DNA of 64,000 nt from Salipiger profundus (lineage in GTDB: Bacteria; Pseudomonadota; Alphaproteobacteria; Rhodobacterales; Rhodobacteraceae), in contig NZ_CP014796.1 of NCBI RefSeq assembly GCF_001969385.1, positions 2,807,501 to 2,871,500 of the forward strand, given 5' to 3'. The translations under genes and the position numbers were made by a program. Shown here piece by piece: positions 1-64,000 of this stretch. The notes below the pieces were generated by a model, which worked only from the letters and a program-made list of their open reading frames with translations, was not told where the DNA came from and did not search any database. How positions within the stretch are numbered: position 1 is the first letter of the stretch; every line of letters starts with the position of its first letter.

Positions 1-90
1 TTCCTCGATCCGCAGCAGGAGTATACGCGCAAGCTGCTGGCCGCCGTGCCGGGGGCCGATTGGGACAGCCAGAGGGCCGCCACCGCATGA
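1..90 (+). CDS. ABC transporter ATP-binding protein, C-terminal end only
   Basis: Only the last 29 codons and the stop are inside the window. The residues QEYTRKLLAAVP are typical of the tail of peptide/nickel-type (Dpp/Opp) ABC transporter ATPases, where P-x-x-x-Y-T-x-x-L-L-x-A-x-P is common. Its TGA overlaps the ATG of the following dehydrogenase (ATGA), so the two are very probably in one operon. Substrate cannot be told from this fragment. Confidence 0.7.
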   Translation, partial: FLDPQQEYTRKLLAAVPGADWDSQRAATA

Positions 91-992
91 CCCGCATTCT
101 CGGCGTCGTCCATGACACCCGGCTGCAGCTTGCAGACCGATACATCCCCCTGTTCGAGGACCTCGCGCCGGAGCTGGAACTGCGCGCGCCCGAAGACATC
201 GACCGGCCCGAAGACGTGCGCTTCATGGTCACCTTCCTGCCGGCGGATGATGCCTTTTCGCCCTATCCCGAGATGCGCGCGGTCTTCTCCATCGGGGCGG
301 GCATCGACGCGATCCAGGCCTGTCCCTCGCGCCCGGCGGATCTGCCGATCCACCGGGTCGAGGATCCCGACCAGGCGCAGCAGATGGCCGGGTTCTGCGC
401 CTTCCACGTGCTCTGGCACCATCGCGAGATGGCGGCCTGGATGGAGGCGCGCGGGCGGCAGGCGTGGGAGCGCAAGCTCTACGGCCTCTCGCCGCTGGAC
501 AAGCGCATCGGCGTCATGGGCTTCGGCCTCATGGGGCGGGCTATCGCGCGGGGGCTTGCCGGCCTCGGCTACCCGGTGGCGAGCTATTCGCGCCGTGCTC
601 CCGAGCCCGAGCCGGGGGTCACCCACTACACCGAGGAGGGACTCGACGCCTTCCTCGGCCAGAGCGACATCCTCATCAACGTGCTGCCGCTCACGCCGCA
701 GACGCAGGGCATGATCGGCGCCGAGACGCTGGCGAAACTGCCCCAAGGCGCCGCGCTCATCCACATCGGGCGCGGTGGCCAGGTCGACGAGGACGCGCTT
801 GTCGCGGCGATCGACAGCGGGCACCTGTCCGGTGCCTCGGTCGACGTCTTCGAGACCGAGCCGTTGCCCGAGGGGCATCCGCTCTGGACCCATCCAAAGG
901 TCTTCGTCACCCCGCATATCGCCTCGATCCCGGTGCCGGCCAACGTGGTGCGCGGCATCCGCGACCGGGTGCTCGCCACCTATTCCGACTGA
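87..992 (+). CDS. ghrA: D-2-hydroxyacid dehydrogenase, glyoxylate/hydroxypyruvate reductase A type
   Basis: This 301-residue NAD(P)-dependent enzyme is expected to reduce glyoxylate or hydroxypyruvate, or a related 2-keto acid, in the cytoplasm. The Rossmann motif GVMGFGLMGRAIARGL is near residue 145. The family C-terminal block follows, with IGRGGQVDEDAL and then PHIAS holding the catalytic His. The ATG at 87 overlaps the stop of the preceding ABC ATPase and is preferred to a TTG at 60. An amidase follows after 33 bp, suggesting a catabolic operon fed by the transporter. The family is clear; the exact substrate is inferred. Confidence 0.85.
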   Translation: MTRILGVVHDTRLQLADRYIPLFEDLAPELELRAPEDIDRPEDVRFMVTFLPADDAFSPYPEMRAVFSIGAGIDAIQACPSRPADLPIHRVEDPDQAQQMAGFCAFHVLWHHREMAAWMEARGRQAWERKLYGLSPLDKRIGVMGFGLMGRAIARGLAGLGYPVASYSRRAPEPEPGVTHYTEEGLDAFLGQSDILINVLPLTPQTQGMIGAETLAKLPQGAALIHIGRGGQVDEDALVAAIDSGHLSGASVDVFETEPLPEGHPLWTHPKVFVTPHIASIPVPANVVRGIRDRVLATYSD

Positions 993-1025
993 TCCACCCT
1001 TCCGTTCTTCCGAAAGTCCTGTCCC

Positions 1026-2420
1026 ATGTCCTTCGATCCCAACAGCGTCTCCGCACGTGAACTCGCCGCACGCATCCGCCATGGAGAGGTCAGCGCCGTG
1101 GAGGTGATCGGACAGACGCTCGAGCGCGTCGCCCGGGTGAACCCGCAGGTCAACGCCATCGTGCAGGACTGCAGCGCCGACGCGCTGGCCGAGGCCGAGG
1201 CGCTCGACGCGCGCATCGCCTCGGGCAAGCCGGTGGGCGCGCTTGCAGGCGTGCCGGTGACGATCAAGGTGCTCTCGGACCAGAAGGGCTATGCCTCGAC
1301 CAATTCCTGCCGGATCTACGAGGACGTGGTGGCCACCGAGGACAGCCCCTTCCTGCGCCACATGCGCGAGAAGGATGCAATCGTCATCGGCCGCACCAAC
1401 ACGCCGGCGTTTTCCTACCGCTGGTTCACCACCAACGGCTTCTACGGCGAGACGAAGAATCCGCACAACCCGGCGCTGACGGCGGGCGGATCGTCGGGCG
1501 GGGCAGGGGCCGCCATCGCCACCGGCATGGGCCATGTCGCCCATGGCACGGATATCGCCGGCTCGATCCGCTACCCGGCCTATGCCTGCGGCGTGCAGGG
1601 GCTGCGCCCGACGCTCGGGCGGGTGCCGATGTTCAACCACTCGTCGCCTGACCGGGGCATCGGGCCGCAGATCATGGCGGTCTCGGGGCCGCTCGCGCGC
1701 CGCGTCGACGACCTGCGCCTGGGGCTCGAGGGCATGGCGGGTTACGCGCATGACGACGCCTGGAGCGCGCCGGTGCCGCTCGAGGGGCCGCGCTACCGGC
1801 GCCGCGTGGCGCTGGTGAAACGCCCCGGCGGCATCGCCACCGACCCGCGCATCGAGGCGGACCTCGACCGCGCGGCGGAGATGTTCCGCGCCGCCGGCTG
1901 GGAGGTCGACGAACCCGCCGAGGTGCCAGAGCTGCGCGAGGCGGTCGAACTGCAGGTCGACCTCTGGCTCTCGGACGGCCACGCCGACAAGCTGAAGGCG
2001 GCGGAAGAGGAAGGCGACGCCGGCGCCATCGCGCTGCTGCGCCACTACGCCGACCGCGCCGCCTCGATCGACGTGAAACGCTTCGGCGAGGTCTTCATGC
2101 GCCGCTCGGCGCTGATCCGGGCCTGGCGCGGCTTCCTCGCCGACTACCCGGTGGTGCTGATGCCGGTCTGTGCGGAACTGCCGTTCCGGCAGGACCAGGA
2201 TCTCGAGGGTGACGACATGATCGCCCACCTGTGGGAGGTCCAGCTGCCGCAGATCGCCATTCCGCTGCTCGGCCTACCGGCGATCTCGGTGTCGTCCGGC
2301 GTGGTGGACGGCATGCCCTCGGGCGTGCAGCTCGTCGCCGCGCCCTGGCGCGAAGATATCTGCCTCGAGGCCGGCGAGCTGCTCGAACGCGGCTTCGGTT
2401 TCCCCGGCCTCGTTGGCTGA
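1026..2420 (+). CDS. amidase (amidase signature family)
   Basis: A 464-residue hydrolase of the amidase signature family, which cleaves amide bonds with a Ser-cisSer-Lys triad. The candidate Lys lies in VPVTIKVLSDQKG (near residue 80). The Gly/Ser-rich block GGSSGGAGAAIATGMG (near residue 155) and the nucleophile region GTDIAGSIRYPA (near 178) follow. Length is normal for the family. It sits 33 bp after the hydroxyacid dehydrogenase in the same direction as a peptide-type ABC transporter, so it may process an imported amide. It is not GatA: gatB nearby lies in another operon, and paralogous amidases are common in this family of bacteria. Confidence 0.85.
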   Translation: MSFDPNSVSARELAARIRHGEVSAVEVIGQTLERVARVNPQVNAIVQDCSADALAEAEALDARIASGKPVGALAGVPVTIKVLSDQKGYASTNSCRIYEDVVATEDSPFLRHMREKDAIVIGRTNTPAFSYRWFTTNGFYGETKNPHNPALTAGGSSGGAGAAIATGMGHVAHGTDIAGSIRYPAYACGVQGLRPTLGRVPMFNHSSPDRGIGPQIMAVSGPLARRVDDLRLGLEGMAGYAHDDAWSAPVPLEGPRYRRRVALVKRPGGIATDPRIEADLDRAAEMFRAAGWEVDEPAEVPELREAVELQVDLWLSDGHADKLKAAEEEGDAGAIALLRHYADRAASIDVKRFGEVFMRRSALIRAWRGFLADYPVVLMPVCAELPFRQDQDLEGDDMIAHLWEVQLPQIAIPLLGLPAISVSSGVVDGMPSGVQLVAAPWREDICLEAGELLERGFGFPGLVG

Positions 2421-2450
2421 GACTTGACTTTCGGCGGCGGATGCCTCATC

Positions 2451-2492
2451 TGACACGGTAACGCTGCGCTGCCGCGTGAGCTAGCCGTGTCA
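2451..2492 (+). other. inverted repeat in the leader of the DEAD-box helicase gene
   Basis: TGACACGG (2451-2458) is repeated inverted as CCGTGTCA (2485-2492) around a 26-nt loop. It lies 30 bp after the amidase stop and about 215 bp before the helicase start. No T-run follows, so it is unlikely to be a terminator. It may be structure in a long 5' leader or an operator; nothing shows which. Confidence 0.35.
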
Positions 2493-2706
2493 GAGGACAG
2501 GCCCGACCGGGGCCCGATCCATTCCGGCACATCAGCGTTGCCACTTCCGGTTCCCCATCACGCAGGGTTCTAGACGCGACGGCCAGCTGCCGCGGGAGAC
2601 GCCCGTGCAGCCCGAGGCCGCGCCGCACCCTGGCCAGGCTGCCGCATGGGCGACTGGCACGCTTGCCGCGCACCCCGACGGGGCGCGGTCTCACAAAGGA
2701 TACCTC

Positions 2707-3996
2707 TTGTTCGATTTCGACATGCTCGGCCTTTCGCCGGCACTCAACGAGGCGCTGTCGCGCGCCGGCTTCTCCGAACCCACCCCGATCCAGAACCAGG
2801 CGATTCCGCTGGCGCTCGAAGGCCATGACGTGCTTGGCCTCGCGCAGACCGGCACCGGCAAGACGCTGGCGTTCGGCCTGCCGCTGATCGACGCGCTGCT
2901 CGCGCAGCCCGGCAAGCCGGCGCCGAAGACCGCCAAGGCGCTGGTGCTCGCGCCGACCCGCGAACTGGTCAACCAGATCGCCGAGAGCCTCAAGGCGCTG
3001 ACCGACGGCACCAAGCTCCGCGTCGGCACCGTGGTCGGCGGGCAGTCCATCAACCGCCAGATCAACTTCATGTCGCGCGGCGTCGACATCCTTGTCGCCA
3101 CGCCGGGCCGGCTCATCGACCTGATGGACCGGGGCGCGGTGGACCTGTCGACCGTGCGCCAGCTGGTGCTGGACGAGGCCGACCAGATGCTCGACATGGG
3201 CTTCATCCACGCGCTGCGTCGGATCGCCCCCAAGCTCGGCACGCCGCGCCAGACCATGCTGTTCTCGGCCACCATGCCCAAGCAGATGGAAGAGCTGAGC
3301 GCCGCGTACCTCAGCAACCCGCGCCGGGTACAGGTGTCGCCTCCGGGCAAGGCCGCCGACAAGATCACCCAGTCGGTGCATTTCGTCGAGAAGGGCGACA
3401 AGCCGTCGAAGCTGCGCGAGGTGCTGCGCCGCGACATGGACGCGCTCACACTGGTCTTCTCGCGCACCAAGCACGGTGCCGAGCGGCTGATGAAGGGGCT
3501 CGTGGCCGACGGCTTCAACGCCGCCTCGATCCACGGCAACAAGAGCCAGGGCCAGCGCGACCGTGCCATCAAGGCGTTCCGTGACGGTGACATCAACGTG
3601 CTCGTGGCCACCGACGTGGCAGCGCGCGGCATCGACATCCCCGGCGTCGCCTACGTGGTGAACTATGATCTGCCCGAGGTGGCGGACAACTACGTCCACC
3701 GCATCGGCCGCACCGCGCGGGCGGGACGCGAGGGCGAAGCGATTGCCTTCTGTGCGTCGGACGAGGCTGACCTGCTGCGCCAGATCCAGAAGCTGATGAA
3801 GATCGACATTCCGGTCGCCAGCGGCGAGGCCCCGGCAGAGCTCTTCGAGACCGGCGGTGCCCGTCGTCGCCGTGGCGGTGGTGGCGGCGGTGGTCGCGGT
3901 CGTGGTGGCCCGGGCAAGGGCGGCTTCAAGGGCAACGCCTCGGCCAAGCCCGGTGGCGGCGGTCGCGGCCGGCGTCCGCGGCGCCGGGCGGCCTGA
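2707..3996 (+). CDS. rhlE: DEAD/DEAH box RNA helicase, RhlE type
   Basis: A 429-residue ATP-dependent RNA helicase, probably for ribosome assembly or RNA decay. Order: Q motif (EPTPIQNQAIP), motif I (AQTGTGKT), Ia (APTREL), DEAD (VLDEADQMLDMGF), SAT (LFSATMP), then motif VI (HRIGRTARAGREG). The C-terminal 50 residues are a basic Arg/Gly-rich tail, as in RhlE-type proteins that bind RNA without sequence specificity. I place the start at the TTG at 2707, six bases after AAAGGA (2695-2700), because homology begins there (FDFDMLGLSPAL). An in-frame start farther upstream at 2605 would add 34 residues of low-complexity sequence. It converges with gatB. Confidence 0.9.
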   Translation: MFDFDMLGLSPALNEALSRAGFSEPTPIQNQAIPLALEGHDVLGLAQTGTGKTLAFGLPLIDALLAQPGKPAPKTAKALVLAPTRELVNQIAESLKALTDGTKLRVGTVVGGQSINRQINFMSRGVDILVATPGRLIDLMDRGAVDLSTVRQLVLDEADQMLDMGFIHALRRIAPKLGTPRQTMLFSATMPKQMEELSAAYLSNPRRVQVSPPGKAADKITQSVHFVEKGDKPSKLREVLRRDMDALTLVFSRTKHGAERLMKGLVADGFNAASIHGNKSQGQRDRAIKAFRDGDINVLVATDVAARGIDIPGVAYVVNYDLPEVADNYVHRIGRTARAGREGEAIAFCASDEADLLRQIQKLMKIDIPVASGEAPAELFETGGARRRRGGGGGGGRGRGGPGKGGFKGNASAKPGGGGRGRRPRRRAA

Positions 3997-4018
3997 CCCG
4001 TCCCGGCGGTCGGATCCG

Positions 4019-4074
4019 AAAAATCTTCCTGCGAAGATTTTTGCGCCCAAGATTTTTCGACGAAAAATCTTGGG
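4019..4074. repeat. two adjacent AT-rich palindromes (REP-like)
   Basis: AAAAATCTTC/GAAGATTTTT (4019-4028 and 4033-4042, loop CTGC) is followed at once by a 14-bp perfect palindrome, CCCAAGATTTTTCG/CGAAAAATCTTGGG (4046-4059 and 4061-4074). Both share the core AAGATTTTT. They stand out in GC-rich surroundings between the convergent helicase and gatB genes. They could form a terminator for the helicase or be copies of a dispersed palindromic element. Confidence 0.7.
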
Positions 4075-4110
4075 TAGGCCCCCCGCCGGCTCTTCCTTGC
4101 CAGAACAAAA

Positions 4111-4145
4111 GAAACGCCCGGACGCGGTCTGCGTCCGGGCGTTTC
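4111..4145 (-). terminator. Rho-independent terminator of gatB
   Basis: A perfect 15-bp stem, GAAACGCCCGGACGC (4111-4125) with GCGTCCGGGCGTTTC (4131-4145), loop GGTCT. Read on the minus strand it is followed by TTTTGTTCT, so it should end transcription arriving from gatB. It may also work weakly for the helicase from the other side. Confidence 0.85.
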
Positions 4146-4177
4146 TCATTCTCGAAGCCCGTGTCGTTGCCGGGGCG

Positions 4178-5692
4178 TTACTGGGCGAGCTTCTTCGACA
4201 CGATCTCGTTCACGGCCTTCGGGTTGGCCTTGCCGCCGGTGGCCTTCATCACCTGGCCCACGAACCAGCCCGCGAGCTTGGGGTTCTGCTTCGCCTTCTC
4301 GACCTGCGCCGGGTTCGCTGCGATGATCTCGTCGACGGCCGTCTCGATGGCGCCGGTGTCGGTCACCTGCTTCATGCCGCGCTCTTCGACGATCTGCTCG
4401 GGCTCGCCGCCTTCGGTGTAGACGATCTCGAAGAGGTCCTTGGCGATCTTGCCGGAGATGGCATCGGACTTGATCAGCCGCACGATGCCCGCGAGCTGCG
4501 AGGGCGTGACCGGGCTCTCGGTGATCTCGTGGCCTTCCTTCTTCAGCCGGCCGAAGAGCTCGTTGATCACCCAGTTGGCGGCAAGCTTGCCGTCCCCGGC
4601 CTCGGTGACCACCTGCTCGAAGTAGGCGGCGTTGGCGAGATCGGCGGTCAGCACGTTCGCATCGTATTCCGACAGGCCGAAGTCCTTGACGAAGCGGGCC
4701 TTCTTCTGGTCGGGCAGCTCGGGCAGGTTCGCGGCGATGTCGTCCACCCAGGCCTGTTCGATCTCGAGCGGCAGCAGGTCGGGGTCGGGGAAGTAGCGGT
4801 AGTCGTGCGCCTCTTCCTTGGACCGCATGGAGCGCGTCTCGTTCTTGTCCGGATCGTACAGCCGGGTCTCCTGATCGACCGTGCCGCCGGCTTCGAGGAT
4901 GGCGATCTGGCGCTTTGCCTCGTAGTCGATGGCCATCTGGATGAAGCGCATCGAGTTCATGTTCTTGATCTCGCAGCGCGTGCCGAGATGGCCGAAATCC
5001 TGCGTTTCCTGGTATTTCTCGTAGTCGCCCGGGCGGCAGACCGACACGTTCACGTCGGCGCGCAGGTTGCCGTTCTGCATGTTGCCGTCGCAGGTGCCGA
5101 GGTAGCGCAGGATCTGGCGCAGCTTCGCGACATAGGCGGCAGCCTCCTCGGGGCCGCGGATGTCGGGGCGCGACACGATCTCCATCAGCGCGACACCGGT
5201 GCGGTTCAGGTCGACGAAGGACATGTTCGGGTCCATGTCGTGGATCGACTTGCCGGCGTCCTGCTCGATGTGGATGCGCTCGATCCGGACGAGGCGGGCG
5301 ATGCCCGGCTCCATGTCGACGATGACCTCGCCTTCGCCCACGATGGGATGGTAGAGCTGGCTGATCTGGTAGCCCTGCGGCAGGTCGGGGTAGAAGTAGT
5401 TCTTCCGGTCGAAGGCCGACTTCAGGTTGATCTCGGCCTTCAGGCCGAGCCCGGTGCGCACCGCCTGTTCGACGCAATACTCGTTGATGACCGGCAGCAT
5501 GCCGGGCATCGCCGCGTCCACGAAGGACACGTTGGAGTTGGGCTCTGCGCCGAACTTCGTGGAGGCGCCCGAGAACAGCTTGGCCTCGGAGGCGACCTGG
5601 GCATGGACCTCCATCCCGATCACCAGTTCCCAGTCGTATTTCGCCCCGGCGATGACCTTGGGTTTGGGGGCCTCGTAGCTCAGGTCAAGCAT
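4178..5692 (-). CDS. gatB: aspartyl/glutamyl-tRNA(Asn/Gln) amidotransferase subunit B
   Basis: A 504-residue subunit of the GatCAB complex, which amidates Glu-tRNA(Gln), and Asp-tRNA(Asn) where needed, to complete translation without GlnRS. The N-terminal catalytic core starts with [12 protein letters not shown] and includes [14 protein letters not shown] and [19 protein letters not shown], all diagnostic. The C-terminal tRNA-binding YqeY-like domain ends [16 protein letters not shown]. The ATG at 5692 gives the normal family length. Its first 13 bases overlap the end of an upstream hypothetical gene, so the two are probably cotranscribed. A strong terminator follows at 4111-4145. gatA and gatC are not in the window. 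Confidence 0.97.
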
Positions 5693-7038
5693 GGCGTATC
5701 CTCGTCTCGCGTTTCGCGATGGGGATACGCCAGAGCGCCACAGGGGGCAAGGGTGCAGGAGGCACAGGGAGAGGGGCTGAGGTCGATCCCGTCTTCGGTG
5801 AAGCGCAGGCTGCGCCCAAGCTCGAGCTGGGGAGCAAAATGCTCGGCCAGCGCCGAGATGGCTCGGCTCCTGCCGCGGCGCAGCATCTCGGCCCGGTCGA
5901 CCCGGCCGGGGATGGGGCGCGCGCAGGCCCAGAGGTCGGGGTGAATCTCGCGCAGGTGGTCCTCCACGATCCAGCCGAAGTTGCCCGCGATGCGGGCCCG
6001 GGGCGAGCGTGGATCTGCTGCGCCCGAAAGGGTCAGCCCGCAGTAGGCCGCGAGCAGGTTGGCCGTGTGCTGGTCGGGCCGCGCCGCGAGGATGTCGTGC
6101 AGCCCTTCGGTGAACAGGTCGGCATCGACGCGGGCAAAGGCGCCGGCCGCGCCGCCCGCGAGCGCGTCGAGCCACACCCAGCTGTAGCCGCCGAAGCCCC
6201 AGATGTCCGAGGTCCGCCCGGCGGTGCGGCGGGCCTCGTGGTCGAGACGGGCCCAGTCGCCGTAGCGCCTCGGGCGCAGGTCACGGCCGAGCGCGCGCAA
6301 GTGGTCGGGGCAGCCGGGGTCGAGGTCGATGAGATCCTCGTAGTCGTCGGCCACCCGGCCGGCGGGGCGCGCATGCAACTCGAGCAGATCGCAGCGCAGC
6401 GCGGCAAGCGCGGGCGAGTCGAGTTCGAGCGGATCGAAACGGGCGACGAGGCGCTGCGCCGCTTCGAGGTGCTGCGCCCGCGCGTCCCGGCGCATCGGGG
6501 TGGGATCGGGCACGCCCGGTTGGCCGGCCCAGGCGTCGGCGACCGCGACATGCGCATAGGCAAGCGCGCAGGCCAGCCAGGGGTCGGTCTCGATACCGTC
6601 GATCGCGTCGTGCAGCGTGAACAGGATGGCGCGGGCCGTGGTCGCGTCGTTGCGCGCCACCGCCGCCATCGCGCTGTCGAGCGCGTCGGAGCAGGCGCCC
6701 TGCGCCAGCAGGCGCGCCACGGGGCTGCCTCCCGGGGTGGCCGCGCGGTCCAGATCGGCTTCGCGCAGGCCGCGCGCCAGTGTCTCCCAGCGGTCCTGCC
6801 GGGCAAGGTAGCGCCCTTGGGTGCGCAGTTTCCCGCGTTCGGCCGCATCGGGAGAGGTGTCGCGCACCGGGATGTCGACGCGCGGCGCGGGAAGCCTGCG
6901 AGGACAGTCGGCACGAGGGGCCGGGTCGCGGGGCTTGCGTCGCAGATAGGCGGGAAAGCTGACGGGCAGGGGCCCGAGCCGCACGGACAGGGCGCGGGCG
7001 AGAGGGATCATTCCGGGGATCTTCGAGGCAACGGTCAT
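5680..7038 (-). CDS. hypothetical protein with C-terminal cysteine cluster
   Basis: A 452-residue protein that I do not recognise. It has no signal peptide or membrane segment. It is mostly alpha-helical and Ala/Arg/Asp-rich, with a helical-repeat look in the middle (residues 90-230). The last 40 residues hold [12 protein letters not shown], three Cys in a short space, which could bind metal. The ATG at 7038 is the most natural start. The stop overlaps the gatB start by 13 bp on the same strand, so translation may be coupled. The region around [13 protein letters not shown] is well formed for a folded domain, but no function is assigned. Confidence 0.75.
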
Positions 7039-7238
7039 GGCCCGACGCTGCGGGGCAAATCGGGCACCATATGGGCAGGCTCAAGAAGAAGCGGCGGCAA
7101 TCCGCTTACCCATGGGGCCGGTCTGCCGCATTGAATCCCAATGGGTTAACGCCGCGCGACGCGCGAAGTTCCCGCCGCTGCCGGCCGCGCGGATGCCTGC
7201 GCTTGTCCGTGCAAGGGCGCTATGGCAAATCTGCAGAC

Positions 7239-8102
7239 ATGCTGCCACGTCTCTTTTCCCTCTGCGCGGCCATGTTGGTCGCAGGTGCCGCCTGGTCCGA
7301 TCCGGCCCCGATGCCGCCCCGTCTCTCGACGGATGCGGTCTCGGCACAGGCGGTCTCCGCGTCGGTGCGACCGCAGGCGCGCCGCACCGTGATCCCCGAA
7401 GCCCGCTGGGGCACCTCCGGGGGGCGGTCCAAATGGTCGCTCGCGGCGCTTTCCGCGCTGCGGGGGCCCGCCAACCGGCTTCCCGAGATCGTCCCCGAGG
7501 ATATCTCGACCTGGTGTCCCGCCTACCCGAGTGCCGGGCGCGAGGACCGCGAGGCGTTCTGGCTCGGCCTCGTGTCGACGCTCGCCAAGCACGAGAGCAC
7601 CTACCGCCCGACCGCCGTCGGTGGCGGCGGGCTCTGGTACGGCCTGCTGCAGATCCTGCCCTCGACCGCGCGGCTCTACGGCTGCCAGGCGGGCAGCGGC
7701 GCGGCGCTCAAGGATCCGCGTCTGAACCTGTCGTGCGGCCTGCGCATCATGGCGCGGACCGTGGCCCGTGACCGGGTGGTCAGCCAGAACATGCGCGGTG
7801 TGGCCGCCGACTGGGGCCCGTTCCATTCCCGCAAGAAGCGCGAGGACATGATCGCCTGGACGCGCGAGCAGCCCTATTGCGCCGGCCTGCCGCGGTCGCT
7901 CAAGCCGGTGGCCCGTCCCGATGCGTGGAACGAGCCGAGCCTGATGGCCGATCTCGGGACGACGCGCCCCGTGCTGCCGACGACGGACGGGGTCATCGCT
8001 TACAGCATCGACGGCGCCATCGTTCCGAAGCTGGCGATGGCCAACCCGGTCATCGCGACCTCGGGCATGACCGCCGCGCAGGCAGACAGGATGATCGACT
8101 GA
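7239..8102 (+). CDS. secreted lytic transglycosylase (SLT domain)
   Basis: A 287-residue protein that should cleave the peptidoglycan glycan strand between MurNAc and GlcNAc in the periplasm. The ATG at 7239 gives a signal peptide (LFSLCAAMLVAGAAWS, cleavage near residue 20). The SLT domain covers about residues 105-210. Glu119 in KHESTYRP is the candidate catalytic acid, followed by the GLLQILPSTARLYGC block typical of the fold. The C-terminal 70 residues lack a known domain. A clear terminator follows. It is monocistronic and divergent from the hypothetical gene and gatB. Confidence 0.85.
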   Translation: MLPRLFSLCAAMLVAGAAWSDPAPMPPRLSTDAVSAQAVSASVRPQARRTVIPEARWGTSGGRSKWSLAALSALRGPANRLPEIVPEDISTWCPAYPSAGREDREAFWLGLVSTLAKHESTYRPTAVGGGGLWYGLLQILPSTARLYGCQAGSGAALKDPRLNLSCGLRIMARTVARDRVVSQNMRGVAADWGPFHSRKKREDMIAWTREQPYCAGLPRSLKPVARPDAWNEPSLMADLGTTRPVLPTTDGVIAYSIDGAIVPKLAMANPVIATSGMTAAQADRMID

Positions 8103-8157
8103 GCTGCGGCACGCACATCCAGTCAGACAAGAACCAGCGAGCAGACATCTGGAAGGG

Positions 8158-8184
8158 AAAAAGGGGGCGGGCGCCCCCTTTTTT
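8158..8184 (+). terminator. Rho-independent terminator after the transglycosylase
   Basis: AAAAAGGGGG (8158-8167) pairs with CCCCCTTTTT (8174-8183) around CGGGCG, ending in a run of T. It is 55 bp after the stop codon and is well formed. Confidence 0.9.
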
Positions 8185-8342
8185 CATGTCCGCGCGGCTG
8201 CGACGGCGCAACTGCGGTCGTCGGGGAACCGCCATTTCGGCAGTAACGTCGGCCCGGGTGCGCGACCTGCGCGCGACGGTCCTGTTCCGATGGGCTCGCC
8301 GACTGCCAGCCGCCCTCCGACAACAGCGGCAGGATCGAGATC

Positions 8343-9116
8343 ATGGCGCATGATGCGGGCGGCAACGCCGTCACCGTCCACGGTGCACTTGCCGCGAATT
8401 TCGTGATCGCCGTGGCGAAATTCACCGCAGCGATCTTCACCGGCGGCGCCTCGATGCTGTCCGAAGCGTTTCACTCGGTGGTGGACACCGGCAACGAGGG
8501 GCTTTTGCTGCTCGGCATGAAGCGCAGCCGCAAGCCCGCGAATGCCACGCATCCCTTCGGCTACGGCAAGGAACTCTACTTCTGGTCGCTGGTGGTCGCG
8601 ATGCTGCTCTTCACCATCGGCGGCGGTCTGTCGGTCTGCGAGGGCGTCATGCACATGATGAACCCCGAGCCCATCGAGCAGCCGCTCTGGAAATCCCGCA
8701 AGCCGGGCGAGGGGGGCTTCCGCACCTTCCGCCGCAGCAAGGACCCGGCGGTATTCGTGGTCGCGGCCGAGGATACCGCCGCGCTGCTGGGCATCATCGT
8801 GGCGGCGCTTCTGGTCTACGAGACCCGCGCGCTCGTGATGGGTGGAAGCGCCGTCCCGGAGGTGATCGAGGAGGTGCGCGAGATCGCCCTTGGCGAAGAG
8901 GCCATCACCGTCGTGTCGCATGTGCTCACGATGCACGTCGGTCCGAGCCAGGTGCTGCTGAACATGGAGGTGCAGTTCCGCCCCGACGTCACCTCTGCCG
9001 AGCTGTTCGAGACGGTCGAACGGGTGCAGGACCGGATCACCGAGGTCCGGTCCGAGATCAAGCGCATCTTCCTCGAGATCGAAGCGATGCGCGGGGTAGG
9101 GCGCACGCCGGGCTGA
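8343..9116 (+). CDS. cation diffusion facilitator-type transporter, internally shortened
   Basis: A 257-residue member of the CDF family (metal/proton antiporters of the inner membrane). TM1 (GALAANFVIAVAKFTAA), TM2 with the metal-site pair HSVVD, TM3 (LYFWSLVVAMLLFTIG), the acidic pair of TM5 (AEDTAALLG) and a cytoplasmic C-terminal domain are present. Compared with my memory of this subfamily (about 310 residues), two in-frame stretches are missing. One is TM4, between PEPIEQPLW and RRSKDPAVF. The other is the end of TM5 and most of TM6, between LLGIIVA and ALLVYETRAL. The frame is open throughout. It may be a reduced protein with about four helices or a decaying gene. Confidence 0.7.
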   Translation: MAHDAGGNAVTVHGALAANFVIAVAKFTAAIFTGGASMLSEAFHSVVDTGNEGLLLLGMKRSRKPANATHPFGYGKELYFWSLVVAMLLFTIGGGLSVCEGVMHMMNPEPIEQPLWKSRKPGEGGFRTFRRSKDPAVFVVAAEDTAALLGIIVAALLVYETRALVMGGSAVPEVIEEVREIALGEEAITVVSHVLTMHVGPSQVLLNMEVQFRPDVTSAELFETVERVQDRITEVRSEIKRIFLEIEAMRGVGRTPG

Positions 9117-9132
9117 GCGCCGGCAGGCGTTC

Positions 9133-9162
9133 GTCCCGGCGTGGCCCGTGCCGCGCCGGGAC
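9133..9162. terminator. hairpin between the convergent CDF and pepN genes
   Basis: GTCCCGGCG (9133-9141) pairs perfectly with CGCCGGGAC (9154-9162). The T-run is weak on the plus strand (GGTCTTTC) and absent on the minus strand, so it may be a shared but inefficient terminator. Confidence 0.5.
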
Positions 9163-9168
9163 GGTCTT

Positions 9169-11718
9169 TCACGACAGCAGGCGCGTGACCATCTCGGTCA
9201 CGTCGCGCGACAGGCCCGGCCGGTCCGCGATGCGCTGAAGCTCGGCCTTCATCATTGCCTGCCGGTCCGTGTCATAACGTTTCCAGGTCTGGAAGACCGA
9301 GCACATCCGTGCCGTGGTCTGCGGGTTCTTCTCGTCCAGCTTGATGAGCCAGTCCGCCAGCAGCCGGTAGCCGCGCCCGTCCTTCGCGTGGAAACCCGCG
9401 TGGTTCATCGCCAGCGAGCCCATCACCGCGCGGAAGCGGTTGGGGTTCTTCCAGTCGAAGTCGGGCCGCTTCGTCAGCGCCTCGGCGCGGGCTGCGGCGT
9501 TTTCCGGTGCCGTCGCTGCGACCTGCAGCGCGAACCACTTGTCCATCACCAGCCGGTCGTTCTTCCATTGCGCCTCGAACGCCGCGAGCGCCTTGTCCTC
9601 GGCGCCGGCCGAGATCAGGCAGCTGAGCGCGCCCAGTTGCAGCGTCATGTTGTCGGCGGCGTCGAACTGCGCCTGTGCCGCCGCCCCGCCGTCGAGCCGG
9701 GTGCGCAGGGACAGAACCACGTTGCCGAGCGCGCGCTTGCCGGACTGCTCGGCATCGGGGGCGTAGTCGTCATCGACGCGCATTTGCCCGGACAGCTCCG
9801 GCAGCAGCGCCGACCAGCGCTCGGCCATGGCGTTGCGCAGGGTTTCCGTCGCGGCGTAGATCGCATCGGGGTCTGGCGTGACGCCCTTGGCATGCAGCAT
9901 CTGCGCCAGTTCCGCCTGCGTCGGCAGCGCCAGCATCAGCGCCCGGAAGGCCGGGTCGAGTGCGTCGTCGCGAATGACCTGCTCCAGCGCGTCGATCCAC
10001 GCCATGTCGGGGCCGTCGCCCTCGGTGATCATCGCGTAGAGACAGGCACGCGCCAGGTCGCGGCTCGATTCCCAGCGGTTGAAGGCGTCGCTGTCATGCG
10101 CCAGCAGGAAGCGCTTCTCGTCCGGGGCGCTATCGCGCTCGAGCACCACCGGCGCAGAGAAACCGCGCAGGATCGAGGGCACCGGCTTCGACGACAGGCC
10201 CTCGAAGGTGAAGCTCTGCTCGGCCTCGGTCATCTCGAGCACGGTGGTCCCGACCACCTCGTCACCGTTGGGATTCAGCAGGCCAACGGCGATCGGCAGC
10301 ACCTGCGGCGCCTTCTCGGCCTGCCCGGGCGTCGGCGGCGTGTGCTGCGCGAAGGTCAGCGTGTAGGTTCCGTCGGCATAGTCCTCGGTGACGCTCAGGT
10401 GCGGCGTGCCCGACTGCGAATACCAGCGCTTGAACTGCGACAGGTCGCGGCCCGTTGCCTCCTCGAAGACGCGCAGCCAGTCCTCGATGGTGGCGGCATC
10501 GCCGTCGTGGCGGTCGAAGTAGAGATCCAACGCCTTGGCGTAGTCGTCCTCGCCCACCAGCCGCTTGAGCATACCGATGACCTCGGCGCCCTTCTCGTAG
10601 ACGGTGGCGGTGTAGAAGTTGTTGATTTCCTGGAAGCTCTCGGGCCGCACCGGGTGCGACAGAGGGCCCTGGTCCTCAGGGAACTGGCGGGCGCGCAGGT
10701 CGATCACGTCCGAGATCCGCTTGACCTCGGCCGAGCGCATGTCGGAGGTGAACTCGCTGTCGCGGAACACCGTCAGCCCTTCTTTCAGGCACAGCTGGAA
10801 CCAGTCGCGGCAGGTGATGCGGTTGCCGGTCCAGTTGTGGAAATACTCATGCGCGATGATCGCCTCGATGCGCTCGAAGTTGGCGTCGGTCGAGGTCTCG
10901 GGAGAGGCGAGCACGCAGGAGCTGTTGAAGATGTTGAGCCCCTTGTTCTCCATCGCGCCCATGTTGAAATCATCGACCGCGACGATGTTGAAGATGTCGA
11001 GGTCGTATTCCCGGCCGTAGATCTCTTCGTCCCATTTCATCGAGGCCTTGAGCGCCTCCATCCCGAAGGCGCATTTGCCCTCGTCGCCCGGGCGCACCCA
11101 GATGTTCAGCTCGACGTCCTTGCCGGACATCGTGGTGAACTCACCGGGGTGGTTCACGAGATCCCCCGCGACCAGCGCGAACAGGTAGGCCGGCTTCGGC
11201 CACGGGTCGTGCCATTCCGCCCAGCCTTCGCCGCTGTCGGTCGGGTTGCCGTTCGAAAGCTTCACCTTCTCGTCGCCCTCGATGCGGACGGTGAAGGTGG
11301 CCATGACGTCGGGCCGGTCGGGATAATAGGTGATCTTGCGGAAGCCCTCGGCCTCGCACTGTGTGCAATACATGCCGTTCGACATGTAGAGCCCCTCGAG
11401 AGCGGTGTTCTCGGCCGGTGCGATCTCGACGTCGCTTTCCCACAGGAACGGCCCGTCGGGCACCGTGCAGGTCAGGCCCTGCGGCGTGACCTCGGGTGTG
11501 ACCTCGGTCCCGTCGATGGCGGCGCGGATCAGTGTCAGCTCTTCACCGTGCAGGAAGAAGTCCTGCGCGGGGGCGTTCGGGTTTGGTTCGAAATGGATGC
11601 GGGTCTTTACGCGGGTGGCGTTCGGCGCCAGCGTCACGGTGAGGTGAACATCCGCGACCTGCCAGCCGAAAGGTTTGTAATCCTTGAGATAAATCGTCTG
11701 GGGGCTTGCGTCTTCCAT
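9169..11718 (-). CDS. pepN: aminopeptidase N (M1 metallopeptidase)
   Basis: An 849-residue cytoplasmic zinc aminopeptidase that removes N-terminal residues from peptides in protein turnover. It carries the exopeptidase motif GAMENKG, the zinc-binding HEYFHNWTGNRIT (HExxH) and the third ligand in LKEGLTVFRDSEF. Length matches the E. coli-type PepN of about 870 residues, including the C-terminal helical domain. The ATG at 11718 starts MEDASPQTIYLKDYKPFGW, the usual beginning. It diverges from a small membrane-protein gene, with 113 bp for both promoters. Confidence 0.96.
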   Translation of the reverse strand: MEDASPQTIYLKDYKPFGWQVADVHLTVTLAPNATRVKTRIHFEPNPNAPAQDFFLHGEELTLIRAAIDGTEVTPEVTPQGLTCTVPDGPFLWESDVEIAPAENTALEGLYMSNGMYCTQCEAEGFRKITYYPDRPDVMATFTVRIEGDEKVKLSNGNPTDSGEGWAEWHDPWPKPAYLFALVAGDLVNHPGEFTTMSGKDVELNIWVRPGDEGKCAFGMEALKASMKWDEEIYGREYDLDIFNIVAVDDFNMGAMENKGLNIFNSSCVLASPETSTDANFERIEAIIAHEYFHNWTGNRITCRDWFQLCLKEGLTVFRDSEFTSDMRSAEVKRISDVIDLRARQFPEDQGPLSHPVRPESFQEINNFYTATVYEKGAEVIGMLKRLVGEDDYAKALDLYFDRHDGDAATIEDWLRVFEEATGRDLSQFKRWYSQSGTPHLSVTEDYADGTYTLTFAQHTPPTPGQAEKAPQVLPIAVGLLNPNGDEVVGTTVLEMTEAEQSFTFEGLSSKPVPSILRGFSAPVVLERDSAPDEKRFLLAHDSDAFNRWESSRDLARACLYAMITEGDGPDMAWIDALEQVIRDDALDPAFRALMLALPTQAELAQMLHAKGVTPDPDAIYAATETLRNAMAERWSALLPELSGQMRVDDDYAPDAEQSGKRALGNVVLSLRTRLDGGAAAQAQFDAADNMTLQLGALSCLISAGAEDKALAAFEAQWKNDRLVMDKWFALQVAATAPENAAARAEALTKRPDFDWKNPNRFRAVMGSLAMNHAGFHAKDGRGYRLLADWLIKLDEKNPQTTARMCSVFQTWKRYDTDRQAMMKAELQRIADRPGLSRDVTEMVTRLLS

Positions 11719-11831
11719 GTCTCTCGTCCTTCGGTCTGGCAGGGCGCCGGAACGACGCCCGTTGCGTGCGTGTTAGAATCCCAGACGCCGCGCAGCAAGC
11801 GCGCCCCTGTCACGTTTTAGGAGGTTGAACG

Positions 11832-12110
11832 ATGTCGGCACCCGATACCAACGTCAAGAAACAGGAAAAGCAACACCGCGGCCCGCTCTGGGGCATGTGG
11901 GCCGGGCTCGGTTTCGTCGCGGTCCTGTTCGTGGTGTGGCTGTTCTGGGTCTTCGCCGAGGGTCAGGAACCCACCGAGGCAACCGAGCAGGTCGATGGTT
12001 CCACCGGACAGGTGGAGCAGGTCGACGAAGGTGCGACCGTCCAGCAGGACGCGGAGGAAGTGAACGTCGTTCCCGAGGGCGCGGACGCGGCCCCCACCGA
12101 GAGCGAGTGA
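11832..12110 (+). CDS. small single-pass membrane protein, hypothetical
   Basis: A 92-residue protein with a basic N-terminus (NVKKQEKQHRG), one membrane helix (WGMWAGLGFVAVLFVVWLFW, residues 20-39) and an acidic low-complexity tail rich in Glu, Gln and Val. The Cys-free helix without a cleavage site suggests an anchored protein with the tail in the periplasm. It has a strong ribosome site, AGGAGG, ten bases before the ATG. I do not know its function; similar small proteins occur in related genomes as far as I recall. Confidence 0.75.
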   Translation: MSAPDTNVKKQEKQHRGPLWGMWAGLGFVAVLFVVWLFWVFAEGQEPTEATEQVDGSTGQVEQVDEGATVQQDAEEVNVVPEGADAAPTESE

Positions 12111-12162
12111 CGCCGGACAGGGCAATCGGAAACGGTTGTTCTGAAATTTCAAATTTTTCGCA

Positions 12163-12190
12163 GGGGCGTGGAACCAATCCGCGCCCTTCT
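12163..12190 (+). terminator. possible weak terminator
   Basis: GGGCGTGG (12164-12171) pairs with CCGCGCCC (12179-12186) with one G-U pair, followed by TTCTGCGTTT. It lies between the small membrane protein and the MFS gene. Confidence 0.35.
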
Positions 12191-12231
12191 GCGTTTGTGC
12201 GCCGACCCAGCGGAATGCGAGGCAACAGGCA

Positions 12232-13494
12232 ATGGACGGAACGCGCGCGGGCCGCATCTTCGCGGCGCTGAGCGAGGCAGAAGGCGATCTGCCCCCCGAA
12301 GAGGCGCGCAACGGTCTGCGCCACGTCCTGTCCCTCTCGATGACCAAGCTTGCCGATGGTTTGATCAATCCCAAGCTCGTGCTCGCGTGGCTTGCGCAGG
12401 CGCTCGGCGCGCCGGCGCTGCTCGTCGGGCTGCTGGTGCCCATCCGCGAGGCCGGGGCGCTGTTGCCGCAGATGCTGCTGGCGGGGCGCGTGCGAGCCAT
12501 GCGCCACCGCAAGTGGGCCTGGGTGATCGGCTCGCTGGGGCAGGGGGTGGCCGCGGCCGGCATGGTCGCCGTGGCGCTGACCTTGCAGGACTGGGCGGCC
12601 GGCATCGCGATGTGCGCGCTGCTCGCCATGCTGGCGCTGTCGCGGGCGGCCTCCTCGGTCAGCTACAAGGACGTTCTCGGGAAGACCGTGCAGAAGACCC
12701 GGCGGGGCGCCGTGACCGGCACGGCAGCCTCGGTCGCCTCGGCGGGGGTCATCCTGTTCGCGCTGCTGCTGATGAGCGGGCTGATCGAGAACACCTCGGC
12801 CCTGACCGCCGCCGTCGCGCTTGCGGCGCTGCTCTGGGTCGCGGCCGGCGCGCTGTTCTCGAGGCTCGAGGAAGCGCCCTCCGAAGAAGACGGCAGCGCT
12901 CCGGCGATCGACCTGCGCCCGTTCCGCGATGACCCGCAGTTCCGCCGCTTCGTCTATGCCCGCGGCGCGCTGACCGCGACCGCGCTCGCGCCGCCCTACA
13001 TCGTGCTGCTCGACACCGGCGAGGGGGCGTTGCAGAAACTCGGCGCGCTGGTGCTGGCCTCGGCTGCGGCCTCCTTCGCAAGCTCCTACGTCTGGGGCCG
13101 GCTTGCGGACCGCTCGTCGCGCCGCGTGCTGATGCTGTCCGGCTTCTCTGGAGCCGCCGCGCTGGCGCTTGCCGCCCTCGCGGGGCTCACGGGCTGGGCC
13201 GGCGGGGCGATCTGGGTCACCCCGGTGCTGCTCTTCGGGCTGATGGTGGCCTACCACGGCGTGCGGCAGGGGCGGTCGACCTATCTTGTCGACATGGCGC
13301 CCGAGTCCGACCGTGCTTCCTACGCGGCGCTTGCCAACACGCTGATCGGCGCGTTGCTGCTTGTCTCCGGGGCGTTCGGCGGCGCGCTGGCCTGGATCGG
13401 CCCGGTTGCGGCGCTTGCCGGTTTTGCCGCCCTCGCGTGTCTTGGCGGCCTTGTCGCCGCCGGTCTGCACGAGGTCGAGCGCTCGGACGATTGA
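12232..13494 (+). CDS. MFS transporter
   Basis: A 420-residue inner-membrane protein with about 12 hydrophobic segments. Its short cytoplasmic loop between TM2 and TM3 (GRVRAMRHRKWAW) fits the major facilitator superfamily, as does the repeat of the pattern in the second half (GRLADRSSRRVLMLSG). The first 40 residues are a cytoplasmic extension (FAALSEAEGDLPPEEARN) before TM1. No substrate-specific motif is recognised. A LysE-type exporter and an EamA transporter follow on the same strand with gaps of about 80 and 71 bp. Confidence 0.82.
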   Translation: MDGTRAGRIFAALSEAEGDLPPEEARNGLRHVLSLSMTKLADGLINPKLVLAWLAQALGAPALLVGLLVPIREAGALLPQMLLAGRVRAMRHRKWAWVIGSLGQGVAAAGMVAVALTLQDWAAGIAMCALLAMLALSRAASSVSYKDVLGKTVQKTRRGAVTGTAASVASAGVILFALLLMSGLIENTSALTAAVALAALLWVAAGALFSRLEEAPSEEDGSAPAIDLRPFRDDPQFRRFVYARGALTATALAPPYIVLLDTGEGALQKLGALVLASAAASFASSYVWGRLADRSSRRVLMLSGFSGAAALALAALAGLTGWAGGAIWVTPVLLFGLMVAYHGVRQGRSTYLVDMAPESDRASYAALANTLIGALLLVSGAFGGALAWIGPVAALAGFAALACLGGLVAAGLHEVERSDD

Positions 13495-13575
13495 CCGTCG
13501 GACCGTGACGCGCGGGCTGGGCACCACCGGCGCGCGATGCTAGCAGCGTCTCCGGGCAATCGGACGGGGAACGAC

Positions 13576-14175
13576 ATGCAGGCAGCACTCGGAGGCTTCG
13601 CGCTCGGGCTTTCGCTCATCGTGGCGATCGGTGCGCAGAACGCATTCGTGCTGCGGCAGGGGCTGCTCCGGTCGCATGTCTTCACGGTCTGCCTGATCTG
13701 CGCCCTGTCCGACGCGCTGCTGATCCTGCTGGGGGTCACAGGGTTCGGCGCCCTGACCACGGCGGTCCCGGGGCTCGAGACCGCGATGCGCTGGCTCGGG
13801 GCGGCCTTCCTGATCTGGTATGGCGCGCGCAGCCTGTTCGCGGCGTGGCGCGGAGGTGAGACGCTCCGCGCGGGCGGGGCGGACCCGGCCGGCAGCCGCC
13901 GGGCCGCGATCCTGACCTGCCTCGCCTTCACCTGGCTCAATCCGCATGTCTATCTCGATACGGTAGTGCTGCTCGGCGCGGTGTCGGCGCAATACGAGCC
14001 GCGCGCCGCCTTTGCGGCAGGTGCGATGATCGCCTCCTTCTTATTCTTCTTCTCGCTGGGCTACGGCGCCCGTGCGCTCGGGCCGCTGTTCGAGAAACCG
14101 CTGGCGTGGCGCGTGCTCGACCTGCTCATCGGCCTTGTCATGTGGGCCATCGCGGCGCGGCTGGCATTCGGCTGA
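13576..14175 (+). CDS. argO: LysE/ArgO family amino acid exporter
   Basis: A 199-residue inner-membrane exporter, six segments, of the LysE/ArgO type that expels basic amino acids such as arginine or lysine. The opening FALGLSLIVAIGAQNAFVLRQGL is nearly the family signature. The conserved FTWLNPHVYLDTVVLLG block is in the middle. The ATG at 13576, after GGGGA, gives the usual family start; an upstream in-frame codon at 13537 would add 13 polar residues. The LysG-type regulator often found next to this gene is absent. Confidence 0.85.
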   Translation: MQAALGGFALGLSLIVAIGAQNAFVLRQGLLRSHVFTVCLICALSDALLILLGVTGFGALTTAVPGLETAMRWLGAAFLIWYGARSLFAAWRGGETLRAGGADPAGSRRAAILTCLAFTWLNPHVYLDTVVLLGAVSAQYEPRAAFAAGAMIASFLFFFSLGYGARALGPLFEKPLAWRVLDLLIGLVMWAIAARLAFG

Positions 14176-14246
14176 GCCACGCCGGCGCGCGCCACGAGCC
14201 GCTTTTCGGCTTGCGCACGGCCGTTCGCAGGCTAACAGTCCCGGCC

Positions 14247-15155
14247 ATGGCAACCCCTGCGGAAAACGTGTCGTCGCCCCTGCGTGGGGCCCTTTGGATG
14301 GTCGTGACGGGCCTGTGCTTCGTGGCTGTCACCGCGCTCGTGAAACTGCTGGCCGGGCGCGTGCCGGCAGCCGAGTCGGCCTTTCTGCGCTACGTCTTCG
14401 GTCTGCTCATCCTGCTGCCCGCGTGGCGCGAGCTGGCGGCGCTGCGGTTGTCGCGGCGCCAGCTCGGTCTGACCGTGCTGCGCGGAGTGGCCCAGACCGG
14501 CGGGGTGCTTTGCTGGTTCTTCGCGATGACCCGCATCCCGATCGCCGAGGTCACGGCGATGAACTACCTCACCCCCGTCTACGTCACGATCCTCGCGGCC
14601 CTCGTGCTTGGAGAACGGCTGGCGATCCGGAGGATCATGGCCATCGGCGCGGCGCTCGCGGGGGCGCTGCTGATCCTGCGGCCCGGCTTCCGCGAACTCG
14701 ATCCGGGGCATTTCGCGATGCTCGGCACGGCGCTGCTGTTCTCGGTCTCCTATCTCATCGCCAAGATCATCTCGGGCGAGATGAGCGCGGCGGCGGTGGT
14801 CGTGCTGCTGTCGATCTCGGTGGCGCTGGGGCTGTTTCCCTTCGCGATGGCGGTCTGGGTGACGCCGTCCTGGGGCGATCTCGCGATCCTCGTCGCGGTG
14901 GCGGGCTTCGCCACCGGCGGCCATTACGCGATGACGCTGGCCTTCGCGGCGGCACCGGTGACGGTTACGCAGCCGGTGACCTTCCTGCAGCTCGTCTGGT
15001 CGGTGCTGGTGGGCGCGCTCTTTTTCGGCGAAGGCGTCGACCTCTGGGTCGTTGCGGGCGGCACGGTCATCATGGGGGCCGTGCTCTTCATCACCTGGCG
15101 CGAGGCGATGCTTAAGCGGAAGGTCGCGCCGCGTGGGCCGGAAGCCCAGTCCTGA
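14247..15155 (+). CDS. DMT superfamily (EamA) transporter
   Basis: A 302-residue inner-membrane protein with ten predicted segments and two EamA repeats (about residues 12-145 and 155-290). Each repeat includes the characteristic start (WMVVTGLCFVAVTALVKLL) and end (LGERLAIRRIMAIGAALAG). Members export amino acids and other metabolites; the substrate here is unknown. The ATG at 14247 starts before the first helix and is preferred to an earlier in-frame codon inside the argO reading frame. A short hairpin without a T-run (15160-15176) follows. Confidence 0.85.
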   Translation: MATPAENVSSPLRGALWMVVTGLCFVAVTALVKLLAGRVPAAESAFLRYVFGLLILLPAWRELAALRLSRRQLGLTVLRGVAQTGGVLCWFFAMTRIPIAEVTAMNYLTPVYVTILAALVLGERLAIRRIMAIGAALAGALLILRPGFRELDPGHFAMLGTALLFSVSYLIAKIISGEMSAAAVVVLLSISVALGLFPFAMAVWVTPSWGDLAILVAVAGFATGGHYAMTLAFAAAPVTVTQPVTFLQLVWSVLVGALFFGEGVDLWVVAGGTVIMGAVLFITWREAMLKRKVAPRGPEAQS

Positions 15156-15266
15156 GCGGGGAAACGCAGCGTTTCCAGATCCCGAAAAATCCTCGGTCGC
15201 AGCGCAGTTCTGCCCCATTTCGCCCGCAGCCTGTCTGCAGTTCATAGCTTAATGGAGAGTAGAAAG

Positions 15267-15464
15267 ATGTTTGCCGAGACCAAGCTGACCGACGATCTGA
15301 ACGACGTGCGTGATTTCCTGCTGAGCGAGCGCCGCAAGGTGCTGTCGGAGGCAGAGTGGCGTTTCCGCATGCGCGGCTACGGCTACAACCTGCGCCGCAC
15401 CGAGGGTGGCCTCGAGGTGGCGCGGCTGCCGCAGAACCGGGTGTTGGGCACGCTCGAGATCTGA
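15267..15464 (+). CDS. small hypothetical protein
   Basis: A 65-residue basic soluble protein (KLTDDLNDVRDFLLSERRKVLSEAEWRFR begins it in two parts). The ATG at 15267 lies seven bases after GGAGAG and is chosen over an in-frame ATG at 15252 that precedes this ribosome site. The charge pattern suggests one amphipathic helix followed by a beta-hairpin (GYNLRRTEGGLEVARL). No family is recognised, but codon use matches its neighbours and the ribosome site is good. Confidence 0.65.
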   Translation: MFAETKLTDDLNDVRDFLLSERRKVLSEAEWRFRMRGYGYNLRRTEGGLEVARLPQNRVLGTLEI

Positions 15465-15566
15465 GCCGGCACCGGGTGCGAGCGCCTCTCGAGCGGCAAT
15501 CCCGCGCGCTCTTCGGCAGTATTCAGAAATAATTAACTTTTCTTAACGAACGGGCTTGCGGCCCTG

Positions 15567-16274
15567 ATGCGGCGGCGCGACATGCGATGCATGTTCAGAC
15601 GTCGCCTCGCCGCCATCCCCCTTGTTGCAATCGCAATGATCGCTGCCACGACCGCGATGGCGGACCCGTCGGGTCGCGTCCGCGTGGTCGATGGAGACAC
15701 GCTCGACGTGGGCGGTGTGCGGGTGCGCCTGCACGGCATCGACGCGCCGGAGAGCGCGCAGATGTGCGGCGGCGACGGTGTGCCGATGTGGGGCTGCGGC
15801 GCATGGGTGACGCGCGAGGTGCGCAGCCGCTACGAGGGGCGCGAGGCCAGCTGCGAGACGCTCGACACCGACCGCTACGGACGGTCCGTGGCGCGCTGCA
15901 CCGTCTCGGGCAAGGACATCGGCCGGACACTGGTGCGCGAGGGCATGGCCTTTGCCTACCGCGCCTACTCGTGGGATTACGATCTGGACGAGAAGGGCGC
16001 GGCGGTCGAGGGCCGGGGCCTGCATGGCGAAGGCGTCCAGTCGCCGGCGGCGTTTCGCGCCGACGCACGGGCAGGGCGGGCGGCCGTCAACAGGGCGGAT
16101 GCCCCCGCAGGCTGCACGATCAAGGGCAACATCGCCCGCGACGGCGAGCGCATCTACCACATGCCGGGACAACAGAACTACGGAGCCACGCGGATCAGCG
16201 AAGGCAAGGGTGAGCGGTGGTTCTGCTCGGAAGCCGAGGCCCGGGCGGCAGGCTGGCGCCGGGCACTGCGCTGA
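15567..16274 (+). CDS. secreted SNase-like (thermonuclease family) protein
   Basis: A 235-residue exported nuclease-like protein. A signal peptide (RRRLAAIPLVAIAMIAATTAMA) precedes a staphylococcal nuclease fold: VRVVDGDTLDVGGVRVRLHGIDAPE (in pieces) supplies the Asp residues and DTDRYGRSVARC the Arg. The family acts on nucleic acids with calcium. The last 60 residues form a Cys-bounded module, C-T-I-K-G-N-I to RWFCSEAEARAAGW, common behind SNase domains in this group. Start codons at 15567, 15582 and 15591 are all possible; the last would give the shortest signal peptide. Confidence 0.85.
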   Translation: MRRRDMRCMFRRRLAAIPLVAIAMIAATTAMADPSGRVRVVDGDTLDVGGVRVRLHGIDAPESAQMCGGDGVPMWGCGAWVTREVRSRYEGREASCETLDTDRYGRSVARCTVSGKDIGRTLVREGMAFAYRAYSWDYDLDEKGAAVEGRGLHGEGVQSPAAFRADARAGRAAVNRADAPAGCTIKGNIARDGERIYHMPGQQNYGATRISEGKGERWFCSEAEARAAGWRRALR

Positions 16275-16410
16275 CCTTCGAGCGATCCTGGCGCATCGGT
16301 TTGATCCCGGTCAATGTGGGCGCTTGCGGCCCGTGCAAGATTGCTCTTCCGGGCGGGGCGCCGCGAGGTTCTCACTCCGGAAAAGTCAATGAACACGAAG
16401 GAATGGCCGC

Positions 16411-16656
16411 ATGTCCCACGTCCCGCACGAACTGCTTCAGGAGTTTCCGGATCACGCCGACACCATCGCGGCACTGAAGGCGCGCGACCGGCACTTCGCG
16501 CATCTCGCCGCGCAGTATCACGACATCAACCGCGAGGTGCACCGGGCGGAGACCGACGTTGCGCCGACGGATGATTTCGCTCTGACCGAGATGCGCAAGC
16601 GGCGCGCCCTGCTGAAGGACGAGATCTACGTAGCGCTGACGCGCGAGACGGCCTGA
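16411..16656 (+). CDS. YdcH family protein (DUF465)
   Basis: An 81-residue helical protein with the DUF465 pattern: HELLQEFPDHADTIAALK, then HFAHLAAQYHDINREVHRAE and RKRRALLKDEIYVAL. Such proteins form a two-helix coiled coil, probably cytoplasmic; their role is unknown. The gene stands alone and converges with a glutathione peroxidase gene 22 bp away. Confidence 0.88.
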   Translation: MSHVPHELLQEFPDHADTIAALKARDRHFAHLAAQYHDINREVHRAETDVAPTDDFALTEMRKRRALLKDEIYVALTRETA

Positions 16657-16678
16657 CCTCGCTGCGTGACTGCGCGGG

Positions 16679-17194
16679 TCAGTCGAGCAGCGCCTCGATG
16701 CGGCTGACGATGGGTTGAGAGAGCGGCCGCGTGGTCGCGCCCCAGCCCTCGATGAAGCTGCCATCGGGGCCGATGAGCGCCTTGTTGAAGTTCCAGCTTG
16801 GCGCGAAGCCCTGCGCGTCGAGCCAGCGGTAGAGCGGGTGGGCCTCGGTGCCGGTGACGCGGGTGATCGTCGTCATCGGCATGTCGAGGTCGAAGTTCAG
16901 CTCGCAGAAGTCCTTGACCGCGGCCTCGTCGGCGAGCTCCTGCCGGAAGTCGTTCGACGGGACGGTGAGCACTACCAGTCCGCGGTCGCGGTAGCGATCG
17001 TAGAGCGCCTGCAGACCGTCGAACTGCGGGGTGAAGCCGCAGCGCGAGGCGGTGTTGACCACCAGCACCGGCTGCCCGTGCCACTGGTCGAGCGACAGAC
17101 TGCCGCCGTCGATGCTGTCGAAGCGGAACGCCTGCGCCGCCATGACGGGCAGGGCGAGGGCGAAGGCGAGCAGGGCAAGCACAATGCGGATCAT
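16679..17194 (-). CDS. glutathione peroxidase family protein, exported
   Basis: A 171-residue thiol peroxidase. The peroxidatic residue is Cys52 in NTASRCGFTPQ, not selenocysteine, and WNFNKALIGPDG carries the conserved Trp/Asn. Cys-type members usually use thioredoxin rather than glutathione. A signal peptide (RIVLALLAFALALPVMAAQA) sends it to the periplasm, where it would remove hydroperoxides. The ATG at 17194 follows a strong AGGAGG site (17201-17207 on the opposite strand). Confidence 0.9.
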   Translation of the reverse strand: MIRIVLALLAFALALPVMAAQAFRFDSIDGGSLSLDQWHGQPVLVVNTASRCGFTPQFDGLQALYDRYRDRGLVVLTVPSNDFRQELADEAAVKDFCELNFDLDMPMTTITRVTGTEAHPLYRWLDAQGFAPSWNFNKALIGPDGSFIEGWGATTRPLSQPIVSRIEALLD

Positions 17195-17297
17195 CACGAG
17201 TCCTCCTGATGGCGTGAAGTAGCATGACTTTGCGGAAGTCAATATACTGGTCAGGGGATCGCGCAGTGCCTATGTTTCCCCGATCAGGAGGTGTGCC

Positions 17298-17567
17298 ATG
17301 GCCGGAGGCTGGAGCCGCGACGGCGCGGTGAGTGAACAGATCGAGGCGTCGATTTCCGACGAGTTGCAGCGGATGCGGGCGCGCAAGGGCCCGACGGGCG
17401 AGAGCCTGACCCATTGCGCCGAATGCGATGAGCCCATTCCGGAGAAGCGCCGGCAGGCGATCCCGGGCGTGAAGCTCTGCATCGACTGCCAGCAGGAACG
17501 CGACGGCGTGCAGAAGGCGCGCGGGGGCATCAACCGGCGCGGCTCGAAGGATTCCCAGCTGAAGTGA
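17298..17567 (+). CDS. DksA/TraR-type C4 zinc finger protein
   Basis: An 89-residue protein with one zinc finger: CAEC (near residue 40) and CIDC (near residue 60) separated by PIPEKRRQAIPGVKL, the pattern of the DksA/TraR C-terminal domain. DksA relatives bind RNA polymerase through the secondary channel, but this short form lacks most of the N-terminal coiled coil with its Asp tip and is closer to TraR or YbiI-like proteins. The ribosome site AGGAGGTG precedes the ATG. A stand-alone gene between divergent and convergent neighbours. Confidence 0.85.
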   Translation: MAGGWSRDGAVSEQIEASISDELQRMRARKGPTGESLTHCAECDEPIPEKRRQAIPGVKLCIDCQQERDGVQKARGGINRRGSKDSQLK

Positions 17568-17840
17568 TCTGGCGGTGCGGGCGCGGAGCGCCCGCGCAGG
17601 TCTCTCGGCGGCGGCCTGGGGCCTTGCCTCGGGTTGGCGCCCGGTGGTCGGGGCGGTCCTTCCTGCCCCAGCCCTATGCCGTTTGTGTGGCTGGCCCGAT
17701 TTGCCGAGAGGCGTCCGAGGGGCAGGTCTGCCCTCGGCGCGCCTGTTCGAGGGTGGGGCGAGTCTCCGCCGCGTCAAGGACGCCTTCGGCGCCGCGCGTC
17801 CGCGCGGTGGCCTTGCGGCCATCCCTGACCCGCCGGAGAC
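17568..17840. other. GC-rich intergenic region with many inverted repeats, no gene seen
   Basis: Between the zinc finger gene and a minus-strand membrane protein. It contains short self-complementary runs such as GGGCGCGGAGCGCCC and CCGCGCGTCCGCGCGG. Open frames exist on both strands but none has a ribosome site or recognisable protein. It could act as a bidirectional termination region or hold dispersed palindromic repeats. Confidence 0.4.
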
Positions 17841-18119
17841 TCAGCGGTTCTTGTCGCCCCCCGGGTCCGACCGGCTGATCTTGCGCCGCAGGGCGCGCCA
17901 CATCGGCACCACGTCGAGCGCCGCGACGCCCAGTCCGAGCGGGATCATCCAGAAGCCGAGGATCGGCAGGAAGCCGAGGATGCCGCCGCAGATCAGCAGG
18001 ATGCCCAGCAGCAGCCGCAACCCGGGTGGCACCCGGCGGCGGACGTGCACGAGCATGCGCTTGATGCGGTGGCGAAAGCGCCGCATCCGGTCCTGCCGGG
18101 GAGGGAGAGAAGGGGGCAT
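17841..18119 (-). CDS. small two-helix membrane protein, hypothetical
   Basis: A 92-residue protein with a very basic N-terminus (RRFRHRIKRMLVHVRRR), then two closely spaced hydrophobic segments (LRLLLGILLICGGILGFL and LGFWMIPLGLGVAALDVV), then a basic tail. It is likely an inner-membrane hairpin. The Gly/Pro-rich middle, GILGFLPILGFWMIPLG, recalls small PGPGW-like membrane proteins of Rhodobacteraceae, though I cannot assign it. The start may be the ATG at 18119 or an internal Met 11 codons later. Confidence 0.65.
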   Translation of the reverse strand: MPPSLPPRQDRMRRFRHRIKRMLVHVRRRVPPGLRLLLGILLICGGILGFLPILGFWMIPLGLGVAALDVVPMWRALRRKISRSDPGGDKNR

Positions 18120-18227
18120 GCGTGGTCTTTTCGTCCTCGGGTGATCTGCCGGACAGATGTCGGGGCCGCGCGTGCCTGGATCAAGGCCGTGTGGCCGCCC
18201 TGGGACATGATCCGCCGATCCGCACGC

Positions 18228-18653
18228 TCAGACCGGGGCTGGCGGCAGGTCTGCCGGGTGAACCCAGAAGCGCCAGGAGGCCCCCTTGGTTTCGAGATAT
18301 TCGCGGAGACGTGCCTCGACCGCGTCGCGCGGCTCTTCCTTCAGCCGGGCTATGGCGTCGCCGTAGATGCGGAAGACCGGTTCGAACTGCGGCGAGTCGT
18401 AACCCAGCGCGACGTGCCCGCTGTTTAGGAGCAGCTCTTCGAGAGCCCGCAGTTCGGCAGATGTGGCGTGGTGTGCCGGGTGGTTCACTCGGCCCGGGTC
18501 CGACAGCACGGCTGCGATCCAGCCCTCTGGCACGAAGCGGTGGTCAGGCCCCTCCCGCCAGTGCACGAGGCGGATGGGGTGAGGGGCGATGCTGGTCCAT
18601 GCCGGGGCGGCCAGGATGGACCTGACCGCCTCGGTGAGACGCCCGGAGGTCAC
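18228..18653 (-). CDS. hypothetical protein translationally coupled to pepF
   Basis: A 141-residue soluble protein. Its GTG start at 18653 overlaps the pepF stop (GTGA), and GAGGAG at the end of pepF can serve as ribosome site, so the two are probably translated together. Visible blocks are WTSIAPHPIRLVHWREG, GWIAAVLSDPGRVNHPAHHA, LALGYDSPQFEPVFRIYGD-like sequence, and a helical end. No family is recognised. A conserved companion of the peptidase is possible. Confidence 0.7.
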   Translation of the reverse strand: MTSGRLTEAVRSILAAPAWTSIAPHPIRLVHWREGPDHRFVPEGWIAAVLSDPGRVNHPAHHATSAELRALEELLLNSGHVALGYDSPQFEPVFRIYGDAIARLKEEPRDAVEARLREYLETKGASWRFWVHPADLPPAPV

Positions 18654-20479
18654 TCCTCCATGGCCTCGAGTTCGTCGATGAAGCCTTCGATCATCGACAG
18701 GCCCTTCTGCCAGAAGGTCGGGTCGGTGGCGTCGAGGCCGAAGGGGGCGAGCAGCGCCTTGTGGTGTTTCGAGCCGCCCGCCTTGAGCATGTCGAAATAC
18801 TTGTCCTGGAAGCCGTCGGGGTTTTCCTCGTAGACCGCGTAGAGCGCGTTCACCAGCCCGTCGCCGAAGGCATAGGCGTAGACGTAGAAGGGCGAATGCA
18901 CGAAGTGCGGCACGTAGGCCCAGAAGGTCTCGTAGCCCTCCATGAACTCGAATGCCGGCCCGAGGCTCTCGGCCTGCACCGACATCCACAGCGCGTTGAT
19001 GTCGTCCGGCGTGAGCTCTCCGCCCCGACGTGCCTCGTGCAGCTTGCACTCGAAGTCGTAGAAGGCGATCTGGCGCACCACCGTGTTGATCATGTCCTCG
19101 ACCTTGCCGGCGAGCAGCACCTTGCGTTCCTGCTTGTCCTTGGCGTGGTCGAGCAGGCGGCGGAAGGTCAGCATCTCGCCGAAGACCGAGGCGGTCTCGG
19201 CCAGTGTCAGCGGCGTCGAGGCCAGCATCTCGCCCTGGCCGGCGGCCAGCACCTGGTGCACGCCGTGGCCCAGTTCATGGGCGAGCGTCATCACGTCGCG
19301 CGGCTTGCCGAGGTAGTTGAGCATCACGTAGGGGTGGACCTCGGTCACGGTCGGGTGGGCGAAGGCGCCCGGTGCCTTGCCCGGCTTCACGCCCGCGTCG
19401 ATCCAGCCCTTGGTGAAGAAGGGCTCGGCGATCTCGGACATGCGCGGATCGAAGCCGGAGTAGGCGTTCATCACCGTCTCGCGGGCCTCGTCCCAGTCGA
19501 CGATCCGGTCGGTCTCCATCGGCAGGGGCGCGTTGCGGTCCCAGACCTGCATGGTGTCGAGACCGAGCCACTTGCGCTTGAGCTCGTAGTAGCGGTGCGA
19601 AAGGCGCGGGTAGGCGTCGACCACCGCGTCGCGCAGCGCCTGCACCACCTCGGGTTCGACGTCGTTGCTCAGGTGCCGCGCCATCTGCGCCGAGGGCATG
19701 CCCCGCCAGCGGTCGAGGATTTCCTTTTCCTTGGCCTGCGTGTTGTGGACGCGGGCGAAGGTGCGGACGTTGCCGGTGAACACGCGGGCCAGCTCGCGGG
19801 CGGCGGCCTCGCGCTTGGCGCGGTCCTGCTCGGTCAGCTGGTTGAGCGCGGATTCGATCGACATCTCTTCGCCGTCGATGGTGAACACGAGGCCGGCGAT
19901 GGTCTCGTCGAAGAGCTTCATCCAGGCGTCGCCCACCACGCCGAGGTCGTGCAGGAAGTGCTCGAGCTCATCCGAAAGCTGGTAGGGCTTCATCGCGCGG
20001 ACCCGGTCGAAGGCGGGCTTGTAGCGCGCGAGCTCGTCGTTGGCGGCAAAGAGCGACTCGTAGCGGTCGTCGGCCATCCGGTTGAGCTCGAGCGAGAAGA
20101 AGACCAGCGGGGTGGTGTAGTTGGTCACCTTCTCCTGCAGGTCCGACAGGAACTTGGCGCGTTCCGCGTCGGTGGTGTTCTGGTAGTAGCGCAGCCCGGC
20201 AAAGGACATCAGCCGCCCGCCGACGGTCTCGATCTTCTCGTGGCGCTGGACCATTTCGAGGAACGCCGCGGCGTCGAGCGTGTCGAGCTTGCCCTCGTAG
20301 TCCTGTGCGAAGCGCGAGCAGGCGTCTTCGAGCCAGTCGAGGTCGCGCTTCAGTTCGGGGGCGTCCTGCGACGGGTAGAGGTCGCTGAGATCCCACTCCG
20401 GCAGGTCGCCCAGGTCGCGGCCTCCGGCGGTCGCGTTTGCATCGAGTACGGGGCGGGGAAGGGAAATGGCGGTCAGCAT
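18650..20479 (-). CDS. pepF: oligoendopeptidase F (M3 metallopeptidase)
   Basis: A 609-residue cytoplasmic zinc peptidase that degrades oligopeptides. It has the active-site motif LAHELGHGVHQVLA (HExxH near residue 390) and the downstream zinc ligand Glu in TLAETASVFGEM. The N-terminal PepF domain (WDLSDLYPSQDAPELKRDLDW, in two parts) is complete. The ATG at 20479 is chosen because GAGGAG lies just before it; two upstream in-frame Met codons lack such a site. The downstream gene overlaps by 4 bp. Confidence 0.95.
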   Translation of the reverse strand: MLTAISLPRPVLDANATAGGRDLGDLPEWDLSDLYPSQDAPELKRDLDWLEDACSRFAQDYEGKLDTLDAAAFLEMVQRHEKIETVGGRLMSFAGLRYYQNTTDAERAKFLSDLQEKVTNYTTPLVFFSLELNRMADDRYESLFAANDELARYKPAFDRVRAMKPYQLSDELEHFLHDLGVVGDAWMKLFDETIAGLVFTIDGEEMSIESALNQLTEQDRAKREAAARELARVFTGNVRTFARVHNTQAKEKEILDRWRGMPSAQMARHLSNDVEPEVVQALRDAVVDAYPRLSHRYYELKRKWLGLDTMQVWDRNAPLPMETDRIVDWDEARETVMNAYSGFDPRMSEIAEPFFTKGWIDAGVKPGKAPGAFAHPTVTEVHPYVMLNYLGKPRDVMTLAHELGHGVHQVLAAGQGEMLASTPLTLAETASVFGEMLTFRRLLDHAKDKQERKVLLAGKVEDMINTVVRQIAFYDFECKLHEARRGGELTPDDINALWMSVQAESLGPAFEFMEGYETFWAYVPHFVHSPFYVYAYAFGDGLVNALYAVYEENPDGFQDKYFDMLKAGGSKHHKALLAPFGLDATDPTFWQKGLSMIEGFIDELEAMEE

Positions 20480-20709
20480 GGGCTCCTCATCTTCAATCTG
20501 TCCCATGACATAGGGGGCGCGGCGCGGAAATGGCAATGGCGGGGCGTGGAAATTGCGCGTGAGCCGGGCCCGGCAATGCAGACTTTGGGATCGGGCCGGG
20601 GCGCTTTCCGCAAAAAGCGCTCGCCCTGCGGGCCGGGCCGGATAAGCTGTAGGTGGCGCGCTCTGGGGAGGGGCGACCGTGTGAAAGTGATTTCAAGGGA
20701 GGAAGGGAT

Positions 20710-21699
20710 ATGTCGCAAAAACCAATTCTGTTCGGGGCCGCTGGGATCGTGCTCGGGTTCCTTGGCGGCATCGCCATCGGCAGCGCCACCAACGGCAGCA
20801 AGATCGGCGATGCGGTGTCGCAGGCAATGGCGCCGGCGCAGGAAAGCGTGGCCAGCGCTGCCACCGCGCAGCAGGAGGCGCTGGCCGGGCTGTCCGACCG
20901 GATCGCGGCGCTCGAGTCCGCGATGTCGGAAAGTTCCGGCAGCGGCGCAGAGATGGCGGCGGCGCTCAAGGACCAGCTCGAGTCGATGCATTCGGACATG
21001 CAGGCGAGGCTCGACGAGGTGGCCGCGGGGGCCGAGGCGCAGGCGCGCGCCATGCAGAGCGCTCTGGCCGATCTTTCCGGCGGGATGCAGGAGGCGGCGC
21101 AGCTCGCGGCGGCAGCGGTTGCCTCGAAGAACGGCGGCGGCGCGGGGGCCAGCGCCGAGGGCATGACGATCACCGACCCGCTGGGCGTCGGCGAGACGGC
21201 GCTGTTCGCCGATGGCGACGTGCGGGCGTTCGTCTCGCGGCTTGATCCGCAGGGCGGCGCAGTGCGGCTGATGGTGAACCGGCAGATGGCGGCGCTCGGG
21301 GCCGGGGGCTCGACGCGGGTGAGCATGGGCGGCGGAACCTGCACCGTGGCGGTGATGGGGCTCGAGGACGGACGTGTGACGCTCGGTTCCGACTGCGGCA
21401 GCGCTGGCACGGAAAGCGAAGAGATGCAGGGCGAGGGCGACAGTGCCGCGTCATCCGAGGCACCCGAGGACGGTGTCCGCGCCGGCGAGGTCGCAAGGCT
21501 TGCCGATGGCCAGCTGCGGGTCTTCGTCTCGGGGCTTGCCTCGGACGGCTCGGGCGCGCGCATCGCGGTAAACGGGGTGCGGACGCAGATGGTCGGCACG
21601 GGCGAGAGCATCGACGTCACCGCGGGCGACGCCGCCTGCACCGTGACCGTCACCGGGGTCGGCAACGGCATGGTCGGCCTTGAGGGCTCCTGCGGCTGA
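20710..21699 (+). CDS. membrane-anchored protein with coiled coil and duplicated C-terminal module
   Basis: A 329-residue protein I cannot assign. A hydrophobic Gly-rich N-terminal helix (LFGAAGIVLGFLGGIAIG) anchors or exports it. Residues 25-145 are Ala-rich heptads likely to form a coiled coil. The C-terminal half holds two copies of a roughly 70-residue module. The first runs from VGETALFADGDVRAFVSRL to VTLGSDCG and the second from AGEVARLADGQLRVFVSGL to VGLEGSCG. Each has a Cys pair (TCTV..DCG and ACTV..SCG) that could form disulfides in the periplasm. The start follows GGAGGAAGG. Confidence 0.75.
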   Translation: MSQKPILFGAAGIVLGFLGGIAIGSATNGSKIGDAVSQAMAPAQESVASAATAQQEALAGLSDRIAALESAMSESSGSGAEMAAALKDQLESMHSDMQARLDEVAAGAEAQARAMQSALADLSGGMQEAAQLAAAAVASKNGGGAGASAEGMTITDPLGVGETALFADGDVRAFVSRLDPQGGAVRLMVNRQMAALGAGGSTRVSMGGGTCTVAVMGLEDGRVTLGSDCGSAGTESEEMQGEGDSAASSEAPEDGVRAGEVARLADGQLRVFVSGLASDGSGARIAVNGVRTQMVGTGESIDVTAGDAACTVTVTGVGNGMVGLEGSCG

Positions 21700-21702
21700 G
21701 CC

Positions 21703-23295
21703 TCAGCCGTAGGCCTCGAGCAGCGCGCGCAGGTCGTCGAGCGTATTGGCCTCCTGCGCGGGCTTGTCGTGGCGCCAGCGCGCCATGCGCGGAAACCGCA
21801 GCGACAGCCCCGACTTGTGGCGCGGGCTGGGCTGGATGCCCTCGAAGGCGATCTCGAAGACCAGCTCGGGGCGCACCTGCCGCACCGGGCCGAAGCGCTG
21901 CAGCGTGTTGCGCCGCACCCAGTTGGTGATGCGGTCGAACTCGGCGTCGGTCAGGCCGGAGTAGGCCTTGGTGAAGGGCACGAGCTCGTTGCCGTTCCAG
22001 GCGGCAAAGGTGAAGTCGGTGAACAGGTTGGCCCGCCGGCCGTGGCCCTGCTGGGCGTAGATCATCACCGCGTCGACGCTCAGCGGGTCGAGCTTCCACT
22101 TCCACCAGTCGCCCTTCTTGCGCCCCGAGAGGTAGGGCGCGTCGAGGCGCTTCAGCATGACGCCCTCGGCGCGGCGCTCGCGGGCTGTGGCGCGGGTCTC
22201 GGCAAGCGCTTCCCAGCTGTCGAAGGCAAGGCTGGGCGAGCGACGCACCGGCGCATCGTCGGGCAGATTGGCGAGCAGCGCATCGAGCCGGGCGCGGCGC
22301 TCGGAGAAGGGGGCGTCGCGCAGGTCTTCGCCCCCCGCTTCGAGCAAATCGTAGGCAAGCAGCACCACCGGGGCCTCGCGCAGGAGCTTCTTCGGCACGG
22401 TCTTGCGCCCGATGCGCTGCTGCAGCGTGTTGAAGGGCATCGGCTGGCTGCCGTCCCAGGCGACGATCTCGCCGTCGAAGACATGGCCGGGTGCAAGGAA
22501 ATCCGTGGCGCGGGCCAGTTCGGGGAAGCGGTCGGTCGTCAGCTCTTCGCCGCGCGACCAGACGTGATGCGATCCGCCGCGCAGGATCAGCTGGCCGCGG
22601 ATGCCGTCCCATTTCCACTCGGCCAGCCAGTCGTCGGGCGGCCCCAGGTCCTCGGGCGTGCCGTCGAGCTGGTAGGCAAGGTAGAACGGGTAGGGACGGC
22701 TTTCGTCCTCCTGCGGGTCGGGGGATTCCACGAGGTCGTGCCAGGTGGTGCTCTGCGGCGTCCAGTCGCCCATCAGCCGCAGCGCCAGCGCCGCTTCGTC
22801 CTGCCCGGTGGCGAGGGCCAGCGCGCGGGTCATCAGCTTGCGGCTCACGCCGATGCGGAAGCCGCCGGTGATCAGCTTGTTGGATAGGAACCGCCCGGTC
22901 TCGTCGAGCCTGTCCCACTGCGCGAGGATGCGCGCCTTGCGGTCCTCGATGTCGCGCCGGGGCAGGGTGAGCAACTCTTCGAGCAGGCTCGAGAGCGACG
23001 GCTCGGCCACCTCGGTGGGCGGCGGCAGGATGAGCGCGATGGTCTCGGCGAGATCGCCAACGATCGGGTAGCTTTCCTCGACCAGCCAGAGCGGCAGCCC
23101 GGCGCGCTCGGCAGCCCATTCGCGCAGCTGGGTGGTGTTCACCGCGCGCTTCGGCCGGCGGCCCGAGAACAGCGCGATGGTCCAGAGCCGGTCGTCGTCT
23201 GGGGCGGTCTCGAAATAGCGGGCGAGGGCCTCGGTCTTCACCGTGGTCTTGGTGGTCTGGTCGATGGCCATGAACAGCTCGGCGAAGGCCCTCAT
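21703..23295 (-). CDS. ATP-dependent DNA ligase
   Basis: A 530-residue ATP-dependent ligase. The adenylation Lys lies in the KWDGIRGQ motif near residue 230 (EWKWDGIRGQLILRGG). Motif IIIa (FDGEIVAWDG) and motifs IV-V (EGVMLKRLDAPY, WWKWKLDP) follow, then an OB-fold tail. The N-terminal 200 residues form the DNA-binding domain seen in ligases that sit beside a metallo-beta-lactamase exonuclease. Its ATG overlaps the exonuclease stop (ATGA), so the two are co-translated and probably work together in DNA repair. It is additional to the usual NAD-dependent LigA. Confidence 0.92.
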   Translation of the reverse strand: MRAFAELFMAIDQTTKTTVKTEALARYFETAPDDDRLWTIALFSGRRPKRAVNTTQLREWAAERAGLPLWLVEESYPIVGDLAETIALILPPPTEVAEPSLSSLLEELLTLPRRDIEDRKARILAQWDRLDETGRFLSNKLITGGFRIGVSRKLMTRALALATGQDEAALALRLMGDWTPQSTTWHDLVESPDPQEDESRPYPFYLAYQLDGTPEDLGPPDDWLAEWKWDGIRGQLILRGGSHHVWSRGEELTTDRFPELARATDFLAPGHVFDGEIVAWDGSQPMPFNTLQQRIGRKTVPKKLLREAPVVLLAYDLLEAGGEDLRDAPFSERRARLDALLANLPDDAPVRRSPSLAFDSWEALAETRATARERRAEGVMLKRLDAPYLSGRKKGDWWKWKLDPLSVDAVMIYAQQGHGRRANLFTDFTFAAWNGNELVPFTKAYSGLTDAEFDRITNWVRRNTLQRFGPVRQVRPELVFEIAFEGIQPSPRHKSGLSLRFPRMARWRHDKPAQEANTLDDLRALLEAYG

Positions 23296-24311
23296 GCGGC
23301 GTCCTCCGCCGCGTCGATGGCGTCTTCGTCACCGCCGAACTCGGTCGGCACGACCTCGGCGTCATAGCCCCGGCTGCTCAGCCAGCGGGCGAAGATCTCG
23401 GTGTAACCATGCGTCGCGAAGATCCTTTCCGCGCCGGTGGCCTCGATGGCCGCGTGCAGTTCGCTCCAGTCGGCGTGGTCCGACAGCACGAAGCCCCGGT
23501 CGGCGCCGCGCCGCCGGCGCACCCCGCGCAGCCGCATCCACCCCGAGGCGACGCCGGTCGAGGCGTTGCGGAAGCGCCGCGACCACTTGCTGCCGAGCGC
23601 CGAGGGCGGGGCGATGACCATGGCGCCGGGATGCGCCTTGAGGTCGAGTTCGGGCGTGACGTGGTGGGTCTCGGGCAGCGCGTAGCCCTGCGCGCGCAGC
23701 ACCGCGTTGGTGTTCTCGACCGCGCCATGGGTCAGGATCGGGCCTATCCCGGGGTCGAGCAGCGCGAGCAGCCGCTGCGCCTTGCCCAGCGAATAGGCCC
23801 CGAGGATCGCGGGGCGCCCCTCGGCCGCGCAGCGCGCCCACCAGTCGTTGATCTCGCGCGCGATCTCGGCCTGCGGCCGCCAGGTGAAGACCGGCAGGCC
23901 GAAGGTGCATTCGGTCACGAAGGCGTGGCAGCGCACCGGCTCGAAGGTCTCGCACAGCCCGTCCGGCGTGGTCTTGTAGTCGCCCGAGACGACCCAGACC
24001 TCGCCGCCGACCTCGACCCGCACCTGCGCCGAGCCGGGGATGTGGCCTGCCGGGTGAAAGCTGACCGTGGCGCCGCCGATGCGGCGTTCCTCGCCGAAGC
24101 GGATGGTGTCGAGCGCGATGTCGCCCAGCCGGTGGCGGATCACCGGCGCCGCTGCCTCGGTGGCGAGATAGGCGCGGTGTCCGGGGCGGGCGTGATCGGC
24201 ATGGCCGTGGGTGATGAGCGCCCGGTCGACCGGGCGCCAGGGGTCGATGTGGAAATCGCCCGCCGGGCAGTAGATGCCCCTGTCGGTGAAGCTCAGGACC
24301 GGTCCGTTCAT
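23292..24311 (-). CDS. ligase-associated DNA exonuclease (metallo-beta-lactamase fold)
   Basis: A 339-residue nuclease of the metallo-beta-lactamase/beta-CASP type. The metal site HGHADHARPGH is near residue 35, followed by SGDYKTT, and LSDHADWSEL occurs in the C-terminal part. Proteins of this kind are encoded next to ATP-dependent ligases and are thought to process DNA ends. The ATG at 24311 starts MNGPVLSFTDRGIYCP; a TTG nine bases upstream is less likely. The Lhr-like helicase and PdeM phosphoesterase often found with this pair are not next to it here. Confidence 0.9.
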   Translation of the reverse strand: MNGPVLSFTDRGIYCPAGDFHIDPWRPVDRALITHGHADHARPGHRAYLATEAAAPVIRHRLGDIALDTIRFGEERRIGGATVSFHPAGHIPGSAQVRVEVGGEVWVVSGDYKTTPDGLCETFEPVRCHAFVTECTFGLPVFTWRPQAEIAREINDWWARCAAEGRPAILGAYSLGKAQRLLALLDPGIGPILTHGAVENTNAVLRAQGYALPETHHVTPELDLKAHPGAMVIAPPSALGSKWSRRFRNASTGVASGWMRLRGVRRRRGADRGFVLSDHADWSELHAAIEATGAERIFATHGYTEIFARWLSSRGYDAEVVPTEFGGDEDAIDAAEDAA

Positions 24312-24348
24312 GCCGGGCAAGCTAGCGCCGGCGCGGCGCGGGGCCAGA

Positions 24349-25320
24349 TCAGGCGATCATCGACTGCCGCCCGGCATCGGTGCGGGCCTCTTCGAAGACG
24401 CTCGCCATGCGGCTGAGGATCCGGCCGCGGGTCACCGCGTCTTCCATGAGCACCTCGTGCTCGCCGTCGCGGATCGTCTCGAGCGCACCGCCGGGCCAGG
24501 CGGCCATGCGGCTCGCGATGCGCGGCACGTCGACGATGCGCTCGTTGCTGCCGACGAAGGTCACCGCCGGCACCTGCGGCGCGGGCAGGCGGGCCAGCGC
24601 GAGGCATTCGCCGAGTGCCTCGTGCAGCCAGCGCATCGAGGGACCGCCGAGCTGCAGCTCGGGGATCTCGTTCACCTGCCGTTGCATGTAGGCCCACCCG
24701 TCGCGATCCCGGGTCAGCAGGTTGCCGTCGAAAAGCGCGGTTGCGACGTAGCTCGCGGGGCCGGTCGAGGGTGCATACATGTGTCCCAGCCCGAAGCGCG
24801 CGCTGCTCCAGCCAAGCGCCCAAGCGGCGGGCCGCAGCGCCGCCGCGAGCCGGATGCCCCACATCGGGCCGGTGAAGCCGGCGGCGGCCACCGGCAGCCC
24901 CTCGATCAGGGCGCGCAGGCCGATGCCGGCGCCCATCGAATGCGCGATCATGTAGAGCGGGCGGGGCAGGTCGAGCCGGTCCGCCGCCGCGAGCATCGCC
25001 GCGACGTCGTGCTGGTAGTCGCGGAACAGGTTCACGTGACCGGCACGCCGGTCCTCGAGCATCCGGTCGGCCAGCCCCTGGCCGCGCCAGTCGATCGCCA
25101 GCGTGTGAAACCCGAGATCGGCGAGGTCGGCCGCGACCCGCCCGTATTTCTCGGCGTATTCCGTGCGGCCGGGGAACATCAGCACCGTGCCCGTGGCATC
25201 GGCGGGCCCGGGGTAGTGGGCCACGCGCAGGCGCAGGTTGTCGGTGCTGCTGATCCAGAAGGCACGGGCGCCCGCCGGCCCTTCGGCAAGCTCCGCGTGA
25301 AAGGGCGCCTCGATCATCAT
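24349..25320 (-). CDS. alpha/beta hydrolase, lysophospholipase-like
   Basis: A 323-residue serine hydrolase resembling PldB-type (mono)acylglycerol lipases or lysophospholipases. It shows the oxyanion region VLMFPGRTEYAEKY, WRGQGLADRM, the nucleophile elbow AHSMGAG, and the catalytic His in DGEHEVLMED. No signal peptide is present, so it is cytoplasmic or membrane-associated. The ATG at 25320 comes one base after the stop of the SCP2 gene; a second ATG follows immediately. The likely operon with an SCP2 protein suggests work on lipid substrates. Confidence 0.85.
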   Translation of the reverse strand: MMIEAPFHAELAEGPAGARAFWISSTDNLRLRVAHYPGPADATGTVLMFPGRTEYAEKYGRVAADLADLGFHTLAIDWRGQGLADRMLEDRRAGHVNLFRDYQHDVAAMLAAADRLDLPRPLYMIAHSMGAGIGLRALIEGLPVAAAGFTGPMWGIRLAAALRPAAWALGWSSARFGLGHMYAPSTGPASYVATALFDGNLLTRDRDGWAYMQRQVNEIPELQLGGPSMRWLHEALGECLALARLPAPQVPAVTFVGSNERIVDVPRIASRMAAWPGGALETIRDGEHEVLMEDAVTRGRILSRMASVFEEARTDAGRQSMIA

Positions 25321-25321
25321 G

Positions 25322-25612
25322 TCAGGACAGAACTCCTCCGAGACGCATTGCCGCGCCCATGTCGCCATCGACGGCGAGCCGGCCCGACATGAAGGCGGAC
25401 GTCGGGTTCAGATCGCCCTCGAGAATCTGCTGGAAGGTGTCGGTGTTCGCCGTCAGCGTCACATCTGCCGGCTCGTCGCCCGCGTGCGCGCCGTTCTCGT
25501 CGATGACGATATTGCCTTCGCCCTCGATCACGAACTTGGCCACGCCGTCGAATCCCTGCCCGTCCAGCCTCTTGTTCAGCGCCTCGACCGCCGCATTCAC
25601 GATATCGCTCAT
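25322..25612 (-). CDS. SCP2 sterol/lipid-binding domain protein
   Basis: A 96-residue single-domain SCP2 protein, a fold with a hydrophobic tunnel that binds fatty acyl chains or other lipids. Visible elements are the first strand GVAKFVIEGEGNIVID, ADVTLTANTDTFQQILEG, and the end block NPTSAFMSGRLAVDGDMGAAMRLG, which is the strongest family signature. The ATG at 25612 (MSDIVNAAVEAL) is the usual start. It is cotranscribed with the downstream lysophospholipase-like hydrolase. Confidence 0.9.
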   Translation of the reverse strand: MSDIVNAAVEALNKRLDGQGFDGVAKFVIEGEGNIVIDENGAHAGDEPADVTLTANTDTFQQILEGDLNPTSAFMSGRLAVDGDMGAAMRLGGVLS

Positions 25613-25678
25613 TCGTTGTCCTTCCTTCACGAAAACCTGTGCTGGCAATCCAGCATCATCGGGTTACACTCGGAAGCT

Positions 25679-26245
25679 ATGAGCATGCGTCGAGACAAGA
25701 GCAAATATATCGTGGCGGCACTTTCGGCCGTAGTCATGTTTTCCTTACCTCTCGCCGCGGTTGCGCAGGATGGCGCCGGCGACCTGCTCGAGGAGCTTGG
25801 CTCCGCGCAGAACGAGGCGCAGGCGCAGCGCATCGAGAAGGCGCTGTTCATGGAGTGGTCCAAGTCCGGATCTGCGGCGATGGACCTGCTGCTGAAACGT
25901 GGTCGCGACGCGCTCGAAATCAACGATACCGGCGCGGCGATCGAGCATCTCACCGCGCTCACCGACCACGCGCCCGAGTTTGCCGAGGGCTGGCACACGC
26001 TGGCGCTGGCCTACTACCAGGCCGAGATGATCGGGCCGTCGATGGATGCGCTCGAACACGCGCTGGCGCTCAATCCCCAGCATTTCGGGGCCCTGCGCGG
26101 CGTCGGATCGGTGCACGAACAGCTCGGGAACGATGCGCTTGCGTATGATGCCTATACGCAGGTACTTGAACTCAGACCGTTCGATGAACAGGTGACCGAA
26201 GCGCTCGAACGGCTGTCCGGCCGGGTGCAGGGCACCGAGATCTGA
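25679..26245 (+). CDS. exported TPR-repeat protein
   Basis: A 188-residue protein with a signal peptide (KYIVAALSAVVMFSLPLAAVAQ) and about three tetratricopeptide repeats (residues 75-185; for example WHTLALAYYQAEMIGPSMDALEHAL in two parts). TPR domains mediate protein contacts; this one should act in the periplasm. The start at 25679 or the Met two codons later are both possible; the latter has better spacing to GGAAG. It diverges from the SCP2 gene and precedes the helicase gene by 29 bp. Confidence 0.8.
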   Translation: MSMRRDKSKYIVAALSAVVMFSLPLAAVAQDGAGDLLEELGSAQNEAQAQRIEKALFMEWSKSGSAAMDLLLKRGRDALEINDTGAAIEHLTALTDHAPEFAEGWHTLALAYYQAEMIGPSMDALEHALALNPQHFGALRGVGSVHEQLGNDALAYDAYTQVLELRPFDEQVTEALERLSGRVQGTEI

Positions 26246-26274
26246 GCATCTGAGGGAAGGAACAGGGCGGCACC

Positions 26275-29211
26275 ATGCCCCAACGCGCACGGATCGCGGC
26301 CGTTCTTGGCCCGACCAACACAGGCAAGACCCACTACGCCATCGAACGGATGCTCGGCCACAGGACAGGCATGATCGGCCTGCCGCTGCGCCTGCTTGCG
26401 CGCGAGGTATACGACAAGATCGTGGCCGCGCGCGGCCCGTCCGTCGTGGCGCTCATCACCGGCGAGGAACGGATCGTTCCGCCGCGCGCCCAGTACTGGG
26501 TGTGCACCGTCGAGGCCATGCCCGAGGGGATGGGCTGCGACTTCGTGGCCATCGACGAGATCCAGCTCTGCGCCGATCCCGAGCGCGGCCATGTCTTCAC
26601 CGACCGGCTGCTGCGGATGCGGGGCCTGCACGAGACGCTCTTCATGGGGTCCGACACCATGCGCGGGCCGATCTCGCAGCTGGTGCGGGGCGTCGAGTTC
26701 ATCCGCCGCGAGCGCATGAGCCAGCTTGGCTATCTCGGCTCGAAGAAGATCAGCCGGATGCCCGCGCGCTCGGCCATCGTCGGCTTCTCGGTCGACAACG
26801 TCTATGCCATCGCCGAGCTGATCCGCCGCACCAAGGGCGGTGCCGCCGTGGTCATGGGGGCGCTCAGCCCGCGCACCCGCAACGCGCAGGTCGAGCTCTA
26901 CCAGAACGGCGAGGTCGACTACCTCGTCGCCACCGATGCCATCGGCATGGGGCTCAACCTCGACATCGACCACGTGGCGTTTTCCTCGCTCACGAAGTTC
27001 GATGGGCGCCGGATGCGGCCGCTGCAGCCGAATGAACTGGCGCAGATCGCAGGGCGCGCGGGGCGGGGGATGCGCCCGGGCACCTTCGGCACGACCGGTG
27101 ATGCCGGGCAGATCCCCGACGAGTGGGTCGAGGCGATCACCTCGCACAGCTTCACGCCGATCCGGAAACTGAACTGGCGCAACCCCGAGCTGCGCTTCGG
27201 CTCGATCGACGCGCTTGCCATCTCGCTCGAGCAGGCGCCGCAGGACGAGTGGCTCACCAAGGCCCGCGAGGCCGACGACCTCAAGGCGCTGAAGTCGCTC
27301 GGCGACGACGGCGAGGTGCAGGCACGGGCCTCGAACCCGCGGTCGGTGCAGCTATTGTGGGACGTCTGCCGCATTCCCGACTTCCGTGGCATAAGTCATG
27401 CGGAACATGCGGGCCTGTTGCAGGTTATCTTCAAGCACCTGCACGAGCGCGGCACGATCCCGGCGGATTTCCTCGCACGGCAGGTGAAGCGGATCGACCG
27501 GACCGACGGGGACATTGACACCCTGTCGAAACGGCTGGCCTATATCCGCACGTGGACCTATGTGGCCCAGCGGAAGGGCTGGGTCGACGACGAAAGCCAT
27601 TGGCGCGACGCGACCCGCGCTGTAGAAGACGCATTGTCCGACGCGCTCCACGCGCGCCTGACGCAGAGATTTGTTGACCGGCGGACATCAGTGCTGCTTC
27701 GCCGGTTGAAGCAGAAGGAGGCCCTTTTGGCCGAGGTGAACGACAAGGGTGAAGTGACCGTCGAAGGCGAATTCGTCGGTCGGCTGGAAGGGTTCCGGTT
27801 CCGCCAGGACCAGGGCGCGACGGGGCAGGAAGCGAAGGCGCTGAAGCAGGCGTCGCTGCAGGCGCTGGCGCCGCACTTCCACCTGCGGGCGGACCGGTTC
27901 TACAATGCACCGGATACCGAGATCGACTTCACCGAGCAGGGTGGTCTGATGTGGGGTGAGCAGGCCGTGGGCAAGCTCGCCAAGGGCGACGATCCGCTGA
28001 AGCCGCGCGTGGTGGCCTTCGTGGACGATATCGCCGGTCCGGAAGTCCAGCAGAAGGTCGAGCGCCGCCTGCAGCATTTCATCGACCGCAAGATCGCAGC
28101 GCTCTTCGAGCCGCTGATGAACCTGCAGCGCGACGAGACGCTGACCGGGCTTGCCCGTGGCTTCGCCTTCCGCATGGTCGAGGCGCTGGGCATCCTGCCG
28201 CGCAGCCTCGTTGCCGACGAGGTCAAGCAGCTCGACCAGGACGCGCGCGGCGCGCTGCGGAAGCACGGCCTGCGGTTCGGTCAATACACGATCTTCATGC
28301 CGCTTCTTCTGAAGCCCGCGCCGACCCGGCTGCGGCTGGTGCTGTGGTCGCTGTTCAACGATCTCGACACCTTCCCCGAGGCGCCGCCGCCGGGGCTGGT
28401 GACCGTGCCGAACATGCGCGACGTGCCGATGCAGCACTACACGCTCTCGGGCTATCGCCCGGCGGGCGAGCGTGCGATCCGCATCGACATGCTCGAGCGG
28501 TTGGCGGACCTCCTGCGCCCGCAGGACAGCCGGGGTGGCTTCGAGGCCAACGCAGACATGCTGTCGATCACCGGCATGACGCTCGAGCAATTCGCCGATC
28601 TGATGCAGGGTCTTGGTTATCGTGCCGAAAAGGGTGAGCGCGAGAAGGTGCGCACCGCAGACCAGGTCGTGACCGAAACCTCCGAGCCCACCGCAGAGCC
28701 GGGTGAGGGCGAGCCGGTCATGGATGCCGCGCGCGAAGAGGAAACGACCCCCGCCGCGATGCCCGATCCCGCCGACGAGCCCGCGCCCGCCGACGTGATC
28801 TCCGGCACCGAGAGCATCGACGACGAGGGTTTTGCTCCGGTCAACGAAGACCCGCAGCCTGAACAGGTCGACGACAACATCGCCGAGACCCCCGAGGAAG
28901 AGATCCTGCCGGGCGAGGCGCCCGACGCCGCGCTCGCCGGGCCCGAGACCGAGGTCTTCTATACCTTCGTCTGGGTCGGCAACCGCAATCGCGGTGGCGG
29001 CAACCGTCGCGAGCGCGACGGCCAGAAGGGCGCGCCGCGCGGCAAGGGCGGAAAGCCCCAGGGCAAGGGCGGACCGCGCAAGGCCAAGGGTGGGAAGCCC
29101 CAGGGCGGCGGCAAGGCCAAGAACTACGAGTCGCGTCCCCGCAAGGAAGACAAGATCGACCCCGACAACCCCTTCGCGGCGGCTCTCATGGGCCTGAAGA
29201 ACAAGTCGTAA
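26275..29211 (+). CDS. SUV3-like DExH RNA helicase
   Basis: A 978-residue helicase related to the mitochondrial SUV3 RNA helicase. Motif I (LGPTNTGKTHYA) is near residue 10, motif II is DEIQ (AIDEIQLCADPERGH), and motif VI is QIAGRAGRG. The SUV3-type C-terminal region follows (EALGILPRSLV). The last 250 residues contain an acidic stretch and then a Lys/Gly-rich basic tail (RGKGGKPQGKGGPRKAKGG), which probably binds RNA. Its role in bacteria is not well defined. It abuts the S4 gene, whose GTG follows the TAA directly. Confidence 0.9.
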   Translation: MPQRARIAAVLGPTNTGKTHYAIERMLGHRTGMIGLPLRLLAREVYDKIVAARGPSVVALITGEERIVPPRAQYWVCTVEAMPEGMGCDFVAIDEIQLCADPERGHVFTDRLLRMRGLHETLFMGSDTMRGPISQLVRGVEFIRRERMSQLGYLGSKKISRMPARSAIVGFSVDNVYAIAELIRRTKGGAAVVMGALSPRTRNAQVELYQNGEVDYLVATDAIGMGLNLDIDHVAFSSLTKFDGRRMRPLQPNELAQIAGRAGRGMRPGTFGTTGDAGQIPDEWVEAITSHSFTPIRKLNWRNPELRFGSIDALAISLEQAPQDEWLTKAREADDLKALKSLGDDGEVQARASNPRSVQLLWDVCRIPDFRGISHAEHAGLLQVIFKHLHERGTIPADFLARQVKRIDRTDGDIDTLSKRLAYIRTWTYVAQRKGWVDDESHWRDATRAVEDALSDALHARLTQRFVDRRTSVLLRRLKQKEALLAEVNDKGEVTVEGEFVGRLEGFRFRQDQGATGQEAKALKQASLQALAPHFHLRADRFYNAPDTEIDFTEQGGLMWGEQAVGKLAKGDDPLKPRVVAFVDDIAGPEVQQKVERRLQHFIDRKIAALFEPLMNLQRDETLTGLARGFAFRMVEALGILPRSLVADEVKQLDQDARGALRKHGLRFGQYTIFMPLLLKPAPTRLRLVLWSLFNDLDTFPEAPPPGLVTVPNMRDVPMQHYTLSGYRPAGERAIRIDMLERLADLLRPQDSRGGFEANADMLSITGMTLEQFADLMQGLGYRAEKGEREKVRTADQVVTETSEPTAEPGEGEPVMDAAREEETTPAAMPDPADEPAPADVISGTESIDDEGFAPVNEDPQPEQVDDNIAETPEEEILPGEAPDAALAGPETEVFYTFVWVGNRNRGGGNRRERDGQKGAPRGKGGKPQGKGGPRKAKGGKPQGGGKAKNYESRPRKEDKIDPDNPFAAALMGLKNKS

Positions 29212-29598
29212 GTGTCGGACGGCGCGGCCAAGCTCCGGATCGACAAGTGGTTGTGGCAGGCCCGCTTCTTCAAGACGCGGAGCCTTGCCGCCAAGATCGT
29301 GTCGGGCGGCGTCCGGGTGAACACGCTGAAGGTGGCCAAGCCCGCCTACGGCGTTGCCCCGGGCGACGTTCTGACCTTTGCGCAGGGGCGACAGGTGCGG
29401 GTGATCCGCGTCGTCGCCCTTGGCGAACGGCGCGGACCGGCGCCGGAGGCGCAGGCGCTTTATGAGGATCTCGATCCGCCCAAAGCGCCGGAGAGCGACG
29501 CCGCTCCGGCACCCTCGGTGCCGCGCTACGAGAGGGGCGGACGGCCGACGAAGCGCGACAGACGCATGCTCGATCGGCAGCGGGATGTGCTTGAATGA
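29212..29598 (+). CDS. S4 domain RNA-binding protein (Hsp15-like)
   Basis: A 128-residue protein with an N-terminal S4 domain: LRIDKWLWQARFFKTRSLA, then VSGGVRVN. Hsp15 of E. coli binds stalled 50S subunits carrying peptidyl-tRNA; this protein is its closest recognised relative. The C-terminal 50 residues are charged, ending RRMLDRQRDVLE. The start is GTG at 29212, immediately after the helicase stop, so translation is probably coupled. Confidence 0.9.
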   Translation: MSDGAAKLRIDKWLWQARFFKTRSLAAKIVSGGVRVNTLKVAKPAYGVAPGDVLTFAQGRQVRVIRVVALGERRGPAPEAQALYEDLDPPKAPESDAAPAPSVPRYERGGRPTKRDRRMLDRQRDVLE

Positions 29599-29653
29599 TC
29601 CCGCAACGTGGTCTAGCTAACCCTAAACGCAAGACGCTCACGGATGAACTGCC

Positions 29654-29992
<339 letters not shown>

Positions 29993-30011
29993 GGCCTGAT
30001 TCGCGCGTCAG

Positions 30012-30071
30012 CATCCGTTTTTCGGATGTTAGCGCCTGCCATCCCTTTCAAGCGATTGACTTGAAAGGGAT
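30012..30071 (+). terminator. paired hairpins after fdxA
   Basis: CATCCG/CGGATG (30012-30017 and 30023-30028, loop TTTTT) is followed by ATCCCTTTCAAG/CTTGAAAGGGAT (30041-30052 and 30060-30071). The second stem is a perfect 12 bp and leads into ATTTCCCTTTTCTC, a moderately T-rich tail. Together they likely end the helicase-S4-fdxA transcript before carD. Confidence 0.55.
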
Positions 30072-30278
30072 ATTTCCCTTTTCTCGAGAATCTGGGAAGT
30101 GGCGCATTTTTGTGCTATGATCTGGCTCAATGAGAATGCCGCAAACACATGGCCGGGCCTGTCTGCACCCGGATGATTGATCTAGGACGCGTGTTGTCGA
30201 AGCGAACGGGATGTGCCGCATCTCCGTCCGCTTTTGTTGTCCGTGTGTGAGCGGTGTGGCTGCTGAGGACCCTGTTGT

Positions 30279-30788
30279 ATGACCAAGACCAAGAAAAACG
30301 AATTCCGCCCCAACGACTACGTGGTCTACCCTGCCCATGGTGTCGGCCAGATCATGTCGATCGAGGAGCAGGAAGTCGCCGGCATGAAGCTGGAACTGTT
30401 CGTGATTTCCTTCGAGAAGGACAAGATGACCCTGCGGGTGCCCACCCACAAGGCGACCGAGGTCGGGATGCGCTCGCTCAGCTCGCCCGACGTGGTGAGC
30501 CAGGCGATGAAGACGCTCAAGGGCAAGGCCAAGGTGAAGCGCGCCATGTGGTCGCGCCGCGCGCAGGAGTATGAGCAGAAGATCAACTCCGGCGACCTGA
30601 TCGCCATCGCCGAGGTCGTGCGCGACCTTCACCGCGCCGACGACCAGCGCGAGCAGAGCTACTCCGAGCGTCAGCTCTACGAAGCCGCGCTCGAGCGCCT
30701 GACCCGCGAAGTGGCCGCCGTGAGCGGCGGCGACGAGGTGTCGGCCGCACGCCAGGTCGACGAAGTGCTGGGCCTGCGCGCCGCCTGA
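30279..30788 (+). CDS. carD: CarD family transcriptional regulator
   Basis: A 169-residue RNA polymerase-binding factor. The N-terminal Tudor-like domain (NDYVVYPAHGVGQIMSIEEQ, ending in DKMTLRVP) binds the beta subunit. The C-terminal helical domain (SRRAQEYEQKINSGDLIAIAEVVRDLHR, in parts) touches DNA at the upstream edge of the bubble. In Rhodobacter sphaeroides CarD activates promoters that lack the final T of the -10 element. A long leader of about 200 bp lies between the fdxA terminator and the ATG. Confidence 0.96.
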   Translation: MTKTKKNEFRPNDYVVYPAHGVGQIMSIEEQEVAGMKLELFVISFEKDKMTLRVPTHKATEVGMRSLSSPDVVSQAMKTLKGKAKVKRAMWSRRAQEYEQKINSGDLIAIAEVVRDLHRADDQREQSYSERQLYEAALERLTREVAAVSGGDEVSAARQVDEVLGLRAA

Positions 30789-30813
30789 TCGCGGCGACAT
30801 CGGAACTGTTTGG

Positions 30814-30840
30814 AAAAGCGGGCCCTCGGGTCCGCTTTTT
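30814..30840 (+). terminator. Rho-independent terminator of carD
   Basis: AAAAGCGGGCC (30814-30824) pairs with GGTCCGCTTTT (30829-30839) with one G-U pair, loop CTCG, ending in a T5 run. Confidence 0.9.
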
Positions 30841-30900
30841 CGTTGTGTCAGGGCCGCCGTGCGGTGCCTTCGGGTGGCAAGCCACCGCCCGCGCGGGGCC

Positions 30901-32772
30901 TCAGGCGGCGTCGTTGCGCTTTTCGGAAAGCGCCGTGTAAAGCGCGGTCTCGAGTTCCTTCTCGAGCTCGCGGGCGCGTTTCACATAGGCCTCGTTCTCG
31001 GCCGAGGGCACGTTCGGATCCCAAAGCTGCGCCAGCTCGCGCACGGTTTCCCGGTCGTGGTGATAGAAGGTCTCCTGCGCGATGGCGGCCTCGTAGTCCG
31101 ACATGCCGATCTCTTCCAGAACGTAGCGACCGGCCCGCAGCGAGCTGTCGAACATCTCGCGCACGATCTTGTCGGCCCCCGCCTGGTAGAGTTCGTAGAC
31201 ATGGGTGCGGTCGTGTGCGCGGGCGACGATGAACAGGTCCTCTCGCATCCGGCGGGCGAAGCGCACGAGCTTCGTCGTGGCCTTTGGATCATCGAGCCCG
31301 GCGACCAGCACCTTGGCGTCCTTGATTCCCGCCGCGTGCAGCAGCTCGGGGCGGGTGGGGTCGCCGAAGAACCCCCGGAAGCCGAAGCGCCGCATCAGTT
31401 CGATGGTCTTCATGTCGTGGTCGATCACCACGGTCTTGTAGCCCGAGCTCTGGACAAGGCGGTTCACGATCTGCCCGAAGCGGCCGATGCCGGCGATGAT
31501 GATCGATCCCTCGGGCTCGATCTGCTCTTCGGGTTGCGCCTCGCGCGATTCAACGATCCGGTTGGAGACGTAGTCGAAGAGGATGAAAAGCAGCGGGGTG
31601 ATCAGCATCGAGAGCGCCACCACCAGCAGCAGGCGCTGTCCGAGCGCCTGCGTGAAGATGTTGAGCTGCAGCGCGAAGGAGATCAGCACGAAGCCGAATT
31701 CCCCTGCCTGTGCCAGCGACAAGGTGAACAGCCAGCGCCCCCGCGTGCGCAGCTTGAACATGCGCGACAGCCCGTAGAGGATCGCGCCCTTGAGCAGGAT
31801 CAGCCCCAGCGCCAGGCCCAGGATCGTCATGGGTTCGCGCATGAAGGCCGAGATGTCGATCCCGGCGCCGACGGTGATGAAGAACAGCCCGAGCAGCAGC
31901 CCCTTGAACGGCTCGATGTCCGACTCGAGCTGGTGGCGGAATTCAGAGTTTGCCAGCACCACGCCGGCAAGGAAGGTGCCGAGGGCAGGCGAAAGGCCCA
32001 CCATCTCCATCAGGAAGGCGATGCCCACGACGATCAGCAGCGCGACCGCCGTGAACATCTCGGGCAGGCGGGCAGAGTTGATGTGGCGGAACAGCGGACG
32101 CGCGCCGTAGATGCCCGCGACGATGATCAATGCGACCGCCGCCAGCGTGACCAGCGCGACGCCCCAGCCGGGCAGGCCCTCGACCAGCGACAGGCCGTGG
32201 TGCACGTCTTCTTCCTGCGCCGTTCGGCGGATCGAGCCGTCGGCGGCAAGTTCGGCGGTGCTCTGGACCGCCAGCAGGGGCAGCACGATCAGCATGGGAA
32301 TGACCGCGATGTCCTGCGTGAGCAGCACCGAGAACGCCGACCGGCCGCCGGTCGATTGCATGAGGCCCTTTTCGCTCAGGGTCTGCAGCACGATCGCGGT
32401 GGACGACAGCGCGAAGACCATGCCGCAGGCAAGCGCCGGCGCCCAGCCAAGCCCGAGAAGCATCGCGCCTGCCATCACCGCCAGCATCGTCAGCACGATC
32501 TGCGAGCCGCCGAGTCCCACGAGCCGGTGACGCATGTCCCACAGCGCGCGCGGTTCCAGTTCGAGCCCGATGATGAAGAGCATCATCACCACGCCGAACT
32601 CGGCGAAGTGGCGCAGGTCGTCGGTGGCCGAGACAAGGTGAAACACCGGCCCGATGACAATCCCCGCCAGCAGGTAGCCCAGCACCGAGCCAAGCCCGAG
32701 TCGGGCGGCGATCGGTACCGCGATCACCGCGGCAGCAAGGTACACCGAGGCCTGAAAAAGAAATCCGTCCAT
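30901..32772 (-). CDS. KefB/KefC-type cation:proton antiporter (CPA2)
   Basis: A 623-residue inner-membrane antiporter. Residues 1-385 are the CPA2 transport domain with about 12 helices, including LGYLLAGIVIGPV, LFIIGLELEPR and QDIAVIPMLIVLPLL. Residues 400-530 are a RCK/TrkA-N domain (IIAGIGRFGQIVNRLV, FGDPTRPELLHAAGI). Kef systems export potassium and acidify the cytoplasm in response to electrophile-glutathione adducts. The ATG at 32772 (MDGFLFQASVYLAAA) is the family start; upstream in-frame codons lack hydrophobic content. No KefF/KefG partner is adjacent. Confidence 0.92.
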   Translation of the reverse strand: MDGFLFQASVYLAAAVIAVPIAARLGLGSVLGYLLAGIVIGPVFHLVSATDDLRHFAEFGVVMMLFIIGLELEPRALWDMRHRLVGLGGSQIVLTMLAVMAGAMLLGLGWAPALACGMVFALSSTAIVLQTLSEKGLMQSTGGRSAFSVLLTQDIAVIPMLIVLPLLAVQSTAELAADGSIRRTAQEEDVHHGLSLVEGLPGWGVALVTLAAVALIIVAGIYGARPLFRHINSARLPEMFTAVALLIVVGIAFLMEMVGLSPALGTFLAGVVLANSEFRHQLESDIEPFKGLLLGLFFITVGAGIDISAFMREPMTILGLALGLILLKGAILYGLSRMFKLRTRGRWLFTLSLAQAGEFGFVLISFALQLNIFTQALGQRLLLVVALSMLITPLLFILFDYVSNRIVESREAQPEEQIEPEGSIIIAGIGRFGQIVNRLVQSSGYKTVVIDHDMKTIELMRRFGFRGFFGDPTRPELLHAAGIKDAKVLVAGLDDPKATTKLVRFARRMREDLFIVARAHDRTHVYELYQAGADKIVREMFDSSLRAGRYVLEEIGMSDYEAAIAQETFYHHDRETVRELAQLWDPNVPSAENEAYVKRARELEKELETALYTALSEKRNDAA

Positions 32773-32922
32773 GATCCATCCGTCTGAGCAATCCGTCCCA
32801 AGATGGGACAGACGGCCCGGGGATGACAACAGCCCATCGTGACGCGCCGATGGCGGCGGGGCTGCCGGGTGTGACATTCAAGTGAAATTCACGCCTGCAC
32901 GCCACCTATACGAGAGTGCCGC

Positions 32923-32951
32923 TTGACGCAGGAGCAGGAGCGGCGTATTCG
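32923..32951 (+). promoter_or_regulatory. candidate promoter of the riboswitch-metZ transcript
   Basis: TTGACG (32923-32928) and TATTCG (32946-32951) are 17 bases apart. The expected transcription start, about six bases on, falls on the first base of the riboswitch stem, which supports the call. The -10 match is only partial. Confidence 0.55.
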
Positions 32952-32955
32952 CCTT

Positions 32956-33012
32956 TCGTGGCGCTTTGTTACCGGATTGCGGGCCACGTTAAACATGCCG
33001 CTAAAGAGGTCG
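32956..33012 (+). ncRNA. SAM-II riboswitch
   Basis: The P1 stem is CGTGGC (32957-32962) with GCCACG (32983-32988). The loop has the conserved ACCGGATTGC stretch. Downstream of P1, GTTAAACATGCCGCTAAAG and then AGGT (33007-33010) provide the second pseudoknot partner: ACC in the loop with GGT. This order and these conserved bases match the SAM-II class found before methionine genes in alphaproteobacteria. The gene it precedes, metZ, is a standard SAM-II target. High SAM should lower metZ expression. Confidence 0.88.
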
Positions 33013-33014
33013 AA

Positions 33015-33053
33015 CGAAAGCCCCTTTCGCTTGACCGCGGCTGGGGCTTTTTT
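33015..33053 (+). terminator. attenuator-type terminator between SAM-II and metZ
   Basis: AAAGCCCC (33017-33024) pairs with GGGGCTTT (33043-33050), followed by T6. The left arm is also part of another hairpin, CGAAAG (33015-33020) with CTTTCG (33024-33029), which cannot coexist with it. The metZ start and its own ribosome site (GGAGGG) lie downstream at 33075-33089, outside the riboswitch. Control by early termination is therefore likely. Confidence 0.75.
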
Positions 33054-33088
33054 CAATTGCGGCGCAGGGGGCCGCGGAGGGAACAGGA

Positions 33089-34270
33089 ATGACGACGAAG
33101 GGACGACGCACGCAGGCGGTTCACGGCGGCACCAAGCGTAGCCAGTGGGGCGAGCTCAGCGAAGCGATCTTTCTCACCCAGGGGTTTGCCTACGACAGCG
33201 CCGAGCAGGCCGAGGCGCGGTTCCTCGGGGCGGGCCCGGACGAATACATCTACGCGCGCTACGGCAACCCGACGGTGGCCATGTTCGAAGAGCGCATCGC
33301 GCTGTTCGAGGGCGCCGAGGATGCCTTTGCAACGGCCTCCGGCATGGCGGCGGTGAACGGCGCGCTGTTCTCCATGCTCAAGGCGGGTGATCGGGTGGTC
33401 TCGGCCCGCGCGCTCTTCGGGTCGTGCCTCTACATCGTCGAGGAAATCCTGCCACGTTTCGGCATCGAGGTCGTTCTCGTGGACGGTGCCGACCTCGACC
33501 AGTGGAAGGAGGCGCTCGCTTCCGGCGCCAAGGCGGTGTTCTTCGAGAGCATGTCGAACCCGACGCTCGAAATGGTCGACATCGAGGCGGTCTCGACCCT
33601 TGCCCATGCGGCCGGCGCGACGGTGATCGTCGATAACGTGTTCTCGACCCCGGTGTACTCGAATGCCATCGCGCAGGGGGCCGATGTCGTGGTCTATTCC
33701 GCGACGAAGCACATCGACGGCCAGGGCCGCGCGCTTGGCGGGGTGATCCTCGGCAGCCGCGAGTTCATCCGCAAGACGGTCGAGCCCTACATGAAGCACA
33801 CCGGCGGCTCGATGAGCCCCTTCACCGCGTGGATCATGCTCAAGGGCATCGAGACCATGGACCTGAGGGTGCGCGCCCAGTCGACCTCGGCCCGGGCCAT
33901 CGCCGAGGCGGTGACCGGCCATCACAAGGTAACCCGGGTGAGTTACCCGGGGCTTGTGAGCCATCCGCAGCACGAACTGGCACAGCGCCAGCTTGGCGGG
34001 GCAGGCGGCACGATGGTGGCGTTCGAAATCGAGGGCGGAAAGGAGGCGGCGTTCCGCTTCTGCAACGCGCTCGAGATCATCCTGATCTCGAACAACCTCG
34101 GTGATGCGAAATCGATCGCCACCCATCCGGCGACGACGACGCACCAGCGGCTGAGCCCCGAGCAGCGTGCGGGTCTGGGCATTTCCGACGGGCTGATGCG
34201 ACTGTCCGTCGGCATCGAAGCGACCGAGGACCTCGTGTCCGACATTCTGCAGGCCCTGGACGCGGCGTAA
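33089..34270 (+). CDS. metZ: O-succinylhomoserine sulfhydrylase
   Basis: A 393-residue PLP enzyme of the Cys/Met metabolism family. It makes homocysteine from O-succinyl- or O-acetylhomoserine and sulfide in methionine synthesis. The PLP Lys is in YSATKHIDGQGR (near residue 208). YARYGNPTV, TASGMAAVNG and the C-terminal ATHPATTTHQRL block fit MetZ rather than cystathionine gamma-synthase. It is preceded by a SAM-II riboswitch and terminator, so SAM level should control it. Confidence 0.93.
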   Translation: MTTKGRRTQAVHGGTKRSQWGELSEAIFLTQGFAYDSAEQAEARFLGAGPDEYIYARYGNPTVAMFEERIALFEGAEDAFATASGMAAVNGALFSMLKAGDRVVSARALFGSCLYIVEEILPRFGIEVVLVDGADLDQWKEALASGAKAVFFESMSNPTLEMVDIEAVSTLAHAAGATVIVDNVFSTPVYSNAIAQGADVVVYSATKHIDGQGRALGGVILGSREFIRKTVEPYMKHTGGSMSPFTAWIMLKGIETMDLRVRAQSTSARAIAEAVTGHHKVTRVSYPGLVSHPQHELAQRQLGGAGGTMVAFEIEGGKEAAFRFCNALEIILISNNLGDAKSIATHPATTTHQRLSPEQRAGLGISDGLMRLSVGIEATEDLVSDILQALDAA

Positions 34271-34285
34271 TGGTCGTGCCGCAGT

Positions 34286-34319
34286 CACGGAACGGTTCAC
34301 ACTCTCGTGCAGTTCCGTG
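34286..34319. other. inverted repeat between metZ and folE2
   Basis: CACGGAAC (34286-34293) and GTTCCGTG (34312-34319) around 18 bases. The plus strand then runs into A7, not T, so it is not a plus-strand terminator. It may be an operator for folE2 or a weak structure; I cannot decide. Confidence 0.3.
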
Positions 34320-34399
34320 GGGATCGAAAAAAATGGAAATGCGACGTGGCGGAAACTACATCTGCCCTGTCGCTGACTAGCCTCTTGAGAAAGCCCGCA

Positions 34400-35491
34400 A
34401 TGAACGTGCACACGCCGGAAATCGACCGCAAACCCAGCCGCGAGGAAGCCGCCGAGGCTCTGGCGCTCCTGCGCCGTTTCGCCGACACCGCACAGGATGG
34501 CGAAATCGACGCGCTCGATCCTGCCATCGCCGCGCTGCGCGACGGTGTGGTCTACCCCGAGCTGTCCCGCGATTACCCTCACGGCTTCAGCGTCGACGAG
34601 GCTTATCGCGATACGCTGCCCGACCTGCAGAACGGGCCTGCGTCTCTCATCAAGGGCGAGGACCGGGCGATCCAGCACGTCGGGATCTCGAACTTCCGCC
34701 TGCCGATCCGGTATCGCAGCCGCGACAACGGCGACCTCACGCTCGAGACCTCGGTCACCGGCACGGTGAGCCTCGACGCGGGCAAGAAGGGCATCAACAT
34801 GTCGCGCATCATGCGCAGCTTCTACGCCCACGCGGAAAAGACCTTTTCCTTCGAGGTGATCGAGGCGGCGCTCGACGACTACAAGACCGACCTTGGCAGC
34901 TTCGATGCGCGCATCCAGATGCGCCTGTCGTTCCCGATGATGATGCAGAGCCTGCGCTCGGGGCTCTCGGGCTACCAGTATTACGACATCGCGCTCGAAC
35001 TCGTCGAGACCGCCGGGGTGCGCCGCAAGATCCTGCACCTCGATTACGTCTACAGCTCGACCTGCCCGTGCTCGCTGGAGCTTTCCGAGCACGCCCGCCG
35101 CGAGCGCGGCCAGCTGGCCACGCCGCATTCGCAGCGGTCCGTGGCGCGGGTCTCGGTAGAACTGACCGAGGACGGCTGCCTCTGGTTCGAGGACCTGATC
35201 GACCTCTGCCGCAAGGCCGTCGCGACCGAGACGCAGGTGATGGTCAAGCGCGAGGATGAGCAGGCCTTTGCCGAACTCAACGCCGCCAACCCGATCTTCG
35301 TCGAGGACGCGGCCCGGCTTTTCGCCGGCCAGCTTCAGGCGGATCCGCGGATCGGGGACTACCGCGTGCTCGCCAGCCACCAGGAAAGCCTGCATTCGCA
35401 TGATGCGGTGTCAGTGCTGACGGAGGGCACGACATTCGCGAACGAAAGCCTCGACCCCAAGCTCTTCGCAAGCCTTTTCCACGTCGGCTGA
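34400..35491 (+). CDS. folE2: GTP cyclohydrolase FolE2
   Basis: A 363-residue type IB GTP cyclohydrolase, which converts GTP to dihydroneopterin triphosphate for folate synthesis. Diagnostic blocks are VGISNFRLPI, KGINMSRIMRSFY with the metal ligand region, and STCPCSLELSEHARRE with the active-site Cys. The last 60 residues, including ASHQESLHSHDAVSV, are typical. Unlike zinc-dependent FolE, IB enzymes can use other divalent metals, so such genes are often zinc-regulated; no Zur site was recognised here. The ATG at 34400 gives a normal length. Confidence 0.95.
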   Translation: MNVHTPEIDRKPSREEAAEALALLRRFADTAQDGEIDALDPAIAALRDGVVYPELSRDYPHGFSVDEAYRDTLPDLQNGPASLIKGEDRAIQHVGISNFRLPIRYRSRDNGDLTLETSVTGTVSLDAGKKGINMSRIMRSFYAHAEKTFSFEVIEAALDDYKTDLGSFDARIQMRLSFPMMMQSLRSGLSGYQYYDIALELVETAGVRRKILHLDYVYSSTCPCSLELSEHARRERGQLATPHSQRSVARVSVELTEDGCLWFEDLIDLCRKAVATETQVMVKREDEQAFAELNAANPIFVEDAARLFAGQLQADPRIGDYRVLASHQESLHSHDAVSVLTEGTTFANESLDPKLFASLFHVG

Positions 35492-35515
35492 TCCCTCACA
35501 GCCTGCCGGGAAACG

Positions 35516-35548
35516 ATGCGCCGCCCACCTGGGCGGCGCATTTCTTTT
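35516..35548 (+). terminator. Rho-independent terminator of folE2
   Basis: A perfect 11-bp stem, ATGCGCCGCCC (35516-35526) with GGGCGGCGCAT (35531-35541), loop ACCT, followed by TTCTTTT. Confidence 0.92.
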
Positions 35549-35663
35549 GCATGTCGCTGCGCTGCAGCAATTCGTGATCGGCGGATTCAGGAAAGCTTTA
35601 CCCCGCCGCCTAAGTCTTCTTCCGGGAGGACACCGGAACCGGGCGACCGCAGGAGATTTCCAG

Positions 35664-35891
35664 ATGAGCACGTGCAACGTCCAGATCGCCACGGGGCGAT
35701 CCTCGCTGAGGCAGAAGATCGACCTGTTCTTCACGGGCCTCGGCCTCGGGGTGAACCCCTACGGCCTGCAGCGCGCCCGCATGCAGCAGATCATTTCGCT
35801 CGAGATGAAAAGTGACGACCAGCTCGCGCGCATGGGGCTGACCCGAGACGACATCCTCCCGCATGTCTTCCGCGACATCCTCGCTGTCTGA
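35664..35891 (+). CDS. small DUF1127-like protein
   Basis: A 75-residue protein. A short hydrophobic start (KIDLFFTGLGLGVNPYGLQR) is followed by MQQIISLEMKSDDQLARMGLTRDDILPHVF, which resembles the Arg-rich helix and L-x-x-x-G-(I/L)-x-R-x-D-I end of DUF1127 proteins. Those small proteins bind RNA in the cases studied. The ATG at 35664 follows AGGAG by eight bases. It has its own transcription start after the folE2 terminator and is unrelated in position to the other DUF1127 gene at 41462. Confidence 0.7.
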   Translation: MSTCNVQIATGRSSLRQKIDLFFTGLGLGVNPYGLQRARMQQIISLEMKSDDQLARMGLTRDDILPHVFRDILAV

Positions 35892-35989
35892 GCGGCGCAA
35901 AAGCATCAGCGTCCGAGGGGATTTCCATCGCGCGGCCTTTGACGCCGGGCTCGCTTGACAGCCGCCCGCCGGCAAGCCAACGCTGCGCC

Positions 35990-37438
35990 ATGTTCGATGT
36001 CCGACCCGTCGCCTATGTGATCGGCCTGCTGGTCGCCACCCTCGGCGCCACCATGTTCCTGCCGATGCTCGTGGATATCGCCGAAGGGCGGGGCGAGTGG
36101 CATGTCTTCCTCGAGACCGGCATCGTCACGCTTCTGACCGGCGGGCTTGTTGCGCTGTCCTGCGCCAACGCGGTCCCCGAGCGCCTGACTTTGCAGCAGA
36201 CCTTCCTCCTGACGGTCGGCGTCTGGGCGGCGCTGCCGATCTTCGGCGGGTTGCCCTTCATGTTCGGTGCCACCGAGGCCAGTTTCACCGATGCCTATTT
36301 CGAGGCCATGTCGGGGCTGACAACCACAGGCTCGACGGTTTTCAGCGGGCTTGACGAGCTGCCGAGAGGGCTGCTGCTCTGGCGCGGTATCCTGCAGTGG
36401 CTCGGCGGGGTCGGCATCATCGTCGTCGCCATGGTCTTCCTCCCCGAGCTGCGGGTGGGCGGCATGCAGGTCTTCCGCTCAGAGGCCTTCGAGACCATGG
36501 GAAAGATCCTGCCGCGCGCGACCGAGATCGCCTCGGCCATCTCGAAGATCTACGTCGGCCTGACCATCGCCTGCGTCGCCGCGTACCTGATGTGCGGTAT
36601 GAGCCTGTTCGACGCCGTGGTGCATGCTCTCACGACCCTGTCGACCGGCGGCTTCGCCAACTACGACGCAAGCTTCGGTACTTTCTCGGGGCCGGCGGAA
36701 TACGTGGCGTCGTTCTTCATGGTCTCGGCGGCGTTGCCCTTCGTGCGGTACGTGCAGATGCTGAACGGCAACTACCGGGCTCTGTGGCGCGACACGCAGG
36801 TGCTGAGCTTCTTCGGCGTGATCGCGGTGCTCTTGCTGATCGTCGCCGGCGCGCTGATGATCCAGTTCCCGCACGACCCCGAGCAGGCGGTGCGCGAGGG
36901 GCTGTTCAACATCACGTCGATCATCACCGGCACCGGCTACGCCTCGGTGGATTACATGGGGTGGGGCTCGTTCCTGGTGACGCTGTTCTTCTTCATCGGG
37001 CTCATCGGCGGCTGCGCCGGCTCGACCGCCTGCTCGGTGAAGATCTTCCGCTACCAGATCCTCTTCGCGTCGATCCGGGTGCAGTTGCGCCGGATCCGCG
37101 CCCCGCACGGGGTCTTCACGCCGCGTTTCGAAGGCCGCCCGGTGGACGACGACACGCTCTCATCGGTGCTGAGCTTCTTCGGCTTCTTCGTCGTCTCGCT
37201 CGGGGTGCTGTCGGTGGGGCTGGGGATGACCGGGCTCGACTTCATCACCTCGCTTTCCGGCGCGGCGACGGCGCTGGCCAACGTGGGTCCGGGGCTTGGT
37301 GACATGATCGGCCCCGCCGGCAACTTCGCCGAGATCAACGATACCGCTAAGTGGATGCTGGCCTTCGCCATGCTGACCGGCCGGCTCGAGGTCATGGCGG
37401 TCTTCACGCTCTTCACCGTGCGGTTCTGGCGCGCCTGA
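35990..37438 (+). CDS. trkH: TrkH family potassium uptake protein
   Basis: A 482-residue inner-membrane channel-like subunit of the Trk potassium system. Four pore repeats carry the filter loops: MSGLTTTGST, ALTTLSTGGFAN, ITSIITGTGYAS and ALANVGPGLG. Length and hydrophobicity match TrkH. It needs the cytoplasmic NAD-binding partner TrkA, which is not in this window. The ATG at 35990 is chosen over an in-frame TTG at 35939 because it directly precedes TM1. Confidence 0.93.
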   Translation: MFDVRPVAYVIGLLVATLGATMFLPMLVDIAEGRGEWHVFLETGIVTLLTGGLVALSCANAVPERLTLQQTFLLTVGVWAALPIFGGLPFMFGATEASFTDAYFEAMSGLTTTGSTVFSGLDELPRGLLLWRGILQWLGGVGIIVVAMVFLPELRVGGMQVFRSEAFETMGKILPRATEIASAISKIYVGLTIACVAAYLMCGMSLFDAVVHALTTLSTGGFANYDASFGTFSGPAEYVASFFMVSAALPFVRYVQMLNGNYRALWRDTQVLSFFGVIAVLLLIVAGALMIQFPHDPEQAVREGLFNITSIITGTGYASVDYMGWGSFLVTLFFFIGLIGGCAGSTACSVKIFRYQILFASIRVQLRRIRAPHGVFTPRFEGRPVDDDTLSSVLSFFGFFVVSLGVLSVGLGMTGLDFITSLSGAATALANVGPGLGDMIGPAGNFAEINDTAKWMLAFAMLTGRLEVMAVFTLFTVRFWRA

Positions 37439-37675
37439 CCGACCCCTCACGAGAGGACTGGTGGGGCCGCGTAGGCGCGCCCCTGCTCTCATGTGCAGGG
37501 CATGCGCGGTCGGCCCGACCAAGCATGTCACCTGATGACGGCAGGGGCGGTGGGTTGAAACCCGCCCTGCGAAGGATCAAGGGAGCGGGCGCCTGCGCCC
37601 AAGGGGCGAACACAGTCGCCCGTAGGGTGGGTCGTTCCAACCCACCCCGGACGATGACAGGGGCAGGGACCGGCC
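37439..37675. repeat. intergenic region with palindromic repeats
   Basis: GGTGGGT/ACCCGCC (37549-37555 and 37560-37566) and GGGTGGGT/ACCCACCC (37625-37632 and 37640-37647) are related hairpins with the same GGTGGGTT-like core. They lie between the convergent trkH and valS genes. They look like copies of a dispersed Rhodobacteraceae palindrome and may help end both transcripts. No gene is seen. Confidence 0.5.
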
Positions 37676-40600
37676 TCAGCCGATCTCTTCGAGCCGCCGC
37701 AGCGCCTCTTTCAGCTTCGCCTCCTCCTCCTCGCGGGCCGCGAGGTTGGCGCGGGTTTCCTCGACGACCTCGTCGGGAGCGCTCTCGACGAACTTGGGGT
37801 TCTTGAGGCGTCCGCGCAGGCCGCCGAGTTCCTTGGCGAGCTTGCCGATGTTCTTCTCGAGCCGCGCCTTCTCGGCGGCGACGTCGATGATGTCGGCGAG
37901 CGGCAGCCCGAAGGTCGCGCCGCCCACGGGCACGGTGACGCAGCCCTTGGGGAAGCTGTCGACCTTCGTCAGGCTCTCGAGACGTGCAAGCCGCTTGATC
38001 AGCGCCTCGTTGTTGTCCCAGGCGGACTGCCCGGCCGCGTCGATCTCGGTCACCAGCACCGGCACGTAGAGACCCACGGGAACGCCCATCTGGGCCCGTG
38101 CCGAACGCACGCCTTCGATCAGCGAGATCACCCAGCGCATCTCGGCGTCGGCGGCCTCGTCGAGCAGCGCGTCGGTGGAGTAGGTCGGCCAGTCGCCATG
38201 CACCAGCATCTTCGACCGGTCGCCCAGCGTGCCCCAGAGCTCTTCGGTGATGTAGGGCATGATCGGATGCAGCATGATGAGGCACTGGTCGATCACCCAG
38301 GACATCGTGGCCTGCGTTTCGCGTTGCGCGGCCTCGTCCTCGCCCTGCAGGAGCGGCTTCGAGAACTCGACATACCAGTCGCAGACGACCCCCCAGACAT
38401 AGGCGTAGAGCCCAAGCGCCGCGTCGTTGAAGCGGTAGTCGGCAAGCGCCGCATCGACGGTCTCGCGCACCCGGGCCGTCTCGCCGAGGATCCACTTGTT
38501 CACCGTCGCCTGCGGCTGCGGGATATCGCCGCCGAGCCCCACTGCGCCGTTCATCTCGGCAAAACGGGCGGCGTTCCAGAGCTTGGTGCCGAAGTTGCGG
38601 TAGCCGGCGATGCGCTGCATGTCGAGCTTCAGCACCCCGCCGAGCGAGGCCATGGCCGCGTTGGTGAAGCGCAGCGCGTCGGCGCCATACTCGTCGATGA
38701 TCTCGAGCGGGTCGACCACGTTGCCGAGCGACTTCGACATCTTCTTGCCCTTGGCGTCACGCACCAGCCCGTGCAGGTAGACGTCGCGGAACGGCACCTC
38801 GTCGACCACGGCAAGCTGCATCATCATCATCCGGGCGACCCAGAAGAACAGGATGTCCTGCCCGGTGACGAGCACGTCGGTGGGGAAGTACTTCGCCAGC
38901 TCCGGCGTGTCCTCGGGCCAGCCCAGCGTCCCGATCGGCCAGAGGCCCGACGAGAACCAGGTATCCAGCACATCGGGGTCGCGGAAGACCGGGATCGCCT
39001 GCGCGCGGCGGCGCTGGTCGACGCCGGTGTAGTCGGTGCCCTGCGACAACAGGTCGGCGATCATGTCCTCGGCGGCAGCGGCATCCTCGACCATGAGGAA
39101 CTCGGCGTCGTCGCCGAAGAAGGCGTGCATCTTCTTCAGCGCCTCCTCCTCGGTGGGCGCGCAGAAGCTGCGCCACTCGTCTCCGAAGCCGGGCGTGTGC
39201 CAGACCGGGATCTGGTGGCCCCACCAGAGCTGGCGCGAGATGCACCAGGGCTCGATGTTCTCGAGCCAGTGGAAATAGGTCTTCTCGCCGCTCTCGGGCA
39301 TGATCCGCACCCGGCCGTCGCGCACCGCGTCGAGCGCGGGCCCGACGATCTTGGCGGTGTCGACGAACCACTGGTCGGTGAGCATCGGTTCGATCACCAC
39401 CTTCGAGCGGTCGCCGAAGGGCTGCATGATCGCCTTGGCCTCGACCAGTGGCACCCAGTTGTCGGCCTCGTCGCGGGCCTCGCCGCCTTCCTCGGGCGCG
39501 ACCGGCGCCTTCGCGGCGGCCTTGCCGAGCCGCGGGTCGGTCACCTCGGTCATCACCGCCAGACCTTCCTCGGTGATCTCCCGCACCACCGCTTCGCGGG
39601 CCTCGAAACGGTCGAGACCGCGCAGGTGGTCGGGAACCAGGTTCAGGCCGTCGGCCTCGTGCTCGTCGAGCTTCAGCTCGCCGCGGGCGACCTGTTGGGC
39701 GATCTCGGCGCACTCCGCGTAGGGCTTGCCGTCGTCGCGCATGGCGCCGCGCGTGTCCATCAGGCGGTACATCGGGATGCCGCCGCGCTTCGCGACCTGG
39801 TAGTCGTTGAAGTCATGCGCGCCGGTAATCTTCACCGCGCCCGAGCCGAAGTCGGGATCGGGATACTCGTCGGTGATGATCGGGATCAGGCGGCGGTGCT
39901 CCTTCGGGCCCACCGGGATCTCGCAGAGCTGGCCGACGATCGGCGCGTAGCGCGCGTCGGAGGGGTGCACGGCGACCGCGCCGTCGCCCAGCATGGTCTC
40001 GGGGCGGGTGGTGGCGATCGAGATGTAGTCGCGCTCCTCCTCGAAGAGCACGGTGCCGTCCTCGTCCTTCTCGACGTAGGTGTAGGTGGCGCCGCCCGCC
40101 AGCGGGTACTTGAAGTGCCACATGTGGCCCGGCACCTCGAGGTTCTCGACCTCGAGATCCGAGATCGCCGTCTCGAAGTGCGGGTCCCAGTTCACCAGCC
40201 GCTTGCCGCGGTAGATCAGGCCCTTCTCGTACATGTCGACGAAGACCTTGATGACGGCATCGTGGAAGTTGCCCTCTTCGCCCGCGGGCGCCCCTTCGGC
40301 GCCGGACATGGTGAAGGCGTTTCGCGACCAGTCGCAGGAGGCGCCAAGGCGCTTAAGCTGGTTGATGATCGTGCCGCCGGATTCCTGCTTCCACTCCCAG
40401 ACCTTGGCAAGGAACGCCTCGCGGCCCATCTCGCGGCGCGAAGGCTGCTGTTCCTGCGCCAGCTTGCGCTCGACCACCATCTGCGTGGCGATGCCGGCGT
40501 GGTCCTGCCCGGGCTGCCAGAGCGTGTCGAAGCCGCGCATCCGGTGCCAGCGCACCAGGATGTCCTGCAGCGTGTTGTTGAACGCGTGCCCCATGTGCAG

Positions 40601-40750
40601 GCTGCCCGTCACGTTGGGCGGCGGGATCATGATGCAGAAGGTGTCGTCGCGCGACGCGTTCGCGCCCGCCTTGAAGGCGCCCGACTGCTCCCACGCCTCG
40701 TAGATCCGTGCCTCCGCGGCGGCCGCGTCAAAGGTCTTTTCCATCGCCAT
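37676..40750 (-). CDS. valS: valyl-tRNA synthetase
   Basis: A 1024-residue class I aminoacyl-tRNA synthetase that charges tRNA(Val). The HIGH-type signature is [16 protein letters not shown] and the KMSKS motif is [10 protein letters not shown]. The C-terminal coiled coil used for tRNA binding starts at [20 protein letters not shown] and ends [15 protein letters not shown]. The protein is longer than E. coli ValS (951), as in other alphaproteobacteria. The ATG at 40750 is followed by another Met two codons on. A 194-bp gap separates it from the hairpin array terminator upstream. Confidence 0.97.
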
Positions 40751-40930
40751 GGGTCTGCTTCCCGTGCCTGCATTCTCTGTCCCGCCTCGTCTAACGAAAG
40801 GCGGCGCAAAGGGGAAGCCTCGCCGCGCGCCGGGCCGGGGGCGAGCGCGCGCATCTTCTGGCCGGAAATATCCCGGGGAGTCCGCGCGGGCACCGCGCGG
40901 GCGGGGCAGAGCCCCAAGATCGATCCTGTC

Positions 40931-40980
40931 GGACAAAAGAAAAACGGCGGCGCCCAGGGAGGAGGAGAGGGCACCGCCGT
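40931..40980 (-). terminator. terminal hairpin and U-run of the DUF1127-CcsR-like transcript
   Basis: The last hairpin of the array, ACGGCGGCGCC (40944-40954) with GGCACCGCCGT (40970-40980), one mismatch, is followed on the minus strand by TTTTTCTTTTGTCC. This polarity shows the array is transcribed leftwards, from the DUF1127 gene. Confidence 0.8.
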
Positions 40981-41442
40981 CGATATTCCGAAGACCCAAG
41001 GGAGGAGGAGATGGGCTTCAGAAACTGTCGGCCTCGCGGCCGTTGTAGGGGTGCGACGGTCTCAGGGAGGAGGAGAGAGACCGCCGCGCTATCGAAACGC
41101 CCCAGGGAGGAGAAGAGGGGGCTCCGAAGGTCTCGGGCGTTGCGCCCGGTTGTAGGGTTGCGACGGTGCCAGGGAGGAGGAGAGGCACCGTCGCGCTATC
41201 GAAACGCCCCAGGGAGGAGGAGAGGGGGCTCCGAAGGTCTTGGGCGTTGCGCCCGGTTGTGGGGTTGCGACGGTGCCAGGGAGGAGGAGAGGCACCGCCG
41301 CTCTATCGAAACGCCCCAGGGAGGAGGAGAGGGGGCTTCGAAGGTCAGGGCATTGCGCCCCTTGTCTTGTTGGCGGCGACCTCAGGGAGGAGGAGAGAGG
41401 CCGCCGCCGGAACTCTGGGGCTCAGGGAGGAGGAGAGAGCCC
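40944..41442 (-). ncRNA. array of five CcsR/cuckoo-like sRNA units (ten anti-Shine-Dalgarno hairpins)
   Basis: Ten hairpins, each with the minus-strand loop UCUCCUCCUCCCU (one variant), lie in five pairs at a period of 105-109 bp. Pair members start at plus-strand positions 40944/40990, 41053/41099, 41160/41206, 41267/41313 and 41372/41418. The stems differ in sequence but stay paired. For example, CGACGGTGCC/GGCACCGTCG at 41161-41193 is perfect while other copies carry single changes. Most units also have a small GGGCGTTGCGCCC hairpin between pairs. In R. sphaeroides the stress-induced CcsR1-4 RNAs, with CCUCCUCCC loops, are processed from the transcript of a DUF1127 gene; the same layout here, with one extra unit, supports the call. 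Confidence 0.85.
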
Positions 41443-41461
41443 GTCGAGTTGAAATCGTGTG

Positions 41462-41680
41462 TCAGGCCTCGTAGGCGGCCTGCCATGCGATCCGGCGGAT
41501 CATCGAGCGGCTCAGCCCGAGGTCGCTCAGTTCGCGGTTGCTGAGACCGGACAGTTCGCTCACCGTTTCCTTGAAGAGGCGGCGGCGGGCATTGCGCTCG
41601 CGAAGCGATGCGACGATGCCGGAGAAGAAGCCGGCGTTGCCTGCCTGGACGTTTGCGGTGTGGTCGGTTGCGTAAGCCAT
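41462..41680 (-). CDS. ccaF1: DUF1127 protein, CcaF1-like
   Basis: A 72-residue basic protein with the DUF1127 core RNARRRLFKETVSELSGLSNRELSDLGLSRSMIRR (in parts), the Arg-rich helix and the S-x-R-E-L-x-D-L-G-(L/I) end. In R. sphaeroides CcaF1 is a small RNA-binding DUF1127 protein encoded upstream of the CcsR sRNAs, under RpoH-type control. Here the gene ends 20 bp before the first CCUCCUCCC hairpin on the same strand. No clear RpoH promoter was found upstream, and the ribosome site is weak. Confidence 0.88.
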   Translation of the reverse strand: MAYATDHTANVQAGNAGFFSGIVASLRERNARRRLFKETVSELSGLSNRELSDLGLSRSMIRRIAWQAAYEA

Positions 41681-41918
41681 CTGGATTGCTAGCCTGTTCG
41701 GTATGTCGTTCCGTTGTTGACCTCAATCTGGGGTAAATGCTGCAAGTGCACAATCCCGTCTGACCTCAAAGCCGCTATGCGGAAGGTGCATGGTTCTGCT
41801 GGGCCATAGACAAGCGAAACCAAGGCGTTAAGCACAAAGATTGGGCAGTATGTGTTCGAGCATTGCGCGGAGTGCAAGGTGACCCTACGTCGGGTTGCGC
41901 AAATGGAAAGGAAAAGGA

Positions 41919-42992
41919 ATGAGCGGTACAATTGAGGCGGTGAAGGCGCAGCTCGCGCGGCTTCCGCTGCCCGACGGCGGCGACCTGATTTCGCGCGACA
42001 TGATTCGAGCGTTGACCGTCGACGGCGGCGCCGTGCGCTTCGTGATCGAGGCGCCGAATCCGGAAACCGCGCGCCAGATGGAGCCGCTGCGGCAGGCCGC
42101 GGAACGCGCCGTCTCGGCGCTTCCGGGCATCCGCTCGGTCAGCGCGGCGCTCACGGCGCCCACGGCCGAGGCCAAACCGAAGCCCGCGCCCTCGTTGAAG
42201 GTCGGTGGTCACCCCACGCCGCAGGAGGGCCGGATGAATCCGCCGGGCGTGAAATCGATGATCGCCATCGGCTCGGGCAAGGGCGGTGTCGGCAAGTCGA
42301 CGGTGTCGTCGAACCTCGCGGTGGCGCTGGCCCGGGCCGGCAAGAAGGTCGGCCTGCTCGACGCCGACATCCACGGCCCCTCGCAGCCGCGCATGTTCGG
42401 CACCTCGAAACGTCCGGCCAGCCCCGACGGCAAGACCATCATCCCGCTGCAGGCGCATGGCATCACGCTCATGTCGATCGGCTTCATGCTGCCCGAGGAC
42501 AAGGCCGTCGTCTGGCGCGGGCCGATGCTGATGGGGGCGCTGCAGCAGATGCTGATGCAGGTCGAGTGGGGCGAGCTCGACGTGCTGCTCATCGACCTGC
42601 CGCCGGGCACCGGGGACGTGCAGCTGTCGCTCGGCCAGAAATCCGAACTGACCGGCGCCATCGTGGTCTCGACCCCGCAGGACGTGGCGCTTCTGGATGC
42701 CCGCAAGGCGCTCGATGCGTTCGATACGCTGAAGGTGCCGGTGCTGGGCCTGATCGAGAACATGTCGACCTTCGTCTGCCCGAGCTGCGGCCACGAGGCG
42801 CATATTTTCGGGCATGGCGGCGTCGCGGCGGAAGCCGAGCGGCTGAACCTTCCGGTTCTTGCGCAGCTGCCGGTGGATCTCGACACCCGCCTGATGGGCG
42901 ACGCCGGAACCCCGGTCGCGCTCGGCGACGGTGCCATGGCCGAGGCTTACGCTCAGCTCGCGGATCGCTTCATCGCGGGCGGTATCGTTTAA
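41919..42992 (+). CDS. apbC: Mrp/ApbC family iron-sulfur carrier ATPase
   Basis: A 357-residue P-loop ATPase that helps load Fe-S clusters onto apoproteins. The N-terminal 90 residues are a MIP18/DUF59-like domain. The deviant Walker [16 protein letters not shown] is near residue 115, and the switch region [15 protein letters not shown] follows. CPSCG is the C-x-x-C pair that holds the bridging cluster in the dimer. The start at 41919 follows AAAAGGA. A terminator follows at 43029-43061. Confidence 0.93.
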
Positions 42993-43028
42993 AGGCTGAA
43001 CAGACGGATGGTTCAGTGTTGAACAATG

Positions 43029-43061
43029 AAAGCGGCACCTCTCACGAGGCGCCGCTTTTTT
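43029..43061 (+). terminator. Rho-independent terminator of apbC
   Basis: AAAGCGGC and CCT (43029-43040) pair with AGG and GCCGCTTT (43047-43058) across one mismatch, loop CTCACG, then T3. Confidence 0.88.
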
Positions 43062-43062
43062 G

Positions 43063-43114
43063 CTTTTGGCAGGCAGCCCAGTGCACGCCTTTTGGCAGGC
43101 AGCCCAGTGCACGC
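43063..43114. repeat. 26-bp tandem direct repeat, two copies
   Basis: CTTTTGGCAGGCAGCCCAGT plus GCACGC occurs at 43063-43088 and again, identical, at 43089-43114. It starts two bases after the apbC terminator and is followed by GCTAGCGCT and an AT-rich run (ACATTATATATAG, 43131-43142). It is too small to be a mobile element. It may be a slippage duplication or a protein-binding site. Confidence 0.85.
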
Positions 43115-43186
43115 ACCGCTAGCGCTCACACATTATATATAGGGGGCTGTCGTCGCGACGGAGGTCGATGCCGGCTGGCGGCGGCC

Positions 43187-44305
43187 TCAGGCGACCTTTC
43201 GCAGCTGCAGGATCATGTCGAGCACCAGCGCCGCCGGGTCGACGTTCACGGCGCGGGCATGGCGGGCCCGGTCACCGGCCTGCTGCGCGATTTCCGCCCA
43301 GGCGCGCCCGCTTGCCGCATCGGGGGCGAGCCGTGACAGCATCGCGGCCTCGCCCGGGGCCGCCTCGGGCATCGGCGGGGTGCCCATGACGCCGGTTCGG
43401 GCAAGGCGCCCGAGCAGCGTGTCCATCAGCGTCAGCAGCAGTTCGAGCCGCGGCTCGTTGGTCTTGCCGGCGACGCTCTCGCCAAGCGCGATGGCACCCG
43501 CCCGGTCGAGCCGGGGCAGGGTGTCGAGCAGCCGGACGATCTGCGCATAAAGCGCCAGCCCGTCGAAGTTGAGCAACCGGATCGCCGCGCCCACCGACCC
43601 AGAGGACAGCGCCGCGAGCGCCTGCGCGTCCTCGGTCGCGACCTCGGCCCCGGCCTGTCCGAGCGCGCGCGCCATGTCCTCGGCATCCAGCGGGGCAAGC
43701 CGCAGTTCGCGGCAGCGCGACCGGATCGTCGGCAGCAGCCGTGAGGGCTGGTGCGCGATCAGCAGCATCGTGGTGCGGGCGGGCGGTTCCTCGAGCAGCT
43801 TGAGGATGGCGTTGGCGGCGCTGACGTTCAGCTCGTCCATGCAATCGACGATCACGACCCGGCGTCCGCCCTCGGCCGAGGACAGGCTGAAGAAGTTCTT
43901 CAGTCGGCGCACCTCGTCGACGGTCAGCTGGGTCTTGTGACGCTTGGCCTTGTCGTCCCACGCCCGCCGCAGCAGGAAAAGGCCGGGATCGGACAGCGCC
44001 TGCACCCTGTGCGCAACCGGGTGATCGGGCGAAATCTCGAGCGTGTCGGGCGGTGGCGGCGCGCCGAACAGCCCGTCGTCGGAGGGCTCGGGCGTCGCCA
44101 GCAGGAAGCGCGCGATGCGCCACGCGAGCGTCGCCTTGCCCAGCCCCTTGGGCCCGGTCAGCAGCCAGCCGTGGTGCAGCCGCCCGGCATTGTAGGCCGC
44201 GAGGAAATCCTGCTCGGCCTTGTCCTGCCCGAAGAGGCGCACGGTTTCGCGGGGGTGCGGCGCACCCTCGACCTTGTCCGGCTGGGGAATCTCGCTGTCG
44301 CTCAT
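43187..44305 (-). CDS. holB: DNA polymerase III subunit delta'
   Basis: A 372-residue clamp-loader subunit. The P-loop-like LLTGPKGLGKATLAWR is near residue 45, and VVIVDCMDELNVSAANAILKLLEEPPART (in parts) is the AAA+ sensor region typical of HolB. The C-terminal collar domain is divergent. It overlaps the tmk stop by 4 bp (ATGA), the usual tmk-holB order. Confidence 0.92.
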   Translation of the reverse strand: MSDSEIPQPDKVEGAPHPRETVRLFGQDKAEQDFLAAYNAGRLHHGWLLTGPKGLGKATLAWRIARFLLATPEPSDDGLFGAPPPPDTLEISPDHPVAHRVQALSDPGLFLLRRAWDDKAKRHKTQLTVDEVRRLKNFFSLSSAEGGRRVVIVDCMDELNVSAANAILKLLEEPPARTTMLLIAHQPSRLLPTIRSRCRELRLAPLDAEDMARALGQAGAEVATEDAQALAALSSGSVGAAIRLLNFDGLALYAQIVRLLDTLPRLDRAGAIALGESVAGKTNEPRLELLLTLMDTLLGRLARTGVMGTPPMPEAAPGEAAMLSRLAPDAASGRAWAEIAQQAGDRARHARAVNVDPAALVLDMILQLRKVA

Positions 44306-44928
44306 GCCGGCGCTTGTAGCGCGGCATCCACCTCCTGCGCCACCGCTTCCGGCGACGTGTCACCGTCGATGACGCGGAACCTGTCGGGGAATTCGCGGGC
44401 GAGCGACAGGAAGCCCTCGCGCATCCGCACCTGAAGGTCGAGGCCGAAGTCCTCGAACCGCTCCTCGGCGGTGGCACGGGCCTTGGCCCGCGTGAGCGCG
44501 GCGCGCGGTTCCATGTCGATGAGCAGGGTGAGGTCGGGCTCGACGCCGATCATCAGCTCGTGCAGCTGGTCGACCACGGCCCGCAGATCGCCGCGCGAGA
44601 GGCCCTGATACATGCGGGTGGAATCGGCGAAGCGGTCGCAGATCACCGTGGCGCCACGCGCGAGCGCGGGGGCGATGGTGCGTTCGAGATGATCGCGGCG
44701 GGCCGCGGTGAAGAGCAGAAGCTCGGTCTCGGCGGACCAGCGGTCCGGGTCGCCCTGCAGGACGAGCGCGCGGATCTCCTCCGCGCCGGGCGAGCCGCCG
44801 GGCTCGCGCGTCAGGACGACCTCGCGCCCCTTCGCGCGCAGCCGCTCTGCGAGCAGCCGCGCCTGTGTCGATTTTCCGGAGCCGTCGATGCCCTCGAAGC
44901 TGATGAACAGCCCCTTGCTGTCGGTCAC
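44302..44928 (-). CDS. tmk: thymidylate kinase
   Basis: A 208-residue nucleotide kinase that phosphorylates dTMP to dTDP. Walker A is FEGIDGSGKSTQ. LTREPGGSPGAEEIR carries the DRx-like catalytic region, DRFADSTRMYQG the substrate site, and the lid region RAKARATAEERFE follows. It overlaps both neighbours by 4 bp: the carboxypeptidase upstream and holB downstream. All three are one operon. Confidence 0.96.
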   Translation of the reverse strand: MTDSKGLFISFEGIDGSGKSTQARLLAERLRAKGREVVLTREPGGSPGAEEIRALVLQGDPDRWSAETELLLFTAARRDHLERTIAPALARGATVICDRFADSTRMYQGLSRGDLRAVVDQLHELMIGVEPDLTLLIDMEPRAALTRAKARATAEERFEDFGLDLQVRMREGFLSLAREFPDRFRVIDGDTSPEAVAQEVDAALQAPA

Positions 44929-46103
44929 ATCGCCTCCCCGGCGGGCTGCTCCTGCAGGCGGTCGAAGAGCACCTTGCTTACGGTCATCATCCGCTTGGTG
45001 AAGCCGCCACCGGCCACCGCGTTGGCGGCGAACAGCGGCACGCGATGCTCGGGCAGGCCCTCGGGGCGGATGATCAGCTCGGCGAGCTGCTGGCCCTCGG
45101 TGATCGGTGCCTTGAGCGGACCGGTGTAGACGACCTCGGCATCGAGCCGCGTGCCGGGAGTGACCGGCACCAGCAGGCGGATGTCTTCCTTCGAGACCAG
45201 CCCGACGCTGTCCTGAGCGCCGAGCCAGACATCGGCCCGGGCCACCTCGCGGTCCTGTTCGACCAGCGTGCGCTCGGCGAACTGGCGGAAGGCCCAGTTG
45301 ACGATCGATTCCGCTTCCTCGGCGCGGCCGCGTTCGCTGTCGAGCCCGGTGATCGCGAAGATCACCCGCCGGTCATCCTGCTTGGCCGAGCCCACAAGAC
45401 CGTAGCCGGCCTCGGAGGTGTGGCCGGTCTTCAGGCCGTCGGCGCCGATGTCGAGCCGCAGCAGCGGGTTGCGGTTGTTCACGTTCGACGGCGCGCGGCC
45501 GTCGAAGGCAAAGGTCCGCTCGCCGAAGATCTCGTAGAACTCGGGGAAGTCGGAGATGATGTGCGAGGCCAGCAGCGTCAGATCGCGCATCGACATGCGG
45601 TGCCCCGGGGCGGGCCAGCCGCTGGCGTTGGCAAAGGTCGAGTTGGTCATGCCGAGCTGCTGCGCACGACGGGTCATCAGCTCCGCGAAGCCCTTCTCGG
45701 TGCCGTCCGGCGAAAGCGCCTCGGCGATCACCGCGCAGGCGTCGTTGCCCGACAGCACGATGATGCCGCGCAGCAGGTCCTCGACCTTCACCCGGTCGGT
45801 GGTGTTGAGAAACATCGTCGAGCCGCCGTAGGACATCGCGTGCTCGCTCACCGGCAGCCGCTCGTCGAGCGTGAGGCGGCCGTCGTGGATCGCCTCGAAC
45901 GCCATGTAGAGCGTCATCAGCTTCGACATCGACGCGGGCGGCAGCGCCTCGTCGGCGTTCTTCGCCATGAGCACGGTGCCGGTGGTGTAGTCGAGCACGA
46001 AGGCGGCACGCGCGCTGGTGTCAAAAGCGGCAGCCTGGCTCGCCATGACCGCCACGGCGGAGGCCGCCGCGAGCAGGTGGCGCAGGGAACGGGTGCGGAT
46101 CAT
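44925..46103 (-). CDS. dacC: D-alanyl-D-alanine carboxypeptidase (PBP5/6 type)
   Basis: A 392-residue periplasmic penicillin-binding protein that trims the terminal D-Ala from peptidoglycan peptides. A signal peptide (HLLAAASAVAVMASQAAAF) is followed by the SxxK motif ASMSKL, the SxN motif SGNDA and the KTG motif LKTGHTSEAGYG. The C-terminal part is the PBP5-C beta domain, then an amphipathic end (TKRMMTVSKVLFDRLQEQ) that can bind the membrane. The paralogue name is tentative; the activity is clear. Confidence 0.92.
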   Translation of the reverse strand: MIRTRSLRHLLAAASAVAVMASQAAAFDTSARAAFVLDYTTGTVLMAKNADEALPPASMSKLMTLYMAFEAIHDGRLTLDERLPVSEHAMSYGGSTMFLNTTDRVKVEDLLRGIIVLSGNDACAVIAEALSPDGTEKGFAELMTRRAQQLGMTNSTFANASGWPAPGHRMSMRDLTLLASHIISDFPEFYEIFGERTFAFDGRAPSNVNNRNPLLRLDIGADGLKTGHTSEAGYGLVGSAKQDDRRVIFAITGLDSERGRAEEAESIVNWAFRQFAERTLVEQDREVARADVWLGAQDSVGLVSKEDIRLLVPVTPGTRLDAEVVYTGPLKAPITEGQQLAELIIRPEGLPEHRVPLFAANAVAGGGFTKRMMTVSKVLFDRLQEQPAGEAM

Positions 46104-46152
46104 CGGAGGGCTCCTTGGTCCATGGCGCCCCGGGGCCGGCGGGGCAGGGGTC

Positions 46153-47079
46153 TCAGTTGGTCACGGCGTAGGCGTCGGTGAAGCCCGTCGCCTTGATCTT
46201 CTCCAGCAGCGCCGCGCGTTCCGAGGCGTTCTGGGCGGGGCCCACGATCACGCGCCAGAAGGTCTTGCCCGAGCTGGTCTGCTTGCGGATCGTCGGCACC
46301 ATGCCCGCCTGCCGCATCGAGGTGGCGGTGTTCTTCGCGTTCTGTTCGACGCTGAAGATGCCGATCTGGATATAGGGCTTGTCGAGCGAGGAGGCCGGTT
46401 TCGGGGCCGCAGCCGGGGCAGGGCGGGTCTCGGCCGGCGGGGGCGCAGTCGCGGCCGCGGGGGCCTGCGCGGAAGGGGCGGGGGCTGCATCGATGGCGGC
46501 CGCCGCGGCGCCTGCGACCGGATCGAGCGTGCCTTCGCTGATTTCTTCGGCCCGTGGTATGGCGGTCGCCTCGGTAGCGGGCGCTGCGCTCGCGGCGGTC
46601 GTCGGGTCTGCCTCGACCTCCTCGCGCCGCAGCGCGATCACGTCGAGGTTGGTCGGCGCGCCGGCGAGCATTTCCAGCGCGGCCGCGGCATCCGAAGACA
46701 CCTGCAGCCGGGGCCCGGGCGTTTCGCGTTCGCGGCGGAACAATGCGCCGATGACGAACTGGCCGTTCTGCTGGTTGCGGATGATGACGCGTTCGGGCTC
46801 TTTCACGTCCGGGTGCGCGACCCAGACACCGCCCAGCGAGGGCCGCCCGTCCCAGAGGCCGGCCTCTGTCGCATGGAAGACCTCGGGTGCCTCGATGTCG
46901 CGCTCGACGGTGCCGCCGCTGCGCGACACGGTGCCGTCGTCTGCGACGACCGTCTTGTCCTTTGATTGAAGGAAGCCCGGCATCTGCGCTCCGTCGCAGG
47001 CGGTGAGCGCCAGCGCGCTCGTCAGCAGAACCGCGCCGCGCGCAGTCGTGCCCCACCGCAGAGAAATCTTGCTGCCCAT
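46153..47079 (-). CDS. SPOR-domain lipoprotein
   Basis: A 308-residue envelope protein. The lipobox LTAC (LLTSALALTACDG) marks a lipoprotein. The middle, residues 150-215, is a long Ala/Pro-rich linker. Residues 225-305 are a SPOR domain (PYIQIGIFSVEQNAKNTATSM, in parts, to FWRVIVGPAQNASERAALLEKI), which binds denuded glycan strands at the septum. Together with the carboxypeptidase 50 bp downstream it points to cell-wall remodelling in division. Confidence 0.88.
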   Translation of the reverse strand: MGSKISLRWGTTARGAVLLTSALALTACDGAQMPGFLQSKDKTVVADDGTVSRSGGTVERDIEAPEVFHATEAGLWDGRPSLGGVWVAHPDVKEPERVIIRNQQNGQFVIGALFRRERETPGPRLQVSSDAAAALEMLAGAPTNLDVIALRREEVEADPTTAASAAPATEATAIPRAEEISEGTLDPVAGAAAAAIDAAPAPSAQAPAAATAPPPAETRPAPAAAPKPASSLDKPYIQIGIFSVEQNAKNTATSMRQAGMVPTIRKQTSSGKTFWRVIVGPAQNASERAALLEKIKATGFTDAYAVTN

Positions 47080-47345
47080 GATGTGCCCCTTACCTGTCCC
47101 TCAGGGTCGAGATGACCTTGCCCTGTCGTCGTCCGGTTCGTTGGTGCCGGACGTTCCGTGCGCCTGCCGGGATCTTCCCGCCCCGGATCGGCGCCCGTCT
47201 CTGCCTCCTGCCGCCCGGTCGGCGACATGTGGCCGAAAGCTTAGCGGTTCGTCACTGGCAAGAAAAGCCTGCTTCGGCCGGATCGGCAGCTTTCCTCGCG
47301 ACGCCATCTTTCAGAATCGCGTGAGCACGGCTAGAGGAACGTGAC

Positions 47346-47435
47346 GGAGGCTTGGCAGAGTGGTCGAATGCGGCGGTCTTGAAAACCGTTGGGCGTGAGA
47401 GCGTCCCCAGGGTTCGAATCCCTGAGCCTCCGCCA
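47346..47435 (+). tRNA. tRNA-Ser(UGA)
   Basis: A 90-nt type II tRNA. The acceptor stem GGAGGCT (47346-47352) pairs with AGCCTCC (47425-47431), then the discriminator G and an encoded CCA (47433-47435). The anticodon loop CTTGAAA gives anticodon TGA. The T arm contains GGTTCGAATCC. A long variable arm (GGGCGTGAGAGCGTCCCC region) fits serine. It marks the left edge of the accessory block that follows. Confidence 0.96.
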
Positions 47436-47738
47436 AATCCGGAAAACCGATGTCCCATGGTTTCGGAATTGGCTCGTATCCCCCTTTTTTCACTGCCCTG
47501 AACACCGTCGTGCGTGTTTTCGTGTTTGAAGATATCGGGCCAGAAGACCACGGGTGCCGAGGCTCTGGCACGCAAGGTCCCGCAAGGGGTGCGTCTGCGC
47601 GACGGCAAGAAATCCATTGGTAATGGGACCGATGATCTCCCGGCGCCTCACGGGAAGGTGTCGCCACTTCAGGAACTGCAACGGGGGCGGATGACGTTCG
47701 CCGTGAGAAAGACATCTTGAAGTGAGAAAGGACGTCTC
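47436..47738 (+). other. region between tRNA-Ser and the dehydrogenase gene; no gene seen
   Basis: The first part, an imperfect hairpin (TCCGGAAAACC to GGTTTCGGA) and then CCCCCTTTTTT (47481-47491), probably ends the tRNA transcript. GGAAC (47672-47676) and CGTT (47695-47698), 18 bases apart, loosely resemble an EcfG-type promoter but the spacing is one base too long. No integrase fragment or repeat of the tRNA end is visible. Confidence 0.4.
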
Positions 47739-49121
47739 ATGACCGACCGCACGATCACCACCGTGAATCCCGCGACCGAGACCGAACTTGCCCGATACGA
47801 ACGTATGAACGACGACCAGATGTTCGAGGCACTGAAGGCCTGCCATGACGCATTTGACGAGTGGCGCCTGACGCCCGCGACGCGCCGTGCCGAGATCATC
47901 GCCCGGATCGGGCAGCAGCTTTCCTCGCGCAAGGAGGAGCTGGCACAGCTCATGACGGATGAGGTCGGCAAGCTGATCGGTGACAGCCGCGACGAGGTCG
48001 ATCTTTGCGCCGCGATCTGTGAATGGACTGCGAAGCAGGGGCCGGAGGTGCTTGCCGACGAGCATCGCTCGCTTCAGGACGGGCGCCAGGGCATCATCAC
48101 CTATTCGCCGGTCGGCGTCATCTACGGGATCCAGCCGTGGAACTTCCCGGCCTATCAGGCCGTCCGCTATTCGATCGCCAATCTGATGGCCGGCAACGGT
48201 GTGCTGCTGAAGCACGCGGCAAACTGCACCGGTAGCGGGCTGCTGCTGCGCGAGATCTACGAATCCGCCGGCCTTCCGAAAAATCTCTTCACCGTCATGA
48301 CCATCGACCACGACCAGTCGGACAAGCTGATCGCGCACGAGCTGGTGCGTGGCGTCACGATGACCGGCAGCGCCTCGGGCGGCAGCATCATCGCGAAGAC
48401 CGCGGGCGAGCATCTCAAGAAGACGGTGCTCGAGCTCGGTTCGAACGATGCCTACCTCGTGCTCGAGGACGCGGACCTCGACCTCGCGGTGAAGACCTGC
48501 GTGGCAGGCCGCATCTACAACAACGGCGAGACCTGCGTGAACGCCAAGCGGTTCATCGTGACCGATGCCGTCTACGACGCCTTCGTGGAGCGCTACGTCG
48601 ATGCGATGTCCAAGGTCGTTGCGGGCAATCCGAACGACGAGGAGACCGGGCTTGGTCCCATGGCGCGCGGAGATCTGCGGGACACCCTTCATCAGCAGGT
48701 GCGCGACAGCGTCGACAAGGGGGCTCGCATCGCCTGCGGTGGCAGCCTGCCGGGCGGCCAGGGTTACTACTATCCCGCGACCGTGCTGACCGACGTGAAG
48801 CCGGGCCAGCCGGCCTATGACGAGGAACTCTTCGGTCCGGTGGCCTCGGTGATCCGGGCGGAGGACGACGAGGACGCAATGCGTATCGCCAACGACAGCC
48901 GCTTCGGCCTGGGCGGTGGCATCTTCTCGAAGGACGAAGCCCGTGCCACCGAACTGGCCCGGACACATTTCGACACCGGCATGGTGTTCATCAACCACTT
49001 CAACCTTGCCACGCCGGAGATGCCTTTCGGTGGCGTGAAGGACTCCGGCTATGGTCGCGAACACGGTGGTTTCGGGATGCGCGAGTTCGTCAATGCCAAG
49101 GCGATCGCCATCGCCGCCTGA
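47739..49121 (+). CDS. NAD(P)-dependent succinate-semialdehyde dehydrogenase-like
   Basis: A 460-residue aldehyde dehydrogenase, close to the Sad/YneI-type succinate-semialdehyde dehydrogenases that oxidise succinate semialdehyde to succinate. Visible are the cofactor site YGIQPWNFPAYQ, the general base Glu in TVLELGSNDAYLVLEDAD and the nucleophile Cys in NGETCVNAKR. ELGSNDA is characteristic of this subfamily. No GABA transaminase is nearby, so the aldehyde source is unknown. A strong terminator follows. Confidence 0.88.
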   Translation: MTDRTITTVNPATETELARYERMNDDQMFEALKACHDAFDEWRLTPATRRAEIIARIGQQLSSRKEELAQLMTDEVGKLIGDSRDEVDLCAAICEWTAKQGPEVLADEHRSLQDGRQGIITYSPVGVIYGIQPWNFPAYQAVRYSIANLMAGNGVLLKHAANCTGSGLLLREIYESAGLPKNLFTVMTIDHDQSDKLIAHELVRGVTMTGSASGGSIIAKTAGEHLKKTVLELGSNDAYLVLEDADLDLAVKTCVAGRIYNNGETCVNAKRFIVTDAVYDAFVERYVDAMSKVVAGNPNDEETGLGPMARGDLRDTLHQQVRDSVDKGARIACGGSLPGGQGYYYPATVLTDVKPGQPAYDEELFGPVASVIRAEDDEDAMRIANDSRFGLGGGIFSKDEARATELARTHFDTGMVFINHFNLATPEMPFGGVKDSGYGREHGGFGMREFVNAKAIAIAA

Positions 49122-49173
49122 GGGGCCTTCCCCAACAGCGCCCGGGCTGACCGGGCCTGAAACCAAGACGGCG

Positions 49174-49206
49174 AGCAGGTGGCCACAAGGCCACCTGCTT
49201 TGTTCG
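49174..49206 (+). terminator. Rho-independent terminator of the aldehyde dehydrogenase gene
   Basis: AGCAGGTGGCC (49174-49184) pairs perfectly with GGCCACCTGCT (49189-49199), loop ACAA, followed by TTTGTTC. Confidence 0.92.
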
Positions 49207-49322
49207 TGTAGACGCGGGGCATCATCGCTGAGCTGCCCGAAGATCCCGGCGGGCTGGAAAGGCCACCCACCGTGAGACCGGTCTTTTCCCGGGGCCATGA
49301 ACGGATGACTGCGTGTCGAGGG

Positions 49323-49348
49323 GGAACCCTGCGCAGTTCAGGGTTGTT
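49323..49348 (+). promoter_or_regulatory. candidate EcfG-type promoter of the first GH13 gene
   Basis: GGAAC (49323-49327), 17 bases, then TGTT (49345-49348). The alphaproteobacterial general-stress sigma EcfG prefers GGAAC-N16/17-CGTT. The site is about 40 bp before the start codon. Confidence 0.4.
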
Positions 49349-49388
49349 TGGTCAGCATATACAATCACTTCTCAGTTGGAGACTTCGC

Positions 49389-51092
49389 ATGTCCGGACAG
49401 GAGGGAGACGCCCAACTCGCCTACGCGATTGCTCATCTCGAAGCGCCGCCGGATCCACCGGAGTGGTGGCGCGGTGCCGTTTTCTACGAAATCTATATCC
49501 GCTCGTTCAATGACGCTTCAGGGGATGGGCTCGGAGACATCAACGGTATCACCGAGAAGCTGGACTACCTCGCCGGGCTTGGTGTCGACGGGATCTGGCT
49601 GGCGCCGCCCTATGCCTCGCCACAGGATGACAACGGCTACGACATAAGCGATTTCAAGGATATAGATCCGATCTTCGGAACCGTTGATGATCTCAAGATC
49701 CTTATCGATAAGTGTCATGATGCCGGATTGAAAATCCTGCTTGATCTTGTCATGGGGCACAGTTCGGATCAGCATCCCTGGTTCATCGAGAGCGCCAGCT
49801 CGCGCGATAACGACAAGGCGGACTGGTATGTCTGGGCGGATCCTGCACCCGACGGTGGCCCTCCGAACAATTGGCTCAGTTCGTTCGGCGGCCGGGCCTG
49901 GAGGTGGGAACCGAGACGTGCGCAATATTGCTATCGCCCGTTCCTGCGCAGCCAGCCTGCGCTCAACCTCGCCAATCAGGAAGTGCTGGCGGCGATGCTC
50001 GACGTCATGCGTTTCTGGCTCGACCTCGGCGTCGACGGATTCCGTGTGGACGCGGTGCAGTGCCTCTCCTTCGACGCGGCCCTGCGCTCGAACCCGGCTG
50101 CCATAGCGGGTGAGAACCCTTCCTTGGGAGGCGGTCCGAACAATCCCTTCGGCGGCCAGATGCACCTCTTTGACCGCGATGTTCCGCGAGCGCTCCCGTT
50201 GCTGCACCATTTCCGGAGGGTGGCGGACGAATACGAGCCCGAGAGGGTCCTGATCGGGGAGCTTGCGGATGTCGACAGTTCTCGGCTGGCACCGAAATAC
50301 ACGGTGGGCGACGACAGGTTGCACGCGGTCTACGACTTCGACCTGATCAACCGGGCCGACACCGTCCGCGAATGGCGCAAGTTGATCGATATCCGGTCGC
50401 GTTACCTCGTTCCCGGGACAAGCCTGAACGTCTTCACCAATCACGACTCTCCGCGTGCAGTAAGCAACCTGATGCCAAGCGCGTGCGCCGAGGGGCGCTC
50501 GCAGGAGGCTGCGAAGCTGCTGCTCTTCCTTCAGGCGACGCTGGCCGGAGGCATGATCCTTTTTCAGGGGGATGAACTTGGGCTCGAGCAGCCGGACCTG
50601 AGCGCGGGCGAAATCACCGACCCGTGGGCGAGGGCGCTGTGGCCCGACTTCGAGGGCCGGGACGGTGTGCGTTGCCCGCTGCCTTGGAAGTCGGAGACGC
50701 TCAATGCCGGCTTCTCGGATGCAGACACGCCCTGGAAGCGGGCGCGGGACAGCCAGCGGGAAAGCGCGGTCGACGTGCAGGAAGATGATCCGGACTCGGT
50801 CCTGCACTTCACGCGCGAGCTACTCGCCTGGCGTCGCAGCGTCCCGATGCTGCGTATCGCAGCTGAACGCGTGCTTCCGGATATGCCTGATGGGGTCATC
50901 GGCGTATGTCGTGAACACGCCGGAGAGGCGCTTTTCGTCTACCTGAATTTCGGCCTGAAGCAGGTATCTCTTCCGCTTTCGGAGCCGAACCTGCAGGCAG
51001 CGTTCAGCTGCGGCCACTCCGAGGTTGAAGGGGATAGCCTGACGCTCGGCTCGCTGTCGGGTGTCGTCTTGCGAAAAGTGGCGCAGGGATAG
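49389..51092 (+). CDS. GH13 alpha-glucosidase-like protein (cytoplasmic)
   Basis: A 567-residue glycoside hydrolase family 13 enzyme without signal peptide, expected to hydrolyse short alpha-glucosides in the cytoplasm. Region I is DLVMGHSSDQHPWF. The nucleophile Asp is in VDGFRVDAVQ, the acid/base Glu in VLIGELADVD and the third Asp in FTNHDSPR. EIYIRSFNDASGDGLGDING is the oligo-1,6-glucosidase-like opening. The ATG at 49389 follows GGAG by six bases; upstream in-frame codons give sequence unlike the family. A second GH13 gene lies at 57634. Confidence 0.88.
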   Translation: MSGQEGDAQLAYAIAHLEAPPDPPEWWRGAVFYEIYIRSFNDASGDGLGDINGITEKLDYLAGLGVDGIWLAPPYASPQDDNGYDISDFKDIDPIFGTVDDLKILIDKCHDAGLKILLDLVMGHSSDQHPWFIESASSRDNDKADWYVWADPAPDGGPPNNWLSSFGGRAWRWEPRRAQYCYRPFLRSQPALNLANQEVLAAMLDVMRFWLDLGVDGFRVDAVQCLSFDAALRSNPAAIAGENPSLGGGPNNPFGGQMHLFDRDVPRALPLLHHFRRVADEYEPERVLIGELADVDSSRLAPKYTVGDDRLHAVYDFDLINRADTVREWRKLIDIRSRYLVPGTSLNVFTNHDSPRAVSNLMPSACAEGRSQEAAKLLLFLQATLAGGMILFQGDELGLEQPDLSAGEITDPWARALWPDFEGRDGVRCPLPWKSETLNAGFSDADTPWKRARDSQRESAVDVQEDDPDSVLHFTRELLAWRRSVPMLRIAAERVLPDMPDGVIGVCREHAGEALFVYLNFGLKQVSLPLSEPNLQAAFSCGHSEVEGDSLTLGSLSGVVLRKVAQG

Positions 51093-51121
51093 CAGATCCC
51101 TTCCAGCCGCAGACGGCGGAG

Positions 51122-51157
51122 GGCGGAGGGCATGGCAGCTTGACCACGCCCTCCGCC
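51122..51157. terminator. terminator-like hairpin between convergent GH13 and BON genes
   Basis: GGCGGAGGGC (51122-51131) pairs with GCCCTCCGCC (51148-51157) around 16 bases. There is no T-run on either side, so its strength is uncertain. Confidence 0.45.
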
Positions 51158-51164
51158 TGGACTG

Positions 51165-51527
51165 TCAGATTTCCGCGACCTTGAGCTGGTTCTTGACGCT
51201 CAGAGTGCCGGGCACCGCAGCTGCGATGGCAGCGGCGAGCGTTCTCTGGAATTCCAGTTCCACCCGACCGGTGAGTTCGACGTTGCCAGCGGAAGACCGT
51301 GTTTCGATGTTCTGGCCTTCGAGGCGCCCGTCGGATTGCAGCGCCCTCGAGACGGCTTGCTTCAGTTCATCGTCGGCTGGTCGAGCGCCGTCAGCCGGGA
51401 CAGACGCCGGGTCACCGACTTCGATGGGTTGGCGAACCCCTTCGTAGCCGCCCGGGCGGCTTGGCTCGGCGAATTCGGAAAAGACGGTCTTTTCGGTCTT
51501 CTCGGCCTGCTTCGTTTCCTGTGACAT
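51165..51527 (-). CDS. BON-domain protein
   Basis: A 120-residue protein. The first 55 residues are a charged, disordered-looking segment (ETKQAEKTEKTVFSEFAEP). A single BON domain follows (DDELKQAVSRALQSDGRL to LSVKNQLKV), with the conserved Gly in NVELTGRVE. BON domains bind phospholipid membranes; OsmY is a stress-induced example, but there is no signal peptide here, so it stays inside the cell. The ATG follows AAAGGAGG. A GGAAC-N17-GTT site lies 70 bp upstream. Confidence 0.85.
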   Translation of the reverse strand: MSQETKQAEKTEKTVFSEFAEPSRPGGYEGVRQPIEVGDPASVPADGARPADDELKQAVSRALQSDGRLEGQNIETRSSAGNVELTGRVELEFQRTLAAAIAAAVPGTLSVKNQLKVAEI

Positions 51528-51595
51528 GGATCCTCCTTTGCAGATGTCGCCATCCGTCATGGCGGAGACGGCAATGGATGGTTGTCTGTTTCCTC

Positions 51596-51620
51596 AACCA
51601 GAGGGGAGGAACCTTGTTCC
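51596..51620 (-). promoter_or_regulatory. candidate EcfG-type promoter of the BON gene
   Basis: On the minus strand GGAAC (51620-51616), 17 bases, GTT (51598-51596). It lies about 70 bp upstream of the BON start codon, in agreement with a stress promoter. Confidence 0.5.
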
Positions 51621-51657
51621 GAGGCGTTCCGAAGACGTGAACCGGGCGCAGCCCCGC

Positions 51658-52416
51658 TCAGGCCAGATGCGGTTGCCCGTTGCCAGCGGTCACGCCACCG
51701 TCGACCGCGAGGGCCACGCCGGTGATGAAGCTCGCTTCCCGCGAAGCGAGGAACAGGATTGCTGCGGCGACCTCTTCCGCTTCGCCGATGCGGCCCATTG
51801 GAATTGCCGCACGGAACGCCTCGAGCTTCTCGGGCTGCTCCTCGACCGATCTGCTCATCGCCGTTCGTGTCAGGGTCGGGCAGACGGCGTTGACGCGCAC
51901 ATCGAGCGGCGCGAGATCGATTGCCAGCGCGTTGGTCAGGCGCACGGCCGCGCCCTTGGCCGCGTCGTAGGCTTCCATCGCGCTGTCACCGCCGAGCCCG
52001 GCCACGGATGCCACGTTCACGATGGCGCCGCCCTGGCTTTCAAGAGCGGGCCGTGCCGCTTCGCACACGTAGTGCGTGCCGTGAACATCGGCTTCGAAAT
52101 GTGCACGCCACGTCGCGTCGGACATCTCGTTGTCGAGATCGGTGACGGGGTAGCCCGCGCTGTTGACGACGATATCGAGTCCGCCCATCCGCCCGATTGC
52201 GTCGTCTACAGCTTCCGTCACCGCGTGGCGATCGGAGACATCGCAGGTGATCCGATGGCATTTCCCGGGGTCCATCGCTTCCGCTGCCTCTTCCGACCAG
52301 ACCCTGTCGATGAGGCAGACGTCGGCCCCTTCCTCGGCGAAGCGCTTGGCGGTTGCCAGCCCGATACCCGAGCCGGCCCCGGTCACGATTGCCTTGCAGT
52401 CTTCGAAACGGTTCAT
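51658..52416 (-). CDS. SDR family oxidoreductase
   Basis: A 252-residue classical short-chain dehydrogenase. The cofactor motif TGAGSGIG is near residue 12, NSAG near 85, and the catalytic Ser/Tyr/Lys are in NVASVAG and YDAAKGAAV. The Asp in CLIDR at the end of strand 2 suggests NAD(H). Substrate unknown. It lies between the P450 and BON genes on the same strand with its own candidate stress promoter. Confidence 0.9.
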   Translation of the reverse strand: MNRFEDCKAIVTGAGSGIGLATAKRFAEEGADVCLIDRVWSEEAAEAMDPGKCHRITCDVSDRHAVTEAVDDAIGRMGGLDIVVNSAGYPVTDLDNEMSDATWRAHFEADVHGTHYVCEAARPALESQGGAIVNVASVAGLGGDSAMEAYDAAKGAAVRLTNALAIDLAPLDVRVNAVCPTLTRTAMSRSVEEQPEKLEAFRAAIPMGRIGEAEEVAAAILFLASREASFITGVALAVDGGVTAGNGQPHLA

Positions 52417-52451
52417 GGGACACTCTCCCGTTGCAGTCTGCTTGTTTGCGC

Positions 52452-52477
52452 AACTTCCGCTTTCGCAGGAAGGTTCC
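52452..52477 (-). promoter_or_regulatory. candidate EcfG-type promoter of the SDR gene
   Basis: On the minus strand GGAAC (52477-52473), 17 bases, AGTT (52455-52452), 36 bp upstream of the start codon. Spacing fits; the fourth base of the -10 part differs from the CGTT consensus. Confidence 0.42.
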
Positions 52478-52523
52478 CGTCACCGCAGAAGAATGCCGGG
52501 TCCCCGCGAAGAGGCTGGCGCGC

Positions 52524-53765
52524 TCAAGCGGGCCCCGACGGAGCGGGTGGGGCTACCGACATCCTCAGCCCTTCGCGGGGCACGGGGGGGAACTCACTCG
52601 CGGGAAGCGACAGATCCTGCTCGGGAACGCTTCGGTCCGAAAGCCTTAGCTGGGAAACGGCCTCGGTGAGTATTGCCACCGAAAGCCATTCTCCCGGGCA
52701 CCGGTGGTTTTGAAGGTAGCTTCCGCCCCCTTGTGGCACCATGGCCTCGGGTTGAGAGACGAAACCCAGATGACGCTCGGGGCGGAAGGCCTCCGGCTTG
52801 CTCCATGCAGATGGATCGTGGTTGGTGCCGTGCAGGTCAAGCAGGAGCCAGTCACCGCGATCGAACCGGGCGCCGTGCCAGTCGAAGGGCTCAAGGACGC
52901 GACCGCCGATCATCGGAAAGAACGGGTAGAGGCGCCGGACTTCCTCGGCGAACGCTCTGTCGGCCTCTTCGCCTGCGTCGCCGGCGCCGTGAAGATGCAT
53001 TGCGTGCGCGGCGAAGAGGACGTAGCGCCCGACTGCCACGATGGGCCGCAACACGTTCAGAAGCTCGACCGCCGCAACCTCTTCGCTCATGAGGGCACCG
53101 TCGGCGTCGCGATGCCCGGCCAGCGTGCCGAGCACGCCCGATGCTTTGGCTTGGGCACGAGCATCACGAACGAGATGCCTTGCCCAGCGCTCGGAACGGC
53201 GGCGAAGCGCTCGGGCTCGCAGGTATGCGGGCCCGAGCTTGCCGGCCGCCCGATACATCGTGGCGAGTTCGGTCGCGCGCCGCTCGACATCCTGCGTGGC
53301 AGGATCGATGCCGCACCAGCGCATGGCCAGGCGTGTCATCATGACGTCGAGCTCTTCATCGAGAACGATCTCGCGTCCTTGCCAGCCGCTGACCGCGGCA
53401 CGCCATTCCTCCCGGAACAATCGCCTTGCTTCGTCCAGCCTCATGGCATCCATCATGTCGAGGAACATTTCCTTGCGCACGCGATGAGCATGCCCGTCGA
53501 GCGTCTGAACGCTGCCCTTGTCCTGAAGCAGCGCGACAACGGTGGAGGGCATGGCCCCACGGCGCGTCATGCGGCCCGCTTCATAGAACATCTCCACGGC
53601 TTCGGGCCCTCGAACGCAGGTGACCGGGCGCAGCATGATCCGGGTCGTGAAGGCATCCGTGTTCATTTGTTCGAAGCGGCGAGGGGCGTAGTGATAGCCC
53701 TCGCAAAGAAACGCGGCCGTGTGGTCCGGACCTCTGGCCTGCGGAATGGTCGCTGCGCTGGACAT
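52524..53765 (-). CDS. cytochrome P450, CYP152 (fatty acid peroxygenase) type
   Basis: A 413-residue heme protein. The heme-ligand Cys356 lies in GGGSYLQNHRCPGEWLSVAI. The I-helix has LLNVLRPIVAVGRY, with Arg-Pro in place of the usual acid-Thr pair. Both features are hallmarks of CYP152 peroxygenases, which use hydrogen peroxide to hydroxylate or decarboxylate fatty acids and need no redox partner. No ferredoxin or reductase gene is close, which agrees. The ATG at 53765 follows GGAGGAAG. The gene is 106 bp downstream of phosphoketolase and may be read from the same transcript. Confidence 0.85.
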   Translation of the reverse strand: MSSAATIPQARGPDHTAAFLCEGYHYAPRRFEQMNTDAFTTRIMLRPVTCVRGPEAVEMFYEAGRMTRRGAMPSTVVALLQDKGSVQTLDGHAHRVRKEMFLDMMDAMRLDEARRLFREEWRAAVSGWQGREIVLDEELDVMMTRLAMRWCGIDPATQDVERRATELATMYRAAGKLGPAYLRARALRRRSERWARHLVRDARAQAKASGVLGTLAGHRDADGALMSEEVAAVELLNVLRPIVAVGRYVLFAAHAMHLHGAGDAGEEADRAFAEEVRRLYPFFPMIGGRVLEPFDWHGARFDRGDWLLLDLHGTNHDPSAWSKPEAFRPERHLGFVSQPEAMVPQGGGSYLQNHRCPGEWLSVAILTEAVSQLRLSDRSVPEQDLSLPASEFPPVPREGLRMSVAPPAPSGPA

Positions 53766-53870
53766 CGTGCTTCCTCCTTCGTCGATGGTGCCGGGGCATC
53801 GCGGCGAGCGATGTGCCGCACCGGTTTTCCGCCGGCGGCGCACCGCGTCGTTGCTGACCAGACAGGCGGG

Positions 53871-56165
53871 TCAGGCAGCCCATCTCCAGTCCCGTATCTC
53901 CGGCAGGTCCTCGCCGGTCTCCTGCACGTGGGTCTCATGCCTTTGCAGGGCGTCTTCGCAGAGTTTCCCGAGAGACCGTGCATGACCGCCGGTCCAGCGG
54001 TCTGCGGCGAGCGCAAGGTGATAGCGGTCCAGCCCGTTCATTACCGTCATGTCGAAAGGCGTGGTGGTCGTTCCCTCTTCCTGGAAGCCGTGGACATGGA
54101 AGTTGTCGTGGTTGGGCCGGCGGTAGGTCAGGCGGTGGATCAGGCCAGGATAGCCGTGGAACGCGAAGACCACGGGGCAGTCCACGCCGAAGGTCGCCGT
54201 GAAGTCCGCGTCCGACAGGCCATGGCCATGCCGATCGGGGGATTGCAGTGCCATCAGGTCGAGAACGTTGACGACCCTGACACGAAGATCGGAATGGGCG
54301 CGGATCAGTTGCGCTGCGGCCGCCGCTTCCATCGTCGGAACGTCGCCCGCACAGGCCAGCACCACGTCCGGATCGGCATCGTCGTGCCCGGGCAGCGGCC
54401 CTGCGCCACGCGCGAGATGCGCGCTGGCGGCTTCAGCGTCGAACCACTGCGGCTCCGGCTGCTTTCCGGCGACGATCACGTTGATCCGATCGGTACTGCC
54501 AAGAGACTGCGCCGCAACGGCCAGCAGGGTGTTTGCATCGGGCGGCAGGTAGATACCGATCATGTCACCGGGCTTCTGCGACACGACGTCGAGGAAACCG
54601 GGATCCTGATGCGAGAAGCCGTTGTGATCCTGTCGCCATACATGGCTGGTCAGGAGATAGGTGAAAGACGGCACTTCCGGCCGCCAGTCGATGCGGCGGG
54701 TCGTGCGCAACCACTTTGCGTGCTGGTTGAACATCGAGTCCACGATATGGATGAACGCCTCGTAGCTCGTGAACAGCCCGTGGCGCCCGCTGAGGGTGTA
54801 TCCCTCCATCCAGCCCTGGCACAGGTGTTCACTCAGCACCTCGAGGACACGACCGTCGGCGGAGACATTCTCGTCGGCCTCGTGCACCTCTCCGGTCGCC
54901 CGTCGATCCGTTTCGTCGAAGACAGCGTCGAGCTTGTTGGATTCCGTCTCGTCCGGCCCGAAGAGCCGGAAGCGACCGGGATTGTCGCGGAAAACCTCGC
55001 GCAGCCAGCCACCCAGCTGACCCGTGGCGCTGGCCACGCTCGAGCCGGGCGAGGACACGTCGACCTCGTGCGCGCCGGTTTCCGGGAGGTCGAGCGGACG
55101 GGTCCGGCGCCCTTCGGCGACAGCGCTTGCCGTCATGCGACGGTCCGTTGCGGGGATGCCGGCCCGAAGCATCGTATTCGGCGCCCCCTCGTCGAAGAGT
55201 TCGTCGGGGCGGTAGCTCTTCATCCATGCTTCGAGCTGGCGAAGCCGGTCCGGATCTTCGCGCACACCCTTCAGCGGCACCTGGTGCGATCTGAAGGTGC
55301 CCTCGACAGGCTCGCCGCCCACGCTTTGCGGCCCGGTCCAGCCTTTGGGGCTGCGCAGGATGATGAGCGGCCATTGCGGTTCGAGCGGAACATTCTTCCT
55401 GATCTCGGCCAGTCGGTCGGCGGCCTCGTCAAGCGCCGCAGCCATCGCTTCATGCATGCGGGCAGGATCGTCACCGCTGACGAAGAGCGGTGCATAGCCC
55501 ATTGCGCCGAACCACGATTGCAGATCCTGATCGTGCATCCGCCCCAACACGGTCGGCCCCGCGATCTTCCATCCATTCAGATGAAGGATCGGCAGCACGG
55601 CCCCGTCACGATCTGGATTTACGAACTTTACCGACTGCCAGGATGCCGCCAGCGCGCCGGTCTCGGCCTCACCGTCACCGATCACGCAGGCCACCGTGAG
55701 TTCCGGGTTGTCGAATGCGGCCCCGTGGGCGTGGGAGAGGGAATAGCCCAGCTCGCCCCCTTCGTGCATCGAGCCGGGGGTCTCGGGGGCCGCGTGGCTT
55801 GGGATGCCCCCGGGAAAAGAGAACTGCCGGAAGAGCCGTTGCATACCGCGCTCAGACCAGTCGACATCCGGATAGCGCTCGGTATAGCTGCCCTCGAGCC
55901 AGGCATTCGCAACCGGAGCAGGGCCGCCGTGACCGGGTCCGGTGATCGTCAGCATCTCCAGATCCCGCTCGCGGATGAGCCGGTTCAGGTGGGCGTGAAT
56001 GAAGTTCAGACCGGGCGTGGTCCCCCAGTGCCCCAGCAGGCGCGGCTTGACATGCTCGGGGGCAAGCGGCTGCCGCAGCAGGGGGTTATCCATAAGGTAG
56101 ATCTGTCCGGCGGAAAGATAGTTGGCGGCGCGCCACCATGCATCCGTGGTTTCAAGTCCGGTCAT
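53871..56165 (-). CDS. xfp: phosphoketolase
   Basis: A 764-residue thiamine diphosphate enzyme that splits xylulose-5-phosphate (and often fructose-6-phosphate) with phosphate into acetyl-phosphate and an aldose phosphate. The start [37 protein letters not shown], and the ThDP-binding [14 protein letters not shown] with NGWKI are all family marks. [11 protein letters not shown] and the end are intact. The ATG at 56165 overlaps the acetate kinase stop, so the pair forms a direct route from sugar phosphate to acetate plus ATP. Confidence 0.95.
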
Positions 56166-57325
56166 GGGCTTTCCTCTCTGGCATGCTCGGTTTCGATTGC
56201 CATCTGGGTTTCCTCGTCTACCGGCAGAACCCAGATGGGCACGGCGCTCTCCGAGGCGGAGATGCGGCTGCCCGTGTCGCTGACGCTTTGTTCGTCGATG
56301 ATCCGGTTGGCTTGCGGGTCCACCACGACACCTGACCAACGGAAAGCCTCGGCAACCCGTTCCCTGATCAGAGGCTGGCCGGCGCCCGCACCTCCGGTGA
56401 AGACAAGACCGTCCATGCCGCCAAGCCGCGCTGCCATGGCACCCACGTGGCGCACCAGGTCGGCACAGTACATGTCAACTGCCAAGGCAGCGTCGGGCGA
56501 TCCGTGGCCGATCAGGTCGCGCAGGTCATTGCTTATTCCCGACACTCCCTTGAGCCCGGAGTCCGACCAGAGCATGCGTTCAAGCTGATCGAGATCGTGA
56601 CCGTCGCGCAGCAGCCAGATCAGTGCCCCGGGGTCGATCGAGCCGGACCGTGTGGTCATCATCGGGCCGGCAAGGGGCGTCGCGCTCATTGTCGTATCGA
56701 TGCTTTCGCCCTCGTCTATGGCAGTGACCGATGATCCACCTCCAAGGTGCAGCACGACCATCCGGCGCAGTCCTTCTGCAGCGAGGCGGCGCGCCGCCGA
56801 GGCATGCGAGAGCCCGTGAAACCCGTAACGCCGCAACCGTCCGCCTCCGGCGCTTTCGGGGAGCGGCAGCCTGCGGGCCACCTCGGGGATGGTTTCGTGA
56901 AATGAGGTGTCGAAACACGCAAGCTGGCGGACGTCGGGGCGCTCGGCCGAGATCGCGGTCACCGGTGCCAGGTTCGCAGGCTGGTGCAGGGGTGCCAGGG
57001 GCGTGACCTCCTCCAGCCGCGCGACGATCTCGGGCGTGATCTCCACGGGGGCGCCGGAGATATTGCCGCCATGCACCACTCGGTGGACCACTGCCACCGG
57101 GGCATTCAGCCGGGTCTTGGCGATCTCCAGCAATCTCAGGGCCGTTCGTCCGTAGTCGTCCCCTTCGACCGGCATCGCTTCGTCGATGCCATCGACGTTC
57201 AGACAGTCCTCGACCGACGCATCATGCGACGCTCTGAAGGCAGGGGTTCTGCTCTGTCGGCCCGGAGGGTAGGCCGCAGCCTTGAGGCTTGATGAGCCGA
57301 CATTGAGGCACAGGCACGCTTGCAT
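56162..57325 (-). CDS. ackA: acetate kinase
   Basis: A 387-residue ASKHA kinase converting acetyl-phosphate and ADP to acetate and [15 protein letters not shown] is the phosphate-binding start, and [24 protein letters not shown] and [16 protein letters not shown] follow. [11 protein letters not shown] and [16 protein letters not shown] complete the site. It is the first gene of the ackA-xfp pair, with 4 bp overlap. Phosphotransacetylase is not present nearby, so acetyl-phosphate probably comes from phosphoketolase. Confidence 0.94.
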
Positions 57326-57633
57326 GATGTTACCACTCCTTCGGGGGCGCAGCGTCTGAAGGCGGCCTTGTCAACGGTGGCCGAACGCCTCTGCGAATGG
57401 GGTGGTCCGTGCGAATTCCCCCAACGGCACAGGACGTTGCTCATCGTCCATTTCGGATCAGCGCGACGCCTTGGATTTGTGGTGGCTCAACGCGCACAAC
57501 CTATAGGAGTTTCATTGCGCTCCGCGGAGCCCTTGCAGCCGCCCTGTTCCTCGCGGAAACGGCAGGGGCGGTAAGTGCCCCGGAACCCGCGAGGATGAGG
57601 GTCGATACCGGCAGAAAGGCGCCGGTGACGGGA
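57326..57633. other. intergenic region upstream of ackA; no gene seen
   Basis: This 308-bp stretch separates ackA from the second GH13 gene on the same strand and should hold the ackA promoter. No clear GGAAC-type site was found in it. A plus-strand frame near 57510-57620 has a hydrophobic stretch but no ribosome site and runs antisense into the GH13 gene, so it is not called. Confidence 0.4.
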
Positions 57634-59319
57634 TCACTTGAGGATCCAGGCAAAGCTTTCGTATGGCGCCAGCGTCAGCGCCGCCGGAACGTCTTCGCGC
57701 GGCTCGTGCGACCACGCGATGCAGTGGCCGGCACCCGTGAACTCCGCAGGCAGATCGCGAAGTTGTTCGCATCCCGAGAAGTTCGCGATCACGAAAAGCC
57801 GTTCGTCTCCGAGCCGCCGCTCGTAGGCAAGCACATCCGGGTCCTCGGGAAACACCTGCTCGGTGCGTCCGAATGCCACAAGTTCGCTTTCCCGTCGCAG
57901 AGCGATCAGCCGCCGGTAATGTGAGAACACGCTCTGCGGGTGGCCCTTGTCGCTCTCCACATTCACGGTCGTGTGGTTCGGGTTCACCTCGATCCAGGGC
58001 GTTCCCGAGGTGAAGCCGCCATGGGGCGCGGAAGACCACTGCATCGGGGTTCTGGAATGGTCTCGGCTGTTGCGGTTTGCGCCTTCGAGGAAAACCTCGG
58101 GCGGGACGCCCTGAACGATCTGCTCCTGGAAATGGTTCAGGGTCTCGAGGTCCCGATACTGGTCGATACGCTCGAACTGAGCGTTGGTCATGCCGATTTC
58201 CTCGCCTTGGTAGACAAACGGCGTTCCCTTGAGCAGATGCAGAACGGTTGCCAAGGTCCGTGCGGCGGCACGGCGGTGAGTGGTGTCATCGGCGTAAAAC
58301 GAGACCTGTCGCGGCAGGTCGTGGTTCGACAGGAACAGCGCGTTCCATCCGTCTTCCCGCGTCAGCTCCTGCCATGAAAAGAGCGCGTGCTTGAACGCCA
58401 CAAGGTCGAAGGGCTTGGGCGCGAACTTGCCGAGCTCGGGGTGCCAGCCTTCGCGGATGTGGCTGAACTCGAACACCATGTCGAGTTCCTGCCGGTCGCG
58501 CCCGCAATAGAGCAGGCCGGTCTCGATCGACACCGACCAGCTTTCACCGATGGTCAGGACGTCGCGTCCGGCAAGGACCTCGCGGTGCATCTCCTGCAGG
58601 AACGTGTGGAGATAGGGGCCTTCTTCGTAAAGACGTTCGTCCACATCCTTGCCGATCAGGCTGATGACATCCATGCGAAAGCCGGCGATGCCCCGGTCGA
58701 GCCACCAGCGCATCATGTCATATACTTCTTCGCGAAGCGCCGGATTTTGCCAGTTCAGGTCAGGCTGCGCGGGGCTGAAATAGTGGAAGTAATACTGTCC
58801 CACCTCCGGCACGTAGGTCCAGGCGGAGCCGCCGAAGGCCGCGGCGGTGGAATCGGGAGGGCCACCGTCCGCAGCCGGATCTCGCCAGATATAGTAGGCG
58901 TGTTCCGGCACTTCCCTCGACGCACGTGCCGCCTGGAACCATCCGTGCAACGCAGAGGAGTGATTGACCACGAGATCCATGACGATCCGGATGCCGCGCG
59001 CCTTCGCCTCGGCGATCAGCCGGTCCATATCCTCAAGCGTTCCGAACTCGTCGGCGATGTCCCGGTAGTCCGAGATGTCGTAGCCGTTGTCGACCATGGG
59101 AGAGGCGTAGACGGGCGACAGCCAGATGAAGCCGATCCCGAGATCGGCGAGGTGATCCAGCTTCGAGATGATGCCGGGGATATCGCCCATGCCGTCGCCG
59201 TTGCTGTCGGCAAAGCTGCGCGGGTAGATCTGGTAGCCCGTAGCGCGATGCCACCAGGGCTCGGCGGCCTCGGCTCCGGTCTCGATCATCGGAGGTGAAG
59301 CGGGTTCCATGTCGGGCAT
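57634..59319 (-). CDS. GH13 oligo-1,6-glucosidase/alpha-glucosidase-like protein
   Basis: A 561-residue cytoplasmic GH13 enzyme. WWHRATGYQIYPRSFADSNG and GDGMGDIPGI open the domain, and MDLVVNHSSALHGWF is region I. The nucleophile Asp is in GIAGFRMDVISLIGKD, the acid/base Glu in LTIGESWSVS and the third Asp in FLSNHDLPRQVSFY. The VNPNHTTVNVESDK region matches enzymes that cleave isomaltose, dextran oligomers or trehalose-6-phosphate. GGAAG lies before the ATG. With the other GH13 gene it would feed glucose into sugar-phosphate metabolism and phosphoketolase. Confidence 0.9.
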   Translation of the reverse strand: MPDMEPASPPMIETGAEAAEPWWHRATGYQIYPRSFADSNGDGMGDIPGIISKLDHLADLGIGFIWLSPVYASPMVDNGYDISDYRDIADEFGTLEDMDRLIAEAKARGIRIVMDLVVNHSSALHGWFQAARASREVPEHAYYIWRDPAADGGPPDSTAAAFGGSAWTYVPEVGQYYFHYFSPAQPDLNWQNPALREEVYDMMRWWLDRGIAGFRMDVISLIGKDVDERLYEEGPYLHTFLQEMHREVLAGRDVLTIGESWSVSIETGLLYCGRDRQELDMVFEFSHIREGWHPELGKFAPKPFDLVAFKHALFSWQELTREDGWNALFLSNHDLPRQVSFYADDTTHRRAAARTLATVLHLLKGTPFVYQGEEIGMTNAQFERIDQYRDLETLNHFQEQIVQGVPPEVFLEGANRNSRDHSRTPMQWSSAPHGGFTSGTPWIEVNPNHTTVNVESDKGHPQSVFSHYRRLIALRRESELVAFGRTEQVFPEDPDVLAYERRLGDERLFVIANFSGCEQLRDLPAEFTGAGHCIAWSHEPREDVPAALTLAPYESFAWILK

Positions 59320-59509
59320 GACGTGTCCTTCCGTCTTCCTGGTTGCGCGGGCGGCAGCCCGCCTGGCCTGAACAACGAGCCGCTACCGAGGTGGCTGACC
59401 CGTCCGGCCTTCGAAGCTCGCGGTCCCAAGCCTGCTTCCGGCCCGTTCTTCAGGTCAGCGCATCTATCGAGCAGGCATCAGCCACGGGACGCAAACTGTT
59501 CACAGTCCC

Positions 59510-59534
59510 AACGAAGGTATCGCGGCGTGGTTTC
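59510..59534 (-). promoter_or_regulatory. candidate EcfG-like promoter upstream of the second GH13 gene
   Basis: On the minus strand GAAAC (59534-59530), 16 bases, CGTT (59513-59510). One base differs from GGAAC; the spacing and CGTT are exact. It would give a leader of about 190 bases. Confidence 0.35.
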
Positions 59535-59580
59535 ATGGAAAGGGAACCGTGGTGGCGAAGCGCTCAGGCAGAAGCCCCTC

Positions 59581-60894
59581 TCAGGCTCGGAGCCCGGCCA
59601 CCACGGGCTGCCGCAGGACCACCGCCGCTGGGATGAGCGATAGCAGCAGGGTCGTGCTGACGAAACCGGCGAGGAAGTGGATTTCGGTCCAGCCAAGCGT
59701 GGCGTTCACGAGAATGTCGGTTCGTGAGGTGACCACGCGCGAAAGCAGCGCCGCGGCGCCGAGCCCGGTGCCGAGCCCGAGCACGGCGCCCGCCAGCAGC
59801 AGCGTGGCGCCGAAGGACCAGACCACGGCGAAGATGAAACGTGCCGGCGCCCCGAGCGCGCGCAGCAGCGCGATCTGCCGGCGGAACAGGCGAGACAGGA
59901 TGAACAGCCCGAGCAGCACGCTCGCGGCGACAAGGACCTGCGTCACCAGGGCCATCAGCGACATGGCCTGCCGGACGTCGCCCATCACGCGGAAAAGGGT
60001 CGACAGCACCGTGCCGGGGAAGAAGGCCATCGTCTCGGCATCGCGGGTGAACTCGGACCGCAGGGCGTAGTTGGCCCAGAGCTCCTCGGAATGGGTCACG
60101 ATCACCGGCGTGCCGGGGAAATAGGCCGGATCGAACGGCGGACCGATCTGCCCGGCGCGCTCCGGTGCGTGGCCATTGGCCAGCCCATGCACCTCCCAGA
60201 CCGTCTCGACCGGCACGAGAATGGCGCGGTCCCAGGGTGTGCCGGTTGGAGCCATCCGGCCGACCACGGTGAGTTCCGCATCGCCGTGGGCGTCGTGCTC
60301 GGCGGCGTCACCTTCCCCATGGGCGGGGGTGAAATGGTCTCCGGTTTCGAGCGGGACGAGCGCGCCGATAACCGCCTCCGCGCTGGTCTGCCACATCCGG
60401 CCCGTGATGCGGTCATCGGAGAGGTAGCGCAGGAACGCGGCGGTTGTGCCCACCAACGGAGCGGTGCCGTAGCTGTCGCCGAAGGCAAGCGGGGCGGCGA
60501 TCGAGACATCCTCGTGGTCCGCGATCTCGTCATACACCTCGCCCGAGAGCAGGGGCATGTCCGAGGGTTGCAGGTAGACGGCGGCGAACATCGCGGTCAG
60601 CTCGCTTCCAGGGGCGGCGACCACGAGATCGAACTTGTCGGCCGCCTGCGCGGTGCCGCGCCGCAGCCCGCGTTCCTGTGCCAGCAGGCCGATGCCCATG
60701 CCGACCGAAATGGCGATCAGCAGCACGAACATTGCCGCCGGCCAGCGGAACCGCCAGAGGATCGCGCGCACCAGCGGCCAGGGCGCATAGCCGCGCAGGG
60801 TCAGGAGGCCCACGACCAGCGCGGGCAGGAGCAGAAGCAGGGTCCGGAGGATGTCCTGCGCCAGCACGGGAAGCTCGGCCCAGAGCGCGCTCAT
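59581..60894 (-). CDS. ABC transporter permease, MacB/FtsX type
   Basis: A 437-residue inner-membrane protein. Two helices at the N-terminus (LLLLLPALVVGLLTLRG and AAMFVLLIAISVGMGIG) precede a large periplasmic domain (residues 85-290, with a His/Asp-rich stretch around HFTPAHGEGDAAEHDAHGD) and a C-terminal FtsX domain of three helices (SLMALVTQVLVAASVLLGLF and on). The family works as a mechanotransmitter, not a pore. The His-rich stretch could bind metal. It overlaps the ATPase gene by 4 bp. Confidence 0.85.
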   Translation of the reverse strand: MSALWAELPVLAQDILRTLLLLLPALVVGLLTLRGYAPWPLVRAILWRFRWPAAMFVLLIAISVGMGIGLLAQERGLRRGTAQAADKFDLVVAAPGSELTAMFAAVYLQPSDMPLLSGEVYDEIADHEDVSIAAPLAFGDSYGTAPLVGTTAAFLRYLSDDRITGRMWQTSAEAVIGALVPLETGDHFTPAHGEGDAAEHDAHGDAELTVVGRMAPTGTPWDRAILVPVETVWEVHGLANGHAPERAGQIGPPFDPAYFPGTPVIVTHSEELWANYALRSEFTRDAETMAFFPGTVLSTLFRVMGDVRQAMSLMALVTQVLVAASVLLGLFILSRLFRRQIALLRALGAPARFIFAVVWSFGATLLLAGAVLGLGTGLGAAALLSRVVTSRTDILVNATLGWTEIHFLAGFVSTTLLLSLIPAAVVLRQPVVAGLRA

Positions 60895-61571
60895 GCCGGC
60901 ACCTCGTCCGCGGAAAGCGCGCCGTCGGTCACCGTCAGGACCCGGTCCATGCGCGCGATCAGATGCATGTCGTGGCTGACCGCCACCAGCGTCGTGCCGG
61001 TCTCGCGGGTCATGGCGACGAGGTCCTCGATCAGCCGGTCGGCGGCAGCGCGGTCAAGGCTGGCGGTGGGTTCGTCCGCCAGCAGGATCGGGGCCTCGGC
61101 GGCCATGGCACGGGCTATGGCGACCCGCTGGCGCTCGCCGCCGGAAAAGCTCGCGACGCTGCGCGCCCCGGCGTCCAGCCCCAGCCGGGACAGCCGCTCG
61201 GCCGAGCGGGTGCGCAACGCCGCGCGCTCGGGGCGCTTGCGAAAGAGCGCCGTGACCGAGGCGTTGGCGAGCGCGTCGAGTTCCTCGAACAGCAGGAAAT
61301 CCTGGAAGATCATGCCGATCTGCCCGGCGCGAAAGCCGGCCCGGCGCTCGGGAGCGAGCGACAGGAGGTCCGTGTCGCCCCAGCGCACGCTGCCGCTGGC
61401 GCGTTCGAGCAGCCCGGCCAGCGCGTAGAGCAGCGTGGATTTCCCGGCCCCGGATGCGCCGCGCACGCCTATGAGCGCGCCGGCGGGCGCCTCCAGTGCG
61501 GGAACCGAGAGGAGGCGACGGTTGCGGTCGCTGGTCACCTCCAGCGCACGGACGGAAAGCGAGAGTCCCAT
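60891..61571 (-). CDS. ABC transporter ATP-binding protein (MacB/LolD type)
   Basis: A 226-residue ATPase. Walker A is GVRGASGAGKSTLL, the Q loop IGMIFQDFLLFEEL, the signature SFSGGERQRVAIARA, Walker B ILLADEPTASLD, and the His switch VAVSHDMH. The sequence type is that of MacB/LolD ATPases that pair with FtsX-like permeases; its partner is encoded directly downstream with an ATGA overlap. The ATG at 61571 is preferred, since longer frames run into the upstream gene. Confidence 0.92.
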   Translation of the reverse strand: MGLSLSVRALEVTSDRNRRLLSVPALEAPAGALIGVRGASGAGKSTLLYALAGLLERASGSVRWGDTDLLSLAPERRAGFRAGQIGMIFQDFLLFEELDALANASVTALFRKRPERAALRTRSAERLSRLGLDAGARSVASFSGGERQRVAIARAMAAEAPILLADEPTASLDRAAADRLIEDLVAMTRETGTTLVAVSHDMHLIARMDRVLTVTDGALSADEVPA

Positions 61572-61579
61572 GGTTGCGG

Positions 61580-62005
61580 TCAGCCGTAGCTTGCGTCGGT
61601 CAGCCGGACCATGCTGACGAACCCGGTGTCGGGGTCGCGGTAGGCGCCGGTCTCGAGCACGCCGGTGGTGGTGATCTTCACGTTGAACGGCGAGACGTCG
61701 ACGATCCGCTTGGTGTAGACGGCGAGGATGTCGTTGGGCCACTCGGCCTCGGACTCGCAGAAGGGGCAGACCGCCATCGGCATCTTGGTCAGCACGAAGA
61801 AGCGGCTTTCGGCCTTGAGCGGCGGCGCCATGAAGCCGTCGACGGAGATGCGCTGACCGACGAGCTTGGCGGCAAGCTCGGACAGTCCGGTGCCGCGACG
61901 CTCGTAGAGCTCGCGCAGGCGAAGCGTGTCGTCCGCCGCACGTCCGCGGCGCGCCAGCATCGGCGCGGCAAGTCCTGCGATCAGGAAGGTTCGTCTGGTC
62001 TGCAT
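61580..62005 (-). CDS. exported hypothetical protein of the ABC operon
   Basis: A 141-residue protein with a twin-Arg-like signal (TRRTFLIAGLAAPMLARRGRA). The mature part has VGQRISVDGFMAPPLKAESR, then FFVLTKMPMAVCPFCESEAEWPND with a CPFC pair that could bind metal or be redox active, and ends in a beta-rich block. It resembles the DUF3299-type exported proteins seen with MacB-like systems. It lies eight bases before the ATPase gene, and the three genes form an operon. Confidence 0.75.
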   Translation of the reverse strand: MQTRRTFLIAGLAAPMLARRGRAADDTLRLRELYERRGTGLSELAAKLVGQRISVDGFMAPPLKAESRFFVLTKMPMAVCPFCESEAEWPNDILAVYTKRIVDVSPFNVKITTTGVLETGAYRDPDTGFVSMVRLTDASYG

Positions 62006-62106
62006 GTCGGTCTCCCGGGTCTTCTGGAGCAGTCCGGGGCCGCCGCCCCGAACGGGGCAGGGGGCCCGCACCAACGGGGCCCCCTGCGTTGATCATTCAT
62101 GCGAGA

Positions 62107-63609
62107 TCACTTGGCGGTGACGGCGTGATGCATCACGTGGAAGATCACGTTCTGCTCGAGCGTGCTGTCGAAGAGGTGCGCCCAGGGCCCCTTGGCGTAG
62201 ACTGCGACGTCCTCGCCCGAGTGGCTTTCCGACGACTTGGGGACCAGTGCCTGCTGCACGTAGTCGAGGTCGGTCGCGTCATCCTGGGTGATCTCGGGGC
62301 GGCCCTCCGGGGCGGCATAGGTGCCGTCTTCCTGCTCGACGAGCACCGAGCCCGCGCCGTTCAGGTAGCCGACGATGGTGAAGGGCTTGCCGTCCGAGCC
62401 GAGCACCAGATCGTCCGAGTGCTTGTCGCCGCGCTGGGCGACGTCGTAGCACAGGCCCATGATGTCCGAGCCGCGGCCGCAGTAGCCGTTGAGCGCCAGC
62501 GCGTGCTCGTGGTCGGCGGTGACGATGATCAGCGTGTCCTCGTCATCGGTCAGCTCGTCGGCCATGGCCACGGCCTCGGCGTAGGCGACGCCGTCGCGCA
62601 CGACGCGGGCGGCGTTGCCGGCGTGGTTGGCGTGGTCGACGCGGCCGGCCTCGATCTCGAGGTAGTAGCCGTTCTCGTTCTGCGACAGGAACTCGATGGC
62701 CTTCTTCGTCATGTCGGCGAGCGAGGGCTCGTCGTCATCGGCGCGGTCGGCCTCGTATTCCATGTGGCTGTCGTTGAACAGCGCCAGCACCGGGGAGTCG
62801 TTGGTGAGCGCGTTGAAGGTCTCGGTGTTCCAGGCGTACTGGGCGCCAAGGCCGGTGGCGCGGTCGATCAGGTTCACGCCGTCGGCGCGACGGCCCGAGC
62901 CGCCCTCGTCGGTCTCGACGCCTTCGGGCACGAAGTGACGACGACCGCCGCCCATGGCGAAGTCAATCATGCCCGCTTCCATCTGGTCGATGAGCTGCGT
63001 CGCGATGTCGGTCTGGATGCCGTCGCACTCTTCCGGGACGCTGTCTTCCCAGTTGCGGTTGGCGGTCTTGGAGTAGACCGCGGCCGGCGTTGCGTGGGTG
63101 ACGCGCGCGGTCGAGACGAAGCCGACCGACTTGTCCATGCCGGTGACGATCTCGCCAAAGGTGGTCAGCTCGTTGCCATCAACGGTCGAGCAGTCGTCGT
63201 GGATCGCGTCGCCGCCGAGGTTGATGAGGTTGAAACGCTGCTTCACGCCGGTGTTCATCGCGCCCGCCGTCGGGGCCGAGTCCGGGGTCTGGGCGTTGAT
63301 GTTGTAGGTCTTGATGAGCGCCGACGACCAGTCGGGGGTCTCGTAGGGCAGCACGTTCTCTTCGCCCAGCATGCCTTTCTGCTGACCATCGAACAGGCGC
63401 GTGATGTAGTTGGTGCCGACGCCGTTGCCGTCCGCCACGAGAACGATGATGTTCTTGGCGGTGTTGGTGTTGGGCTGACGGTCGATCATGGCCTGAACGG
63501 CGCTCTGGCCATCGGTGAACCACTGGCTTTCGGCCTGCGGAAGATCTTGCGCGATGGCGCCGGTGGCAGCGAAGAGCGCCAGGGCCGAAACGGAAACGGT
63601 CGTCTTCAT
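62107..63609 (-). CDS. phoA: secreted alkaline phosphatase
   Basis: A 500-residue periplasmic phosphomonoesterase. A signal peptide (TTVSVSALALFAATGAIA) is followed by NIIVLVADGNGVG (first metal Asp), PDSAPTAGAMNTG with the Ser nucleophile, EAGRVDHANHAGN and VTADHEH, which supply the remaining metal ligands. It should release phosphate from organic phosphates when phosphate is scarce. A Pho box was looked for upstream; only a weak CTGTTAC half-site was found. The ATG at 63609 is set by the signal peptide. Confidence 0.93.
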   Translation of the reverse strand: MKTTVSVSALALFAATGAIAQDLPQAESQWFTDGQSAVQAMIDRQPNTNTAKNIIVLVADGNGVGTNYITRLFDGQQKGMLGEENVLPYETPDWSSALIKTYNINAQTPDSAPTAGAMNTGVKQRFNLINLGGDAIHDDCSTVDGNELTTFGEIVTGMDKSVGFVSTARVTHATPAAVYSKTANRNWEDSVPEECDGIQTDIATQLIDQMEAGMIDFAMGGGRRHFVPEGVETDEGGSGRRADGVNLIDRATGLGAQYAWNTETFNALTNDSPVLALFNDSHMEYEADRADDDEPSLADMTKKAIEFLSQNENGYYLEIEAGRVDHANHAGNAARVVRDGVAYAEAVAMADELTDDEDTLIIVTADHEHALALNGYCGRGSDIMGLCYDVAQRGDKHSDDLVLGSDGKPFTIVGYLNGAGSVLVEQEDGTYAAPEGRPEITQDDATDLDYVQQALVPKSSESHSGEDVAVYAKGPWAHLFDSTLEQNVIFHVMHHAVTAK

Positions 63610-64000
63610 GGGAATCCTCTGAGCACGGAAATCGGGGGTCGGTCGCTTGCGCGGACAAGCGCCTGAAACACCCTTCAGGTAACAGCCGTGTGAAGAGGGG
63701 CAGATGTAACGCGAAAATTCCGCCGCTGGCACGGGCGCGGACAAGAAATCCTGCGAGGCGCTCGTGACCCGATCCGCACCGTTCCGCCAGGAAGGGGCAT
63801 TGGTTCGGATCGGCCTGCCGGTCGCACTCGTGCAGAGCAAAAAGGAGGCCGCCGCCTCCAGCCTGCCGGTCACCCGATGGCAACCCCTGCGATTTCGCGG
63901 ATCTGTGCCGTGTTTCTGGCGAGGAAGATAAAGCTCCGCCAGATGCGGAGACGACAGTCAGCAAGGACCTCATGCGCTCGCGTGTCCGATGCGGCAGGAG
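63610..64000. other. window-end region upstream of the phosphatase gene; no gene seen
   Basis: Contains the phosphatase promoter region. Repeat-like CACCC/GGGTG elements near 63670 are short. A plus-strand frame from 63877 runs to the window edge with a basic peptide but no ribosome site, so it is not called. Confidence 0.4.

Follow-up and report, generated by a model that had tools for sequence, protein, structure and literature searches.

We conclude with high confidence that the ten hairpins lying behind a DUF1127 gene of Salipiger profundus form a five-unit ccaF1-CcsR operon (CIN1, cuckoo), which would make anti-Shine-Dalgarno stress sRNAs. The array is very probably a further instance, of ordinary length, of an already known sRNA system, to which it adds one genome; five units are normal there. 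The less expected element lies ahead of the operon, in putative promoter blocks that are deeply conserved according to alignments. This conserved promoter makes the control of these RNAs cheaply testable. In the following, the window is the whole 64-kb stretch of DNA that was analysed, and positions given without a contig refer to it.

Anatomy of the array

The single minimum-energy fold of the minus strand from 41470 to 40926 (-251.8 kcal/mol) contains all ten motif hairpins, with 13-nt anti-Shine-Dalgarno loops, arranged as five pairs between 40943 and 41442 (Table 1). From 41793 to 40939 on that strand, the layout is promoter region, DUF1127 gene, ten hairpins and U-run, and the first stem begins about 20 nt past the stop of the gene. 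The first-pass annotation had described the five pairs, the short distance to the gene and the U-run, and the fold, the motif count and the sequence agree with it on each. It had also given the loops as identical, which is true for nine of the ten: they read UCUCCUCCUCCCU, while the seventh has one changed base (UCUUCUCCUCCCU, with its 12-mer at 41104-41115). The same holds for CCUCCUCCC in the loops of the paired hairpins, nine being exact and the remaining one having one change. The fold further predicts four small GC hairpins that lack the motif, one ahead of each of units 2 to 5; like the promoter blocks upstream of the DUF1127 gene, they were missing from the earlier annotation. Its period of about 107 bp is reproduced by Tandem Repeats Finder (period 107, 4.3 copies, score 555), and the spacing is 105-107 between successive first loops and 106-108 between successive second loops.

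Is this pattern a functionless product of chance, or a low-complexity pyrimidine repeat? The motif is indeed simple, a repeated CUCCUCC, and it stands in a GC-rich region. However, the 12-mer CTCCTCCTCCCT with at most one mismatch occurs ten times in the 64-kb window, every time inside the array, while 100 dinucleotide shuffles gave 0.41 on average and never more than 2. Since no shuffle came near ten matches, the array pattern is not chance. The covarying stems argue against a chance repeat as well. Over the ten aligned hairpins, 87.8% of the stem cells are paired, compared with 66.4% after shuffling, where none of 500 shuffles reached the observed value; with slid partners the share is 57.5% or less. 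Seven of nine stem pairs show changes on both sides, so the stems do differ and keep pairing as had been noticed at first. With the operon position conserved in all 20 genus genomes, a meaningless repeat retains hardly any probability.

The tenth motif hairpin is terminator-like and would double as the intrinsic terminator. It is followed by the U-run GCCGCCGUUUUU, which reaches 40939, and a Rho-independent terminator with a 13-bp stem and UUUUU is predicted from the sequence after the last unit (40939-40981).

Table 1. Features of the operon and related units (window positions unless a contig is named)
Feature	Position	Strand	Basis
Upstream promoter block CCATGCACCTTCCGCATAGCGGCTTTG	41767-41793	-	anchored alignment, 75 promoters selected for nearer block
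15-mer CGCATAGCGGCTTTG, weak local copy of VtlR/LsrB-like motif	41767-41781	-	4 mismatches to published motif
Conserved block ATTGTGCACTTGCAGCA with -35-like TTGTGC	41738-41754	-	2 exact genome copies, both ahead of DUF1127 genes
-10-like CAGATT, 17 bp past TTGTGC	41725-41730	-	measured spacing; putative function
DUF1127 small protein, 72 aa, CcaF1-like	41462-41680	-	Pfam PF06568, E 7.1e-12, above cut-off
Unit 1, CcsR1 match	41368-41455	-	42.3 bits, E 1e-8
Unit 1 hairpin 1	41418-41442	-	fold
Unit 1 hairpin 2	41372-41408	-	fold
Small GC hairpin before unit 2, without motif	41347-41361	-	fold
Unit 2, CcsR1 match	41262-41345	-	45.8 bits
Unit 2 hairpin 1	41303-41343	-	fold
Unit 2 hairpin 2	41267-41301	-	fold
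Small GC hairpin before unit 3	41242-41254	-	fold
Unit 3, CcsR1 match	41155-41238	-	46.7 bits, E 5.2e-10
Unit 3 hairpin 1	41199-41234	-	fold
Unit 3 hairpin 2	41160-41194	-	fold
Small GC hairpin before unit 4	41134-41148	-	fold
Unit 4, CcsR1 match	41048-41131	-	39.9 bits, E 5.4e-8
Unit 4 hairpin 1, variant loop UCUUCUCCUCCCU	41092-41127	-	fold
Unit 4 hairpin 2	41053-41087	-	fold
Small GC hairpin before unit 5	41029-41042	-	fold
Unit 5, CcsR1 match	40939-41025	-	41.6 bits
Unit 5 hairpin 1	40986-41023	-	fold
Unit 5 hairpin 2 (40943-40981) with U-run, predicted terminator	40939-40981	-	sequence, fold
Single two-hairpin CcsR-type unit	C1:3319527-3319611		CcsR1 search
Single two-hairpin CcsR-type unit	C2:115342-115426		CcsR1 search
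Single two-hairpin CcsR-type unit	C2:146290-146372		CcsR1 search

Elsewhere in the window there are a perfect two-copy tandem repeat of 26 bp (43063-43114) and a SAM_alpha riboswitch on the plus strand (32948-33025), whose 61.8 bits exceed the Rfam cut-off.

Family assignment and related units in the genome

The first-pass annotation took the array for the system of R. sphaeroides CcsR1-4 with five units in place of four. Both points stand: the DUF1127 gene, the tandem two-hairpin CCUCCUCCC units and the terminator are all present, and the fold has five pairs. It had also proposed a CcsR covariance search, whose outcome is mixed. In E-value mode, the CcsR1 model (RF02791) matches five of five units on the minus strand, with E from 5.2e-10 to 5.4e-8, at 39.9-46.7 bits, all below the curated cut-off of 65.3; Rfam at gathering cut-offs gives no match inside the array. 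An identity with ar14 / NfeR1 was considered and rejected, as the RF02344 matches (50.4, 47.9 and 37.5) are below the cut-off of 58.8 and the array has five pairs and is linked to DUF1127.

The eight best CcsR1 matches in the whole genome are the five array units and three single two-hairpin units, and the ninth, weaker, is on contig C8. In this search 150 of 5082 first-look candidates were scored and 24 matched at E up to 10; matches below the ninth are uninformative, because 12 of 14 control genomes also match at E up to 10. By eye, a small GC hairpin precedes each of the three single units, and each has a promoter-like stretch of another type. The weaker cuckoo-like unit (C8:4384-4568, L292, on a 111-kb contig) has an exact TGCATAGCTGCATTG box and a TTGTTGCGGCGCAGCAT stretch directly upstream.

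The single units bear on another question, whether the hairpins act in cis only, stabilising the DUF1127 mRNA from its 3' UTR and terminating it. The array does stand directly behind the DUF1127 gene and ends in a terminator-like hairpin. However, a mere stabiliser does not need near-invariant loops, the single two-hairpin units of the same genome are all more than 7 kb from any of its five DUF1127 genes, and in one relative (L229) motif loops follow right behind the same promoter block without DUF1127. A role in cis only is therefore very improbable.

Array size and spread among relatives

Is the array expanded, as it was first called? A pattern scan of named genomes gave at least 118 loci and 119 arrays besides that of the window; among the matches listed, these 119 have 3-17 exact motif copies, some being plain repeats in unrelated phyla. 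From the resulting 120 arrays among the matches listed, 51 without DUF1127 within 130 nt and 8 with short upstream sequence were dropped. The remaining loci are 54 outside Rhizobiales (window included) and 7 of Rhizobiales, grouped by the taxon names of the records, so that unclassified bins and a record labelled Maritalea mobilis count among the 54. Among the matches listed, these 54 DUF1127-linked arrays have 4-15 exact motif copies, arrays cut by a locus end being undercounted, and 15 of them, that of the window included, have ten or more. Arrays were present in 20 of 20 genus genomes searched, own genome included. In every one of them the promoter block has 7-14 motif copies within 1300 nt, and a DUF1127 domain lies between block and array. 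Since ten or more loops occur in 15 of 54 comparable arrays, the array cannot be called expanded; the comparison of unit counts that was proposed together with that claim puts ten loops within the ordinary range. The longest array among the matches listed is that of Wenxinia marina (L132, 392 onward), where a DUF1127 gene is followed by 17 motif copies.

The units themselves point to some turnover. The inner units of the window are 88-93% alike. In the genus set, the mean similarity of inner units is 0.863 within a genome and 0.803 between genomes, and for 24 of 54 inner units the closest relative is another unit of their own genome. This likeness is consistent with units still being duplicated and lost, though it carries no information on dose; some inner units look like recent duplicates. 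As was also suggested at first, loops are conserved while stems diverge. Across 94 units from the genus, the second hairpin hardly changes at loop positions 2-12, stems are variable, and the loop of the first hairpin varies more; note that these hairpins were picked by the motif (at most two mismatches) and a stem of at least 5, hence loop conservation carries an ascertainment bias.

One might think that such an array is mainly a sponge or decoy, in which the ten loops sequester an RNA-binding protein, leaders of mRNAs or ribosome-like contacts and the number of units sets the dose. Many near-identical loops on a single transcript, the variable number of units between relatives and the likeness of inner units just described would fit this. 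On the other side, the RNAs of relatives are reported to be processed to two-hairpin sRNAs and to act on mRNAs by pairing, and no protein partner with a preference for the motif was found in the accessible parts of the literature. Neither the titration of RNA-binding proteins proposed at first nor the suggested tuning by copy number finds support here; the mode documented in the accessible accounts of relatives is pairing with mRNA Shine-Dalgarno regions, and we regard a sponge as quite unlikely.

Conserved promoter blocks ahead of the operon

In the alignment of 19 genus loci, two blocks upstream of the DUF1127 gene stand out over their surroundings. The nearer block is ATTGTGCA-N3-GCAGCA. 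It has two exact copies in the own genome and its reversed control none; at one mismatch there are 4 extra matches and 3 for the control, so that only exact matches were used there. The second exact copy (C2:138714-138730; L196 1501-1517) is about 120 nt ahead of another DUF1127 gene (L196 1637-1855), and no motif loops were found within 1300 nt of it. The 20 genus genomes contain 26 exact copies, and the reversed control does not occur in them. Of the 26 copies, 20 belong to arrays, 3 to further DUF1127 genes, 1 to loops without DUF1127 (L229) and 2 to neither. In the family, 131 of 198 genomes have the exact block and 3 have the reversed control; among the matches listed, 30 family block loci comprise 22 with DUF1127 and loops, 2 with loops only and 6 with neither. 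With up to three mismatches, the block is found in 54 of 54 non-Rhizobiales promoters among the matches listed (40 exact; reversed control 0 of 54) and in none of the 7 Rhizobiales loci among them.

Downstream of the -35-like TTGTGC, a [CT]A[TA]NTT follows at 16-18 bp in 40 of 54 loci among the matches listed, compared with 0 of 54 at the control distance of 40-43 bp. The window is outside these 40. RpoHI/RpoHII promoters of R. sphaeroides are reported to have TTG at -35 and TAT at -12, with a gel shift for another DUF1127 gene (PMC10673084); TTGTGC-N17-CAGATT of the window has the TTG and lacks the TAT. Bases between TTG and TAT are conserved beyond this sigma rule, which points to a bound regulator. 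We found no description of these promoter blocks for CIN1 loci in the literature, which was available mostly as titles and abstract openings; this is weak evidence that they are new.

Candidate regulators

Then which regulator might bind? The farther block consists of a dyad followed by RGCRGCATTG. The LysR regulator VtlR has the reported motif CAATGCAGCCATGCA. In Brucella it activates DUF1127 genes as well as AbcR2; in Agrobacterium it does so for abcR1 and for a related small-protein gene (PMC12595884, PMC7486931). Its homologue LsrB is reported to activate NfeR1, an sRNA of the cuckoo type, through a site at -72 to -57 (PMC10746234). On the operon strand the VtlR motif is TGCATGGCTGCATTG, and it is found with up to three mismatches in 51 of 54 non-Rhizobiales promoters among the matches listed (13 with one mismatch). 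Each of 100 shuffled motifs was found in at most 1 of 54 promoters, a control that takes no account of common descent; these are not 51 independent events, because related promoters inherit one resemblance. The window copy is among the three weakest of the 54, and the strict published form GCAT-N3-TG-N3-T occurs in 7 of 75 promoters.

As a tentative reading, somewhat short of probable, we propose by analogy that a two-part promoter is common to the Rhodobacterales operons of the DUF1127-cuckoo type and to some cuckoo units that lack DUF1127. It would be made of a VtlR/LsrB-like dyad at a putative position of about -65 and of ATTGTGCA-N3-GCAGCA in the -35/-10 region, and an RpoH-type sigma factor together with a LysR regulator of the LsrB/VtlR type would switch it on. 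If true, one regulator would tie DUF1127 proteins and anti-Shine-Dalgarno RNAs across two orders, and LsrB/VtlR control of DUF1127 genes in Rhizobiales would be joined with RpoH control of CcsR RNAs in Rhodobacter.

An alternative is that the upstream blocks are bound by PhaR, which would link the operon to polyhydroxybutyrate storage. PhaR sites of S. meliloti, for example before mmgR, are reported to be similar, TTGTGCA-N2-GCAGCA (PMC12542648). However, in the PhaR palindromes of three of four phasin-like genes here (one above and two just below the Pfam cut-off, the fourth too poorly placed for a verdict) TGC and GCA are three bases apart. The gap is four in 19 of 19 genus promoters, in an alignment that left the spacing free. 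A site with three or four bases is reported from P. denitrificans, which leaves PhaR some probability. Because the phasin-like promoters here use a different spacing, PhaR is the weaker candidate and unlikely, and an LsrB/VtlR-type regulator is still preferred.

A class-wide scan and the search for an orthologue speak against the LsrB/VtlR reading. The sequence TGCATRGCNGCATTG has one exact copy in the own genome, directly ahead of the C8 cuckoo unit. The scan covered 289 genomes, four of them from the own family, and found it in 44; it was rejected as a class-wide marker, with a DUF1127 gene or motif loops downstream in 3 of 31 places (two of 30 loci); one place (L276) is inside a frame reading GCMAALEAE, presumably thioredoxin reductase. 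An LsrB orthologue was not found in the own genome by the trxB-neighbour route, and the frame after trxB we judged by reading not to be a LysR gene. A LysR-type gene is divergent from another DUF1127 gene (L209, C1 near 90306), and its nearest solved structure by sequence is LrhA; none of 46 PDB sequences among the matches listed is named LsrB.

Proposed mode of action

By analogy with relatives, a stress promoter just downstream of 41725 would give one minus-strand transcript with the DUF1127 gene and five CcsR-type units, which would end at the tenth hairpin as terminator. This precursor would be cut by RNase E into sRNAs of about 85-107 nt, with the DUF1127 protein influencing the step as in R. 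sphaeroides. The two CCUCCUCCC loops of each sRNA may then pair with a set of mRNAs at their purine-rich Shine-Dalgarno regions, so that these mRNAs would be translated less under stress. We infer transcription, RpoH-type control, processing and targets of the array from relatives, for which the accessible accounts report stress transcription, RNase E processing involving the DUF1127 protein, and two-hairpin sRNA products. For CcsR, pairing of this kind is reported with its target FlhR mRNA, and excess CcaF1 is reported to interfere with CcsR maturation (PMC8307010). Because of this interference, the role of CcaF1 is not simply that of a helper. There is dispute over whether contacts with RNA or with proteins underlie the action of DUF1127 proteins (PMC12501420). 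NfeR1, with three hairpins, is reported to downregulate ntrB, and pairing via its motifs was predicted and reporter-tested (PMC10746234).

For possible targets, the own genome was scanned for GGGAGGAGG 2-12 nt before ATG, which gave 18 rows, compared with 2 for the reversed pattern. These are 16 distinct sites, as one row is the plus strand of the array itself and one site was counted twice. Two of the 16 have frames of just 6 and 41 aa, and the other genes look to us like aldehyde dehydrogenase, quinolinate synthase, a PEP synthase-like enzyme, transporters and others. The matches are unspecific and inseparable from ordinary strong ribosome-binding sites, and they were rejected as evidence for targets. 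The genome has GGATCACCTCCTTTCT at four places, which we take to be the 16S end; if so, the loop shares CCUCCU with it.

Comparison with known systems

The VtlR/LsrB regulon (DUF1127 genes, AbcR, NfeR1) has a similar 15-bp motif ahead of DUF1127 genes and cuckoo RNAs. It belongs to Rhizobiales, whereas the loci here are mostly of Rhodobacterales and their regulator is putative. With ar14 / NfeR1 / SmelA075 (Rfam RF02344), the array has the loop motif and hairpin style in common; NfeR1 is reported to have three hairpins and its own sigma70 promoter (PMC10746234), while the array has five pairs behind a DUF1127 gene. The cuckoo RNA family (Reinkensmeier and Giegerich 2015), known here via citing papers, shares conserved anti-Shine-Dalgarno loops, free stems and the DUF1127 link, and the array does not differ from it in any of the features compared. 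The closest counterpart is ccaF1-CcsR1-4 of R. sphaeroides (RSP_6037; CIN1 locus; Rfam RF02791, CcsR1). Both have a DUF1127 gene (about 71 aa in R. sphaeroides), same-strand tandem two-hairpin CCUCCUCCC units and a 3' terminator. The R. sphaeroides locus has four units, whereas that of S. profundus, known here from sequence alone, has five, which score under the Rfam cut-off.
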